The position numbers and the translations under genes were made by a program. DNA of 64,000 nucleotides from positions 43,551 to 107,550 of the forward strand of contig JAKACV010000003.1 in the NCBI GenBank assembly GCA_021821085.1, written 5' to 3'. A model generated the notes under the pieces. That model worked only from the letters and a program-made list of their open reading frames with translations, did not search any database and was not told the DNA's origin. Source of the DNA: Bacillota bacterium (GTDB lineage Bacteria > Bacillota > Bacilli > Alicyclobacillales > SLC66). Of the stretch, positions 1-64,000 are shown piece after piece (the stretch's first letter is position 1; each line of letters starts with the position of its first letter).

Positions 1-518
1 ATACGGCCAAGTGTTAGTCCACACCGACCGAGTCCCATCACTACACAAGTCGATCCATGTAGAGTAATATCGGTTCTTTCCATTGCCATCGCGATGGCCC
101 CTTCTGCAGTGGGTATCGAATTTAAGATAGCCACTTCATCAAGTTCCATCAACCGAATCAAATTAAGACCGTGTTTGCGCGCCATTGTCTGTAACGCTGG
201 CCTAGCGATTCCAGAAAAAACCGGGGCCTTTTTTTCAATCGCAGCAAAGTGTTCATCTGACAATCGTAAGGGGGCAGCAGCGAATGCCGCATCAACGCGC
301 CCTTCTTCATCCATTCCCGCAATCGGAAGGACGATCACGTCAAAATTCGCTAACGCTGCGGGAGTTAACTCGACCTTATGCATGTCAGGGAAAGAAAGCG
401 ACAAACGATCAAAGCCAAACAGATAGGTCGACGCATCCAAGTCGCTCATATAACGAACGACCTCAGTGATACGCGCGTCACCTCCGATAAACGCCATCTT
501 GATCCCCGTCAACATCAT
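1..518 (-). CDS. dpaA: Dipicolinate synthase subunit A (SpoVFA/DpaA), N-terminal part; 3' end lies outside the window
   Basis: Own minus-strand translation: M(M)LTGIKMAFIGGDARITEVVRYMSDLDASTYLFGFD... open to base 1; sits beside the M16 peptidase/pnp block as spoVFA does in Bacillus; AAAGGGG-type SD upstream of 518. Confidence 0.85.
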   Translation of the reverse strand, partial: MMLTGIKMAFIGGDARITEVVRYMSDLDASTYLFGFDRLSLSFPDMHKVELTPAALANFDVIVLPIAGMDEEGRVDAAFAAAPLRLSDEHFAAIEKKAPVFSGIARPALQTMARKHGLNLIRLMELDEVAILNSIPTAEGAIAMAMERTDITLHGSTCVVMGLGRCGLTLGR

Positions 519-606
519 CCCGGGTACCCCTTTCACCTCATTTTACGCCTAGCCAAGAAAATTACAAGGCGCGGGATAAATAGACAAAAGCCTACCGCGC
601 ATAAAA

Positions 607-634
607 TATCATATGCAAGGTGACAAAAAGGGGT
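607..634 (-). promoter_or_regulatory. Candidate SigK-type promoter for dpaA (AC-N17-CATATGATA)
   Basis: Minus strand reads AC CCCTTTTTGTCACCTTG CATATGATA, matching the SigK consensus AC-N16/17-CATANNNTA; upstream of dpaA. Confidence 0.5.
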
Positions 635-664
635 GAGGGATATACGTCTATCGAACGGTTCACT

Positions 665-1129
665 TTAGTCTGTAGAGCCAAATCCACCGGAACGAATTCC
701 TGGTTCAGAACCACTGGCGTGTTCGGCATCCGCCTGTAGAAATTTAGTAAAGATCCCTTGCGCAATCCGTTCGCCTCTCAGTAGTTGCACAAGTTGATCG
801 CTCGCGTTGAAAAGAGGAACAAAAATATGACCGTTATTCGCCAGATTATCATAATAATCTGCATCTATCACACCAACACCGTTTGCAAGCAGCAACCGAT
901 ATTTTAGCGCAAGACTGCTTCGCGCATAAACTAAAAGACATTCATCCGGCAATAAGCGTACACGTACCCCAGTCGGAACCAAAACGATATTGTACGGCGC
1001 AATGCTCACGTCGCTGCTCGCTAGTAAATCATATCCTGCGGCATTTGCCGTTTGTCTACGTGGTAGAGATAATCCAACATGATCAATCGAAGGTACCCAT
1101 TCAAAGCCTCTCAACACAAATTCACACAT
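665..1129 (-). CDS. dut: dUTP diphosphatase (deoxyuridine 5'-triphosphate nucleotidohydrolase)
   Basis: ORF 154 aa with trimeric dUTPase motifs (AGYDL, YARSSLALK, GVIDADYYDN, RIAQGIF, RSGGFGSTD). Confidence 0.92.
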   Translation of the reverse strand: MCEFVLRGFEWVPSIDHVGLSLPRRQTANAAGYDLLASSDVSIAPYNIVLVPTGVRVRLLPDECLLVYARSSLALKYRLLLANGVGVIDADYYDNLANNGHIFVPLFNASDQLVQLLRGERIAQGIFTKFLQADAEHASGSEPGIRSGGFGSTD

Positions 1130-1135
1130 CCATTC

Positions 1136-2404
1136 CTACAGTTCAACAGGATACTCCTCAGGTCCAAGCGCCACTAATGAGAAGGGTCCCGCGAGAATGG
1201 ATCTGGCCGTCTCATGCAATTCATCTAACGTAATGGCATCAAGATCAGTCAAAATCTCCTCGACATCGACCTGACGTCCGAGCAAAAGTTCATTTCTCCC
1301 CAGGCGATTCATGCGACTCGACGTACTCTCTAAACTCAGCAGCAATGAGCCTTTCAACTGATTCTTCGCTTTTACCAACTCTTGTTGATTCAATCCATGA
1401 ACGACACATGAGTTGAATTGTTCTAAAACGAGTTCTAAAACACTCTGCGCCTTGACCGGAGAAGCGCCAAAATACACGGTGAATAGACCGGTGTCGCGAA
1501 ATGCACTGTGATACGAGAAGACATTGTAGGCCATGCCGCGTTCTTCACGAATCTCTTGAAATAACCGAGAACTTGAACTCGCTCCAAGAATGTTATTTAA
1601 CAGCAGTAAGGCGTCATTTTGCTTGGCGTCATACGCAAATCCGTGCGCTGCTAAACAAACGTGGGTTTGCTCAATCTCCTTGCCATGAAATGTACTTTCA
1701 CTGCAAAATTGCGGAATAACATTTCCATCTTGTCGTAAGGAGCGAACAGTTCCACCAAAGAGTTGCTCTAGAATGTTGAGGATCACTACATGATCAACAT
1801 GCCCAGAAATAGAAATCACCATATTTTCAGATGTATAGCGCTGCCCGACATAATCAAATAAATCTTTTTGCGTTAAGGTGTGCAATGTTTCTTCTGTTCC
1901 CAAAATATTCATATTAAGAGGGTGCCCACGATACGCCTGTTCAATAATGAGATCATGTACGGACTCCTCCGGACTATCTTCATACATCTTAATTTCTTCA
2001 ATGACTACTTCCTTTTCACGCTCTAATTCATCCGTATCAAATGTGGAGTCGAATAACATTTCAGCAAGTGTGATAAGCGCAAGAGTTGCATGTTCATCTA
2101 GAACCTTCGCATGGTAACATGTATATTCTTTTGTGGTATAAGCGTTTACCTGACCACCAATATGATCAAAAACCTCCGCCAATTGACGGGCGGAGTGCTC
2201 TTTTGTCCCTTTGAAAAACATATGTTCGAGGAAATGCGAGATGCCAGATTGCTGATTGGGTTCATCTCGAGATCCCGTTCCAACCCATATCCCCATACTT
2301 ACAGAACGCACAAAAGGAATTTCTTCAACAAGAACACGAAGACCATTTTTCAATGTATGACGAAAAACCAAGGGAAGCCTCCTCACCAAATGAGCACCAT
2401 GCAT
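1136..2404 (-). CDS. mlpA: M16 family zinc metallopeptidase (MlpA/YmxG-like)
   Basis: 422 aa ORF with HFLEHMFFKGT (HxxEH) inverzincin motif; synteny with pnp. Confidence 0.88.
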   Translation of the reverse strand: MHGAHLVRRLPLVFRHTLKNGLRVLVEEIPFVRSVSMGIWVGTGSRDEPNQQSGISHFLEHMFFKGTKEHSARQLAEVFDHIGGQVNAYTTKEYTCYHAKVLDEHATLALITLAEMLFDSTFDTDELEREKEVVIEEIKMYEDSPEESVHDLIIEQAYRGHPLNMNILGTEETLHTLTQKDLFDYVGQRYTSENMVISISGHVDHVVILNILEQLFGGTVRSLRQDGNVIPQFCSESTFHGKEIEQTHVCLAAHGFAYDAKQNDALLLLNNILGASSSSRLFQEIREERGMAYNVFSYHSAFRDTGLFTVYFGASPVKAQSVLELVLEQFNSCVVHGLNQQELVKAKNQLKGSLLLSLESTSSRMNRLGRNELLLGRQVDVEEILTDLDAITLDELHETARSILAGPFSLVALGPEEYPVEL

Positions 2405-2473
2405 ATATTCGTAATTTCCACTATATCAGAATGCAGATTGCAAACTCAAATAAAGACGACAATTTGCTACTAT

Positions 2474-3541
2474 TTATCGCTTTGACGCACTGTGCATCGC
2501 TTGTAACGCCTCCGTCAAGGTCTGCGGGACCGACCGCACAGGGCTTAGAAGACTTGATACCGTCACTAACTGGTAGCCATCTTGTTTAAGCGTCCCAATA
2601 AGCTCTGGCAGTGCTTCAACAGTTGGCGCAGTGGGATGCATGAGAACAAGCGCACCTGGAGTTCGCTTTTTCACAATGCGAGAAACAATGACAGATGGAC
2701 TTGGTTTTCTCCAATCAATGGTATCTAATGTCCATAAAATTGTTTTCATTTTCATTCCTGCAGCGACTTGCACGACCAAATTGTTAAAATCGCCTGCAGG
2801 TGGCGCAAATAACGTAACACGTGTTCCGGTCGCTCCATATATCGCTTGATTTGTTTTACTCAGTTGTGTAATCATTTGACTGCGTGTTAACCGACTCATC
2901 ATTGGATGATTATAGGCATGACTTCCAATCTCCATACCGGCTGTTACGATTGATTTCGCAACTTCTGGATTCTTCTTCGTCCATGAACCATCCAAGAAAA
3001 AAGTAGCCTGTACATGATTTTGTTTCAATATCGAAAGAATTTTAGAAATGTATTCTGTACCCCATGCGACATTAATCATCAAAGACATTTGCCGTTTTTG
3101 TGGGTTACCGCGATAAATTGGTTCCGCGACAAACTCATTCATCTGTAAACTTGGTGGAATTTGCTGAAATAGAAGCGGCACTCGTGTTGGATTTTTCCGA
3201 GCGGCCTGCAGTGTAGCATTCATGTCCAAGCGAACCCCATTTAGGCCAGGAATCAACTTCCATACAGAGTCTACTCGCGGGTTGATCGGTTGTGTGTGAT
3301 AGTACTCTGCAACTCGAGTGAGTGTTTGGGGTAGTGTCGATGTGTATTCGGTCGAATTGGCTGTTCCCGTCATGACCGCAGTTGATAATTCCGGAAAAAC
3401 CTCATCAACAGAACCTGCGGCCGGTTGCAATTGTACAGCAGCTAATGCACAGGCGATACATGCGGCAATAATTGTCACTTCTTTCGACAATAGCATCACA
3501 TGCCAGCGATTTCGTTTTCTAAACATAATCTCGTCCTCCAT
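2474..3541 (-). CDS. Polysaccharide deacetylase family protein (YlxY-like)
   Basis: 355 aa, N-terminal hydrophobic segment and NodB domain-like motifs (TFFLDGSW, EIGSHAYNHPMMSRLT, FAPPAGDFN); located next to pnp as ylxY. Confidence 0.85.
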   Translation of the reverse strand: MEDEIMFRKRNRWHVMLLSKEVTIIAACIACALAAVQLQPAAGSVDEVFPELSTAVMTGTANSTEYTSTLPQTLTRVAEYYHTQPINPRVDSVWKLIPGLNGVRLDMNATLQAARKNPTRVPLLFQQIPPSLQMNEFVAEPIYRGNPQKRQMSLMINVAWGTEYISKILSILKQNHVQATFFLDGSWTKKNPEVAKSIVTAGMEIGSHAYNHPMMSRLTRSQMITQLSKTNQAIYGATGTRVTLFAPPAGDFNNLVVQVAAGMKMKTILWTLDTIDWRKPSPSVIVSRIVKKRTPGALVLMHPTAPTVEALPELIGTLKQDGYQLVTVSSLLSPVRSVPQTLTEALQAMHSASKR

Positions 3542-3613
3542 CCATTCGGAAAATGATCACGCTCTTCACAGATCACTCTTCATGGACAGAATATGCCCTT
3601 GTCCGCATAAATA

Positions 3614-3643
3614 ATACAAAAAGCAGCCATCCTTAGGCTGCTT
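3614..3643 (-). terminator. Intrinsic terminator downstream of pnp
   Basis: Minus strand AGCAGCCTAAGGATGGCTGCTTTTTG. Confidence 0.8.
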
Positions 3644-3658
3644 CCTTTGTTACTCTGG

Positions 3659-5899
3659 TTAAAAAGAACTGTTTGGCGGCTTACGATCATCTGCGCCCCG
3701 GCCTCGTGATGGACCACCTGAACCACCCCTGCGTTCGCCGAAGCGATTGCCCTCGCCACCTCGAGAATTCGAAGGGCGTTTATCATTTTCAGAACGTGGA
3801 GGCAAGTCTACAATCGGCACCCCTTGATCGCGTAACACTTCGCGATGTGATAAATTAATACGTCCTTGCCCATCAATCTCTGTAACCTTTACGCGAAGAA
3901 TATCGCCCACTTTTACGACATCCTCCGATTTTCTCACACGATCAGCAGCGAGTTGTGATACATGCACGAGACCTTCTTTACCTGGCAAAATCTCTACGAA
4001 AGCGCCGTAACTTTCTACTCTCATCACTTTTCCATCGTAGGTTTCACCGACTTCGACATCACGGACAATCCCTTCGATAATACTCTTAGCGCGTTCCCCA
4101 GCAGTGGCATCTGTTGTCGAAATAAAGATCCGTCCATCTTGTTCAATGTCAATCTTCACACCCGTGTCTTCAATAATCTTATTGATGACCCGACCACCAG
4201 GACCAATGACTTCGCGTATTTTATCTGAACTAATTCGCATCGTAATAATACGTGGAGCGAATCGCGATAATTCACTACGCGGTTGGTTCAACACAGACAA
4301 CATTTTATCGAGAATAAACATACGACCAGCGTGTGCCTTTTGCAGGGCGGTTTGGAGAATATTGCGATCAATACCACTGATTTTAATATCCATCTGCAGA
4401 GCCGTAACTCCAACCGCTGTTCCCGCTACTTTAAAATCCATATCGCCAAGATGATCTTCCATGCCTTGAATATCTGTTAGCACGGCGACTTGATCACCTT
4501 CTTTTACAAGTCCCATTGCAACGCCTGCAACAGGCGCTTTAATAGGTACCCCCGCATCCATCAGTGCCAATACAGAGGCACAAATCGACGCCTGAGAAGA
4601 GGATCCATTTGATTCGAGCACTTCTGAAACCAGACGGATCGTGTATGGAAACGTATCTTCTGAAGGTACAATCGGTTCAAGCGCACGTTCACCAAGTGCA
4701 CCATGCCCAATGTCCCTTCTGCTTGGTGGACGAAGCGGTCTCGCTTCACCCGTAGAGAATGGCGGAAAATTGTAATGATGCATGAACCGCTTACTTTCTT
4801 CCATGCCAAGTCCATCCAAAATTTGAACGTCACCAAGAGCTCCTAATGTACAGATAGACAACGCTTGCGTCTGTCCTCGTGTAAACAGTCCAGACCCATG
4901 TGTACGAGGCAGCACTCCCGCATCTACAGAGATAGGGCGAATTTCATCTAGAGCTCGTCCATCTGGACGCATTCCATCTACGACAATCGCTTGTCGTACA
5001 ATTTCCTTCACAATATCGTGCAGTGCTTCTGAAATATCATCCGAATGATCTGGAAAACGGTCTGCAAGTGCCAACTGCGTTTCTTTAACCACAGCATCAA
5101 TGGCTTCCTGTCTGCCGTGTTTCTCTGCCGTATAGGTTGCCTCGCGTAACTTTTCAATCGCATACTCACGTACGTGTGATTCAATAGCGTCGTCAATTTT
5201 ATGTAACGTTATCGCCATCTTAGGCTTTGCTGCTTCTCGCGCGAATTCATCAATCCCTGCAATAATTCGACGAATTTCCTCATGACCAAACATAATGGCT
5301 TCTAACATTTGATCTTCAGGAATTTCTTTTGCACCTGCTTCAACCATCATGATCGCATCACGGGTACCTGCCACAACTAAATGCAGATCACTCTGATCTG
5401 CCTGCGCAGCCGTAGGATTAATCACGAACTGACCGCCCACGCGTCCGACTACAACTCCTGCAATAGGACCGTTAAAAGGCACATCGGAAACAGTTAGCGC
5501 AGCCGAAACGCCAATCATTCCGGCGATTTCTGGAGCACAATCTTGATCGACCGAGAGTACCATAATAACAACTTGAACGTCATTTCGAAAGCCGTCAGCA
5601 AACAGGGGACGAATCGGGCGATCAATCAGACGGCTAGCAAGAATAGCCTTTTCACTCGGACGTCCTTCACGTTTAATAAATCCGCCTGGTATTTTCCCAA
5701 CTGCATACAGTCTCTCTTCGTAATTTACAGTAAGCGGGAAAAAATCGAGCGGGGAAGGCTCTTTCGATGCAGTCACTGTTGCAAGCACGACCGTTTCACC
5801 ATACTGAACAAGAACAGCGCCACTGGCCTGTTTGGCCAATCGTCCAGTCTCAAAACTTAACTGTCGACCGCCAACTGAGATTGTATGTTGATAGATCAC
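3659..5899 (-). CDS. pnp: Polyribonucleotide nucleotidyltransferase (PNPase)
   Basis: 746 aa ORF with two RNase PH-like domains, KH ([29 protein letters not shown]) and S1 domains. Confidence 0.98.
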
Positions 5900-6002
5900 C
5901 TTGTAAACCCCCTCTCAAAGATCACTTTTTATTATGTATGGTCTGTTATGACATAAGGCCCTCTTCACAACCCGACCTAAATCTGAACAGTCCAGAAGCA
6001 AA

Positions 6003-6029
6003 GGAGAAGCGGGAAAGCCCCGCTCCTCC
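6003..6029 (-). terminator. Terminator hairpin after rpsO
   Basis: GGAGAAGCGGG aaagc CCCGCTCCTCC inverted repeat immediately downstream of the rpsO stop, then TTTGCTTCT on the minus strand. Confidence 0.65.
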
Positions 6030-6035
6030 TAGCTT

Positions 6036-6305
6036 CTAGTGACGTAATCCAAGCCGTGTGATAAGCGCGCGATAGCGATTAATATCGTTTTCTCGCAAAT
6101 ACCTCAGTAAATGTGCACGCTTATAAACCATCTTAAATAGCCCGCGTCGCGAATGATGATCTTTCTTATGCGTGCGAAAATGTTCATTTAAGTAGTTAAT
6201 GCGTTCTGTGAGAAGCGCCACCTGCACTTCAGGGGATCCTGTATCCCCCTCGTGAACTGCAAAAGCTTGAATAATTTCTGCTTTACGTTCTTGCCCTAAT
6301 GCCAT
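6036..6305 (-). CDS. rpsO: 30S ribosomal protein S15
   Basis: [60 protein letters not shown]...; internal start chosen over the longer ORF. Confidence 0.97.
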
Positions 6306-6454
6306 CAATGTCCCTCCATCACTTTGTGCGATCACTCGCAGCACAGTATGCGGCGGAGCACCGTCATACCGAGCTACAGTTACAGGCAAAAATACCATAC
6401 CGCACTTACTTTAGATATCGTACCGCAAGATCTTATGATCAGTATGGCACAATC

Positions 6455-6482
6455 ATTATAAGTATACACACCTTAGCAACAA
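6455..6482 (-). promoter_or_regulatory. SigA-type promoter of rpsO (TTGTTG-N16-TATAAT)
   Basis: Minus strand TTGTTG CTAAGGTGTGTATACT TATAAT, 150 nt leader to rpsO. Confidence 0.6.
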
Positions 6483-6504
6483 GAGTAAAGAATTGCCTGC
6501 TGTA

Positions 6505-7452
6505 TTATTGTATGGGTGAGATCCACGTCGCCGCAATTTCCACGTCCAGTAAAAGCCTATGCTGCAGCGCAGAAAGGTCAGGAAAGCGTTGTTCGCCACG
6601 GATATAATGTAAAATATCGACAATCATTTCAGAGCCATACAAATCGCCCGTAAAGGAAAGAACATGCACCTCAATGGTCAGTTCACCTTCCTTATAAAAT
6701 GTTGGACGTCTGCCTACATTCATTACAGCACGTTTTCGTTCATTGTCAATCCAGACATCAACCACATACACGCCAAGTGCTGGTAACACATAATTTTCGG
6801 TCAAACAAAGATTTGCCGTAGGAAACCCAATCGCACGTCCTCTCTGATCACCTTGAATCACGTGACCACGTATGCGATACGGACGACCTAAAAAGCCCAT
6901 CACCTGATCAATACGGCCATCAGCTAATTCTTTTCGTATCATCGAGCTACTGACAGGAATACCGTCAAAGTCAACTGCCTGCACTACATCAACACCCACA
7001 TGATATTCCTCGCCGATCAATCTCAAATCATCCGGAGTGTACCGACCCTGTTTACCAAAGCGAAAATCATATCCGACTACGAGATGTCGTGCGCCTAGTG
7101 GAAGGAGATATTGTAGTACAAACTCCTTTGCGGTCTGCTGCTGGAAATCTCGATTAAATCGCGCCGCAAATATAGTCTCCACACCAAGTGCACGTGCAAC
7201 TTTCGCCCGTTCCTGCAATGGTGTAAGAACTCGTGCATACGCTGCATCCCCTGTAAGTACGAAACGGGGATGAGGATCAAAGGTAAAAAGTGATGAACTC
7301 AATTTCAGAGTCCGTGCAACTTCGACCGCACGGTGAATGACTGCCTGATGAGCGATGTGGATTCCATCAAATTTACCTATGGCAATTATTCTCTGCGATT
7401 TCTCGGTAGCAATGGGTGGCCTATGCAATTGAATGAGGATCGGTGCAGTCAT
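6505..7452 (-). CDS. ribF: Bifunctional riboflavin kinase/FAD synthetase
   Basis: 315 aa, IAIGKFDGIHIAHQAVI nucleotidyltransferase motif and C-terminal flavokinase domain (GFPTANL). Confidence 0.95.
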   Translation of the reverse strand: MTAPILIQLHRPPIATEKSQRIIAIGKFDGIHIAHQAVIHRAVEVARTLKLSSSLFTFDPHPRFVLTGDAAYARVLTPLQERAKVARALGVETIFAARFNRDFQQQTAKEFVLQYLLPLGARHLVVGYDFRFGKQGRYTPDDLRLIGEEYHVGVDVVQAVDFDGIPVSSSMIRKELADGRIDQVMGFLGRPYRIRGHVIQGDQRGRAIGFPTANLCLTENYVLPALGVYVVDVWIDNERKRAVMNVGRRPTFYKEGELTIEVHVLSFTGDLYGSEMIVDILHYIRGEQRFPDLSALQHRLLLDVEIAATWISPIQ

Positions 7453-8363
7453 TCACTCATCACCTGCCACAGAACTTTTTTCGGAGATAATCTGCATCTG
7501 CCATCTTGAAAATCGGTTATTTCATAAATGGCAACGAGTTCTCCTGTCACAAGATGCACTCGAACCAAATCTTGTGGTGCCATTGCCTCACATTGATACA
7601 AAATGGATTGCCCATACAAAACATTTTGAAGCATGTCCGAATCGACATAAATCGCATGCATATGTAATATGGCATCCTCTGGGGGCAATACCGCGCTCCA
7701 TGTATGTTCTTTTATATAGTCCAAATCCCATGCTTGTCCTAGATGAAATGGACCCGATTGAGTTCGTACCAAGCGTCCCATGTGCGCTGGAATGGAAAGC
7801 GCCTCACCCAGATCATGGCACAAAGTGCGAATATAAGTACCCTTGCTACAGCGCACGTGAAAATAAACGCGGACAATCTGCGCCACTCTCTCTATTTTGT
7901 ATATTTCAAGTGAAAAAATGACAATATCACGTGCTGTTAAGGTAACTTCAATTCCACTGCGCGCCAGTTCATATGCGCGTTTCCCCTGCACCTTAATCGC
8001 AGAATACGCAGGCGGAATTTGAGTGACAGGGCCAACGAATCGCATAAAAGTGTCTCGAATCTGCTGCTCACTCACGCCAGACGCATCAGCTGTGGCGAGC
8101 ACTTTCCCGCTTGCATCTTGAGTATCCGTTGCGCTGCCTAATACTAATGTGGCATCATACCTTTTTTCATCTGCCAATACGTACTCTGTCAAACGCGTCG
8201 CTGAGCCGATAAAAACAGGCAGAACACCCGTTACGTCAGGATCTAATGTTCCTGCATGACCAGCCTTTTTCACCCCTAGCGCGCGTTTGACACGAGTCAC
8301 CGCCTGTTGCGAAGTCATCTGTGGCGGTTTATTTAATACCACAATCCCGCTATGCATTGGCAC
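7449..8363 (-). CDS. truB: tRNA pseudouridine(55) synthase
   Basis: GIVVLNKPPQMTSQQAV..., KKAGHAGTLDPDVTGVLPVFIG catalytic motif. Confidence 0.96.
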   Translation of the reverse strand: MPMHSGIVVLNKPPQMTSQQAVTRVKRALGVKKAGHAGTLDPDVTGVLPVFIGSATRLTEYVLADEKRYDATLVLGSATDTQDASGKVLATADASGVSEQQIRDTFMRFVGPVTQIPPAYSAIKVQGKRAYELARSGIEVTLTARDIVIFSLEIYKIERVAQIVRVYFHVRCSKGTYIRTLCHDLGEALSIPAHMGRLVRTQSGPFHLGQAWDLDYIKEHTWSAVLPPEDAILHMHAIYVDSDMLQNVLYGQSILYQCEAMAPQDLVRVHLVTGELVAIYEITDFQDGRCRLSPKKVLWQVMSE

Positions 8364-9348
8364 TGTACGCTCTTTGCACGACAGCCTCTACCTTCACCAT
8401 CACCGTCTCTATAACATCCTGTAAGGATCCGGAAATTTCACAACCAGCTGCACGCACATGTCCACCTCCGCCAAACGATAATGCAATTTCAGATACATCT
8501 ACAATTTCTCGCGATCTAAGACTCACCTTTACACTTCCATCCATACGCTCTCGAAAGAGCAATCCAACTTCTACACCAACGAGTGTCCGGGGATAGGGCA
8601 ATAATACCTCTACATCTCCGTCGTGTGCGCCGGATGCTTTTAACATGGTTTGATCAATAGCAACATAAGCAATCAGACCACTCTCATGAACATGTAAAGT
8701 GGATAATCCAAGGCGCACAAGTTCAATCTGTTCACGTGTCATCGCCTCCAATACGCGATCAGCCACAACAAACGGCTCAATATCATACGACAATAAATTA
8801 GCTGCCGCAAGATGAATCTCCGGAGTCGTATTGTTGTAGTGAAATCCTCCTGTATCAAAAACAATACCCGTATACAGCACCAACGCTAGCGCACGAGTCA
8901 TCTGCAACCCATTTTCACGTATCATGCGATACAGCACCAAACACGTCGCAGCAGCCTCTGACTCCACAAGATTTAACGCTCCAAAATGATTGTTTGTCTC
9001 ATGATGATCGATATTAATCAATTGACCATCCGGAATCATCAAACGCCATGCTTCACCCATTCTCCGAACATCTGCGCAGTCCACTGAGACCGCGTACGCA
9101 AACATCTGTCCAACATCTTGCGTTTTTATAAATCGTTCTACGCCCGGCAAAAAATTATAACGCTCAGGGATTTCGTCATCATTGACAAGAACGCATGGCC
9201 GACTCCAATCATCACACAAATGAGCGACTGCCAACGCAGCACCAATCGCATCTCCATCTGGACTAATATGGCAGACGATCAAGAGAGGATCAAGCGGTTC
9301 ATGCAATGCCTCGTAAATCTCACTATATCCACTGTTATTGATCCCCAT
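8350..9348 (-). CDS. nrnA: Bifunctional oligoribonuclease/PAP phosphatase (DHH/DHHA1)
   Basis: HISPDGDAIGAALAV, NIDHHETNN (DHH) and C-terminal FGGGGHVRAAGCEI; start chosen at MGINNSGYSE. Confidence 0.92.
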   Translation of the reverse strand: MGINNSGYSEIYEALHEPLDPLLIVCHISPDGDAIGAALAVAHLCDDWSRPCVLVNDDEIPERYNFLPGVERFIKTQDVGQMFAYAVSVDCADVRRMGEAWRLMIPDGQLINIDHHETNNHFGALNLVESEAAATCLVLYRMIRENGLQMTRALALVLYTGIVFDTGGFHYNNTTPEIHLAAANLLSYDIEPFVVADRVLEAMTREQIELVRLGLSTLHVHESGLIAYVAIDQTMLKASGAHDGDVEVLLPYPRTLVGVEVGLLFRERMDGSVKVSLRSREIVDVSEIALSFGGGGHVRAAGCEISGSLQDVIETVMVKVEAVVQRAYSANA

Positions 9349-9721
9349 CGTCTCCTTCCCGCACCGCCTTTCGAGCATCATCGCGGGGGAGTATCTCATG
9401 GAGTACATGCTCAATACGTGCGCTATAATCAATCGACTGATCTAATCGAAATTGTAATTCTGGAGTCACGCGCAACCGTATCCGATTGCCGATCTCAGAT
9501 CGGATAAAGCCCCTCGCGCGCTCCAACGCATGCATAGATTCCTGCTTCTGTTCCGCACTTCCCATCACAGAAACGAATACTTTCGCGTGACCCATGTCAT
9601 TTGATAGTTCCACGTCTGTAACCGTCACAAATCCAATGCGTGGATCCTTCAAATGATGTTGCACAATGTCACTAATTTCCCTTTGCAATTGGAGCGCGAT
9701 GCGTTCCACGCGAAGTTTCAA
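9335..9721 (-). CDS. rbfA: Ribosome-binding factor A
   Basis: MKLRVERIALQLQREISDIVQHHLKDPRIGFVTVTDVELSNDMGHAKVFVSV. Confidence 0.95.
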   Translation of the reverse strand: MKLRVERIALQLQREISDIVQHHLKDPRIGFVTVTDVELSNDMGHAKVFVSVMGSAEQKQESMHALERARGFIRSEIGNRIRLRVTPELQFRLDQSIDYSARIEHVLHEILPRDDARKAVREGDDGDQ

Positions 9722-9729
9722 GATATCAC

Positions 9730-12639
9730 CTACTCCGCCTTAATAGCTTCCATCTTATATGCTTCGATGATGTCGCCCTCTTTAAGGTCATTATAATGCT
9801 CAAGTGTCAATCCGCATTCATAACCACTTGCAACTTCCTTGGCATCGTCCTTAAAGCGTTTTAGAGAGTCGAGCTTACCTTCAAACACGACAACGCCGCC
9901 ACGAATCAAGCGAATTTCTGCATCCCGCACCATTTTCCCGTCTAGTACAAAGGCACCTGCAATCGTCCCCAACTTAGAAATCTTGAACAGTTGACGAATT
10001 TCTGCACGCCCAAGAATTACTTCTTTGTACTCAGGGTCCAACATTCCTTTAGATGCCGCTTCAATCTCATCGATAACGTGATAAATCACACGATGCAAAC
10101 GAACATCGACCTTTTCCGATTCAGCCATTTTCGCCGCATTGGTTTCAGGCCGCACATTAAAGCCGATGACAATCGCATTTGAAGCCGAGGCAAGAAGAAT
10201 ATCAGACTCAGTAATCGCTCCAACGCCCGTATGAATGACTCGGATTCGAACACCATTCACATCAATTTTTTGCAATGCACCAAGAACCGCTTCTGCAGAT
10301 CCATGAACATCAGCCTTAATAATAACATTTAGATCTTTAACTTCCCCCTCTTGGATTTGCTTATACAAATCATCCAAGGTTACGCGTGATGTGGTACCCA
10401 GTTCTTCAGCACGTTGACGCATCGACCGCCGTTCGGCGACAAGTCGACCTTGACGTTCATCATCGTATACAACAAATAAATCGCCTGCATTCGGAACAGC
10501 AGAGAGTCCAATAATCTCAACTGGTGCCGATGGCAACGCCTCTTTAACCCGACGTCCACGATCATTAACCATTGCACGCACTTTACCAAAAGTATTACCT
10601 GCCACAACCACATCGCCCACGCGCAAAATGCCATTTTGAACAAGTACGGTAGCTACAGGCCCCTTGCCGCGATCCAACTCAGCCTCAATAACAGAGCCGC
10701 GCGCACGCATGGATAAGCTCGCTTTAAGATCGGCTACCTCTGAGACGAGAAGGATCATCTCAAGCAGATCTTCAATCCCTTCCTTCTTCAAAGCAGATAG
10801 CGGAACAAAAATCGTATCTCCGCCCCACTCTTCCGCAACTAAACCAAACTCTGTTAACTCTTGCTTGATTCGATCAGGATTCGCATCTGGTTTATCCATT
10901 TTATTCACAGCCACAATAATCGGAACGTTTGCAGCCTTGGCATGATTGATCGCTTCAATCGTCTGTGGCATCACACCATCGTCCGCAGCCACAACAAGCA
11001 CAGTGATATCTGTCACCTGCGCCCCGCGAGCCCTCATCGTTGTAAAGGCGGCATGGCCTGGTGTATCAAGAAAAGTAATCTTCTTTTGATTGATCTCGAC
11101 TTGATAGGCACCAATATGTTGCGTGATTCCACCCGCTTCAGACGCCGTAACGTTCGTTTGGCGAATGGCATCCAACAAGGTCGTTTTCCCATGATCAACA
11201 TGACCCATAATCGTTACGACAGGTGGACGCTGTTCAAGTGATGATTCATCCATCTCCTCGACAAGCATTTCCTCCGCCTCAAGATCACGAGGAGCCTGAA
11301 CAGTTACTTCTGCATTAAGTTCAGCTCCGACCAAAACCATCATATCCGTATCAATCTCTTGATTAATGGTTACAGGCATACCAAGGAACAATAACTTTTT
11401 AATCACTTCAGAGGCTTCACGGCGAATCAGATGAGCAAACTCCACAACAGTCATTGGCGCATCGACTGTGACCTGGCGCGGAACTTCCGGCATTTTCACA
11501 ACAGGAGCCGAGCGCATATCACGACGACCGCGCGGCGGTTGCATTTTGTGGTTGTTTTCTCTCTTGTCAGAAGGATTTGACCGGCCACTATTGCGATCCC
11601 CTGCGCGACGACGTTGTCCACCGCCTTGACTACTGCGGTTCTGGTCGCTTGCCCCACCTTGAAAACGGGCTCCCGTAGTTGAACTCTGGGTAGATCCACC
11701 AAACGAATTCGAGCTTCCCTGTCGCCGATTATCTGGCCGCTGACCGGAATACCCTGTTTTTTGTTCCGTAGACCTTCCACTGGCAGAAGAGTACGGTGGA
11801 CGCCCACCTGTTCCCTGATTGCCTTGCCCACCATTATAGGGCGGACGCGGACCGCGACTCCCCTGCCCGGACTGCCCCCCTGGTGGACGCGCAGAACCTT
11901 GACCCTGTGGACGCCCTCCAGAACTTTGTTGGGGTGGGCGATTGCTCCCTCCCATAGGGCGACGATCGCCTCCATTGGCTGATGTGGAACCTTCATTTGA
12001 CACGCGTGGTCTGCGATCCCCATCATTACGGCGCGGATCCGTTGAATTCGGACGAACTCCCGCATTATTGTTATTCCCGCGATAATTTGAGTTGCCACCC
12101 GTGTTCGGACGATCACCAGTCCCTTGTGAACGCGGACGATCATTGCGATAGTTCCCTTGATTGTTATACGAACGAGGACGATCTCCGGTAGATCGCTGTG
12201 GTTGAGAGGATGTCTGCCCAATGCGCGCTCCGGTAATTTGCGAACCTGCTTCCTCTTCGCCGCTTGTACTTCCTATCGGCTTCACCTCAGACACATTTAC
12301 AGGCGCTTGCGCAGAAGTATCCACACCCACCGCTCCATCGTTGTTTTTTTCTACTTGCTTAGACGATCCACTTGTCACCGACTCTACAACCACTGTACTG
12401 ACCGTTCCACCCAACCGATCACTTTCAGAAGATCCTCTTCGCTCTTGCATAGCAATCGAACGCGCCGCAGCACGAGCTTTTACATCCGAAAAAAAGCCCT
12501 CAACCGCAGACACCATCTGGGGTTCCATCACACTCATATGGTTGTTCACCGGGATATTTAGACGGCTAAGAATCGTAATAATTTCCTTGCTCGACATATT
12601 GAGTTTCTTTGCATATTCATACACGCGCAATTTTGTCAA
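9730..12639 (-). CDS. infB: Translation initiation factor IF-2 with long low-complexity N-terminal linker
   Basis: 969 aa; [35 protein letters not shown] motifs; IF2_N domains. Confidence 0.98.
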
Positions 12640-12643
12640 ATAT

Positions 12644-12964
12644 CTACACCTCCAACGATTTCTCTACTAGTTCCTTAATTGTTTTAGAAAATTTCTCATC
12701 TGTGATCGCCACCACCGTTCTCTCCTCTTTTCCAAGCGCTCGGCCCAATACGTCGCGTGTGAGAACTGTGGCAAAGGGGATTCCATAAAACGTACACTTA
12801 TCTTTGATTTTTTTTGCGCCATTTGCTCCGGCATCCTCCGCAAGCAGGACATATCGTGCTGTGTTATCTCGGATATGTCGCATACATACATCGTCACCAG
12901 AAACCACAGCACGCGCCCGCATGGCAAGACCAAGTAAGCCAATCAGATCAGTTGTCTTGCTCAT
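12644..12964 (-). CDS. L7Ae-like ribosomal protein YlxQ
   Basis: [25 protein letters not shown]...[15 protein letters not shown]; between infB and ylxR. Confidence 0.85.
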
Positions 12965-13220
12965 TTTTCTCCACCACACCTAATAAACATTCGTACACTT
13001 CATTGCCAAGTTGTATTTTCAAAGCCCGTTCAAGCGCTTTGCGCTTTCGTGCAATGTCAAAACATGAACGCGAAGCACAAATATACGCGCCACGACCAGC
13101 CACTTTCCCCGATTGATCTACTTGCACCACGCCATCAGGTGTTAAGACGATTCGTAACATACTACGCTTAGGCTTCTGTTCTTGACATCCCACGCATTGC
13201 CGTAGTGGAACTTTTCTCAC
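12948..13220 (-). CDS. YlxR family protein (RnpM-like, DUF448)
   Basis: [27 protein letters not shown]...[26 protein letters not shown]. Confidence 0.9.
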
Positions 13221-13234
13221 CTCGATGCACCCTC

Positions 13235-14320
13235 CTACTCTTGCACAAATGCATCGTGTTCTAAATCGGCAAAGACTGACGAGGATCGTCCTGTCTGGCT
13301 CTCACTTTTAATGTCTACTTTCCAACCAGTGAGTTTGGCTGCCAGTCGGGCATTCTGTCCTTCCTTCCCAATTGCCAATGACAATTGATGATCCGGTACG
13401 ACTACCCGAGCCACTTTATCACCTTCAAGCACCTCTACATCAAGCACCTTAGCTGGAGAGAGCGCACTTGCAACGTACATGGCCGGATCATTGCTCCATT
13501 CAATCACGTCAATTTTCTCACCGCGCAACTCTGAAACAATTGACTGGATACGCATGCCTTTTGGGCCCACGCACGCGCCAATCGGATCTACATCTGCATT
13601 GTGCGAGTATACTGCCACCTTAGAACGCGATCCAGCCTCTCGAGCAACCGCCTTCACTTCCACAACCCCATCGTAGATTTCAGGGACCTCAAGTTCTAAT
13701 AGCCTGCGCAGGAGTCCAGGATGAATTCGCGATAAAAGAATCTGCGGACCCTTTGTCGTCTTTTCGACACGCAAAATATAGGCGCGAATCCGGTCGCCAA
13801 GATCGAGTTTTTCACTTGGAATTTGCTCCGCTGTCGCCAGCAGCGCTTCCGTACGTTCCAAATCGACATAAGAATAGCGGCCATCTTGCCGCGCGATCAC
13901 ACCTGACACAATGTCTTCTTCCATATCGGCGTATGCGTTATAGATAATGCCGCGTTCTGCCTCGCGAATACGCTGCGTGACTACTTGCTTCGCCGTCTGC
14001 GCTGCAATGCGCCCGAATTCACGAGGTGTGACCTCGACCTCAACAATATCCCCCAGCCGATAAGTCGCACTAATATCCATCGCTGCATCGAGCGATATCT
14101 CAAGACGATGATCGTGCGGCATCTCCACAACCGTCTTTCGCGCGTATACATGAATACTTCCCGACAAACGATCAATCTCTACACGTACATTTTGCGCAGA
14201 ATTGAAATTACGCTTATAAGCAGAAATCAGCGCGGCCTCAATCGCTTCGATTAAGATCCCACTGCTGATTCCACGTTCCTTCTCCAATTCATCAAGCGCC
14301 TCAATAAAATCCACGTTCAT
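13235..14320 (-). CDS. nusA: Transcription termination/antitermination protein NusA
   Basis: 361 aa with NusA N-terminal, S1, KH domains ([32 protein letters not shown]). Confidence 0.97.
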
Positions 14321-14363
14321 ATTCGGCTAACCTCCTTCCATCCCAACAAAAAAATCAACCAAC

Positions 14364-14831
14364 TCACCATACAAGAGCTAGCCGAACTGCTGCTATCTTA
14401 TCTTTTGGAACCACAATTACTACGGTATTCTCCTCCACACGCAGAAGTTCATCCGTGTACGCAATCAGCGTTCCCTCAACGTTCTTCCTGCCGTCAACAG
14501 GTTCATAAAAGGAAACAAAAATGCGCTTCCCAACCGCCAACTCAAAATCACGCACTGTTTTAAGTGGACGCTCCGCACCAGCAGACGACACTTCAAGAAA
14601 ATAAGCACTTGGGATCGGATCGGCTTCATCGAGTGCAACGGACAGAGTCTCACTGACATGCGCACAATCATCCAAATCCACCGCTCCGCCCGGTCGATCA
14701 AGAAACACTCGCAAGATCCAGTTAGCGCCTTCCTTTTTATACTCCACTTCAACGAGTTCAAGTCCAGCTTCCCGCAAAACCGGCGCAACCATCTCGGCTA
14801 CGAGATCGGTCACCTTTTGCTTGGCTGCCAT
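14364..14831 (-). CDS. rimP: Ribosome maturation factor RimP
   Basis: MAAKQKVTDLVAEMVAPVLREAGLELVEVEYKKEGANWILRVFLDRPGGAVDLDDCAHVSE. Confidence 0.94.
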   Translation of the reverse strand: MAAKQKVTDLVAEMVAPVLREAGLELVEVEYKKEGANWILRVFLDRPGGAVDLDDCAHVSETLSVALDEADPIPSAYFLEVSSAGAERPLKTVRDFELAVGKRIFVSFYEPVDGRKNVEGTLIAYTDELLRVEENTVVIVVPKDKIAAVRLALVW

Positions 14832-14844
14832 ACACACCCTCCTG

Positions 14845-14908
14845 AACCCCTTACTTCAAAGGGGTCAAACAAATCATACAAACGAAAGAGTGGGGAACCC
14901 CCACTCTT
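14845..14908 (-). promoter_or_regulatory. Structured rimP leader: 10-bp terminator-like hairpin plus a second CCCC/GGGG hairpin just before the SD
   Basis: AAGAGTGGGG-AAC-CCCCACTCTT (14886-14908) and GAACCCC...GGGGTC (14844-14866) between the promoter and rimP. Confidence 0.45.
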
Positions 14909-14945
14909 GCTTCGCTCGAAAGTATTTCACTTTCTGTTACATTCA

Positions 14946-14974
14946 TTATACCATGCAGGGTCAATACACGCAAG
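14946..14974 (-). promoter_or_regulatory. SigA-type promoter of the rimP-nusA-infB operon (TTGCGT-N17-TATAAT)
   Basis: Minus strand TTGCGT GTATTGACCCTGCATGG TATAAT. Confidence 0.55.
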
Positions 14975-14994
14975 AAAGAATGGTCATGCTCCGT

Positions 14995-17900
14995 CTAGAA
15001 AAGGGTCAACTGATTCGATTCAGGAAGCCCTTCTAGGCAACCAAATTGCTGCAGTAATTCAATAACTGTCTTCGACAAATGAGCGCGATTTTGAAGATCT
15101 TCCATGGACAAAAAGGGAGTCGTCCCACGCGCTGCCACGATATTTTTAGCTGCAGCTTCTCCAATCCCAGAAGTAGCAGAAAATGGCGGTAAGAGCCCAT
15201 GGTCGCGAACCAAGAAGCGCGTTGCATCCGAATCATATAATTCAAGCGAATGAAAGCAAAATCCCCGTCTCGTCATTTCGAGTGAAACCTCAAGTACAGT
15301 CTGCAGTGATTTTTCTTTCGGACTTGCTGTAATCCCCTTACTTTCAATTTCATCAAGGCGCTCCGCAATAGCATCAGGTCCACGTGCCATCAACTCGAGC
15401 TCAAAGTCCTCTGCACGCACCGTAAAATACGCAGCATAAAAGCTAAGTGGTTCATGAACTTTAAAATAGGCTATACGAACAGCATTTAGAACATAAGCAG
15501 CAGCATGCGCCTTAGGGAACATATACTTGATTTTACGACAGGAGTCCATGTACCAATCGGATACATTAAATGACTGCATGTACTTCTCATCATCATCCGT
15601 AAGTCCCTTCCCTTTTCGGACAGACTCCATAATTTTAAATGCACGCGATGGATCCAGCCCCTGATAAATGAGATATACCATGATATCATCACGGCAACAA
15701 ATCACCTGATTCAATGGCGCCGTCTGCTGTCGAATAAGTTCTTGGGCATTGTTCAACCAGACATCTGTCCCATGTGATAAACCGGAAATCCGAACCAAAT
15801 CAGCAAATGTATTTGGTTTTGTATCTTCGAGCATTTGTCGCACGAATTTCGTACCAAATTCAGGTATCCCATATGTGCCCGTTTGTGAACGAATCGCTTG
15901 TGAACTCACGCCAAGTGGCTCTGTTCCACAAAACAGTGCGTAGACTTGCGGGTCATCCACTGGCACCTGACGCGCATCAATCCCTGTTATATCCTGCAAC
16001 ATCCGCAACACTGTCGGATCATCATGTCCAAGAATGTCGAGCTTTAGTAAATTATCATGAATCGCATGAAAGTCAAAGTGAGTTGTGCGCATCTCCGCAT
16101 TTCGGTCATCTGCCGGATACTGGATTGGACAAAAGTCATAGATTTCATAGTCGTTCGGAACGATGATCAAGCCTCCGGGATGTTGCCCTGTGGTTCGCTT
16201 AATCCCAGTACAGCCAGCCACAAGCCGTTGCATTTCGGCCAATCGCAAAGTCTTTCCCTGATCCTCTGCCCATTTACGAACATAGCCAAATGCAGTCTTG
16301 TCTGCGATCGTGGAAATGGTTCCCGCACGGTAGACATAATCTGCGCCAAACAATTCCTCCGTATATTTATGCGCGCGTGCTTGATATTCGCCGGAAAAGT
16401 TTAAGTCGATATCCGGAACTTTATCACCCTTAAATCCCAAAAAAGTTTCAAACGGAATGTCCTGACCATCCTTCATCATGTGTATGTGACAAGTTGAGCA
16501 CAACTTGTCTGGCAAATCAAACCCAGATCCGATCGAACCATCTAAGATAAATTCAGACGCATGACAAGTCGGACATAAATAATGCGGCGCTAACGGATTG
16601 ACCTCTGTGATATCAAGCATCGTGGCCACGAACGAAGAACCGACCGACCCTCGGGAACCGACGATATAGCCATCTTGTAGACTTTTAGTAACAAGCTTAT
16701 GGGCGATGAGATAATTTACTGAAAAACCATTTGTTATAATACTATGCAATTCTTTTTGCAAACGCCCATCCACCACTTCTGGTAGTCTATCCCCATACAA
16801 CTGGTGAGCTTTGCGAATGGCAAGCGTGCGCACCTGGTCCTCAGCACCCTCCATATTTGGAGGATAGACCTGATCTGGTAATGGGCGAATGTCTTCAATC
16901 CCATTCGCAATCTCACGAGTATTCGCCACAACCACTTCAGTTGCCCGATCACCTAAGTGCGAGAAAGCATCAAGCATCTGCTGTGTGGTGCGAAAAGTCA
17001 GAGCAGGTTGTCTACCGCTTGTTTTGGCATTTTTGCGCCCTGGTGCGCTATGTATAATAATTTCACGATAAATCGCATCCTTATCACGCAGAAAGTGAAC
17101 ATCCCCCGTGGCTACAACCGGTTTTCCCACCTCATCCGCTACTGCAAGTAAACGCAAATGGTATCGTGCAACCGCATCATAGCTCCCCACTTCGCCTGAT
17201 TCAACGAGAGCCGCATAATGATCTAATGGTTGTAATTCCATGTAATCATAAAACTCCATGATACTTTTAAGCTCCTGATCAGTCTTTCCCCGCAATAATG
17301 CCTGAAACAACTCCCCAGACTTACACCCCGAGCCAATCAAAAGTCCCTCGCGGTACTGTTTCAATAATTGCCTTGGCGTTCGCGGCTCACGATAAAAATA
17401 ATCGATATGAGCCGCAGAGATCAGTTTATACAAATTGCGTAATCCTTGTTGCGACTTTACAAGAACAGTAGCATGATACGCACGACTTCTCGCAAAGTCA
17501 CCGCCCTTCGCACCAAACGACGATAAGTCAGCAAGCCCCTCCACACGCGCTTCTTGCTTTGCAACCTCCAATAATTTATAGAATACTCGGCCTGTAGCTT
17601 CTGAGTCCGCCAACGCACGGTGATGCTGAGACAACGTAACGTTAAACTTTTGCGTCAATGTCTTCAAACGATGATTGCGATCTGATGGAAATAATGTTCT
17701 GGCTAATCCTAGTGTATCAATCGTCGGTTGCAAAAAAGGCGAGACGCCATGTTTGGCCGCTTGTACTGACAGAAAAGAAAGATCAAATTCCGCATTATGA
17801 GCGACTAAAATTGCACCTTCACAAAACTCGCGAAACTCAGGAAGGACAAGAGCCACTGTTTTTTTCCCTGCAACCATCTCGTTTGTGATATTTGTAATCT

Positions 17901-19323
17901 CAGTGATTTTTGGCGGAATTACTTTTTGTGGTGCAATTAATTCCGAAAAGGTCTCAATAATCTCACCGCGCCGCATTTTCACGCCCGCAATCTCGATTAA
18001 TTCGTGTTCAGCTGCTGAAAGACCTGTTGTTTCCGTGTCAAAAATAACATAGGTTGAATCGTCAGTAAGTGGTAGATCCTGCATTTGATATACAATCGTA
18101 TGTCCGATATCAATTAAGTTAATCTCCACACCATAGAGAACTTTTATTCCATACTTTTTTGCTGCAGCATAGGCATCCGGATATGCTTGAACAACTCCGT
18201 GGTCGGTAATCGCAATGGCTGAATGCCCATAAGCTTTCGCTGCAGCAACCAAATCACCCGCAGGAACCACCCCGTCAAGCGCACTCATTTGCGTATGAGC
18301 ATGAAGTTCAACTCTCGTCTCAGGTGCGTCATCACTCACAATTCCGGGCAAATACTCAGACAGATCGTTTATTTGGAGTACAAGTTCCTTTGCATACGTG
18401 TCATATTGAACAGATCCGCGCAAACGCAAATACAGCCCGTCAGCCAATGGTGGAAGCGGACTCTCTTTTTTCCCACTCTTAGAAAAGACCTTACACGTAA
18501 TCGAATCACTTTCATCAGTGAGAAAAAATTGACACAACTGTCGCCCATTTGACAAATCGCGCCACTCCACACCAAAAATGCGCCCTTCCACGACCACTCT
18601 GCGCATTTCATCTTGAATCGTACCCAAAGTGATCGCAGGATCATCAAATGTTTGCCCATACTCCATTTGACGAGAAGGACTCAGTGCACTTACTTCTTGG
18701 GTGGTAGCTGCCTGCAAACGCAGGACATTCTGATCTTGTTGCTCGATTTCCTGACGGAACGCAGCCACTCTCTGCCCATGATCCAGATCTGAGCAGAGAT
18801 CCACAATCAATGTTGATTTGTGAGCAAGAACACCAACAACTTCGCTTAGCCTACGATCAATCTGGCGCGTCTGCAAAAACTCAACCGCCCCAGCCACACG
18901 CATCTCAATTCGTCCCTCATTAAGCGATCGCCACTTTACTTGTTGTAATTCTCCACGAAGCACTGGCTCACGTTCCATCAGCAACCAAACTGCCGATGCC
19001 AAACACGATGCAAGATCGTCCACGCGCAAAAGAGAAAGTCCGGATTCTGCGGGATTAGAAACCCGTTCAATGAACACTTCTACTCCAGGTATTTGCAACT
19101 GTAAATATCGCCAACCACCTACAATATCAGTGACAGACAAAGAGCAGTTCCCATCTAGCAGCAGTCGAACAGAACGTGCCTGCTCCCGAACGCGAACATC
19201 TGTAATAAAGGGTAGCAAGGCATGAAATGATTCGTACTCCACGCGAATGGCGTCTGCAACAGGTTTAACAATCAACGGAAAAAATCCATCTGCAACATGT
19301 GGATCTAAAGATTCTTCTATCAC
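14995..19323 (-). CDS. polC: DNA polymerase III alpha subunit, PolC type
   Basis: 1442 aa; PHP domain, embedded 3'-5' exonuclease (VIFDTETTGLSAAEHELIEIAGV), PolC palm and OB fold. Confidence 0.98.
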   Translation of the reverse strand: MIEESLDPHVADGFFPLIVKPVADAIRVEYESFHALLPFITDVRVREQARSVRLLLDGNCSLSVTDIVGGWRYLQLQIPGVEVFIERVSNPAESGLSLLRVDDLASCLASAVWLLMEREPVLRGELQQVKWRSLNEGRIEMRVAGAVEFLQTRQIDRRLSEVVGVLAHKSTLIVDLCSDLDHGQRVAAFRQEIEQQDQNVLRLQAATTQEVSALSPSRQMEYGQTFDDPAITLGTIQDEMRRVVVEGRIFGVEWRDLSNGRQLCQFFLTDESDSITCKVFSKSGKKESPLPPLADGLYLRLRGSVQYDTYAKELVLQINDLSEYLPGIVSDDAPETRVELHAHTQMSALDGVVPAGDLVAAAKAYGHSAIAITDHGVVQAYPDAYAAAKKYGIKVLYGVEINLIDIGHTIVYQMQDLPLTDDSTYVIFDTETTGLSAAEHELIEIAGVKMRRGEIIETFSELIAPQKVIPPKITEITNITNEMVAGKKTVALVLPEFREFCEGAILVAHNAEFDLSFLSVQAAKHGVSPFLQPTIDTLGLARTLFPSDRNHRLKTLTQKFNVTLSQHHRALADSEATGRVFYKLLEVAKQEARVEGLADLSSFGAKGGDFARSRAYHATVLVKSQQGLRNLYKLISAAHIDYFYREPRTPRQLLKQYREGLLIGSGCKSGELFQALLRGKTDQELKSIMEFYDYMELQPLDHYAALVESGEVGSYDAVARYHLRLLAVADEVGKPVVATGDVHFLRDKDAIYREIIIHSAPGRKNAKTSGRQPALTFRTTQQMLDAFSHLGDRATEVVVANTREIANGIEDIRPLPDQVYPPNMEGAEDQVRTLAIRKAHQLYGDRLPEVVDGRLQKELHSIITNGFSVNYLIAHKLVTKSLQDGYIVGSRGSVGSSFVATMLDITEVNPLAPHYLCPTCHASEFILDGSIGSGFDLPDKLCSTCHIHMMKDGQDIPFETFLGFKGDKVPDIDLNFSGEYQARAHKYTEELFGADYVYRAGTISTIADKTAFGYVRKWAEDQGKTLRLAEMQRLVAGCTGIKRTTGQHPGGLIIVPNDYEIYDFCPIQYPADDRNAEMRTTHFDFHAIHDNLLKLDILGHDDPTVLRMLQDITGIDARQVPVDDPQVYALFCGTEPLGVSSQAIRSQTGTYGIPEFGTKFVRQMLEDTKPNTFADLVRISGLSHGTDVWLNNAQELIRQQTAPLNQVICCRDDIMVYLIYQGLDPSRAFKIMESVRKGKGLTDDDEKYMQSFNVSDWYMDSCRKIKYMFPKAHAAAYVLNAVRIAYFKVHEPLSFYAAYFTVRAEDFELELMARGPDAIAERLDEIESKGITASPKEKSLQTVLEVSLEMTRRGFCFHSLELYDSDATRFLVRDHGLLPPFSATSGIGEAAAKNIVAARGTTPFLSMEDLQNRAHLSKTVIELLQQFGCLEGLPESNQLTLF

Positions 19324-19361
19324 CGTTTACAACGTCCTCCACCCAATTTTCCAGCCATCTT

Positions 19362-20624
19362 TTAAAACAACTGCGTCACATCCAAATATGTTCGCACTAC
19401 AGTGAGCGCGATAATCACAACAAAGCCAATTGCATGAACGAGGTACTCCTTGCGCGGATCAATCGGACGACCACGAACAAATTCAACAAGTAAAAATAAC
19501 AATCGACTCCCATCAAGCGGGGGAATTGGCAACAAATTGAGAATCGCCAAGTTGAGACTCAAGAGAGCAGTCAAATTCACCAAATTGAGCATTCCCAATT
19601 GCGCTTGCTGTCCGATAATCGCCACGATTTTTACAGGACCTGCCGAATCCTTTACAAATGCATTGCGATGAGTAAAGAGCGTGCCAAAACTGTTGTAAAT
19701 CAGCTGCGAGTAGACGGCGGTTTGCTTAACTCCTCCAACGGTGGCCGGAATCACCCCGTGTGTCACAATTGGCGAGATGCCAATGAAGCCAATTCCACTT
19801 TTGCGCTCACGAGGTGTGACCGTCAATATTTTTTGCGCGCCGCCTCGTAACACAGAGACCGCCAAGTGATCTTTAGGATGTTGTTGAATGTCTCCTACAA
19901 GTTGCGACCAATTCGTCACTGGCTGACCATCGACACGTTCAATCACGTCACCAGTCTGAATTCCAGCCCTTGCCGCTGGTGATCCCGGCATAACAGAGGC
20001 TACTTGTGGCGGATTGGTCACAACACCGATAGACCCAAGAACAATAGCAAACAGCACCATCGCCAATAGGACATTCATAAGCGGCCCTGCCAAAATAATC
20101 AACATTCGAGCAAGCAATGGTTTTTGTGACATCTGACGATCCGGCGGAGCAAGGGCAATGCGATCCTTCCCGTTGATAAGAAAAGCGCGCCGGGCAATTG
20201 GAAACTCACGAAATCCATCAGGAAGTTCAAGCGCCATTTTATACAATTTGGCCATATCGACAAACATCAACTTTCCTGTCAATCCATCCGGCACATCATC
20301 AGGATCGCCAATCTCCGTAATGGCTCCTTCATCGTTTAGATGAACAGCGATTGTTTCTCCTAACTTAAAGAATTGGTCTTGTGGCATATCTCCAGCCAAC
20401 TGGACATAACCACCAAGCGGAAAGAGCCGAATTGAATATTCGGTCTCACCCCTACCAAAGCGGAAAATGGGCGGGCCAAATCCGATCGCAAACTTCGGAA
20501 CAAGCACGCCCGCTTTCTTTGCCACAATGAAGTGCCCAAATTCATGAATCGTCACTAGCACCAGGAACACCACGACGACTCCGAGAACGGACTTTAATCC
20601 GCCCGCTAAGACGCCAGCGATCAC
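19362..20624 (-). CDS. rseP: RIP metalloprotease RseP / site-2 protease with PDZ domain
   Basis: HEFGHFIVAKKAG (HExxH), PDZ domain, NLLPIPPLDGSRLLFLLVEFVRGRP. Confidence 0.95.
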   Translation of the reverse strand: MIAGVLAGGLKSVLGVVVVFLVLVTIHEFGHFIVAKKAGVLVPKFAIGFGPPIFRFGRGETEYSIRLFPLGGYVQLAGDMPQDQFFKLGETIAVHLNDEGAITEIGDPDDVPDGLTGKLMFVDMAKLYKMALELPDGFREFPIARRAFLINGKDRIALAPPDRQMSQKPLLARMLIILAGPLMNVLLAMVLFAIVLGSIGVVTNPPQVASVMPGSPAARAGIQTGDVIERVDGQPVTNWSQLVGDIQQHPKDHLAVSVLRGGAQKILTVTPRERKSGIGFIGISPIVTHGVIPATVGGVKQTAVYSQLIYNSFGTLFTHRNAFVKDSAGPVKIVAIIGQQAQLGMLNLVNLTALLSLNLAILNLLPIPPLDGSRLLFLLVEFVRGRPIDPRKEYLVHAIGFVVIIALTVVRTYLDVTQLF

Positions 20625-21787
20625 ACTTTTTGCCCCCTTTTCGCGATCAGTAGTTGCGCTGTTTTGCGTGCAAACTGATCTGCTGTAAAAATTTCGTCAA
20701 GTCCAAACGTCGATTCCGGTTGATGTTGTTCAACCACGCGTTGCACGATGTCTAGAATGTCCAAATAACCAATTTTCCCCTCAAGAAAAGCCCAGACAGC
20801 TATTTCATTAGCCGCATTCATCACTGCGGGATATGTCTTTTGGGCACGTCCACAGTCAAAAGCCAACTTTATTGCAGGAAAAGTATCATAATCAGGTGCT
20901 TCAAACGTCAACTCTGAAATATGAGACCAATTCAATCGCTTCCACTGAGACGCGAGTCTTCCTTTCTCACCCAAAAGGGCAAACTGAATCGGAATTCGCA
21001 TATCCGGTGTCCCTAATTGTGCTAAAATCGCCCCATCGCGAAACTGCACCATCGAATGAACAACGCTCTGCGGATGTACGAGTACCTCAATATCACTGTA
21101 GGGGACATCGAACAAATAATGTGCTTCAATGACCTCCAGCCCTTTATTCATAAGAGTAGACGAATCGATGGTAATTTTCGCCCCCATCGACCACGTCGGA
21201 TGTGTGAGCGCATCTTGTACAGATACCTGTCGTAAATTCTCTACACTTGTCCCGCGAAACGGTCCCCCGGATGCCGTTACAATCAGTTTCTCGATCTCTT
21301 CCCTGTTCGCCCCCTGCAAACATTGAGCAATCGCAGAATGCTCAGAATCAACAGGAATGATCTGCACCTGATGATCTCGCGCAGCCTCAACCACAATATC
21401 TCCCGCTGCCACTAACGTCTCCTTATTCGCGAGGGCGACATCACAACCAGCCTCAATCGCGCGTAAAGTTGGTCGAATCCCCGCCGCACCGACTAGAGCA
21501 TTTAACAATAGGGTAGATTCCTGCAACGACGCTGCAGTTAGCAATGCCTGCTCTCCATGTCCAACTTCTGTAAACGGACATTTAGCACGAACGAGTTCTG
21601 CCTGCTCAGGAGAACGGACAGCTACATACTGCGGGTGAAATTCTTCGACAAGGCGTATCAACTCATCTATTCTGTTATAGGAGGACATCGCGATAACTCG
21701 TAGTTCTTCAGAGTTCGATCGCACCACGTCTAGCGCCTGTCGACCGATAGAGCCTGTAACCCCTAGAACCGACATGCACTTCGTCAT
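20621..21787 (-). CDS. dxr: 1-deoxy-D-xylulose-5-phosphate reductoisomerase
   Basis: SVLGVTGSIGRQALDVV, NKETLVAAGDIV, PVDSEHSAIAQCLQG, TASGGPFR. Confidence 0.96.
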   Translation of the reverse strand: MTKCMSVLGVTGSIGRQALDVVRSNSEELRVIAMSSYNRIDELIRLVEEFHPQYVAVRSPEQAELVRAKCPFTEVGHGEQALLTAASLQESTLLLNALVGAAGIRPTLRAIEAGCDVALANKETLVAAGDIVVEAARDHQVQIIPVDSEHSAIAQCLQGANREEIEKLIVTASGGPFRGTSVENLRQVSVQDALTHPTWSMGAKITIDSSTLMNKGLEVIEAHYLFDVPYSDIEVLVHPQSVVHSMVQFRDGAILAQLGTPDMRIPIQFALLGEKGRLASQWKRLNWSHISELTFEAPDYDTFPAIKLAFDCGRAQKTYPAVMNAANEIAVWAFLEGKIGYLDILDIVQRVVEQHQPESTFGLDEIFTADQFARKTAQLLIAKRGQKV

Positions 21788-21801
21788 CGCTTCACCCCAT
21801 T

Positions 21802-22587
21802 TCAAACATGCGGAAATATCCAGATAATCAAATGATACGCGATTGGCGCTGCCAAGAGCAAGCTATCAAAACGATCCAAAATTCCACCGTGTCCCGGCAA
21901 GAGCCAACCTGAGTCCTTTACCGCATAATGTCGCTTCAGAGCCGATTCAACCAAATCTCCTAGTTGTCCGGCAATTGAAGTCGCAGCTCCTACCAGACCT
22001 AACAAAACGAGCTTATGTACCTCATGCTCAAATAAGAACCAACCTGCAAGCGGAGTCATCAGAGTAGCAAATACAAATCCTCCAAACGCCCCAGATACCG
22101 TTTTCTTAGGACTGACCTCAGGCAATAATTTCCTCCCACCGAAGGCCCGTCCAATAAAAAAGGCGCCTGTATCCGTTGACCATATTGCAATAAACACCAG
22201 TAATACCCAACCAAACCCGTGCGTCAAATCACGCAAATCAAGCATCATACGAAATGCATAACTTGAATAAAGGGCGGCCGCAAATAGCATACCCGCCCCT
22301 GCAAATGAGAACTGTTCTCTGCGCAAAATCGTCACAATCAGAAGCGCATAAAACAGTACATACCAAAATTGTTCAAACTGACCCCACATCACCATAAGCA
22401 CCGTAAAGGTCACTGCGATTACATTTTCCGCACTTGTCATACGAACCTTCATCATGGCGCCAATCTCAAGCGTAATTACTGCCGCAATCGCTGCAAACAA
22501 GATCGCAAGCCATACTCCGCCAAGAAATATAGCAAATATCACCAAAATGGCACCCAAAATCGCGGTTACCACACGTTGGCGCAGCAT
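21802..22587 (-). CDS. cdsA: Phosphatidate cytidylyltransferase
   Basis: Multi-TM; C-terminal SALKRHYAVKDSGWLLPGHGGILDRFDSLL signature. Confidence 0.95.
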   Translation of the reverse strand: MLRQRVVTAILGAILVIFAIFLGGVWLAILFAAIAAVITLEIGAMMKVRMTSAENVIAVTFTVLMVMWGQFEQFWYVLFYALLIVTILRREQFSFAGAGMLFAAALYSSYAFRMMLDLRDLTHGFGWVLLVFIAIWSTDTGAFFIGRAFGGRKLLPEVSPKKTVSGAFGGFVFATLMTPLAGWFLFEHEVHKLVLLGLVGAATSIAGQLGDLVESALKRHYAVKDSGWLLPGHGGILDRFDSLLLAAPIAYHLIIWIFPHV

Positions 22588-22596
22588 GCTGTCACC

Positions 22597-23373
22597 TCAT
22601 TTCAATCCGCCAAAACGGCGTTCCCGAGCTACAAAGGCCTGGATTGCCGAATAAAAATGTTTACGCGTAAATTCCGGCCACATAACATCTACAAACACAA
22701 ATTCTGAGTAAGCGATTTGCCAGAGTAAAAAATTGCTGATTCGTTGATCTCCTGCAGTTCGGATCAACAAATCCGGATCTGGAAGACCCGCCGTATCCAT
22801 CGCATTGGACACCATATCTTCATCAATTTCAGCAACAGCAATCTCGTTCTTCTGGATTCGTGAAGCAATATGTTGTACCGCTTTCACGATTTCCCAGCGA
22901 CTCCCATAATTCAGGGCAAACTGAACAACAAGACCGGAACAAGTCTTCGTGCTTTCCAGTGCACGCGCGATGGTCACCTGTGTTGCTTGCGGTAGTTGAG
23001 AAGGCTCCCCAAGTATTCTGATATGAACATTGCGTGCAACAAGTTCCCCAATATCCAATTGGAAAAATTCATCAACCAGCTGCCATAAATAGTTAATTTC
23101 GTGGTGCGGCCTCTTCCAATTCTCTGTGGAAAACGAGTATAACGTAAGAACCTTAATCCCCCAATCATCCGCAGCACGAATCACATCACGCATTGCAAGC
23201 ATCCCGGCGTGATGCCCAGCCGCACGCGGCAATGCCCTTTTACGCGCCCAACGACCATTGCCATCCATAATCAGGGCGACATGAGAGGGAATCTCCTCTG
23301 AGCGACACGGTCTATCTGCCTCTATGCGACCTACCCTTTTTCTGCGGAATACGCCTTTCCACACTGGAAACAT
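22597..23373 (-). CDS. uppS: Isoprenyl (undecaprenyl diphosphate) transferase
   Basis: HVALIMDGNGRWARKRALPRAAGHHAGM, DLLIRTAGDQRISNFLLWQIAYSEFVF. Confidence 0.95.
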   Translation of the reverse strand: MFPVWKGVFRRKRVGRIEADRPCRSEEIPSHVALIMDGNGRWARKRALPRAAGHHAGMLAMRDVIRAADDWGIKVLTLYSFSTENWKRPHHEINYLWQLVDEFFQLDIGELVARNVHIRILGEPSQLPQATQVTIARALESTKTCSGLVVQFALNYGSRWEIVKAVQHIASRIQKNEIAVAEIDEDMVSNAMDTAGLPDPDLLIRTAGDQRISNFLLWQIAYSEFVFVDVMWPEFTRKHFYSAIQAFVARERRFGGLK

Positions 23374-23404
23374 GCCGTTTTCCTCCAGAACCCCCAGCAG
23401 TCAT

Positions 23405-23962
23405 TTAAACTTCGAGCAACTCTTTTTCCTTTTGTTGTAACAACCGCTCAACTTCAGCTACCGTTTTATCGGTAACCTCCTGAATCTGCTCTTGCAATCT
23501 ACGACTTTCATCTTCGGAGAGCGCAGCCTGTTTCTCAGCCTTTTTGATCTCCTCATTGTTATCACGGCGAACATTGCGAACAGCTACTCGCGACTCTTCA
23601 GCCATCTTTTTAATTACTTTAGTCAATTCCACACGTCGTTCAGCAGTTAATTGAGGAATTGCCAAACGAATGACAACCCCATCATTCGACGGTGTTAACC
23701 CGAGATCAGACTTTTGAATCGCTCGCTCAATCTCACCGATCGTATTCTTATCCCACGGCTGAATGACTAGAAGCCGCGACTCAGGAACAGTAATGTTCGC
23801 CATCTGATTAAGCGGCGTGGGCGATCCATAATACTCAACCGTAATTTTATCGAGAAGCGCTGTCGTCGCTCTTCCGGCTCGAACAGATGCAAAATCACGA
23901 CGCAAGGCCACCAGACATTTATCCATCCGCTCCTTCGCGGATTTTACATAATCTTCGCTCAC
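23405..23962 (-). CDS. frr: Ribosome recycling factor
   Basis: 185 aa; [32 protein letters not shown]. Confidence 0.97.
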
Positions 23963-24687
23963 TCTATATCCCTCCGAACAATCGTGCCAATTGACTCACC
24001 AAGTACCGCGCGACGAATATTTCCTGCTTCCGTTATCGAAAACACAAGGATTGGGATATCATTATCCATACACAAAGACGTTGCCGTTGCATCCATCACG
24101 CCTAACCCTTGGCTTAATACTGTCATAAAGTTTAATGTATCATACTTTGTTGCACTAGGAACCTTTTGGGGATCCGCATTATACACACCGTCCACACCAT
24201 TTTTAGCCATGAGTATGACGTCCGCTTCAATTTCCGCCGCCCGCAATGCAGCCGCTGTATCAGTTGTAAAAAACGGATTGCCCGTTCCACCCGCAAAAAT
24301 GACGACTCGACCCTTTTCCAAATGACGCATCGCCCTACGTCTTATATACGGCTCGGCAACTTGTCGCATTTCAATTGATGTCTGTACTCGCGTCACCACA
24401 GCTAGTCGCTCTAAGGCATCTTGCAAAGCGAGAGCATTTAAAACAGTCGCGATCATCCCCATATAGTCCGCGTGTGCTCGCTCCATTCCCTCTCCACTCG
24501 CAGAAGCTCCACGCCAAATATTTCCGCCTCCGACAACAACCGAAACTTGTACGCCGAGTTCTGTAATCTCGCGAATCTGTTCCGCAACCGAACGAAGGAC
24601 ATCGGACGATATGCCAAAGCCACCTTCACCCGCAAGCGCCTCGCCACTTAGTTTTAGAACGACTCGCTGATATTTTATCTTGCTCAT
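23959..24687 (-). CDS. pyrH: UMP kinase
   Basis: [50 protein letters not shown]. Confidence 0.97.
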
Positions 24688-24766
24688 ACAGACCTCCCTA
24701 ACCCAACCCTTTTAGACAAATAATATAGTTGATACGAAAAGGGAACACTTTCGTGCCCCCCTGAAC

Positions 24767-25417
24767 TCATTTTTTCACCTGTGCCATTACCTCAGCCACA
24801 AAGTCATCCTCTTTGCGTTCAATTCCCTCACCCATCTCATATCGAGTGAAGCGACGAATCGAGATATTTTCACCAATCTTTCCAACTTTAGAAGCCACTA
24901 AATTGGCCACAGTCACAGATGGATCCTTCACAAAAGGTTGATCAAGCAAGCATTGATCGCGCAGGAATTTATCAATCTTCCCCGATACAATCTTATCAAC
25001 AATTTGCTCAGGTTTACCTTCATTCAGTGTTTGCTGACGAAAGATTTCTGTTTCTCGCAAGACGATTTCTTCTGGGATGTCTTCACGCCGCAAATACTCC
25101 GGTCGAGAAGCTGCAATATGCATGGCAATATCCTTACAGAGTGCACGAAATTCATCTGTCTTTGCTACAAAGTCCGTTTCACAATTCACTTCGACAAGCA
25201 CCCCAATGCGCCCACCTGCATGAATGTAGGACTCAACTACGCCTTCGGCTGCAACCCGTCCTGCCTTCTTGGCAGCAGATGCCAATCCTTGTTCGCGCAA
25301 AAACTCAATTGCCTTTTCTAAGTCGCCGCCAGTTTCCGCCAACGCCTTTTTGCAATTTAACATCCCAGCGCCCGTCTTTTGACGCAACTCTTTCACCTGT
25401 TCTGCCGTTACCGCCAC
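24767..25417 (-). CDS. tsf: Elongation factor Ts
   Basis: [46 protein letters not shown] start assumed. Confidence 0.96.
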
Positions 25418-25476
25418 AATACACACCCCTTGAACACTAGCTTATCATCATTTCATTTCTAACCTACAGTTCATCA

Positions 25477-26178
25477 TTAGGAAGCTGATTCTTCGTCACC
25501 TTGCTTGCCTTCAAGCACAGCGTCCGCCATTTTACCGCACAGAAGTTTCACCGCACGAATCGCGTCGTCATTACCTGGGATCACATAATCAATTTCATCA
25601 GGATCACAGTTCGTATCTACTATACCAACGATCGGAATTCCCAATTTGCGTGCTTCCGCCACCGCAATCCGCTCTTTACGCGGATCAATAATAAAGAGTG
25701 CCCCAGGCATTCTCTTCATATCCTTAATGCCACCCAAAAACTTTTCAAGACGCTCTTTCTCTTTGCGCAACAAAATAACTTCTTTTTTAGGCAGAACCTC
25801 AAACGTTCCGTCCATTTCCATCGTTTCAAGCGTCCGTAAACGTTCGATTCTCTTTTGAATCGTGCTAAAGTTTGTTAAAGTTCCACCAAGCCAACGTTGG
25901 TTTACATAGTAACCGCCACAACGCAGTGCTTCATCGTGGACAGATTCTTGAGCTTGTTTTTTGGTGCCAACGAAAAGTAATTCTTTCCCTTCAGCAGCCA
26001 TACTCCGCACAAAGTTATACGCTTCTTCGACCTTTTTAACGGTTTTTTGTAAATCAATAATGTATATGCCATTGCGCTCCGTAAAAATATAACGATCCAT
26101 CTTCGGGTTCCAACGACGTGTTTGATGCCCAAAATGAACACCTGCTTCTAATAGTTGTTTCATGGAAATAACAGCCAC
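25477..26178 (-). CDS. rpsB: 30S ribosomal protein S2
   Basis: [48 protein letters not shown] start with AGGAG SD assumed (ORF extends to 26184). Confidence 0.97.
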
Positions 26179-26205
26179 ATTCATTCTCCTCTCAAGTTTT
26201 CCCTC

Positions 26206-26262
26206 CGTCTACTTCCTCAACGAGATCCCCTGCTCCGCAGACTTAACCTGTTTCCATAGACG
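26206..26262 (-). promoter_or_regulatory. Candidate structured rpsB leader (S2 leader-like)
   Basis: Perfect 6-bp arms CGTCTA (26206-26211) / TAGACG (26257-26262) enclosing a ~45 nt region between promoter and rpsB SD. Confidence 0.35.
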
Positions 26263-26283
26263 TGTGAATTTTCACCTGTAAAA

Positions 26284-26313
26284 GTATAACACTAAAACAT
26301 GACTTGCAGCAAG
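26284..26313 (-). promoter_or_regulatory. SigA-type promoter of rpsB-tsf (TTGCTG-N18-TATACT)
   Basis: Minus strand TTGCTG CAAGTCATGTTTTAGTGT TATACT. Confidence 0.5.
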
Positions 26314-26333
26314 TGACCTAGCTGAATCAGCAA

Positions 26334-26810
26334 CTATGGGGTTGCAGTTAACGCTACAATTATTTCGGGAATATTTTCATTTTTATAGAAACGATAGTGA
26401 CCCGCATGAATAAAGGGTTCGTTTTTGGCTAGACGAGTAAACATAGACGCCGCACCAATGACTCCCTGTTGTTGCAACAAAGCACCAACTTGATCAACCG
26501 TCATACCAGAGTTGATCGTTACCTTTACTGCCGTCTTGGTTGTTGTGACCGCTTGGGCAAGCCCATTTGGCTGATTTTGTTTGATTTTCATTCTGGCAGT
26601 CAGTTCATTCTTAGTAACCAGCAATTCCTGTTGCAACTGTGCAGCATGTGCCGTTACTGCAGTTAACTTTGTCTGCAAATGTTGCATCTGAATATTTAAT
26701 CCAGTGACATCCACCGTCTGAGGTGCTGCGTGCGGAGTGATCAAGAAAATAAAGGCACCGAGTAAAAGTCCTACGCCAATCCCGTTTACAAAGATCGCGC
26801 GCAGCATCAT
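26334..26810 (-). CDS. Membrane-anchored protein with MltG/YceG N-terminal-like domain
   Basis: One N-terminal TM, coiled coil, then GMTVDQVGALLQQQGVIGAASMFTRLAKNEPFIHAGHYRFYKNENIPEIIVAL. Confidence 0.55.
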   Translation of the reverse strand: MMLRAIFVNGIGVGLLLGAFIFLITPHAAPQTVDVTGLNIQMQHLQTKLTAVTAHAAQLQQELLVTKNELTARMKIKQNQPNGLAQAVTTTKTAVKVTINSGMTVDQVGALLQQQGVIGAASMFTRLAKNEPFIHAGHYRFYKNENIPEIIVALTATP

Positions 26811-27280
26811 GATAACATCCGTCCATTTTGTAATAATCCATTAACCAAATCAATTTCCCCATAGCCCACGTTTAATTCAACCATAATCGCCTGGGCATCC
26901 TCCCCACGCAATAAACGAATAGCCACTTCTTTGTACTTCGGTTGTAGAAATTCAGGGGATTTGTCCAAATCCAATGAGCTGGGTGGATCACGTTGCATCA
27001 CATGATACTGATGCAACACGGAAACTTGAGCGTTCAGATCACTGATCTCATGTTTCAATGCGTGTATCTCGTGGTTTATCTGCACTTCATACCCATCCAT
27101 TTTCTGACGTAATGCTGCGATCATTTCAATCAGACGATCATTCTCAGACTCCATTTGCATAGCAAATGTCTCCACAGCAGTCACGACAGCCATGTGATCA
27201 CTTGGCCTTTCTTTACGATGTGCCAGCCAGGCATACAAAAAGGCGCCCATTGCCAGCATGATTAGAATGACGATATTCAT
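26807..27280 (-). CDS. SwrB/YlxL-like membrane-anchored coiled-coil protein
   Basis: 157 aa, N-terminal TM, coiled coil, C-terminal helix-turn-helix-like tail; position between the che region and rpsB as ylxL/swrB. Confidence 0.5.
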   Translation of the reverse strand: MNIVILIMLAMGAFLYAWLAHRKERPSDHMAVVTAVETFAMQMESENDRLIEMIAALRQKMDGYEVQINHEIHALKHEISDLNAQVSVLHQYHVMQRDPPSSLDLDKSPEFLQPKYKEVAIRLLRGEDAQAIMVELNVGYGEIDLVNGLLQNGRMLS

Positions 27281-27311
27281 CTTAACACAATCCTTTCAAT
27301 CTCAACCTACA

Positions 27312-28724
27312 TTAGCGTTCCAACGCTCGATGCCATCCGTCTACATTACATACCAATTTACAGCCTGTAATAAAATCATCGCAGTGCCATTCAAAATGCT
27401 CTCGCATAATTAGCACCCCAGGATATACCATGTTTTTTATTTCCACCATCTGCGGTTTTTTTGCGCCAATCATCGTTTCAAGTGCTTCTTGCTCGATTTG
27501 CGTCTGCCCCAACTGCTCGCGTACAGATGTTTCAGTGACGTGCAGCCGATCCATAATGGTTTTTTGCTCACTGGATAATATTCCGACACGTTTTTCTAAT
27601 TCTAGAAGTTTAGTAAGTGCTTCTGCCATTTTGACTAAAGTACCCTCAAATGAGGCAATTTGCGAACACAGGATGTAATATTGTTCATCTTCTTTTGCAT
27701 TTGAAGAAAATTCAATGCGAGTCGCCGTACCTAAATGTGAACCGAGAATCCGCACAAAAACATATTGATCAATTCGCGCTAGCCCGCCAACCAGCAACCC
27801 CCGTTTTCCAGTTACACGCAATGTTTGCGCTCGTAAGACACTATGCATCACGCTATCTGCCACAACCAGATCATTGCCCGCATGTACGACCGAATTTTGC
27901 AGATATAAAACACGAATAGAACCTTTTGCAAAAATCTCTGTCTTTGCCGATCCCTGGACACCACCGCGAATAATAATATCGCCATCCGCTTTTAAAGTCG
28001 CACGCTCCACAATGCCAAATACTTCGATATTACCTGAAGCTGTAATGGTAAATCCTTCACGCACGCTTCCATGTACAACTACACTTCCGAAAAAATCTAT
28101 ATTGCCCGTAGAAAAATCAACATCTTCTTCGACGTGATACACTGGAACCACCGATACGCGATGATCACTTGAATAAACGATCTGCCCGTCAATTTCGCTA
28201 ATGAGAAACAAGCCGTCATCTGATATTTGTGTGCCGGGTCCCATGGGCAAAATCTTTTGTTTCGGTTCATCACTTGGCACTTCATTCCCAAACACATCAA
28301 GCCCAGGGGCACCAAGTTGTCCAGGAATCTTGCGAACTAATGTTTGTCCAGATCGGGCATTTTGTAAGATTCCCAACTCACGATAGTCTACACGATCGTC
28401 AGCAAGTAGTTGTGGCATTGGAACTGGATTTCTTTCAAAACAAAATTCCAAGCTTTCATCAATTGGTTGACCTGGCGGCGCTCCCCTCGCGATGACGAGG
28501 TCAGTCATTACACCGAGCCATCGATCTAAAATAGAAGCTAACTCGTGATCATCAATCACCCCATAGCTATACTTTTGCTCCATTACTAAGGTTTTGAGCT
28601 CCTTCAATGTAAACGTCCGTTCAATCGCAGGCGGTGGATCACGGAAGGTCGCAATCGCCAAGAGACCCTGCTCGCTCACTTCAAAACGCACATACTCCTC
28701 TAGAGAAGATGAATCATTCGCCAT
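27312..28724 (-). CDS. FapA/DUF342 family protein
   Basis: 470 aa; VHGSVREGFTITASGNIEVFGIVERATLKADGDIIIRGGVQGSAKTEIFAKGSIRVLYLQNS (beta-helical DUF342 repeat) and C-terminal coiled coil. Confidence 0.85.
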   Translation of the reverse strand: MANDSSSLEEYVRFEVSEQGLLAIATFRDPPPAIERTFTLKELKTLVMEQKYSYGVIDDHELASILDRWLGVMTDLVIARGAPPGQPIDESLEFCFERNPVPMPQLLADDRVDYRELGILQNARSGQTLVRKIPGQLGAPGLDVFGNEVPSDEPKQKILPMGPGTQISDDGLFLISEIDGQIVYSSDHRVSVVPVYHVEEDVDFSTGNIDFFGSVVVHGSVREGFTITASGNIEVFGIVERATLKADGDIIIRGGVQGSAKTEIFAKGSIRVLYLQNSVVHAGNDLVVADSVMHSVLRAQTLRVTGKRGLLVGGLARIDQYVFVRILGSHLGTATRIEFSSNAKEDEQYYILCSQIASFEGTLVKMAEALTKLLELEKRVGILSSEQKTIMDRLHVTETSVREQLGQTQIEQEALETMIGAKKPQMVEIKNMVYPGVLIMREHFEWHCDDFITGCKLVCNVDGWHRALER

Positions 28725-28742
28725 GAAGATTCCTCCTACGAA

Positions 28743-29216
28743 TCAAATGTAATGCTCACCTTGCTTCAGCGTTCGAATCCACACTTCTCCCGTATCGCAC
28801 TTCACCTGAATCGTTCTTCCAAAATGGCCTCCAACATCGGATGCAAGAACAGGAATACGAAGCATCTCGAGTTGAGTAAAAATCGCTTCCACATTTCGCG
28901 GCCCAATCCGAACAAGATCTAGTCCTTTAGAAAAAGCAAACATTTGTGCGCCACCCACCACCTTTGCGCCTATACGATTCCGGTATGCGCCTTCTCGCAG
29001 GACCTGTTCAAGCAGAAGTGGAATCGCAGTATCAGCATATTTAAACACATCCTCTGTATTAAGTGGCGCACTCGGCAACATGATGTGCGCCAATCCTGCA
29101 ACTTGAGCAAACACATCAAATAGAGTTACTCCGACACAAGATCCAAGCCCAAGTGTGCGTAGCGCATCCTCTCCTAATGCCACTTTCGCCTCCCCCATTC
29201 CGACGTTATAAATCAT
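28743..29216 (-). CDS. cheD: Chemoreceptor glutamine deamidase CheD
   Basis: LGLGSCVGVTLFDVFAQVAGLAHIMLPSA (catalytic Cys/His) and IGAKVVGGAQMF. Confidence 0.93.
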   Translation of the reverse strand: MIYNVGMGEAKVALGEDALRTLGLGSCVGVTLFDVFAQVAGLAHIMLPSAPLNTEDVFKYADTAIPLLLEQVLREGAYRNRIGAKVVGGAQMFAFSKGLDLVRIGPRNVEAIFTQLEMLRIPVLASDVGGHFGRTIQVKCDTGEVWIRTLKQGEHYI

Positions 29217-29833
29217 ATCGAACCCTCGATACCCAGTGCTCGCAACAATACATCCTGTGCAAACGGGGTGGGAAAAAGTAAAAAATGCGCATCTCCTTGT
29301 TGTTCGCGATGGTGAACTGCCGTGTGAATGACCAGAGCATAGCGTCCAACTGCCTGTTCACTTTGAAAAGCAATCGAAAGAATCGCTTGAGCCATGTCCA
29401 CAGCGACAAGTGGCACGGATGGCAACATTCGCAACTGGGTAAAATCCATGAGCGCGGACAAATAATTTGCACCTAATATATTTCCTATCTCACCAAGTGC
29501 GGACGAGCCAATTTCACTCAATTCGTCCGTGCCCTCTTCCGCAGTCCATATATTTGCAACTAACGCTTTGGCACTTTCCATAGATTGAATGAAAAACATT
29601 GTTCCTTCGATATCACCGGTTACCTGTAAAAACACACAGGCCACAAGAGTCTCTGCCCCTCCTAAAATCGCGCTGATCTCATCAACTTGAATAAGTTCTA
29701 CCTGCGGGACGCGCATAGCAATTGGCATCTGCAATAATTCTGACAACGCTGTCGCTGCATGACCGGCCCCTATGTTGCCTAATTCGCACAACATATCTGC
29801 TACTTGGCTATTTAGACTGTATGCGTCACCCAT
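29213..29833 (-). CDS. cheC: CheY-P phosphatase CheC
   Basis: Two phosphatase-type motifs ELGNIGAGHAATALSELL and ALGEIGNILGANYLSALMDF. Confidence 0.9.
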   Translation of the reverse strand: MGDAYSLNSQVADMLCELGNIGAGHAATALSELLQMPIAMRVPQVELIQVDEISAILGGAETLVACVFLQVTGDIEGTMFFIQSMESAKALVANIWTAEEGTDELSEIGSSALGEIGNILGANYLSALMDFTQLRMLPSVPLVAVDMAQAILSIAFQSEQAVGRYALVIHTAVHHREQQGDAHFLLFPTPFAQDVLLRALGIEGSI

Positions 29834-29914
29834 CTCTTCATCCCTCCGTAGCGATAACTCACCAATCGAATATTCTCTATCAACGGATCAAAACCCTGCC
29901 CCACATCAGTTCAC

Positions 29915-30814
29915 TCAATGACTCTCACGTAAGAATCTTTGAAAAAATCCTTGTAATCCACGTTTTTTTTCCAAAGATTCACCAGACGATTCATAAACAC
30001 CTTTTGTCACGTTCTTTGCAATTTGTGACATACATCGCGTAGCGAGTGACCGAGGTTCCGATAATGTAAAGGGAGTTTGCTTTGCCACAGCCCTTTGCAC
30101 CGCAGCATCTTCCAGAACATATCCGAGCACGTTTAACTCAGCATGTAAAAATTGCTGTGTCACACGAGTCAATTTGCGCCCCGCATCCATGCCATCGGCT
30201 ACCTTCGCTGCCCGATTAATAAGCAGATGAACAGGTGGAAGTGATAATGTTTTCGCTACCATTTTTAAAAGCGCATAGGCATCGGCCAATGCGGTAGGCT
30301 CCGGAGTCGTCACGAGCAACAACTCATCGCACAGCCCCATCAATTCCGCTGTAAAAGTCCCAAATCCGGCACCAAAATCAATATAGATCCGATCATACTC
30401 GCCTTGAACAGCTATCAATTGCTCCGTAAGTCTTTTTCCATAGATTGATCGGGAATTCAATTCAAACACATGTTCCGCACCGCCAGAAATAAAAGCCAAG
30501 TTGTATGGACCATGCGTGAAAGCCTGCTGTAGGGTGACATGCCCATCGAGGACATCCATCAAACTATAATGCGGGCGCACTCCAAGTAAAATGTCCAAGT
30601 TGGCAAATCCGAAATCGGCATCGAGAATGGCAATTCGCATCCCCTGTTGTGCTAATAGCAAACCAAGATTCAAGGTGATATTCGACTTGCCGACACCGCC
30701 CTTGCCACTTGCAACTGCGATTAACCGCAGATTACTTGAGGTTGACAGCTCTTTAGTCTTTTGTTCACGCAAGAGTTGTCTTAAAGGTTCAGCTTGATCG
30801 GGCAAGCGTCTCAC
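29915..30814 (-). CDS. flhG: Flagellum site-determining protein FlhG (MinD/ParA family ATPase)
   Basis: IAVASGKGGVGKSNITLNLGLLLAQQG, ILDADFGFANLDILLGV; GTG start (VRRLPDQAEPLRQ) overlapping flhF. Confidence 0.94.
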   Translation of the reverse strand: MRRLPDQAEPLRQLLREQKTKELSTSSNLRLIAVASGKGGVGKSNITLNLGLLLAQQGMRIAILDADFGFANLDILLGVRPHYSLMDVLDGHVTLQQAFTHGPYNLAFISGGAEHVFELNSRSIYGKRLTEQLIAVQGEYDRIYIDFGAGFGTFTAELMGLCDELLLVTTPEPTALADAYALLKMVAKTLSLPPVHLLINRAAKVADGMDAGRKLTRVTQQFLHAELNVLGYVLEDAAVQRAVAKQTPFTLSEPRSLATRCMSQIAKNVTKGVYESSGESLEKKRGLQGFFQRFLRESH

Positions 30815-31883
30815 CTCCACAAAAATAAGACTGGAGTGTTGGAATATCCGCAGGTAGCAGATCATTTGGAACTTGTTGTCCCATTGTGAAATAGGACAAC
30901 GGTCGCTGCAACTCATCAATCATGGTTAAAATGAGTGATGGCATAATCGTTTCATCAAGTTTTGTAAATAATAGCGCATCATATCCAACATGCTCTAGTT
31001 GACTGGCCACCTGATATGATTCGGCGTGACGTGCCGATGCACTCAACACGAGATACGTCAAATCTGGAGAAATAGCAGCAAGTAAATTTTTCAACTCGGT
31101 AGCCTGCGATTGATCTAGAAAACTGCGACCGGTTGTATCAATCAGAACCAAATCGAGTGCAGTCCAATTGTCGAGCTGCTGTTTTAACTCGTGTGCAGTG
31201 CGAGCCACGGCAAATGGCACATTTAATATTTCCGCATAAGTGCGTAATTGTTCTACCGCGGCTACTCGAAAGGTATCAAGAGTCAGCAGCCCTACTTGGC
31301 GATTTTCACGCAACCTTGCAATAGCCGCAATTTTAGCAACGGTCGTCGTTTTACCGACGCCGGTAGGACCAATAAACGTAACAATGCGATCTTTTCGCCC
31401 AATCGTTCGAACCTCGCCCACACCTTCGACAATCTCCGCGACTAAAACTTCTAACGCCTCTTTTGAAGCGTCACACGAAGTAACGGCACATCGCGACTGT
31501 AGACGCAAAAACCGCAATAAAAGATCATGTGAAAGACTTGTTCCAGTCAATTGTTGCATCACTGCCGTCAAATCATGAGAATGACCACCAACTGCTTCTC
31601 CTGTGACAAGCGCGCCGAGCATCGCCTTGATGTCCTGAAGTTCGGTTTGAACGCTCCCCACTGATTGCAACGGTTCTTTTGCCTGTGTTTCAGCAATCGC
31701 CCCCACTTGCGAACCCTCATCAATTCCAGCCACGATTTCAATGACTCGTTGTCCAAACAATCCCGCGAGCCCACGTGCCTTCATCTTTTTTTGCGATAAG
31801 ATCACCGCGTCGCGTCCTAATTCCGAACGAATTTGGTCTAACGCTTCACCGACTGTACGCCCCACATAACGTTTAATGAACAT
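30789..31883 (-). CDS. flhF: Flagellar biosynthesis SRP-type GTPase FlhF
   Basis: [51 protein letters not shown]. Confidence 0.95.
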   Translation of the reverse strand: MFIKRYVGRTVGEALDQIRSELGRDAVILSQKKMKARGLAGLFGQRVIEIVAGIDEGSQVGAIAETQAKEPLQSVGSVQTELQDIKAMLGALVTGEAVGGHSHDLTAVMQQLTGTSLSHDLLLRFLRLQSRCAVTSCDASKEALEVLVAEIVEGVGEVRTIGRKDRIVTFIGPTGVGKTTTVAKIAAIARLRENRQVGLLTLDTFRVAAVEQLRTYAEILNVPFAVARTAHELKQQLDNWTALDLVLIDTTGRSFLDQSQATELKNLLAAISPDLTYLVLSASARHAESYQVASQLEHVGYDALLFTKLDETIMPSLILTMIDELQRPLSYFTMGQQVPNDLLPADIPTLQSYFCGGETLARSS

Positions 31884-33920
31884 TTAAACATTCACCACCC
31901 CTCCATTTTCAACAGGAGTATCAGGATCCAGCTCCGCATAGGACAAAACAAATAATTCCGGTACGGCACGTTGAAGCAATCGCTGTAAATGACCGCGAAT
32001 CTGTGGAGACACAAGTAAAATCGCAGTTTTCCCTAAAGTAGCTAAGCGGGCCGTATGATCAGTAACGGCCTTTAACAACTGTTGCGTGAGCCGTGGATCA
32101 AGTGCCAAATGAGTCCCATGGTCAGTCTGGTTTAGATGCTCTTCAATTCGACGCTCCGTTGCTTGACTGAGTGTAATTGCTGTAATCGCAGTAGCGATTC
32201 CAGAACGAACCTGCGCCGTGATTTGTCGACTTAATTTTTGCCTTGCAAATTCTGTGAGCAATTGTGGATCTTTCGTATACCTGGCTTGATCCGCTAACAC
32301 TTCAAGAATCGTCGGCAAATCGCGAATAGAAACGCGCTCATCTAATAAATTCCCAAGAACCTTTTGGACATCCCCAACTGTTAGTAATTGCGGAACCAAT
32401 TCCTCCACGAGCACTGATTGGCGCTCTTTCACTGTATCCAATAGTGTCTTGACTTCTTGTCGGCCGAGCAGTTCTCGCGCATGCCGCTTAATCAACTCAG
32501 TTAAATGAGTGGCAATCACAGACGGAGCATCCACAACCGTATAACCACCCAACATAGCCTTTTCTCGCATCGATTCACTGATCCATTCTGCAGGCAAGTT
32601 GAATGCTGGTTCTTTCGTTGGGATTCCGACAACTGCTGGATCAGCAAGTCCCCCACTCATCGCAAGATAGTGCCCAATCATCAACTCATAGCGGGCGACT
32701 TCTGTACCTCGAATGCGAACAACGTATTCACTTGGTCGCAGTTGAATATCATCTCGAAAGCGAATCATCGGGACTACGATCCCAAGATCAAGTGCAATTT
32801 GCCGACGAATCAGCGCCACTCGCTCTAACAGATCGCCGCCTTGTTTCGCGTCTGCAAGCGGGACAATTGCGTAACCAAACTCAAACTCGATCGGTTCAAC
32901 CTGAATCAATTGATACATACTCTCTGGACTCTTCACCGTTTTAGCGCGCTCAATCTCCGCTTTCTGCTCTGTTTCCTTCACACTTGCCGCGTGCATACGA
33001 GACATCCGGTATGCAGAATATGCAAGCACCGCCGCAATCGGTCCCGTGATGAACACCCCGATCGGAGAAAACACACCCAACACAAACAGCACCATCGCCA
33101 CGATATATAACGTTGACGGAGACGAAAACACTTGCGCCATAATATCGCCACCAAAATCATCACTGCTGGAAGAGCGGGTTACGATTAACCCGGTTGCCGT
33201 AGAAAGTAAGAGCGCCGGAATTTGACTCACCAATCCATCCCCTACAGAAAGAACTGTATAAGTGGAGATGGCCGTTTGAAATGGCATAGATTGTTGTGCC
33301 ATTCCAATGATAAAACCACCTATGATATTGACGGCCACAATAATCATGGAGGCAATCGCATCACCCTTTACAAACTTGCTTGCTCCGTCCATTGCTCCAT
33401 AAAAATCGGCTTCTTGTTCAATGGCCTTTCTCCGCGCTCGCGCTTGCGCTTCTGTAATCAAACCCGAATTCATATCTGCATCAATACTGATTTGTTTTCC
33501 TGGCATTGCATCAAGAGTGAAGCGAGCAGCCACCTCAGCCACTCGCTCTGCGCCTTTAGTAATGACAATAAATTGAATAATGATGAGAATCACAAACACA
33601 ATAACTCCGACCACTGCATTGCTCCCGATAACAAAACTACCGAATGTTTCAATAACTTGCCCAGCATACCCTTGTGTAAGGATTAAGCGCGTAGATGAAA
33701 TATTAAGCGCAAGTCGAAACAAGGTGGTGATGAGCAGCAAAGATGGAAAAATCGAAAATTGCAGGGGTTCCTTTGTCGTCATTGCCACAAGTACAATACT
33801 CAAGGACGTCGCCAAATTTAAAATGAGCAAAAAACTCAAAAGCACAGGAGAAATAGGAATAACCAGCATGGCGATAATCCCGATCACGACGATAATGGGA
33901 AGCAACGTCAACTTTTTCAC
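31884..33920 (-). CDS. flhA: Flagellar export gate protein FlhA
   Basis: 678 aa, N-terminal TM region with DAMPGKQISIDADMNSGLI motif. Confidence 0.97.
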   Translation of the reverse strand: MKKLTLLPIIVVIGIIAMLVIPISPVLLSFLLILNLATSLSIVLVAMTTKEPLQFSIFPSLLLITTLFRLALNISSTRLILTQGYAGQVIETFGSFVIGSNAVVGVIVFVILIIIQFIVITKGAERVAEVAARFTLDAMPGKQISIDADMNSGLITEAQARARRKAIEQEADFYGAMDGASKFVKGDAIASMIIVAVNIIGGFIIGMAQQSMPFQTAISTYTVLSVGDGLVSQIPALLLSTATGLIVTRSSSSDDFGGDIMAQVFSSPSTLYIVAMVLFVLGVFSPIGVFITGPIAAVLAYSAYRMSRMHAASVKETEQKAEIERAKTVKSPESMYQLIQVEPIEFEFGYAIVPLADAKQGGDLLERVALIRRQIALDLGIVVPMIRFRDDIQLRPSEYVVRIRGTEVARYELMIGHYLAMSGGLADPAVVGIPTKEPAFNLPAEWISESMREKAMLGGYTVVDAPSVIATHLTELIKRHARELLGRQEVKTLLDTVKERQSVLVEELVPQLLTVGDVQKVLGNLLDERVSIRDLPTILEVLADQARYTKDPQLLTEFARQKLSRQITAQVRSGIATAITAITLSQATERRIEEHLNQTDHGTHLALDPRLTQQLLKAVTDHTARLATLGKTAILLVSPQIRGHLQRLLQRAVPELFVLSYAELDPDTPVENGGVVNV

Positions 33921-33973
33921 TCGCTACTAACCTCCTCTGTAACATGACTTGAACTCGTGCGAAAATCTATGAA

Positions 33974-34144
33974 TCTTATAGAGGTTGTTCAAAAAGGGTC
34001 GAGAACTCTGCGGCGCAGGGCTTCGGCTTGTGCTGGACATGCGTGCTCATGTACCACCTATCGTACACTCCGCGCGCATGTCCAGACTTCACCAAACCCC
34101 TGCTTGCATCTTACCTCAACCCTTTTTGAACAGGCTCTTATAGA
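33974..34144. mobile_element. MITE-like imperfect palindromic element (33983-34135) with 9-bp direct repeats TCTTATAGA at 33974-33982 and 34136-34144
   Basis: Terminal inverted repeat TGTTCAAAAAGGGT, internal inverted blocks GCAGGG and TGGACATGCG at matching distances from each end, flanked by identical 9-mers in direct orientation. Confidence 0.7.
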
Positions 34145-35214
34145 ACGCGTTGGCGCAAACGATAGACATACGCTAAAACCTCTGCTACTGCACCGAATAA
34201 CTCTTGCGGTACAAAATCATCTAACTCCGTCAATTGGTACAACCCTCTTGCAAGCGGACGATTTTCCACGATAGGCACACTGTGTCGAGCACCGATTTCG
34301 CGAATTTTCAACGCCAACTGATCTATTCCTTTAGCAACAACTTGCGGCGCATGCATAGTTTTTGCATCATAGCGCAGTGCCACCGCGTAATGCGTAGGAT
34401 TCGTTAAGATCACATCTGCTGTAGGTATTTTTTGTAACATACGACGACGCGCAATCGCTCGCCCACGTTCGCGAATCTTGCGTTTCATTTGCGGATTTCC
34501 TTCAACTTGCTTACTTTCATCCTTCACATCTTGCTTCGTCATCTTGAGGTTTTTCGTGAATTGAAATCTCTGAAATAAAAAATCCGCAAAAGCCAAAACG
34601 ATAAAAGCAGCTCCCACAAACAGGAAAATCACCATGGCACTATTTATAAATAATGCGAGTAACTGCATCGGGTCCGCCCCAACTAACATAAATACTTGCG
34701 ACGCACTGGCCCTAATTGCAAAGTAAACAGCAATGACAATAACTACAAGTTTTAAAATAGACTTCAACATCTCAACAAATGAACGAGTTGAAAAGAACTT
34801 CATAACACCTTTCAAGAAATCAATTCGCGTAAAATCAGGAATCAGCGAACTGGGAACAAACATGGGTCCAACCTGAGCAAAGGCAGTAAATAGACCAAAT
34901 AAAAGCCCGGTCAGGACGATTGGCAATAAAGCGTATAGAACATGGCCGAAGGCTGCTTTGATATCACCACTGTCAATTCCCCCTTGAGCGGCCTGCAGCG
35001 TACCCTGTCCTAAAAGCAAAACCATTGCTTGCCATAAAGTGGCTAACAAGTGACCACCAAAAATCCACAAACTTGCAACAAGTGCCAAAAAACCGACTGC
35101 CGCTGTCAAGTCATGACTTGTCGCCACTTGCCCCTTGCGCTTCGCTTCATTTCTTCGACGAGCGGTAGGTTGCTCTGTTTTTTCCGCAAAAAGTTGCAAA
35201 TTCCACTGCATCAC
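34138..35214 (-). CDS. flhB: Flagellar export switch protein FlhB
   Basis: 358 aa; ADVILTNPTHYAVALRYD (NPTH autocleavage motif). Confidence 0.97.
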   Translation of the reverse strand: MMQWNLQLFAEKTEQPTARRRNEAKRKGQVATSHDLTAAVGFLALVASLWIFGGHLLATLWQAMVLLLGQGTLQAAQGGIDSGDIKAAFGHVLYALLPIVLTGLLFGLFTAFAQVGPMFVPSSLIPDFTRIDFLKGVMKFFSTRSFVEMLKSILKLVVIVIAVYFAIRASASQVFMLVGADPMQLLALFINSAMVIFLFVGAAFIVLAFADFLFQRFQFTKNLKMTKQDVKDESKQVEGNPQMKRKIRERGRAIARRRMLQKIPTADVILTNPTHYAVALRYDAKTMHAPQVVAKGIDQLALKIREIGARHSVPIVENRPLARGLYQLTELDDFVPQELFGAVAEVLAYVYRLRQRVL

Positions 35215-36002
35215 GAAGTGCCCCTCCCTAAAGCAAGTAAAAGGCTGTTAATCTCCTGATCCATAAGAAAGATAAATTCTTTCATTAAACTAACAAGTGC
35301 TGGCATCATAACACCAACCATTGCTAATCCGATAAACAACGTGATAGGTAGCCCAATGAAAAATACATTCATTTGCGGAACTGCCCGTGAAGCCACAGCC
35401 AAAGCGATATTTGTCAAAAAAATAGCTAACATCACAGGAGCTGCTATTTCAACTCCTATAGTAAACAACGTAATCGTTGCATGAAGGAATACATTTGCGA
35501 CCGGACCTGAAAAGTGTGCCGCACCAATGGGTACGTACCGATAACTTTGCAATAACGCTAAAATCACATTCGAATCGCCATTCACAGCGAGAAAAAAAAG
35601 AGAAAATAAGATGAAAATCAAATTCGCAAGTGGTGTTGACGGTGTAGAAAAACCTGGGTTAACTAGGCTAACCATCGAGAATCCAATCTGTAAATCAAGC
35701 AATGCTCCCGCGAACTGCACGGCATAAAAAACAAAATTCGCCACAATCCCTAGAGCAACTCCAACGAATGCCTCTTGCACGAACAGAACGATAATTGTTG
35801 GATCGCTTATCGTCACTCCTGTAGCCAAAAGTGTCGTTCTCGGTACACTCAAATCAATGATTACCGACAAATAAACAGACAAGCCGATTCTTATCATGGT
35901 AGGAACCTGCAGATTACCAAAAATCGGCGCCGTAAATACAATTCCACTAGAACGAACAAAAATGAGCAGTAAAATGAGTATGGAAGTTGTTTGGATTATC
36001 AT
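35211..36002 (-). CDS. fliR: Flagellar export protein FliR
   Basis: 263 aa polytopic; GALLDLQIGFSMVSLVNPGF; gene order. Confidence 0.95.
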   Translation of the reverse strand: MIIQTTSILILLLIFVRSSGIVFTAPIFGNLQVPTMIRIGLSVYLSVIIDLSVPRTTLLATGVTISDPTIIVLFVQEAFVGVALGIVANFVFYAVQFAGALLDLQIGFSMVSLVNPGFSTPSTPLANLIFILFSLFFLAVNGDSNVILALLQSYRYVPIGAAHFSGPVANVFLHATITLFTIGVEIAAPVMLAIFLTNIALAVASRAVPQMNVFFIGLPITLFIGLAMVGVMMPALVSLMKEFIFLMDQEINSLLLALGRGTS

Positions 36003-36272
36003 TTATTGTATATAACGCTGTAAATTACCTAAAATGTTGGAGGTAAAATGAGTCAGCGTCCCCAACATCCACGGCCCCGCTAAAAAAAGAATAACAATGG
36101 CAGCTGCTATTTTAGGAACAAACGTCAGTGTTTGCTCTTGAATCTGCGTCGTCGCCTGGAAAATACTAATGATTAACCCAACAAGCATTCCAATCAAAAG
36201 GATCGGCCCTGTCAATTCCAATACGATGAATATGACTTCTTGCCCCAAACCCACAACAAAATTACCGTTCAT
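36003..36272 (-). CDS. fliQ: Flagellar export protein FliQ
   Basis: 89 aa, LLIGMLVGLIISIFQATTQIQEQTLTFVPKI. Confidence 0.96.
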   Translation of the reverse strand: MNGNFVVGLGQEVIFIVLELTGPILLIGMLVGLIISIFQATTQIQEQTLTFVPKIAAAIVILFLAGPWMLGTLTHFTSNILGNLQRYIQ

Positions 36273-36287
36273 TCATCGTGCCCCCTA

Positions 36288-37052
36288 TCAGTGAAACCCA
36301 GCAAGTAACGATTTGACCACTAGGTACCACCCATCCACCATAACGAACAACAGGAGTTTAAATGGCAATGAGATGAGTACAGGGGGAAGCATCATCATTC
36401 CCAAAGACATGAGCGTGGTCGCTACAACCAAATCAATAATCAAAAATGGAATGTAAATCATAAAACCGATTTGGAACGCCGTCTCCAATTCACTAATGAC
36501 AAAAGCAGGAACAAGGGTAGTTAACGGTAAGGTTGTCAGTGATTTTGGTTGCGCCTCATGTCGATATTGCAAAAAAAGTTCTACATCCTGAATACGCGTC
36601 TGCTTGGCCATAAATACTTTGAAAGGATACTCCGCTTGCGCAATGGCCGTCGTCTGACTCATGTGACCCGCTAGGTACGGTTGAATTGCATTCTTGTTTA
36701 CAGCAGAAAACGTTGGCGTCATAACAAACAAGGTCAAAAATAGAGAAAGTCCGATAATAACCTGATTTGGCGGTGTCGTCTGCAGTGCGAGCGCGCTACG
36801 CACAAACGATAGGACTACAACGATTCGTGTAAATGCGGTCATCATAATTAAAATGGCAGGTGCAATACTTAGCACCGTCAGCATGACAAGAATTTGCACT
36901 GTATTGACCACACCTGTTGGACCTGTGGACGGCGCAACAGATAAAGATAACCCAGGAATCCCAATATTTGTAGCGGCAAATGCAAGCGTAGAATGGACAA
37001 ATATACTCGCTGTGATTGATGCGAAAAGAATAGACAGCAGGCGTGCCCTCAT
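36288..37052 (-). CDS. fliP: Flagellar export protein FliP
   Basis: 254 aa, MMTAFTRIVVVLSFVRSALALQTTPPNQVIIGLSLFLTLFVM. Confidence 0.97.
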   Translation of the reverse strand: MRARLLSILFASITASIFVHSTLAFAATNIGIPGLSLSVAPSTGPTGVVNTVQILVMLTVLSIAPAILIMMTAFTRIVVVLSFVRSALALQTTPPNQVIIGLSLFLTLFVMTPTFSAVNKNAIQPYLAGHMSQTTAIAQAEYPFKVFMAKQTRIQDVELFLQYRHEAQPKSLTTLPLTTLVPAFVISELETAFQIGFMIYIPFLIIDLVVATTLMSLGMMMLPPVLISLPFKLLLFVMVDGWYLVVKSLLAGFH

Positions 37053-37570
37053 CGCTTCTTCTCCACAGTAGTATCTGCACCTTGTGACCCTACTGGTTTT
37101 TCCTGTTTTAAAGAATTCTCTTCACCCAATACTTCCCGACGTTTACTTTGCAGTGCTTCGAATCGTTCCTTCAAAAATACACTAAAATCAGTTTGACTCC
37201 CTTGCGGTTCACCCGTTTTATCCTTATGCAATTTTGCTGTCAACCACGTAAATGCAGGAACCAGAAGTGAGCTTGCTGTATCGTTTCTTTGGTCTCCCTT
37301 AGTTAACTTCTGAGCGAGCTCTTCATCATCAAACCGAGCAACAAGTTCTACATGAGTACCAACACCAATTAACAAAACGGTTTTATCATCCACTATCACG
37401 GTGTGCAAAGCCTTATTTTGTCCTAATGTCTGAGCTGCGACCACACGCACATATCGATTACTCGAAAGCGTCAATGCCTTCCTACCGAGCAAACGAATCG
37501 ACACAATCGCTAAAACAATAATAAATAAAAGACTGAGAATAAGTTCAACTGCACTCAGAAATCCATTCAT
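37049..37570 (-). CDS. fliO: Flagellar biosynthetic protein FliO
   Basis: 173 aa with N-terminal TM and VVAAQTLGQNKALHTVIVDDKTVLLIGV; between fliP and cheY. Confidence 0.85.
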   Translation of the reverse strand: MNGFLSAVELILSLLFIIVLAIVSIRLLGRKALTLSSNRYVRVVAAQTLGQNKALHTVIVDDKTVLLIGVGTHVELVARFDDEELAQKLTKGDQRNDTASSLLVPAFTWLTAKLHKDKTGEPQGSQTDFSVFLKERFEALQSKRREVLGEENSLKQEKPVGSQGADTTVEKKR

Positions 37571-37935
37571 TACAATCCCAACGCTTTTCTGACAGCTTCA
37601 AGTACACGCTCTGCTTGAAAAGGCTTGACGACAAAATCTCTTGCTCCTGCCTGGATTGCTTCAATCACCATTCCCTGCTGTCCCATCGCAGAACACATGA
37701 TGATACGAGCTGCGGGGTCCAGCGCACGAATTTCTTTAACGGCCTGAATTCCATCCTTCTCTGGCATCGTTATATCCATAGTGACAAGATCCGGACGTAA
37801 CTCTTTGTATTTATCAACTGCCTGTTGTCCATCGGCCGCTTCGCCCAACACAACAAACCCATTACTTGTTAGAATTTCGCGAATCATCATCCGCATAAAA
37901 GCGGCATCATCCACGATGAGAATATTTTTCGCCAT
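37570..37935 (-). CDS. cheY: Chemotaxis response regulator CheY
   Basis: 121 aa receiver; ILIVDDAAFMRMMIREIL, VTMDITMPEKDG, VVKPF. Confidence 0.95.
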   Translation of the reverse strand: MAKNILIVDDAAFMRMMIREILTSNGFVVLGEAADGQQAVDKYKELRPDLVTMDITMPEKDGIQAVKEIRALDPAARIIMCSAMGQQGMVIEAIQAGARDFVVKPFQAERVLEAVRKALGL

Positions 37936-37965
37936 AGGGAATCTCCTTATCGAATGGTCTCACTC

Positions 37966-39123
37966 TTATTGCAATCGCTTTATGCGTTCAGCGGCACTCA
38001 AAATATCCGTGACACGCACGCCAAAATTCTCGTCAATAACGACTACCTCGCCGCGAGCAATCAACTTATTATTGATTAAAATGTCAACTGGTTCTCCCGC
38101 CAGTGCCTCTAACTCAATAATTGATCCTGGAGCAAGATCCAGAATATCGCGAATTAATCGCTTTGTGCGACCAAGTTCTACTGTGAGCCCCAGTGGAATA
38201 TCTAGAAGTAAATCTAAATTCCGACCTGCATGAGTGGCCGGGGCATCGTCAAATGCTGTAAAAACAGCGCGTTCTACTACCGGTTCGCGCATTGCACCCA
38301 AATTCACCCCCGTTTGTGCTGTGTGTGAACCTTTCGAATCATTTACCACGGGTCTTGTAGAACGAGCGGGAGGTGGAGATGCCAATTCGGCAGTCGCTGC
38401 GGCTTGATGTGTCACCACAGTTGACTGCATGTGCTCTTCTGTAGTAGCCATCAACATGTGAACAAGCATCTGCGCAAATGATATGGGCAACATTTGCATA
38501 ATATTGGAATCGATTAAGTTGCCAACTTGCAAATGAAAAGATACTTCCACCAGAATATCTGGCTCTGATGTTTCAAATAAGTGATCAGTTGCCTTTTTAA
38601 GATCAACCACTTCAACCATCGGCGGAGAAATGTTCACTGTGCGATGAAACATGGTAGACATCGAAGTAGCGGCAGAACCCATCATTTGATTCATCGCTTC
38701 AGCTACTGCGCTAAGATGTAAATCGTTAATTTCATCTGATGGGGCTGTACCATCTCCACCGAGCATAAGATCTGCAATGATTTTCGCGTCATTGACCAGA
38801 ATCATCAAAATATTACTCCCCAATAGCCCCTCAGTAAATTCCACTCTTGCCGCAACATGAGGAATAGGGAAATCCTGATTTAATTCATCTGGTTTCAGCA
38901 GACGCACTTTTGGTGTCGTAATATTAACCTTCTGCCGCAACAACGTGGAAAGTGTTGTTGCGGCAGTGCCAAAAGAAATATTCCCTATCTCTCCAAGCGC
39001 ATCTCGATCAAACAAAGACAGCAAATCTTCATTCAAAGGATTTTTCGACGCTTGGTTTTCTACATTGCTACCGCCGGCCAATAAAGCATCTATTTCTTCT
39101 TGCGAGAGAAAATCACTTGCCAC
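37966..39123 (-). CDS. fliY: Flagellar motor switch phosphatase FliY (FliN/CheC fusion)
   Basis: SQEEIDALL N-terminal CheY-binding peptide, CheC-like motifs, C-terminal SpoA/FliN domain. Confidence 0.93.
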   Translation of the reverse strand: MASDFLSQEEIDALLAGGSNVENQASKNPLNEDLLSLFDRDALGEIGNISFGTAATTLSTLLRQKVNITTPKVRLLKPDELNQDFPIPHVAARVEFTEGLLGSNILMILVNDAKIIADLMLGGDGTAPSDEINDLHLSAVAEAMNQMMGSAATSMSTMFHRTVNISPPMVEVVDLKKATDHLFETSEPDILVEVSFHLQVGNLIDSNIMQMLPISFAQMLVHMLMATTEEHMQSTVVTHQAAATAELASPPPARSTRPVVNDSKGSHTAQTGVNLGAMREPVVERAVFTAFDDAPATHAGRNLDLLLDIPLGLTVELGRTKRLIRDILDLAPGSIIELEALAGEPVDILINNKLIARGEVVVIDENFGVRVTDILSAAERIKRLQ

Positions 39124-40117
39124 TTTCCATACCTTCTTCCACTACTTGCGTAATCTTTAGCGCGTAACGCCCTCGTGCTTTTCCTGCGAATCCTCTGTAC
39201 TTAACTTCATCTCCCACACGAACGGCGAGAGGTTCTGAGATCCGTTGATCTAGCGATAAAACATCACCCAATTGGAGATTCATCAAATCATTAACCGGAA
39301 TCTCCGTCCGTCCTAGCTCTGCCGTCATCATGATAGAAACTCGATCCATATGTTTTGCCAAAAGTTCGGATTGCTCGTGATTTGCGTTTAACCCGTGATG
39401 TTGTGATCCTGAGAAAGCAAATCGAGCGCTTAAGCGAGGCATGACAGTCTCTAACACAACATGTGGCATACAAATATTGATTTGTCCATGCACAGAACCA
39501 ATGGTTACAGATAGAGAGACAACTAGCACAATATCGTTTGGATTGACAATCTGTATAAACTGTGGATTAATCTCCAGACTATCGTAGGTAAGTGACAATT
39601 CGGTAATACCTGACCAAGCTGCAGCCATTGTAGGTAGTGAGCGAGAAAACAGCCGCTCCAAAACCATCGTATCGATTTCTGTTAATTTATGGCCGTTTAT
39701 GCCCCCTCGACCCGTTCCGCCAAACAATCGGTCCAGCAGCGCAAACGATAAATCCGTACCTAATTCTAAGAGGAATTTCCCGCCGAGAGGCTGTACATCT
39801 ATGACATGAATCACGGTAACTGATGGCACCGAACGCACGAACTCTTCAAACGGCACTTGATCCACAGACGTCACTCCTAGTTGAACCACTGTACGGGTTT
39901 GTGCCGACAGATAGTTTGCTAACAGTCGTGAGTAGTGTTCGTAGATACGCGAAATGGTTCGCAAATGCTCTTTGGAAAAACGCATTGCACGTTTGAAATC
40001 ATAAGCGCGAACACGCATTTGCGCATCATCTCGCTTGATCTCCTCCGCTGACAGTTCGCCGGAAGTGAGTGCGGACAACAAGGCATCAATTTCACCTTGG
40101 GATAATACCTCCGGCAT
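39113..40117 (-). CDS. fliM: Flagellar motor switch protein FliM
   Basis: MPEVLSQGEIDALLSAL; LFGGTGR; C-terminal SpoA domain. Confidence 0.95.
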   Translation of the reverse strand: MPEVLSQGEIDALLSALTSGELSAEEIKRDDAQMRVRAYDFKRAMRFSKEHLRTISRIYEHYSRLLANYLSAQTRTVVQLGVTSVDQVPFEEFVRSVPSVTVIHVIDVQPLGGKFLLELGTDLSFALLDRLFGGTGRGGINGHKLTEIDTMVLERLFSRSLPTMAAAWSGITELSLTYDSLEINPQFIQIVNPNDIVLVVSLSVTIGSVHGQINICMPHVVLETVMPRLSARFAFSGSQHHGLNANHEQSELLAKHMDRVSIMMTAELGRTEIPVNDLMNLQLGDVLSLDQRISEPLAVRVGDEVKYRGFAGKARGRYALKITQVVEEGMESGK

Positions 40118-40136
40118 AGCCAAACCTCCCTACTTC

Positions 40137-40556
40137 TTATTGCACGATTAAAGAATCAATATAAACGCCAGTTATCTGTCCAGAAGTCAAGAATGCATTA
40201 ATGCGTTTTAGAACGAGTGACTTAATCAAATAACGTCCCCCGGACTGCATGATTTGCGTGCCACTTAAGCCGTGTAATACAGCGATCACAGCATCCTCAA
40301 CTTGTGCGGAGCGGGCAGTCAATTCCGTGGCGACAGCTGCACTTGGCGCCTGCAGGGTAAGCTGAATCTCAATCATTCCGTTATTTTGGAGATTCGTCGT
40401 AATCTTTGGCACGGAATCTTGCCAAGATTGAAGTTCTGTTGCAGTAGGCGGCCCTGCTTTTGCTGGCTTTAACAAAAACTCATAGGTTAATGCCCCTCCG
40501 ATTAAAAGAACACCCACTGCTAAAATCGCGATAAGCGAAACGGATTTACCTCTCAT
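40137..40556 (-). CDS. fliL: Flagellar basal body-associated protein FliL
   Basis: 139 aa, N-terminal TM, position between flbD and fliM. Confidence 0.85.
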   Translation of the reverse strand: MRGKSVSLIAILAVGVLLIGGALTYEFLLKPAKAGPPTATELQSWQDSVPKITTNLQNNGMIEIQLTLQAPSAAVATELTARSAQVEDAVIAVLHGLSGTQIMQSGGRYLIKSLVLKRINAFLTSGQITGVYIDSLIVQ

Positions 40557-40777
40557 TTCAAATGACCATCCCCCACTTGCGAAGCAGCAACCCCAACTAA
40601 ACCGATCGTTCTGTAATATTCTGCAATCTGTTGTAAGACCTCAGAAACACTTTCCGCTACGACATATTTATGTCCTGAAACTAATGTAATCACAGTGTCC
40701 GGTGTGGCCTCGATTAATTCAATCATCATTGCATTCAGATAGAAGGTTGTCCCATTTACGCGTTTCAAAGTGAGCAC
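40553..40777 (-). CDS. FlbD/SwrD family flagellar protein
   Basis: LTLKRVNGTTFYLNAMMIELIEATPDTVITLVSGHKYVV; GTG start with GGTGAT SD. Confidence 0.92.
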   Translation of the reverse strand: MLTLKRVNGTTFYLNAMMIELIEATPDTVITLVSGHKYVVAESVSEVLQQIAEYYRTIGLVGVAASQVGDGHLK

Positions 40778-40942
40778 ACCGTATCACCGCCAAACTCTGA
40801 GTTCAAGTGAATCCGTACTCTACAACTAACCAGCCCCGGTTGGCGTAGGCATCTTCGTCCCACTCTGCAAATGATTCTCGTCAAATAAGATTCGACATCG
40901 GCAGACAAAATCCTGTCGGTATCGCAAAGATCTTCGGTCTCC

Positions 40943-41398
40943 TTAACGCGTGATTGATTGAATCGCCGAGAGCGGATATGATGAGCCATTAACTGTAATC
41001 ATAGGACCATTCGTTGAAGCCTGTACAGAAGTCACTGAACCTGTAACTTGTGAGCCACTTGCATTCGTTACAGAAACTGTAGCTCCAAGCAGTTGCAAGG
41101 CACCTGTCATTGTCTCGGAAGTCTGCAGCCCCTGAATTCCAGAGATCAAACTCTGCTCTCCTTGAGCTACATTTGTCATCTGCTCCAAAGACGAAAACTG
41201 GGCAAGTTGTGCGATGAACTGCGTATTGCTCTGTGGTGACAAGGGATTCTGATACTTCATTTGAGTCACGAGCAATTGTAAGAAAGCATTTTGTCCCAAT
41301 TGACTATTCGTTGAAAGTACTTGTGCTGGCGAAGTGCTGGATGATACGCCATTCGTAGTCGTTGAAGTACCCACTGAAGAACTTGGAATCGTACTCAT
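40943..41398 (-). CDS. flgD: Flagellar hook capping protein FlgD
   Basis: LGQNAFLQLLVTQMKYQNPLSPQSNTQFIAQLAQFSSLEQMTNV. Confidence 0.94.
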   Translation of the reverse strand: MSTIPSSSVGTSTTTNGVSSSTSPAQVLSTNSQLGQNAFLQLLVTQMKYQNPLSPQSNTQFIAQLAQFSSLEQMTNVAQGEQSLISGIQGLQTSETMTGALQLLGATVSVTNASGSQVTGSVTSVQASTNGPMITVNGSSYPLSAIQSITR

Positions 41399-41416
41399 TC
41401 TTTAATATTCCCCTCT

Positions 41417-42799
41417 CTAGGCTTTAGCGGAAAAACCGTTGTGCCGCAGTTCCGTCTCCACTTGTTCAAAGCGGTGCGCCATCGCTGCAGGTGCATCGTA
41501 TCCTGCGACACGTTGATGTACAGTCGCTGTCGTAGCAGTTTGAGCAAAACCACCATTTTGTTGACCCGAATCAGAGTGTATATCTACGGATACTGAACTG
41601 TAACCCTGTAATTGCAATTGATTGAGTAATTCTGTCAACTGACCTTGAATAAGCGATTGCGCCGCCCCAGTAGAAGTGACAAACTGTACTCGCAAACTCC
41701 CATTCCTTGATGTCGATAGGCTAAGTTGTAATTCCCCCAAATTGGCTGGCACTAAAGTCATCTCAACGGTTGAACGACCTAAAACTGATCGTTGCGCCAT
41801 TTGCTTTACAATCCATTGGCTCGCTTCAATCGCTAACTGCTGGGATGAAACCTGTAATTGTGATAATGATGTAGACCCAATCAACGGTTGTCCCGGAACG
41901 AAGTTAGTTTGTATAGATGTATTTGTCGGAGATCCGACCTGCAAGGATCCCTTTTTCTGAATGGACGGGATTTGTACTGTCCGTCCATCGGAATTCTCAG
42001 TAGCGATCCGCTTTGCAATATACGAATGAATTCGTTTTTTCACTCGTGTCATCATTTGGGCAGATACCCTAGACGATGCAAACATGCCTCGTGTGCCTAC
42101 TTTCACACCTCGCAAAACTTGGTTCCCCTTAGCCGAGACCCTTGCCCGCTGCGAGATAGAAGTCAATCCAGATCGACTGGAAGCAGCTACTGTGGTCAAT
42201 GTTTGTGCCGTAGATACAGACAATGGGACGTGTAATTTCGTCTTCGATTTCGACACGAGAGGAGGAAGTTGCGAACCCACTTTCACCTGATTCTTGTTCT
42301 GCATGGTGAGTACATTAGTTCCGCGAATTACCACACCCCGCGCGGAGTGCCCCTGGAACTTCCCACTCACCACGACTGCAGGTGACGCGCCATCTTGCTG
42401 TCCCTGTGGCAAAGTGGAGACTGAAGACGACATGCCCTTTCCTTCACTTCCAACAGGTGACTTCTTTCCCGTGTGGAGCGTGGGCTGCGAAATAGGTTGT
42501 ACCCCTGCATTCCACACGGTTGCATTCGCAGTTAATCTCGCTGTGATGACATGCTGCACCTTGCGATCATGTTTATGGGGTGACTGCACGAGAGTCTCGC
42601 CACTTTTTTGTTTACTTCGCCCTGTATTTTGACCTGTTTTCTCCAATACGATGGAATGAAAACCGTTTTGCGTTTTGGTAGACACCTTGACATTACCACG
42701 AATATTACCTATTGATGCCTTCTTATTCACAGTGATTCCTTGTCCGTTTTGTGTATGCTCATGCAATGATAATTGTGAGACACTGATTGGGCGTTCCAC
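41417..42799 (-). CDS. fliK: Flagellar hook-length control protein FliK
   Basis: 460 aa; C-terminal ...STVEMTLVPANLGELQLSLSTSRNGSLRVQFVTSTGAAQSLIQGQLTELLNQLQLQGYSSVSVDI. Confidence 0.88.
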   Translation of the reverse strand: MERPISVSQLSLHEHTQNGQGITVNKKASIGNIRGNVKVSTKTQNGFHSIVLEKTGQNTGRSKQKSGETLVQSPHKHDRKVQHVITARLTANATVWNAGVQPISQPTLHTGKKSPVGSEGKGMSSSVSTLPQGQQDGASPAVVVSGKFQGHSARGVVIRGTNVLTMQNKNQVKVGSQLPPLVSKSKTKLHVPLSVSTAQTLTTVAASSRSGLTSISQRARVSAKGNQVLRGVKVGTRGMFASSRVSAQMMTRVKKRIHSYIAKRIATENSDGRTVQIPSIQKKGSLQVGSPTNTSIQTNFVPGQPLIGSTSLSQLQVSSQQLAIEASQWIVKQMAQRSVLGRSTVEMTLVPANLGELQLSLSTSRNGSLRVQFVTSTGAAQSLIQGQLTELLNQLQLQGYSSVSVDIHSDSGQQNGGFAQTATTATVHQRVAGYDAPAAMAHRFEQVETELRHNGFSAKA

Positions 42800-42874
42800 G
42801 TGAATTGTTCACCTCCTCTATATGCCAAGAAATACTGCCTCACATCACCTCGTTCCCGTCAGCCTGTAGCACTC

Positions 42875-43480
42875 TCACGCACCAGCCTGCAATAATTTCG
42901 CCGCTTGTTTAGGCGGAATCACAGCGAGAATCGACGCCTGATCTGCCGCACTCATATTTTTCAAAATAAGCACTTGTTGATATGTTGAAAGTTGCATCAA
43001 AATTGCAGCTGCTTGTTGAGAGGACATATTTGCATATACCACTGCCTCTTTCGATGCCGAAGTCGCGGCATTTTGCATTTTCTTGAGTTCAACTTGCAAC
43101 TGCTTGAGGTTAGCCTCAGTACTTGCAAATCGTTGATCAGACTGTGTTAGCTGTTGTTTCATAGTCGCCACTTGACTATCCAACTTTTTAATAATGATTT
43201 CCTTTTGCGCCAATTGAACAGATGCCACAGTGGCTGCTGATGATGGGGTGGCTACTGCCTTGCCATGACTATTCAACAGGTGAGAGCCCTCCATTTGGCC
43301 AATGCGGGAACCAATGGTTCCAATCACATTGTATCCAAGAATTTGCAAGGCCAAAGCCGCAAAAATAGCGGTAGCTACGATGGGCAAAATCACGTAATAA
43401 AAGATCCACGAAATTGATTGCGATCGACGAGTTTGATGATCATTGCCTTTCTCCACAACCTGCTTCCCCTTACTCTTCAT
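42875..43480 (-). CDS. MotE/YlxF-like protein (MgtE-N-like C-terminal domain)
   Basis: N-terminal TM, coiled coil, YANMSSQQAAAILMQLSTYQQVLILKNMSAADQASILAVIPPKQAAKL. Confidence 0.75.
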   Translation of the reverse strand: MKSKGKQVVEKGNDHQTRRSQSISWIFYYVILPIVATAIFAALALQILGYNVIGTIGSRIGQMEGSHLLNSHGKAVATPSSAATVASVQLAQKEIIIKKLDSQVATMKQQLTQSDQRFASTEANLKQLQVELKKMQNAATSASKEAVVYANMSSQQAAAILMQLSTYQQVLILKNMSAADQASILAVIPPKQAAKLLQAGA

Positions 43481-43913
43481 AGTCGGCCCCTAGATGTCTA
43501 CGATTTAATGCTAACTCGTCATTCACGCCAATCTCACGTCGTTCCTTTGCTCGCTGGGCTGAAACAGCCACCTGTTCATCTAATATTTTCCATGTTTCGG
43601 ATTTTTGATAAGCCACTTTTGTCTGTTCGATCGCATCTCTGAGAGTTAGCTCTAAGTTTCCCATCAACTGCTCTTGATTCGCTAGTTGCTCACCTAAGAA
43701 CGCTTCATAGAGATGCCACTGAAGTACATCAGAAGCTGTAGATGCAATTTCCCTTTTTGCCGAATCAACCGCCTCAAATGCCGTTCGAGTAGCATCTACT
43801 TCTTCTCTCATCATACGTGTACGCGTATAAATGTGCTGCTGCTGTTGTTCCTTTGCCATCAACACGCGAGCATACAGTTGATCCAAACGATATATTTGCT
43901 TACGATCCTTCAT
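43470..43913 (-). CDS. fliJ: Flagellar export protein FliJ
   Basis: 147 aa coiled-coil protein immediately downstream of fliI. Confidence 0.82.
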   Translation of the reverse strand: MKDRKQIYRLDQLYARVLMAKEQQQQHIYTRTRMMREEVDATRTAFEAVDSAKREIASTASDVLQWHLYEAFLGEQLANQEQLMGNLELTLRDAIEQTKVAYQKSETWKILDEQVAVSAQRAKERREIGVNDELALNRRHLGADYEE

Positions 43914-45244
43914 TCAGTCACCACTCCCTGCGCAATGGCCTGAAGCACTTGCACTGTCGATTGAAAATCAGTGGTTTCATCCCGTCTTTGCCGCAAAAAC
44001 GTAAGCAAGTGCGGTTCCGTCGCAATAGCAAGATCAGCCGTATGATCAGTTCCCTTTTGATAAGCTCCAATGCGAATCAAATCCTCAACTTCGCGTTTTG
44101 CAGCAAGTAAGGACCGCACTTGCATAGCGGCCTGAAGCTGATCTTTCGAAACAAGCTCGCTCATCAAACGACTAACACTTTGCAACGGGTCAAGCGCTGG
44201 GAAGTGGCCCTTATTAGCCAATTCGCGACTAAGCACAAAGTGACCATCCAAAATCCCTCGCACCGCATCTGCAATCGGATCTTGCATATCATCGCCATCC
44301 ACAAGAACAGTATAAATTCCTGTAATGGCGCCCCGCTTTGCACGACCTGCCCGTTCCAACAATTTGGGCAGTAAATTAAACACGGATGGAGTATATCCCC
44401 GAGCAGTAGGAGGTTCGCCAACTGCTAACCCCAATTCGCGTTGCGCCATGGCAAACCGCGTAACGGAATCCATCATAAGCGCTACTTGAAGGCCCTGATC
44501 GCGAAAATACTCAGCAATTGCCGTAGCGGTAAAGGCGCCTTTCACCCGGACTAGAGCAGGCTGATCAGATGTTGCGACAACAACAACGGAACGTTTACGA
44601 CCTTCAGGACCAAGATCTCGTTCGATAAACTCCCTAACTTCACGACCTCGTTCCCCGATCAGGCCAATGACGTTCACATCTGCTTCGCTGTTCTTTGCAA
44701 TCATCCCAAGTAAAGTACTCTTTCCTACTCCGCTGCCTGCAAATAATCCGACACGTTGTCCCTTTCCAACCGTCAACAGTCCATCAATGGCCCGCACACC
44801 AGTGCAAAGGGGGGTATCGATAAGTGGACGTGATAAAGGCGATGGAGGAGTGCGGTAAAGCGGCGCCCACTCGTTAGTAGCTAGAGGTTCACGACCATCT
44901 ATCGGGTTACCAAGTCCATCGACAACTCGACCCAACAATTCAAATCCTACTCGTACCTTCAGAGACTCCCCGGTCGCTCGAACTTCGCTGCCAGGTGACA
45001 GACCCTCCACAGAACCTAGTGGCATCAACAGCACATCGTCACGACGAAATCCGACTACTTCACACAAAGATTCGCCACCTGTGTCTGACTTCACAATACA
45101 GATGTCACCAATACGAGCCGCAGGTCCCTTCGATTCGATCGTGAGTCCAATAACCTTCTCGATGCGTCCATGCACTCGATGCAATTTGATCTCATCTAGA
45201 CATTGAAAATAGCGAGTTTCTTGCTCATTCATCGAGATGGTCAC
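43910..45244 (-). CDS. fliI: Flagellum-specific ATP synthase FliI
   Basis: GLFAGSGVGKSTLLGMIAKN, GLIGERGREVREFIERDLG, YTPSVFNLLPKLLERAG. Confidence 0.97.
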   Translation of the reverse strand: MTISMNEQETRYFQCLDEIKLHRVHGRIEKVIGLTIESKGPAARIGDICIVKSDTGGESLCEVVGFRRDDVLLMPLGSVEGLSPGSEVRATGESLKVRVGFELLGRVVDGLGNPIDGREPLATNEWAPLYRTPPSPLSRPLIDTPLCTGVRAIDGLLTVGKGQRVGLFAGSGVGKSTLLGMIAKNSEADVNVIGLIGERGREVREFIERDLGPEGRKRSVVVVATSDQPALVRVKGAFTATAIAEYFRDQGLQVALMMDSVTRFAMAQRELGLAVGEPPTARGYTPSVFNLLPKLLERAGRAKRGAITGIYTVLVDGDDMQDPIADAVRGILDGHFVLSRELANKGHFPALDPLQSVSRLMSELVSKDQLQAAMQVRSLLAAKREVEDLIRIGAYQKGTDHTADLAIATEPHLLTFLRQRRDETTDFQSTVQVLQAIAQGVVTE

Positions 45245-46049
45245 TCTCTTCCCACTCCTGTGCGCATTTCAACAATGCTCTCTCAACCTCAGCAAAACGC
45301 GTAGACAGGCGACAATCCACACTACCAATTTCCGTCACAATCACGACATCGCCTATTGCCAAGTGGGCATCCGATACGATAATCAGTTCTGCATTGTGCT
45401 GTAATGCTCGGTTAAACTGTTCACGCCGCTCAAGCGCCACGTCGAGTTCGGATGGCGACACCCTCACTTCTACTCGCTTTGCTTTATCAACCTCAATAAG
45501 CAAATCAGTAAGAAGTCGAGCCGCAACATTGCCATCCGTCTGAATATGTGAGGCTACAACCTTTTTTGCCACCTGAAGGGCAAGAGAGATGATCACTGAC
45601 TCCGACTCGCGGACTCGCCGCTTATGTTCCTTTTCGGCACGTACTAACACTTCTTCAGCTTGAAGAATCAACTCCGCATAGTGCGCCTTCGCATTTGCCT
45701 CACCTATACGAAACCCTTCGTTCTCCCCTGCTTCGTGTGCTTTCTGTCGGATCACTTGATCTTCCTTACGGGCGTCCTCTAACAATTGATGTGCAGCTTC
45801 CTGCGTTTTTTCCAGCAATTCACGTCCTTGTTCATTTATCAAGAACAAGTCATGTTGCTTCTTCTGAATCTCTATTTCTAAAGCCTGCAGTTGCGATTCT
45901 TTTGCGACGATTTCCTCCTGCGCTACAGACTGATTGACACACGCCTGAGTGGCTGAACTCTCCGCAATGCTCGGTGTAACTACGACAGAAATCATACGAG
46001 TTGGCAAATCCTTAGAAAGTAGTCGTAGAATCTTAGACAAGGACGTCAT
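45225..46049 (-). CDS. fliH: Flagellar assembly protein FliH
   Basis: Coiled-coil followed by VIISLALQVAKKVVASHI...VRVSPSELDVAL; start MTSLSKILRLL with GGAGG SD. Confidence 0.88.
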   Translation of the reverse strand: MTSLSKILRLLSKDLPTRMISVVVTPSIAESSATQACVNQSVAQEEIVAKESQLQALEIEIQKKQHDLFLINEQGRELLEKTQEAAHQLLEDARKEDQVIRQKAHEAGENEGFRIGEANAKAHYAELILQAEEVLVRAEKEHKRRVRESESVIISLALQVAKKVVASHIQTDGNVAARLLTDLLIEVDKAKRVEVRVSPSELDVALERREQFNRALQHNAELIIVSDAHLAIGDVVIVTEIGSVDCRLSTRFAEVERALLKCAQEWEESDHLDE

Positions 46050-47052
46050 CTCCTCCACCACGACTGATGACGATTTCTCCCATATCTTCAAGCTGGCGAA
46101 TTTGCGCAACAATGCGCTGTTGTGCATCCTCTACATCTCGCAGACGAACAGGACCTGCAAATTCCATATCCTGCTTAAACGTTTCCACCATGCGCTTCGA
46201 CATGTTGCGATAGATTGCCTCTTGTACATCTTCACTCGCTGTTCGCAATGCGAGTTGCAAATCAGACTGCTCAACCTCGCGAATGACCCGCTGAATCGCC
46301 CGATTGTCAAGAAAGACAATATCTTCAAACACAAACATCCGCTTTTTAATCTCTTCAGCTAACTCTGGATCGCTTTCTTCTAAATGTTCCAAAATACTCT
46401 TTTCTGTCGCGCGGTCCACTCCGTTTATAATTTGAACGATCGCATCGAGTCCACCTACGTTCATCGAGTCCGGTGACGCAGTTTGCGCAAGTTTATTTTC
46501 CAACACTCGTTCAACGGTAGTCACAACTTCCGGACTCATTGCATCCATCGTCGCGATGCGACGCGCCACTTCTGTCCGCAAAGCAGTTGGTAAAGCACCT
46601 AAAATTGTGGATGCTTGCAAAGCGTCTAAATAAGAGAGAACCAGTGCGATCGTCTGCGGATGTTCATTTTGAATAAAGCTCAACACTTGACTTGGATTCG
46701 CTTTACGAGCGAACTCAAACGGTCTCACTTGCAAAGACGCAGTCAAACGATCAATAATAGCGATTGCCCGTTCTGAGCCAAGCGCCTTTTGCAAAACCTC
46801 CCTGGCATATTCGATCCCACCTTGAGATATGTAATCCTGCGCCACCGCCAACTCGTGAAACTCTTTTAGAATCGAGGAACGTTCTATACTCTCAACACGG
46901 CGTAAAGCAGCAATTTCTAAGGTTAAATCTTCGATTTCATCTTCGCGCAAATGGTGATAGACCGTGGAGGCCACCTCAGGTCCGAGTGCAATGAGCAAAA
47001 TCGCAGCTTTTTGGCGATTAGAAAAATGATCACTTCGCGCCATTGCCCACAC
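46033..47052 (-). CDS. fliG: Flagellar motor switch protein FliG
   Basis: 339 aa; NRQKAAILLIALGPEVASTVYHHL, ENEHPQTIALVLSYL-type EHPQ motif, C-terminal torque-helix region. Confidence 0.96.
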   Translation of the reverse strand: MWAMARSDHFSNRQKAAILLIALGPEVASTVYHHLREDEIEDLTLEIAALRRVESIERSSILKEFHELAVAQDYISQGGIEYAREVLQKALGSERAIAIIDRLTASLQVRPFEFARKANPSQVLSFIQNEHPQTIALVLSYLDALQASTILGALPTALRTEVARRIATMDAMSPEVVTTVERVLENKLAQTASPDSMNVGGLDAIVQIINGVDRATEKSILEHLEESDPELAEEIKKRMFVFEDIVFLDNRAIQRVIREVEQSDLQLALRTASEDVQEAIYRNMSKRMVETFKQDMEFAGPVRLRDVEDAQQRIVAQIRQLEDMGEIVISRGGGDDVLV

Positions 47053-47054
47053 CC

Positions 47055-48590
47055 CTATTCCTCAGACAACCATGTACGCAATAACGAAGCAAATGCGTCT
47101 GGTTTCTTAACTGCTAACTCTTGAAGCTGTTTTGACAAAGTGACATCCTCTGGTTCTTGTGGCGGACTGGAGAGTGTTGCAACCGATAAAGAATCAATCG
47201 CATCATCCGTTAGGCGTTTGCGATTGCGCGAACGAACAATCATAACCGTGGCTATACCGCCCCCGATCAACAACAGCGCAGCGAGCCCCCCGACTGCAAG
47301 TGGTGAATTATAAAAACTCGGCGCCACAGGTGTACTCCCTTGTCCAACAGCAAACGGAATACCGAGCACTGTAACACTGGGAGATATTTTCCCAGTCGCC
47401 TGTTGCCCCATAGACGTCAAAACATACGACTGAATACTCTGCGTTAACGGTTTCGTCAATTTAATGGCATTTGCATTAATTAATACACTCACCGTATACC
47501 CCTGTAGCTGCATCGGATCATACGTGGTCGCCGTATTTGTATAACTATTATCGTAATTCGTTGTCGACGAACGATTTGCCGAAGAAGACCCAGTCCCAGC
47601 TCCTTGCGTCCCGTAAGTCGGGAGATTAGGATTTTGTGTCGCCTGACCCGCAACACCACCTATCGTAGTGCCCCCACCTGTACTTGAAGACGATTGCGCC
47701 TGTACTGATAGGGTTGGACCTTGTTTAACGATGTGTTGATGTTGCGTCACCTGATTGAAAGTCACATTGGCATGGACCACAACTTCTACATTTCCCGGTC
47801 CCACCAATTTCATCAAGCTTGTTTTTAATTGACCAGCCATTGACTGATCTAGCGCATTGCGCATGTTGAGTTCGGTTGTCAATTGACTAGATGCAGTCAT
47901 GCCAGAAGAGTTCACACTACCATTTGAGAGATCATTGCCATACTGATCGATGACCGATACTTGATTCGCATTCAGTCCTTGTACGGCATGAGCAACAAGC
48001 TGTTGAATGCCAAAGACCTGATTTGGCGCTAGCGCTGCTCCAGCCCCAACTGTGATGACGACGGAGGCTTTGGCTCCCGTATCCACACTGGGATCAAGAA
48101 ATGTTTGCTGTTGCGGAACTACGATGTTTACTTGCGCGTTTTGGACTCCATTAATCGAATCAATCGATTGGGCAATCCGTTGTTCAAGCACGTCAAGCGT
48201 CTGCAGATTCAATTCTTGCGAGGTCATACCAAACAAGTTTCCTTGATTAAAAATCGAAGAATATTGAATTGTACCACTCGCAGGAAGCCCATTCATCGCC
48301 ATATCGATGCGCACCTTATCCGCATCTGCTGCAGGAACAAGAATGCTGTTGCCTTGTAATTGATAAGGAATTTTCATCTGATCGAGCTTTTGCGTAATCT
48401 CGCCTGCGGATTTCGCTCCTAAATTCGAAAAAACAACTTGATAATTAGGATTTAGAAAAATAAACGAGAGAATAATAATAGTCAAGAAAAAAAATATAAC
48501 AATGAGAAAGAGATTTCGACGTTGCCGCGACTCCAACCCCTGATAGTAATTCTTCACTCGCGCCACCAGGTTTGTTAAAACTTCATTCAT
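47055..48590 (-). CDS. fliF: Flagellar MS-ring protein FliF
   Basis: 511 aa, two TM segments, YQVVFSNLGAKSAGEITQKLDQMKIPYQL. Confidence 0.96.
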   Translation of the reverse strand: MNEVLTNLVARVKNYYQGLESRQRRNLFLIVIFFFLTIIILSFIFLNPNYQVVFSNLGAKSAGEITQKLDQMKIPYQLQGNSILVPAADADKVRIDMAMNGLPASGTIQYSSIFNQGNLFGMTSQELNLQTLDVLEQRIAQSIDSINGVQNAQVNIVVPQQQTFLDPSVDTGAKASVVITVGAGAALAPNQVFGIQQLVAHAVQGLNANQVSVIDQYGNDLSNGSVNSSGMTASSQLTTELNMRNALDQSMAGQLKTSLMKLVGPGNVEVVVHANVTFNQVTQHQHIVKQGPTLSVQAQSSSSTGGGTTIGGVAGQATQNPNLPTYGTQGAGTGSSSANRSSTTNYDNSYTNTATTYDPMQLQGYTVSVLINANAIKLTKPLTQSIQSYVLTSMGQQATGKISPSVTVLGIPFAVGQGSTPVAPSFYNSPLAVGGLAALLLIGGGIATVMIVRSRNRKRLTDDAIDSLSVATLSSPPQEPEDVTLSKQLQELAVKKPDAFASLLRTWLSEE

Positions 48591-48617
48591 CTGCTTATAT
48601 CCACCTTAGCGCCAGCA

Positions 48618-48911
48618 TTAAATCTGCATATTCATGATTTGGTTATAAGCGGAGATTACCCGATTTCGCACCTGCACTGCCAACTCAACCGACAAATCAG
48701 CTTTGGTAGCCGAAGTCATGACAGTTGCGATATTGGTTGCAGATCCACTAGCAAGTCCGATCCCCTGTTGTTCTGCCTGTGTTACTGATTGATTAACCGA
48801 TTGCAATGCATGCCCAAGCAAAGAGGAAAATCCCCCACCACCTGAAGTACTGGTCGTGGTGGGAGCAGGGTTCATTGCTACATTACCGATACCGCCGATT
48901 GCCTGAATCAT
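48618..48911 (-). CDS. fliE: Flagellar hook-basal body protein FliE
   Basis: 97 aa, KADLSVELAVQVRNRVISAYNQIMNMQI C-terminus. Confidence 0.94.
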   Translation of the reverse strand: MIQAIGGIGNVAMNPAPTTTSTSGGGGFSSLLGHALQSVNQSVTQAEQQGIGLASGSATNIATVMTSATKADLSVELAVQVRNRVISAYNQIMNMQI

Positions 48912-48920
48912 CTATTACTC

Positions 48921-49364
48921 CTACTTTCCGAGTGAAATCGATTGTACATCCATCGTTTTTGCTGCATTAAACGCAGTTACATTTGCTTCATACGCGCGCG
49001 ATGCCGAAATCATATCAACCATCTGCGTTGATATATTCACATTGGGCATCTGGACATAGCCGTTTACCGCATTAGGGCTACTTGGATCATAAACTAATTT
49101 AAACGGTGCTGGACTGCCCACAATCGCGGATACCTGAACGCCTTGTCCAACAGTTCCAGTCGCATGATTCAATGCGCTAGTGAAAGACGATCCATTTGCC
49201 GCTGGGCTAAAGACTACCTCTTGCGCGCGATAAGGCCCTCCTTGCGGTGTGCGAGTCGTATTCGCATTTGCAATGTTGTTCGCGATCACATCCAACCATG
49301 TTCGATTAGCCGTTAATCCCGAACCACTTATCGACATCCCGTCAAACAATCCCACTGCGATCAA
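48921..49364 (-). CDS. flgC: Flagellar basal-body rod protein FlgC
   Basis: MSISGSGLTANRTWLDVIANNIANANTTRT, MVDMISASRAYEANVTAFNAAKTM. Confidence 0.95.
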   Translation of the reverse strand: MIAVGLFDGMSISGSGLTANRTWLDVIANNIANANTTRTPQGGPYRAQEVVFSPAANGSSFTSALNHATGTVGQGVQVSAIVGSPAPFKLVYDPSSPNAVNGYVQMPNVNISTQMVDMISASRAYEANVTAFNAAKTMDVQSISLGK

Positions 49365-49798
49365 CTCCCCAAAATGGCTGTTCGAAGCATCGAAAATTGA
49401 TCATTCACATCCTGTACCAAAGCGCCATACTTCACTTGATTCTGTGCAAGAGCACTCATTTCTGCATCTACATTCACATTGTTTCCATTCGTACTAACTG
49501 AAGTTGATGTATCAGTGGAAATCACAGGTGCAACTGTTCCGAGTCTCCCTGTCTGACCGCTGGTAATCCCAAGATCAGCCGGATTATTAGATTCAAGCGG
49601 CAATTGTGAACTGACTGCACCTTGTAATCCGCTCTGCCCAAGCTGGCTCTGAAGTAATGACTCAAAATGAACCTGTTCACGTTTATATCCGGGTGTATTT
49701 ACATTAGCAATATTATTCGCATAGACTTGTTGGCGTAATAAACTGGCATTTAGAGCAGATTGCATAGCATTCATATAAACAGAATCAAGTAAAGCCAC
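49361..49798 (-). CDS. flgB: Flagellar basal-body rod protein FlgB
   Basis: 145 aa; LLRQQVYANNIANVNTPGYKREQVHFE. Confidence 0.95.
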   Translation of the reverse strand: MALLDSVYMNAMQSALNASLLRQQVYANNIANVNTPGYKREQVHFESLLQSQLGQSGLQGAVSSQLPLESNNPADLGITSGQTGRLGTVAPVISTDTSTSVSTNGNNVNVDAEMSALAQNQVKYGALVQDVNDQFSMLRTAILGS

Positions 49799-49875
49799 TA
49801 GATCCCCACCCCCATTAACAAAACTTCACTTATAACTACTTCATTCGCCATAAATCGCGGAAATCCTGCAATTAA

Positions 49876-49892
49876 CTCGACCAAATTCGACA
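49876..49892 (-). promoter_or_regulatory. Candidate tandem Spo0A boxes upstream of flgB
   Basis: Minus strand TGTCGAATTTGGTCGAG: exact 0A box TGTCGAA followed 10 bp later by a degenerate GGTCGAG. Confidence 0.3.
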
Positions 49893-49930
49893 AAGAGGGG
49901 TCGATTTTCTGCGCTGCTTCCAATCATTTT

Positions 49931-49966
49931 ACAAAAAATAGCCTTCTCCAAAAAATCAGAGAAGGC
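49931..49966 (-). terminator. Intrinsic terminator downstream of codY
   Basis: Minus strand GCCTTCTCTGATTTTTTGGAGAAGGCTATTTTTTG. Confidence 0.85.
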
Positions 49967-50080
49967 GACTATCACCATTTCGCAAGTTTCTAAATGATTA
50001 TCTTATATCGTGTGACGACACACCCAGTATGACCAGATCCCTATCCCACGTCAATTGTACTCTCATAAACGGCGAATAGC

Positions 50081-50860
50081 CTAACGATTGCGAACTTTAT
50101 CCAATTGAGGCAAAAGCTTATCATTGAGAATACGAATATAGGTACCCTTCATTCCAAGTGAGCGGGACTCAATCACGCCAGCACTTTCCAATTTCCGCAG
50201 AGCATTCACAATTACTGAACGCGTAATGCCTACTCGATCAGCAACTTTACTCGCAACGAGTAGTCCTTCGCGACCATCCAATTCCTCGAAAATATGTTCA
50301 ATCGCCTCTAATTCACTAAAGGACAAAGAATCAACCGCCATTTGGACAACAGCGCGCGATCTTGTTTCCTCTTCCATTTCATGCGCACGTGACCGTAAGA
50401 TTTCCATGCCAACAACCGTTGCCCCATACTCACCAAGTAACAGATCCTCATCCGTAAATTCAGAGTTAAAACGCGCTAAAATTAGTGTGCCTAAACGCTC
50501 ACCGCCACCAATAACCGGTACAATCGTGGCATATTTCTTGGAGAACATTTGTGTAATCGCCTCTGGAAACACACAAAAAGGGTCTTCATCATCAATGTTT
50601 GCTGCAGTCACATCATGACGCAACAACTGCGTATGATAATCCCTAGGAAATACCCGCTGTGAGAGTACTTCCTCATTCGTCACAGACTTCTCAAACTCAT
50701 GCACAATCGCATAACCTAAGATTTTACCGGAACGCGAAACCACAAATACATTCGCTGCAATAACTTCCCTCATCACTTCTGCCATTTCTACGAAATCTAC
50801 AAATTGTCCAGCGCGCTGCAATAATCGATTAATTCTCCTCGTTTTCGCTAACAAATCCAC
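50081..50860 (-). CDS. codY: GTP-sensing transcriptional pleiotropic repressor CodY
   Basis: 259 aa; GAF domain and C-terminal w[50 protein letters not shown]. Confidence 0.97.
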
Positions 50861-50876
50861 TAGATATTCCTCCTGT

Positions 50877-52256
50877 TTATAAAATGTATTGACTCAGATC
50901 GCGATTCTGCGCAATCTCACCGAGCTTCTCATGGACATACTCTGGTGTAATAACCACTTCTGTCACGCCAATATCGGGAGCTACAAATAATAATTCACCA
51001 AGAACTCGCTCAACCAAAGTGTGTAGTCGACGCGCTCCGATGTTCTCGGTCGTCGCATTCACTTCAGTAGCAAATTCAGCAATCGTTCGAACGGCTGTTG
51101 AGGTAAACGTCACGTTAACATCCTCTGTCCCTAAGAGTGCTGTATATTGCGTCAAAAGTGCGTGCTCCGGTTCCGTTAAGATTCGTTCAAAATCATCTGC
51201 AGTTAGGCTATCCAACTCCACCCGAATGGGAAATCTCCCTTGTAACTCAGGAATCAAATCAGAAGGTTTCGCCATGTGAAATGCTCCAGCCGCAATAAAT
51301 AACACATAATCTGTTTTGACTGGCCCATGTTTTGTCATGATGGTAGAACCCTCAACGATCGGTAAAATGTCTCTTTGTACACCTTCGCGCGAGACATTTC
51401 CACCCTCAGCTCCCGATCTAACAGCGATTTTATCAAACTCATCGATAAAAATAATGCCGCTCTCCTCAGCTCGGCGTATGGCCTCACTCACAACATCATC
51501 CATATCAATCAGCTTTTGTGCCTCTTCTTGCTCCAGCAATTTACGAGCCTCACGAACAGTCACTTTGCGCAATTTTTTGCGTCTTGGCATAAAACTACCG
51601 AGCATATCCTGCAAATTGCCCAAATTCTCACCGGTCATACCAGGAACCATATCAAATGATGGAGTTGACTGACTTTCAACCTCAATCTCAACCATTCGCG
51701 TTTCTAAGCGTCCAGCCATTAGATCAGCAAGTAACGCTTCACGCTGCCGCACAATATCATCCGATACCCGCGATCGCTTCCCTTGATTGCCCGAATAGAG
51801 CACTTCAAGCGGATTACGAAAATGATTAGCCTCTGAATCAGGAACCAATGCCTCCAAAAGGCGTTCATTGACTTGCTCATTTGCATTACCCAAAACATCT
51901 TGCATACGTTCGCTCTTCACCATACGGATCGACGTTTCCACCAAATCGCGTACCATCGAATCTACATCACGTCCAACATACCCAACTTCGGTGTACTTAG
52001 TGGCCTCGACCTTAACAAATGGTGCGCCAGTTAATTTCGCGATTCGTCTCGCAATCTCAGTCTTTCCAACTCCTGTAGGACCAATCATCAGAATATTTTT
52101 TGGAGTTACTTCGTTGCGCAAATCCTCTGGCAAGCGAGCGCGGCGAAAACGATTGCGCAACGCAATCGCAACAGATTTTTTTGCTTCCTTTTGTCCCACA
52201 ACATACTTATCTAATTCAGCAACAATTTGAGTCGGAGTTAAATTTTGCATCAACAA
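50877..52256 (-). CDS. hslU: ATP-dependent protease ATPase subunit HslU (ClpY/CodX)
   Basis: [51 protein letters not shown]. Confidence 0.97.
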
Positions 52257-52265
52257 CCCCCGTCC

Positions 52266-52802
52266 CTAGATCTCTTCGACAACAATCTGGTCATTGGTAT
52301 ACACACAGATCTCACCCGCGATTTCAAGAGCACAACGCGCCACCTCACTTGATCCCAGTGCAGAATAGCGCGCTAAAGCACGCCCTGCAGCCAGTGCATA
52401 TGCACCACCTGAGCCAATGGCGCAAATCCCGTCATCAGGCTCAATTACTTCACCAGTTCCGGAAATAAGTAATAAGTGTTCTTTTGACAACGCGATCAGC
52501 ATCGCTTCAAGTTTACTGAGCATGCGATCCGTTCGCCACATTTTTGCCAATTCTACCGCAGCACGTGGAACGTTGCCGTGATACTCTTCGAGCTTCTTCT
52601 CAAAGTGTTCCGACAATGTAAACGCATCTGCAACACTACCTGCAAATCCAACTACTACTTGGTTGCGATACAATCGGCGCACTTTCTTCGCCGATTTCTT
52701 CATGATCATAGTATTTCCAAAAGTTACCTGACCATCTCCCGCCATGGCGCCACCATTCTCAGTTTTGATCGCGAAAATTGTCGTGGCATGAAAATCACCC
52801 AT
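52266..52802 (-). CDS. hslV: ATP-dependent protease peptidase subunit HslV (ClpQ/CodW-type)
   Basis: [63 protein letters not shown]. Confidence 0.96.
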
Positions 52803-52824
52803 TACTTGAATTTCTCCTTTCGCT

Positions 52825-53730
52825 TCAAGCGCGCGGATGAGATAACTCGTATACTCGCATCAAGTGCTCTTTAGCAGTGTGTGTGTAAATTTGCGTAGAC
52901 GAGAGACTTTGATGACCCAAAAGTTCCTGCACCACTCGCAAATCAGCACCCCCCTCTAGCAAATGCGTGGCGAATGTATGGCGAAAAGTATGTGGTGTAA
53001 TGTTTTTAACCAACGCTAGCTGCTCGACATAGCGATCTACCACTCTACGAACTGAGCGATCGCTCAGTCGCGTTCCTCGATGATTGACAAAAAGCGCAAG
53101 TTCATCCATCCGGGCTAACTTTGGCCTTGCGTCCTGCAAATAAGTGCGAAGTGCCCGTTTGGCTCCTGATCCAAAAAGGACAATCCGTTCGCGATTTCCC
53201 TTTCCAATAACAGAAACAAGCCCACTATCTATGCGCAAATCGGACACATTTAGCGCAACACACTCCGCAACCCGTACGCCTGACGCATACAAAAATTCAA
53301 GAATCGCTCGGTCTCGAACACCTAATGGCTGTGTACAATCCGGTGCGTTAAGCAATTCAAAAATCTCATCGACATAGAGAAACGAAGGCAACCGTCTCTC
53401 TAATCGAGGAGAGCGAATTGCTTCCACCGGTGACACTTGAAGACCTTTCACAACTCGTAAAAAACGATAGAATGAGCGCATTGCACTCATTTGTCGAGCG
53501 ATTGACCGCTTGCTAAGTTCCCGCTCAAACAACTTAGTCAAATACTGACGAATCATGATCGGCGTTACTTGTACAGGTGAATGCGCGCTCCAAAGAGCAA
53601 ATGCTAACACATCATGGATGTACGCAGATACAGTGTGTACAGAGAGATTGCGTTCAGCTTCAAGATGCAATGAAAAGGCATCCAGCACTTCTTCCCATTC
53701 TTCGCTAAGTTGCGCCCCCGCATCGGACAT
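52825..53730 (-). CDS. xerC: Tyrosine recombinase XerC (CodV)
   Basis: [38 protein letters not shown] (R-H-x-x-R...Y). Confidence 0.95.
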
Positions 53731-53815
53731 TCAGTCAAATCTCGCTCCTCTGTTCGCATATCGCATCTCAAAGTCAGCAAACGTATCGTACCACGCAAAC
53801 AGTTGTGGCTGCAAG

Positions 53816-55141
53816 CTAAACAGATGTGATCTGCATAAAATTCTGAATTATCTCAAGCGCTTTTGTCACAATTTTTTCGTTTTTTTCTTTTTTACTGTGA
53901 AATTTATCTTCTGGTAACGGCATCAATCCAAACGTTGCATTCATAGGTTGAAAACTATACGGTTCCGCATGAGTAATATAGTAAGCTAAACTGCCAATGG
54001 CAGTTGCGCGAGGAGGAACCAATGCGGCTTTCCCGTGAGCCATGCGCCCCGCATTAATCCCTGCAATCAACCCAGACGCCGCAGATTCAACATAACCTTC
54101 AACCCCAGTCATTTGCCCCGCAAAAAAGAGCGTATCCTGCTCCAAAGTCTGGTAGGTCGGTCGTAAAATCTCTGGTGACTTGAGAAAAGTATTCCTATGA
54201 ATCACACCATAACGCGCAAATTGAGCCTGCTGAAGCCCCGGAATCTTGCGAAACACACGCGTTTGTTCTCCCCACTTAAGATGCGTCTGAAATCCCACCA
54301 TATTAAATAATGTGGCTGCTGCATTATCTTGCCTAAGCTGCACCACAGCAAACGGCTGGCGGCCCGTGCGGGGGTCAATGAGACCCACCGGTTTTAGCGG
54401 CCCAAACTGCATCGTTTGACGACCCCGTTTCGCCATCACCTCGATAGGCATGCAACCTTCAAAATACACTTCTTTTTCAAACTCTTTTAAAACTGTTGTT
54501 TCTGCTCCAATTAGCGCCTCGTAAAAATCAGTGAATTGTTCCTCTGTCAACGGACAATTAAGATAAGCAGGATCTCCCTTGTCGTATCGCGACGCCTTAA
54601 AAGCAATGGTTTCATCAATACTCTCCCGCTCAATGATCGGAGCTGCCGCATCATAGAAATAGAGCGAACTGCGCCCCGTAAAAGAAAGAATCGCATCACT
54701 TAAACGCTCAGAAGTCAGGGGACCTGTTGCAACCACCACCAATCCATCTGGTAATTGTGTAACTTCCTCCCGCTTCACAGTAATACGCGGATGTTCCACC
54801 AACGTCTGCGTAATAAAACGCGAAAACACTTCTCGGTCGACAGCTAGCGCTCCTCCTGCAGGGACAGCATGAAGATCTGCTGCACGAATAATCAAAGAGT
54901 CGAGCTGTCGCATTTCCTCTTTGAGTAAGCCAATAGCATTCATTAAACTAGCTGCCCGCAAGCTGTTGGAACAAACAAGTTCAGCAAAATCTGAACCACG
55001 ATGTGCGGGAGTAGATTTAGTTCCTCGCATCTCGTACAGCGTAACGTCAATATCCTGTCGTGCAATCTGCCACGCTGCCTCAGAGCCGGCAAGTCCAGCG
55101 CCAATCACCGTGACTCGATCAGGTCTTTGCATCTCGTTCAC
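53816..55141 (-). CDS. trmFO: Methylenetetrahydrofolate-tRNA-(uracil-5-)-methyltransferase TrmFO
   Basis: [45 protein letters not shown]. Confidence 0.96.
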
Positions 55142-55170
55142 CCCATCAACTTCACACCATCATCTAAAAT

Positions 55171-57261
55171 TCAGTGCGCTTCTTGTGCAATTTCTTCATA
55201 ATGACAATCTGCATTCGAGCACGCGATGACCTCTTTCGCAGATTTACCTTTACGTTTTTTAACAAGTGGTTCCCCACAAAATTTACACGGTTCCCCTGTC
55301 GGTTTATCCCATAGAACGTAATTACACTCCGGATATCCACTGCACCCATAAAATACCTTGCGCTTTTTGCCTCTGCGTTCAACCAATGGTTTACTACAGC
55401 GCGGACAATTCACGCCCACTTCTTTAACAATTGGTTTCGCATTACGACAGTCAGGAAATCCTGGACAAGCAAGAAATTTACCAAATCGACCATGTTTGTA
55501 TACCATTTGTCGACCGCATTTCTCGCAATACTCATCTGCAAACTCATCCTCTAATTGCACATGTTCCATGCTTTTTTCCGCGACTTCAAGATATCCTTCT
55601 AATCCACTGTAAAATTGATCTAACATTTGTACATAATTACTGTCTCCATCCTCAACCTGATCCAATTGCTGTTCAAGTTGAGCAGTGAAATCGGCATCCA
55701 CAATTGTGGGGAAAAATTCAAGTAATAGATCAACGACAATTTCACCAAGTTCAGTCGGCAAAAATTTCTTTTCTTCAATTAATACATAGCCACGCTTTTG
55801 AATCGTATCTACTGTAGGTGCATACGTACTAGGACGTCCTATCCCCAATTCTTCCATCGCTTTAATCAAGCGCGCCTCTGAATAACGCGGTGGTGGTTGC
55901 GTAAAATGCTGATCTGGTTTCAGGTCTGGACGCGGACTTAGCACTTGATTTGCGGTGAGTTCTGGCAAAAAACCCTGTTCATCCTGCTGGTCATCCGTTG
56001 ATTCAGTGTATACTTTCATAAATCCATGAAATTTTACTTTGGAACCTGTAGCGCGAAAAATCGCGTCACGCGCTGCTATATCTACACTAAGCGTGTCTAA
56101 CACTGCAGAAGCCATCTGGCTTGCCACAAAACGATCATAGATCAAGCGATACAGCCGAAGCTGATCACGCGATAATATCTCCTTTAACGAATCAGGATGA
56201 CGATTCACTGAAGTAGGCCTGATCGCTTCATGCGCATCTTGTGCATTTTTCTTTACATTATATTCACGTGGTCTTTCTGGAACAAACGCCTTCCCATAGG
56301 TATTACTGATGTAATCCCTTACTTCACTAATGGCTGTCTCTGAAATGCGAGTTGAGTCTGTCCGCATATACGTTATTAACCCGACCGCCCCTTCCCCTGG
56401 CAATTCTACTCCTTCGTACAATTGTTGAGCCACGGACATCGTTTTTTGCGAACGAAAGGACAACTTGCGGGCCGCCTCTTGTTGTAGACTGCTCGTGATA
56501 AAAGGAGCAGACGGATTCCTTTTGCGTTCACTAGCCTTGACAGATCTTACGACAAACTCAGAATCGCCAATACGAATCAACAGGTCTGCAACGTCTTGTT
56601 CACTATGCAACTCTGTCTTGTTTTTCCCATACCCGTGAAACTGTGCCTTAAACGCTTCTCCATTACTTTGACACAGTGCAGTCACTGTCCAATATTCTTC
56701 TGGTACAAAAGATCTAATTTCACGTTCTCGGTCTACAATAAGACGCACTGCCACAGACTGTACGCGCCCAGCAGACAATCCGCGTTTCACTTTTTTCCAT
56801 AGCAATGGACTAATCCGATAGCCTACTAAGCGATCGAGAATACGTCGCGCTTGTTGAGCGTGAACCAAATCCATATTTACCTTACGCGGATGTTTAAATG
56901 CTTCCTTTACAGCCTGTTTGGTAATTTCGTTAAAAACCACGCGACATGGTTTGTTTGGATCGATTTCAAGACTTTGCGCTAAGTGCCAAGCAATAGCTTC
57001 TCCTTCGCGATCAGGGTCAGCCGCAAGAAAGACTCCTTTAACTTTCTTGCTAGAATCACGTAATTGTTTTAATACATCGCCTTTTCCGCGGATGGTAATA
57101 TACTTTGGTTCGAACTGGTGCGTTACATCGACCCCAAGTTGGCTTTTTGGCAAATCACGTACATGTCCCATAGATGCTTTCACTACGTATCGAGCCCCAA
57201 GATACTTTCCAATGGTCTTGGCCTTTGCTGGCGACTCGACGATGACGAGATAGTCTGCCAT
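55171..57261 (-). CDS. topA: DNA topoisomerase I
   Basis: MADYLVIVESPAKAKTIGKYLG, TYMRTDSTRIS, C-terminal zinc ribbons. Confidence 0.97.
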   Translation of the reverse strand: MADYLVIVESPAKAKTIGKYLGARYVVKASMGHVRDLPKSQLGVDVTHQFEPKYITIRGKGDVLKQLRDSSKKVKGVFLAADPDREGEAIAWHLAQSLEIDPNKPCRVVFNEITKQAVKEAFKHPRKVNMDLVHAQQARRILDRLVGYRISPLLWKKVKRGLSAGRVQSVAVRLIVDREREIRSFVPEEYWTVTALCQSNGEAFKAQFHGYGKNKTELHSEQDVADLLIRIGDSEFVVRSVKASERKRNPSAPFITSSLQQEAARKLSFRSQKTMSVAQQLYEGVELPGEGAVGLITYMRTDSTRISETAISEVRDYISNTYGKAFVPERPREYNVKKNAQDAHEAIRPTSVNRHPDSLKEILSRDQLRLYRLIYDRFVASQMASAVLDTLSVDIAARDAIFRATGSKVKFHGFMKVYTESTDDQQDEQGFLPELTANQVLSPRPDLKPDQHFTQPPPRYSEARLIKAMEELGIGRPSTYAPTVDTIQKRGYVLIEEKKFLPTELGEIVVDLLLEFFPTIVDADFTAQLEQQLDQVEDGDSNYVQMLDQFYSGLEGYLEVAEKSMEHVQLEDEFADEYCEKCGRQMVYKHGRFGKFLACPGFPDCRNAKPIVKEVGVNCPRCSKPLVERRGKKRKVFYGCSGYPECNYVLWDKPTGEPCKFCGEPLVKKRKGKSAKEVIACSNADCHYEEIAQEAH

Positions 57262-57370
57262 CGTTCTCCTCCTCGCCTCCATAAGTTCACCACATCTTAT
57301 CACTGTCCTCTAAGAGTATGCAAATCCTTTGAAAAAAGTGGCTGGTAATGATTGAACTTTATCATTGGAG

Positions 57371-58537
57371 TTACGACACGATGTCATCGTTTGGTACCAT
57401 CTGATAGGTGCCGTCCATGGATCGACGAATCATTTGACTAATTTCCAGAAAAATGATTGCAGTATCAATCTCACTCACAGAAAAAACTTCTTCCCGAGCA
57501 GCCATCAACTCTTCTCTTGACATTGAACGCGCCATCAACTCTTGAAGAATCCATTGTTTGATCACCCCGTCCACTAGCCCAAATTCATCCTCTGTAGATT
57601 CGCTCCGCTTTGGCGCCTCTCTTTCCAAAATAGGTATGAGGTTCAACGTATGTAAAATGGCAGCCGGATGAAGCAACGGTACCGCCCCACTCGCAATCAA
57701 TTCATTAGTTCCAGAGGATGCCAAACTATATACTGAACCAGGTACTGCATACACATCTCGATTCTGCTCTAATGCGTAGGATGCCGTGATGAGGGCCCCA
57801 CTTCGCGCTCCTGCCTCAACAATAATGACGCCTTTTGACATTCCACTAATGATGCGGTTACGTTGCGGGAAACGATATCTTTCTGGTTTTGTCCATGGTA
57901 AAAATTCACTCAGTATCACACCGCCTGACTCAATAATTTGTTCAGCCAGTCGCGTGTTTTGCGGTGGATAAATATGATCAATTCCCGAACCCAAAACCGC
58001 ATACGTACACCCCCGTCCAGCAATTGCCCCTTTATGTGCAGCCTCATCTATTCCAAGTGCTAAACCGGATACCACGCAACAATCCCCATTAGCAAGCATC
58101 TGGGCACTTTCAAAAGCGACTTTTTTCCCATAACTCGTGCATTTACGTGTGCCAACGATGGCTACACTTCGCTGTAGGTGACTCAGCGGCCCCTTATAAA
58201 ACAACATTGGCGGAGGAATAGCAATCTCACGTAAAAGCGCAGGATAGTAGGGGTCATCCTCAAGGACAAACTGGTATTTATCCATGATCCGAGTCATTTC
58301 ACGTTTATAAGACGCGTTTTTTAAAGCAGTGTACAAGCTCTCTGCTTGCGCCATGTTCAAACCACACGACAGCCAATCGTGCACACCATACTGTTTTGCC
58401 GCCTCATAAGTAGAAACCTTCCCATAGAGTTGACGCGCCTTCTTCACCCCAATACCATGTACACTAAGGAGAGAAAGCCAATATAACAGTTGAACTTCCC
58501 TCATTGCTTTCACCCTAACCACTATCATAATGAGCAT
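57371..58537 (-). CDS. dprA: DNA-processing protein DprA/Smf
   Basis: SVAIVGTRKCTSYGKKVAFESAQMLANGDCCVVSGLALGIDEAAHKGAI, Rossmann-like DprA core. Confidence 0.94.
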   Translation of the reverse strand: MLIMIVVRVKAMREVQLLYWLSLLSVHGIGVKKARQLYGKVSTYEAAKQYGVHDWLSCGLNMAQAESLYTALKNASYKREMTRIMDKYQFVLEDDPYYPALLREIAIPPPMLFYKGPLSHLQRSVAIVGTRKCTSYGKKVAFESAQMLANGDCCVVSGLALGIDEAAHKGAIAGRGCTYAVLGSGIDHIYPPQNTRLAEQIIESGGVILSEFLPWTKPERYRFPQRNRIISGMSKGVIIVEAGARSGALITASYALEQNRDVYAVPGSVYSLASSGTNELIASGAVPLLHPAAILHTLNLIPILEREAPKRSESTEDEFGLVDGVIKQWILQELMARSMSREELMAAREEVFSVSEIDTAIIFLEISQMIRRSMDGTYQMVPNDDIVS

Positions 58538-58604
58538 AGTGTCTCATACCACTCAAAAGACGCACAACTTCCTTAGAAGAATTCCATTCTAATTAGAATA
58601 AAAT

Positions 58605-58639
58605 ACAAGCTGACTTCAAAGAATCTGAAGTCAGCTTGT
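58605..58639 (-). terminator. Intrinsic terminator downstream of sucD
   Basis: Perfect 14-bp arms ACAAGCTGACTTCA / TGAAGTCAGCTTGT followed on the minus strand by ATTTTATT. Confidence 0.85.
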
Positions 58640-58659
58640 CACTCACGAGATTGTAGCCA

Positions 58660-59559
58660 CTAGGATCGGCATTTTTCCAACAAATTGCGTTCCTCTAACA
58701 TTTTCACGAGAGTAGAACCCATTTCCGAAGGAGTATTTGCCACGTGAATACCTGCAGCTTGCATGGCTACAACTTTCTCGTCAGCAGTCCCTTTGCCACC
58801 AGAAATGATTGCCCCCGCATGTCCCATCCGCTTACCTGCTGGTGCACTTCGACCAGCAATAAAACCAGCCACTGGTTTTTTCATGTGTTCCTTAATATAA
58901 CTTGCAGCCTCTTCTTCAGCAGTTCCCCCAATTTCACCGATCATGATCACTGCTTCTGTTTCTGGATCTTCATTGAACATCCTCAAGACATCCACAAAGT
59001 TAGTCCCATTTACCGGGTCTCCGCCGATACCGACTGCCGTCGATTGCCCCACACCTTGAACAGTCAACTGGTATACTGCTTCATAGGTTAGCGTTCCGCT
59101 CCGGCTTACCACACCAACATGCCCGCGTTTATGAATATATCCAGGCATAATACCAATCTTACACTCTTCTGGAGTGATCACTCCAGGACAGTTAGGTCCG
59201 ATTAAACGCGTGCCTTTTCCTTCAAGATAACGTTTCACTGTTACCATATCAAGAATCGGAATTCCCTCTGTGATACAGATCACCAATTCTATTCCCGCAT
59301 CTGCAGCTTCTAAGATAGCATCAGCAGCGAATGCCGGTGGCACATAAATAACAGATGCATTTGCACCAGTCCCCTTCACAGCTGCCTCCACAGTATCGAA
59401 AACGGGAACTCCCTCAACGGTCGTTCCACCCTTACCTGGGGTTACACCGCCCACCATTTTTGTTCCATATTCGATAGCCTGTTTCGTGTGAAATAATCCT
59501 GTAGCACCCGTAATTCCCTGGGTAATGACGCGCGTATTTTTGTTCACCAAAATACTCAT
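58660..59559 (-). CDS. sucD: Succinyl-CoA synthetase subunit alpha
   Basis: [45 protein letters not shown]; catalytic GHAGAII. Confidence 0.97.
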
Positions 59560-59571
59560 GGGAAACTCCTC

Positions 59572-60729
59572 CTACTTCACGAGCTCGACAATTTTTTGTG
59601 CTGCCTCTGCTAGGGAATCTGCGCCGACAATGGGTAATCCGGATTTATCCAAGATTTCTTTGCCGAGTTGCACGTTGGTTCCTTCTAGGCGAACAACTAA
59701 CGGACGATCAATGCCAACTTGTCGCGCTGCTGCAACAACCGCGTTGGCAATTACGTCACATTTCATAATGCCACCGAAAATATTTACAAGGATGCCTTTC
59801 ACACCTGAGTCTGAAAGGATGATTTTAAATGCCTCCATCACCTTTTGTTCCGAGGCACCTCCACCAACATCAAGAAAGTTTGCCGGTTCACCGCCAAAGT
59901 ATTTAATTGTATCCATAGTTGCCATCGCGAGACCGGCTCCATTTACCATGCACCCGATATTGCCTTGCAAACCGATATAGCTTAAATCAAATTTGGACGC
60001 TTCCACTTCACGCGGATCTTCCTCTTCAAAATCACGAAACTCCATAACGTCTTTATGGCGAAATAGTGCATTATCATCAAAATTCAGCTTTGCATCTAGC
60101 GCAAGTACATTCCCATCACCCGTCACAACAAGTGGATTGATCTCAGCAATCGAGCAGTCATTATCCACAAACGCACGGTATAGCGCCACCATAAACGTTG
60201 CCGTTTTGTTAATCAATTCGGTAGGAATATGTATGGCATAAGCCAGTCTGCGCGCTTGATACGGGCGTAAACCAACTGACGGATCCACTTCCTCGCGAAA
60301 AATTTTTTCGGGACTGTTAGCTGCAACTTCTTCGATCTCCATGCCGCCCTCTTCAGACGCCATCATCACAACACGCCCAGTTGCACGATCGACAACCACT
60401 CCAACATAGTATTCCTTTTTAATATCGCTCAACGATTCAACGAGTAAGCGACGTACTTCCTTACCTTCAGGGCCCGTCTGATGAGTGACCAATGTCTTGC
60501 CAAGTAACTCTTTGGCATACTGGCTCACTTCATCGAGAGATTTGGCAAGCTTAACGCCACCTGCTTTACCACGCCCACCTGCATGAATTTGCGCCTTTAC
60601 CACAGCACGTCCACCAAATCGCTCAGCGACTTGCACTGCTTCGTCCGGAGTAAATGCTACCGCTCCGTCTGGGACTGCCACGCCATATTTGCGTAAAAGC
60701 GTTTTGGCTTGATATTCATGAATATTCAC
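59572..60729 (-). CDS. sucC: Succinyl-CoA synthetase subunit beta
   Basis: (V)[33 protein letters not shown] start assumed. Confidence 0.97.
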
Positions 60730-60890
60730 AATGCTTCCTCCCAACCCATTTCGGATTCTTTGGCACTGTTTCGACCGCAGAAATCCAGGTCCATTCGCAC
60801 AACTTAAAAGATAGACTACTAAGTAACGGAATTCAACTCGATTTTCATAGAATAAGACTGAGTTTTAACATACGGAACAAATTGTTATTC

Positions 60891-62108
60891 TTAAATTGTA
60901 TTTTCCGTATGGAGACTCAGCTTTTTAAGGAGAAATGTGTAAAATACAAACATCAAAAAGAGGGTTCCTCCTGTCGTCAAGAATGCCCAATTGTAAAATT
61001 TACCCGTAAGAAACTCACCCCCAAGCCACACAGAGAAAATCATTCCCACGCCACGCATCAGTCCTCTATAGGATTGCATAATCGCCCGTTCCGCATCCAT
61101 GACAACCCCAAGCGCCAGACTGTCAATTATTGGTGCGTATATCATATTTACAAGAGACCGCAACATTAACAGTGTCACAAATGGAATGAGACTGGCATTT
61201 AATGCAATGCCTATGTTCATTACAAATGCACTAAAGAGCAAAGGCCCTAGAACCTGGTGTACTGTGTAGCGATTGAGTACAAACGGGGTTAAAAACGAAC
61301 CCACAAAAAGTGCAAACTCATTCATTGCAATAATCAATCCAATGCCTGTAACTGAAGGTCTGAACTGTCCTGCTAAAATTAAATTCAAGTAGGGCATAGC
61401 AAACCCATACGACAAACCAGATAAAAAGGCAAATGTGCTATACAAAACAACAGGTCGTGAAGGACGCAAAAACCCCTTTCGCACCGCATGTGCACCCAGT
61501 GATTGACCCACATCACTTAGTTTGCGCCTTCCAAACGGTGCAATACAAAAAATAAATCCGCCCAACAAAAGAGTGGATTCAAATTGTGTGTGCATTCGCG
61601 GGAGCCATTGAGGTAACCATCCTCCTAATATGCTCCCAATTCCAATCATCAACATGAAATTAGCAAAAATAACCGATATGGCAAAATCTCGATCTTCATC
61701 CGATACGTAGGACGCAACCACAGCAAATTCACTTGCCCCAACCATCGCTTGACCAACAGAAAAAATAAGTTGAGACAGGCTAATCAAAATGAAGTTCACA
61801 AAAAGAGGCTGCAAAACAGCTCCGACAGCTAAGAGTGTCGTCCCAATTACAAGAATTCGCTTGCGACCATAACGATCTGCAAAACCTCCCATCAAAACAG
61901 ATAATGCGGTCGTAGCCAGCGGATTAATCGACGTAATCCAAGCAATAGCACCAGAATGATATCCAAGCGCAATTAAGTGTAAATTGAACAAAACGCCAAT
62001 GATCCCCATTGACAATCCGTAGATGCCATCTGTCCAAAGAAACCGAAGCATGTCTGGTGACATGTTTTTAACCCTACTCCAATAGTTTACGATATACAAT
62101 AAAATCAT
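60891..62108 (-). CDS. MFS transporter
   Basis: 405 aa polytopic protein with MFS loop motif GGFADRYGRKRILVIG. Confidence 0.88.
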   Translation of the reverse strand: MILLYIVNYWSRVKNMSPDMLRFLWTDGIYGLSMGIIGVLFNLHLIALGYHSGAIAWITSINPLATTALSVLMGGFADRYGRKRILVIGTTLLAVGAVLQPLFVNFILISLSQLIFSVGQAMVGASEFAVVASYVSDEDRDFAISVIFANFMLMIGIGSILGGWLPQWLPRMHTQFESTLLLGGFIFCIAPFGRRKLSDVGQSLGAHAVRKGFLRPSRPVVLYSTFAFLSGLSYGFAMPYLNLILAGQFRPSVTGIGLIIAMNEFALFVGSFLTPFVLNRYTVHQVLGPLLFSAFVMNIGIALNASLIPFVTLLMLRSLVNMIYAPIIDSLALGVVMDAERAIMQSYRGLMRGVGMIFSVWLGGEFLTGKFYNWAFLTTGGTLFLMFVFYTFLLKKLSLHTENTI

Positions 62109-62228
62109 CCATTCACAATTAAATAGATAAAATAAACTCGTTCGTTATATGCTATATATAATTACAAATAATTTATCTAATTCCGCAAAATAACTATCTA
62201 ATTTTTTTGTTTTTTTATTACCAGCACA

Positions 62229-62256
62229 TTGTAATTCACACGATCACTGTTATAAT
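62229..62256 (+). promoter_or_regulatory. SigA-type promoter for the 62281 ORF (TTGTAA-N16-TATAAT)
   Basis: TTGTAA TTCACACGATCACTGT TATAAT followed by AAGGGGAGGGG SD-like sequence. Confidence 0.6.
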
Positions 62257-62280
62257 ACAAAAAAGGGGAGGGGAAATGGT

Positions 62281-62703
62281 ATGGATTTCTGTTGCGGCAC
62301 TACAATGACATTACGCTTGGCATCACTCACTACTGATGGGGGCGCGCAGATCGCCGACGTTCCCTTCCTGTACTGTCACACTTGCGGACATACAGTCATA
62401 GCCCCTGAGGTGGAACTTGACGTCACTATGTACAGTCATTATTGCGATACTGATGGCTTAAAACAGGGCACTTTCAAGGATGTGGTTGATCAGGATAAAC
62501 TATCGGCCATTACGGAACAATACTCGGTCTTTGAAGGTCCTCCCCATCCCATCGTAACAGAAGAACAGATCGATCACATGCTTGATGTCTGGAATTTCGC
62601 CAAACAAATCAATGACGAAGAGTGGATTACGGAAATTCGCACAACTTTATTGCGCCTTCACAAAGTACGACTAGACAGCCAATTATTACAACCACAATCC
62701 TAA
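62281..62703 (+). CDS. Small Cys-rich (zinc-ribbon-like, YgiT-type?) protein of unknown function
   Basis: 140 aa; MDFCCGTTM...FLYCHTCGHTVIAPEVELDVTMYSH; own promoter and SD. Confidence 0.6.
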   Translation: MDFCCGTTMTLRLASLTTDGGAQIADVPFLYCHTCGHTVIAPEVELDVTMYSHYCDTDGLKQGTFKDVVDQDKLSAITEQYSVFEGPPHPIVTEEQIDHMLDVWNFAKQINDEEWITEIRTTLLRLHKVRLDSQLLQPQS

Positions 62704-62903
62704 ACGTCATGGCAACTTTGATATTCAACTAGTACACTCACTACAAAGCACAGAAGTTGTCCGCCTTATGATGACTCGCGCATATGCGGTCTGGTGTTCT
62801 AGTACAATGATAGATAGCCAAGTTAACCAGAATCCCTAGCGCAGGTTCGCGATCGCACGCGTTCAATCTGCGCTTTTTATTCTGAGATGACGGGGTGTTA
62901 GCG

Positions 62904-63941
62904 GTGTATGCTGTAACACATGGCATTGCTCTATACGGTATTGAAGGTCTTATGATCGGCGTGGAGGCTGATGTGCAAAGTGGATTACCAGGCTTTGAGA
63001 TGGTAGGTCTGCCCGCCTCTTCGATTCGCGAGGCAAAAGAAAGAGTCCGGTCTGCTCTCATCAACAGTGGTTTTAATTGGCCACGCGGTCGCATTACCGT
63101 GAGTCTCTCACCTGCAGATTGGCGCAAAGAAGGAAGTGGTCTCGATCTGCCAATCGCCATTGCCATATTGATTGCTTCGGAGCAACTTCCCCCCATCCCG
63201 CATCACACCGTGTTACTTGGTGAACTAGCGCTCGATGGGACTCTACGCGAATTCAGAGGACTCTATGCATCTGTAAAATGCGCCGTCGAGCTTGGAGCAA
63301 ACGACCTGATCCTTCCCGTGACAAATGAATTCGATTTAACGCTCGGATCCAATTCGTCTCGCATGATCGCATTGCGTACTCTCTTTGAATCCGTCCAGGC
63401 ATTGCGTGGTCATTTTATTACAAAAAAAACAGATGCACCATCTCTGTTTTTTCACGTTGCGCTCGTTGCAAAACAGAACCCTTCCTCAAACACACAAGCA
63501 GAAAACCACATCCGTGATTTCCGTGACATCGTAGGACAAGTGCTTGCGAAACGAGCTATGTTCATTAGCGCCATAGGAAATCACCATATGCTATTCTATG
63601 GCCCGCCGGGTTCTGGAAAAAGCATGTTGGCTGAACGTCTTCCATCTATTTTACCAAATATATCGCCGAGTGAATTTGCAGAACTCAAACATATTTACAG
63701 CATTGCTGGCTTACCGATGACTGAGGACACACAACGCCCATTTCGCTCACCGCATCATTCAATTACTGTGCAGGGACTATTAGGTGGAGGAGTACACCCA
63801 AAACCAGGTGAAATTACTCTCGCCCATCACGGTGTTTTATTTTTAGATGAGTTCCCTGAATTTACTCGACAAGCACTAGGAGTCCGTCCGATGGATTATC
63901 GGGGCGGGACTCCTTTCCATCCTGTTTGTTCCAATTTCTAG
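62904..63941 (+). pseudogene. comM: ComM/YifB family Mg-chelatase-like AAA ATPase, truncated after Walker B (homology ends ~63878)
   Basis: [89 protein letters not shown], then non-homologous tail [20 protein letters not shown]. Confidence 0.8.
63879..63913. repeat. Hairpin at the comM break point
   Basis: GGAGTCCGTCCGATGGATTATCGGGGCGGGACTCC, near-perfect inverted repeat at the exact point where ComM homology ends. Confidence 0.6.
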
Positions 63942-64000
63942 TCTTTGTTCTGTTTATTCTAGGCTTTCAATATTTTTTTGCATAATTATCCATCGATCTC

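Follow-up and report, generated by a model that had tools for sequence, protein, structure and literature searches.

The comM gene of Acinetobacter is well known to be interrupted by AbaR islands and other elements (PMC11472951). Among insertion sequences of the IS1182 family, ISPsy36 from Pseudomonas syringae uses GGCC as its target (PMC8027508), and for IS1272 from Staphylococcus aureus, replacement of stem-loops at the target, with no target duplication, has been reported (PMC5678879). Here we describe a comM gene from a Bacillota bacterium that is interrupted close to the end of the window (the whole stretch of DNA that was analyzed, 64 kb). We believe, with a probability of about 0.9, that the insertion at a CTAG in comM is a DDE-type insertion sequence, most likely an IS1182-family member of approximately 1.7 kb, whose transposase gene runs antisense to comM.

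comM is cut just after the Walker B motif. The open reading frame (62895-63941, plus strand) starts with GTG and encodes 348 amino acids, with a ChlI domain (PF13541) at residues 23-144 (E = 1.7e-39), Walker A (GPPGSGKS) and Walker B (VLFLDEF) motifs, and a match to Mg_chelatase (PF01078) that stops at profile position 124 of 207. Intact ComM proteins in two genomes of the genus share 67-68% identity with the comM 5' part. ComM coding runs through CAAGCACTAG, whose CTAG ends at 63879; a 20-residue tail that is not ComM and the stop at 63941 come next, both encoded by DNA of the inserted element. The first-pass annotation had placed an interruption and an unrelated tail exactly here and had read the site as a mobile-element boundary, and our analysis agrees with it on these points: the boundary is the left end of an insertion sequence present in four copies. 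In the 348-residue product Walker A and B are present, and the remainder of the AAA+ module is missing along with the C-terminal domain; we infer that the product is very probably inactive. A ComEC-type Competence domain is present in the genome, and an effect of the comM interruption on transformation is possible. It has been proposed for Acinetobacter that loss of comM favors the persistence of an element, with fewer elements removed by transformation. By analogy the same might apply here, which we regard as very doubtful; if true, the conflict between comM and mobile elements would extend to an environmental Bacillota lineage that has comEC.

The contig ends inside a repeat that is present four times in the genome. 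The final base of the window is also the final base of its contig, C105 (107550 of 107550), and we studied the contig ends by sequence searches. The last 125 bp of the window (63876-64000) are found again at the ends of C23, C73, and C77 (113-125 bp, 98-100% identity), and each of these copies opens with CTAG and is preceded by unrelated sequence. The sole match to Mg_chelatase_C in the genome is on C45, approximately 400 bases from the contig end. In the orientation of comM, the first approximately 120 bp of C45 end in TCGTCGGACGGACTCCTAG and AAGGCCTACGCCAACC comes next, so that the comM 3' half, which the first-pass annotation expected on the far side of an element, directly follows the other element end (...TCGGACGGACTCCTAG). 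C9, C65, and C6 also terminate in this opposite (right) end. Left and right ends number four each, with 98-100% identity, and lie approximately 125 bp or less from contig ends; these are four copies of one insertion sequence. All eight contigs break off 113-126 bp inside the repeat, as would fit an assembler that halted about one k-mer into it, and the assembler's failure to get across this repeated element is most likely why C105 ends 121 bp past 63879. The junction at 63879 is not a misassembly. A simple frameshift, an explanation that the first-pass annotation held against its own, was rejected: the 3' half does not lie directly downstream and is on C45, behind the other element end.

Features at the interrupted comM gene (positions in the window).
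Feature	Position	Strand	Basis
comM/yifB 5' part	62895..63879	+	328 residues to insertion point; open reading frame list, Pfam
CTAG target site	63876..63879	.	sequence at both junctions; second copy across the element on C45
Terminal inverted repeat GGAGTCCGTCCGA	63879..63891	+	left versus right end, 13/13 identical
Terminal hairpin	63879..63914	.	DNA and RNA folding
Insertion sequence left end (transposase 3' side)	63880..64000	-	113-125 bp also present at three further contig ends; transposase start region at opposite end

Insertion duplicated the CTAG and removed nothing from comM. CTAG is present at all eight element ends in the genome. It occurs 86 times in the window, compared to 240 times expected from base composition, and given this scarcity, CTAG at four of four sites is not due to chance. 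When the comM flanks were joined over a single CTAG, the result was an uninterrupted ComM of 526 amino acids that aligned without a gap at the junction to intact ComM from five relatives (two from the genus and three others from the family). Therefore, four base pairs were duplicated and nothing was lost. Likewise, joining the left flank on C23 to the right flank on C6 over one CTAG gave a continuous open reading frame that we take to be sigI-like, followed by one that is presumably rsgI-like; this second copy splits the sigI-like sigma-factor gene in the same manner as comM. CTAG is a 4-bp target duplication, and a duplication of TA within CTAG would look identical. Stem-loop replacement as published for IS1272 (PMC5678879) would have deleted a palindrome native to comM, and the end of the element in comM is itself a hairpin. 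However, a join over one CTAG leaves both ComM and the sigI-like gene whole, no ComM residue is missing compared to the relatives, and the relatives have no palindrome at the insertion point. The chance that the insertion occurred by such replacement, rather than by ordinary duplication of CTAG, is close to nil.

The hairpin at the junction belongs to the element. The first-pass annotation had noted a hairpin at the break, which is real: the DNA fold of 63876-63920 was -10.7 kcal/mol with a z-score of -3.1 (better than shuffled sequence), and the RNA fold was -20.9 kcal/mol with a z-score of -2.6. Its inner arm looks like the terminal repeat over again, in reverse orientation. The structure is the terminus of the element itself, is found in every copy, and is not a property of comM. 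It may have a role such as stopping transcription across the end of the element. A search of Rfam with the part of the window from 62 to 64 kb gave a chance match to a miRNA and nothing else. The terminal inverted repeat and short direct repeat that would be expected of an inserted element are both present, as a 13-bp repeat and as CTAG on both sides. The first G of GGAGTCCGTCCGA doubles as the last base of the CTAG target, and the comM junction is the sole match in the window to CTAG plus the terminal repeat.

The start of a putative transposase gene is at the right end. Reading inward from that end, K-K-L-A-K-F is encoded approximately 115 bp from the tip, and related elements begin their transposases with M/V-A-K-F at 90-126 bp from the tip. 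We give this match modest weight, as it comprises a few residues. The expectation that a transposase would be found was borne out for the start region and not for the interior, which was not found in the assembly; other transposases in the genome that match the IS1182 model were all below its cut-off. One candidate for the interior, a degenerate IS1182-like transposase fragment on C13, was rejected, as its surroundings are without these ends. The region (C13:17080-18632) contains broken transposase remnants that match the IS1182 model and lack CTAG and terminal-repeat ends; one remnant is 63% identical to a transposase from the metagenome-assembled genome DX2.bin20 (locus L061).

With the interior absent from the assembly, a larger composite transposon, or an insertion sequence with passenger genes, could in principle lie between the two halves of comM. 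However, each site showed a single left and a single right end, which makes four left and four right ends, and a composite transposon would need two copies of the insertion sequence per site. Further, any cargo found at one site and not at the others would be expected as a contig with element ends at its borders. We consider a larger insertion improbable and favor a single insertion sequence, whose interior and length of approximately 1.7 kb are inferred.

The ends of the element match those of IS1182-type elements. An exact scan of genome contigs found the end motif TTCGTCGGACRGACTYCTAG in 40 stretches, all from Bacillota, mostly Paenibacillus, and also Aneurinibacillus, Neobacillus, Pseudalkalibacillus, and several metagenome-assembled genomes. 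When the order was searched, several copies of the end motif turned up in one genome from the same family. Pairs of ends at intact length, 1707-1738 bp apart (1.71-1.74 kb), enclose an open reading frame of approximately 500 codons in four distinct elements: two in DX2.bin20 (L061 and L065), one in Neobacillus fumarioli (L060), and one in Paenibacillus oceani (L077). All four encode transposases of one kind. The one of the four that was typed matched NF033551 (IS1182 family; E = 2.2e-136; 455.6 bits versus a cut-off of 270) and the Pfam domains DDE_Tnp_1_6, DDE_Tnp_1, and DUF772. The terminal repeat GGAGTCCGTCCGA matches GGAGTC(C/T)GTCCGA of these elements; beyond it, the ends are weakly similar to other elements. 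Searches of 18 genomes from the family and 400 from the class gave no intact copy of this exact element, and its ends had no match in viral contigs and plasmids. Judged by its ends, the typed relative, and the transposase start residues, the element very probably belongs to the IS1182 family.

Two other classes of element were weighed against this assignment. IS630 elements prefer CTAG and duplicate TA, and the CTAG junctions alone fit duplication of either CTAG or TA. Insertion by a member of another DDE family such as IS630 is nonetheless unlikely: all four intact-length elements with these ends share one kind of transposase, and the typed one is IS1182. The first-pass annotation had suggested as plausible a Tn7-like island of the AbaR/Tn6022 type that targets comM, a gene known to be hit by such islands in Acinetobacter (PMC11472951). 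That proposal is not supported: the same ends occur at four loci that have nothing in common, the site is CTAG with duplication of 4 bp in every case, and the ends match IS1182-type rather than Tn7-type elements. We give it practically no credence.

Short elements with the same inverted repeats were also observed. These are 123-231 bp, have no long open reading frame, and mostly have CTAG on both sides (L026 1382-1516, on C76 at about 7027-7161; L013 1396-1529; and L038, L042, L043, L049, L050, L053, L057, L062, and L074). They are candidates for miniature elements that IS1182-type transposases mobilize. Elements of just 54-56 bp with these ends are present at two Paenibacillus loci (L067 and L069). 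A second dispersed repeat of approximately 150 bp, with inverted ends GAGGTTGTTCAAAAAGGGTCGAGAACTCTGCG ... CCCTTTTTGAACAG (L004 about 1108-1263, on C77; L026 about 1605-1770, on C76), is probably another miniature element. In Paenibacillus sp. Soil787 (L063 1560-1900), the last ~130 bp of an IS1182-type element are present a second time, in tandem behind its right end and beside an N; either this part was duplicated in tandem or the assembly is faulty.

Based on these results, we propose that the insertion sequence transposed into a CTAG inside comM and duplicated it, with the transposase gene on the minus strand, its body past the contig end and its 3' side in the window. Three more copies are at other CTAG sites, one of them in the sigI-like gene. 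This is an ordinary insertion by a known kind of element. A single step accounts for both the truncation of comM and the end of the contig, and this reading guards against a mistaken claim of a comM-targeting island.

The comM element is similar to the four intact-length elements in its terminal repeat, its CTAG-flanked ends, and the distance of the transposase start from one end, with the exception that CTTG replaces CTAG at one end of the P. oceani element; the hairpin at its left end is not obviously common to them. It hits the same gene as the AbaR/Tn7-like islands of Acinetobacter and differs from them in element class, target, and scale. Like ISPsy36, it has a four-base palindromic target and disrupts a gene, with CTAG in place of GGCC; the use of GGCC by ISPsy36 means that a four-base palindromic target fits the IS1182 family. 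It very probably shares its family with IS1272, and like IS1272 it has hairpin-forming ends. In contrast to the stem-loop replacement of IS1272, the comM element has CTAG on both sides with nothing lost, and would be a further IS1182-type case of CTAG targeting by ordinary duplication.
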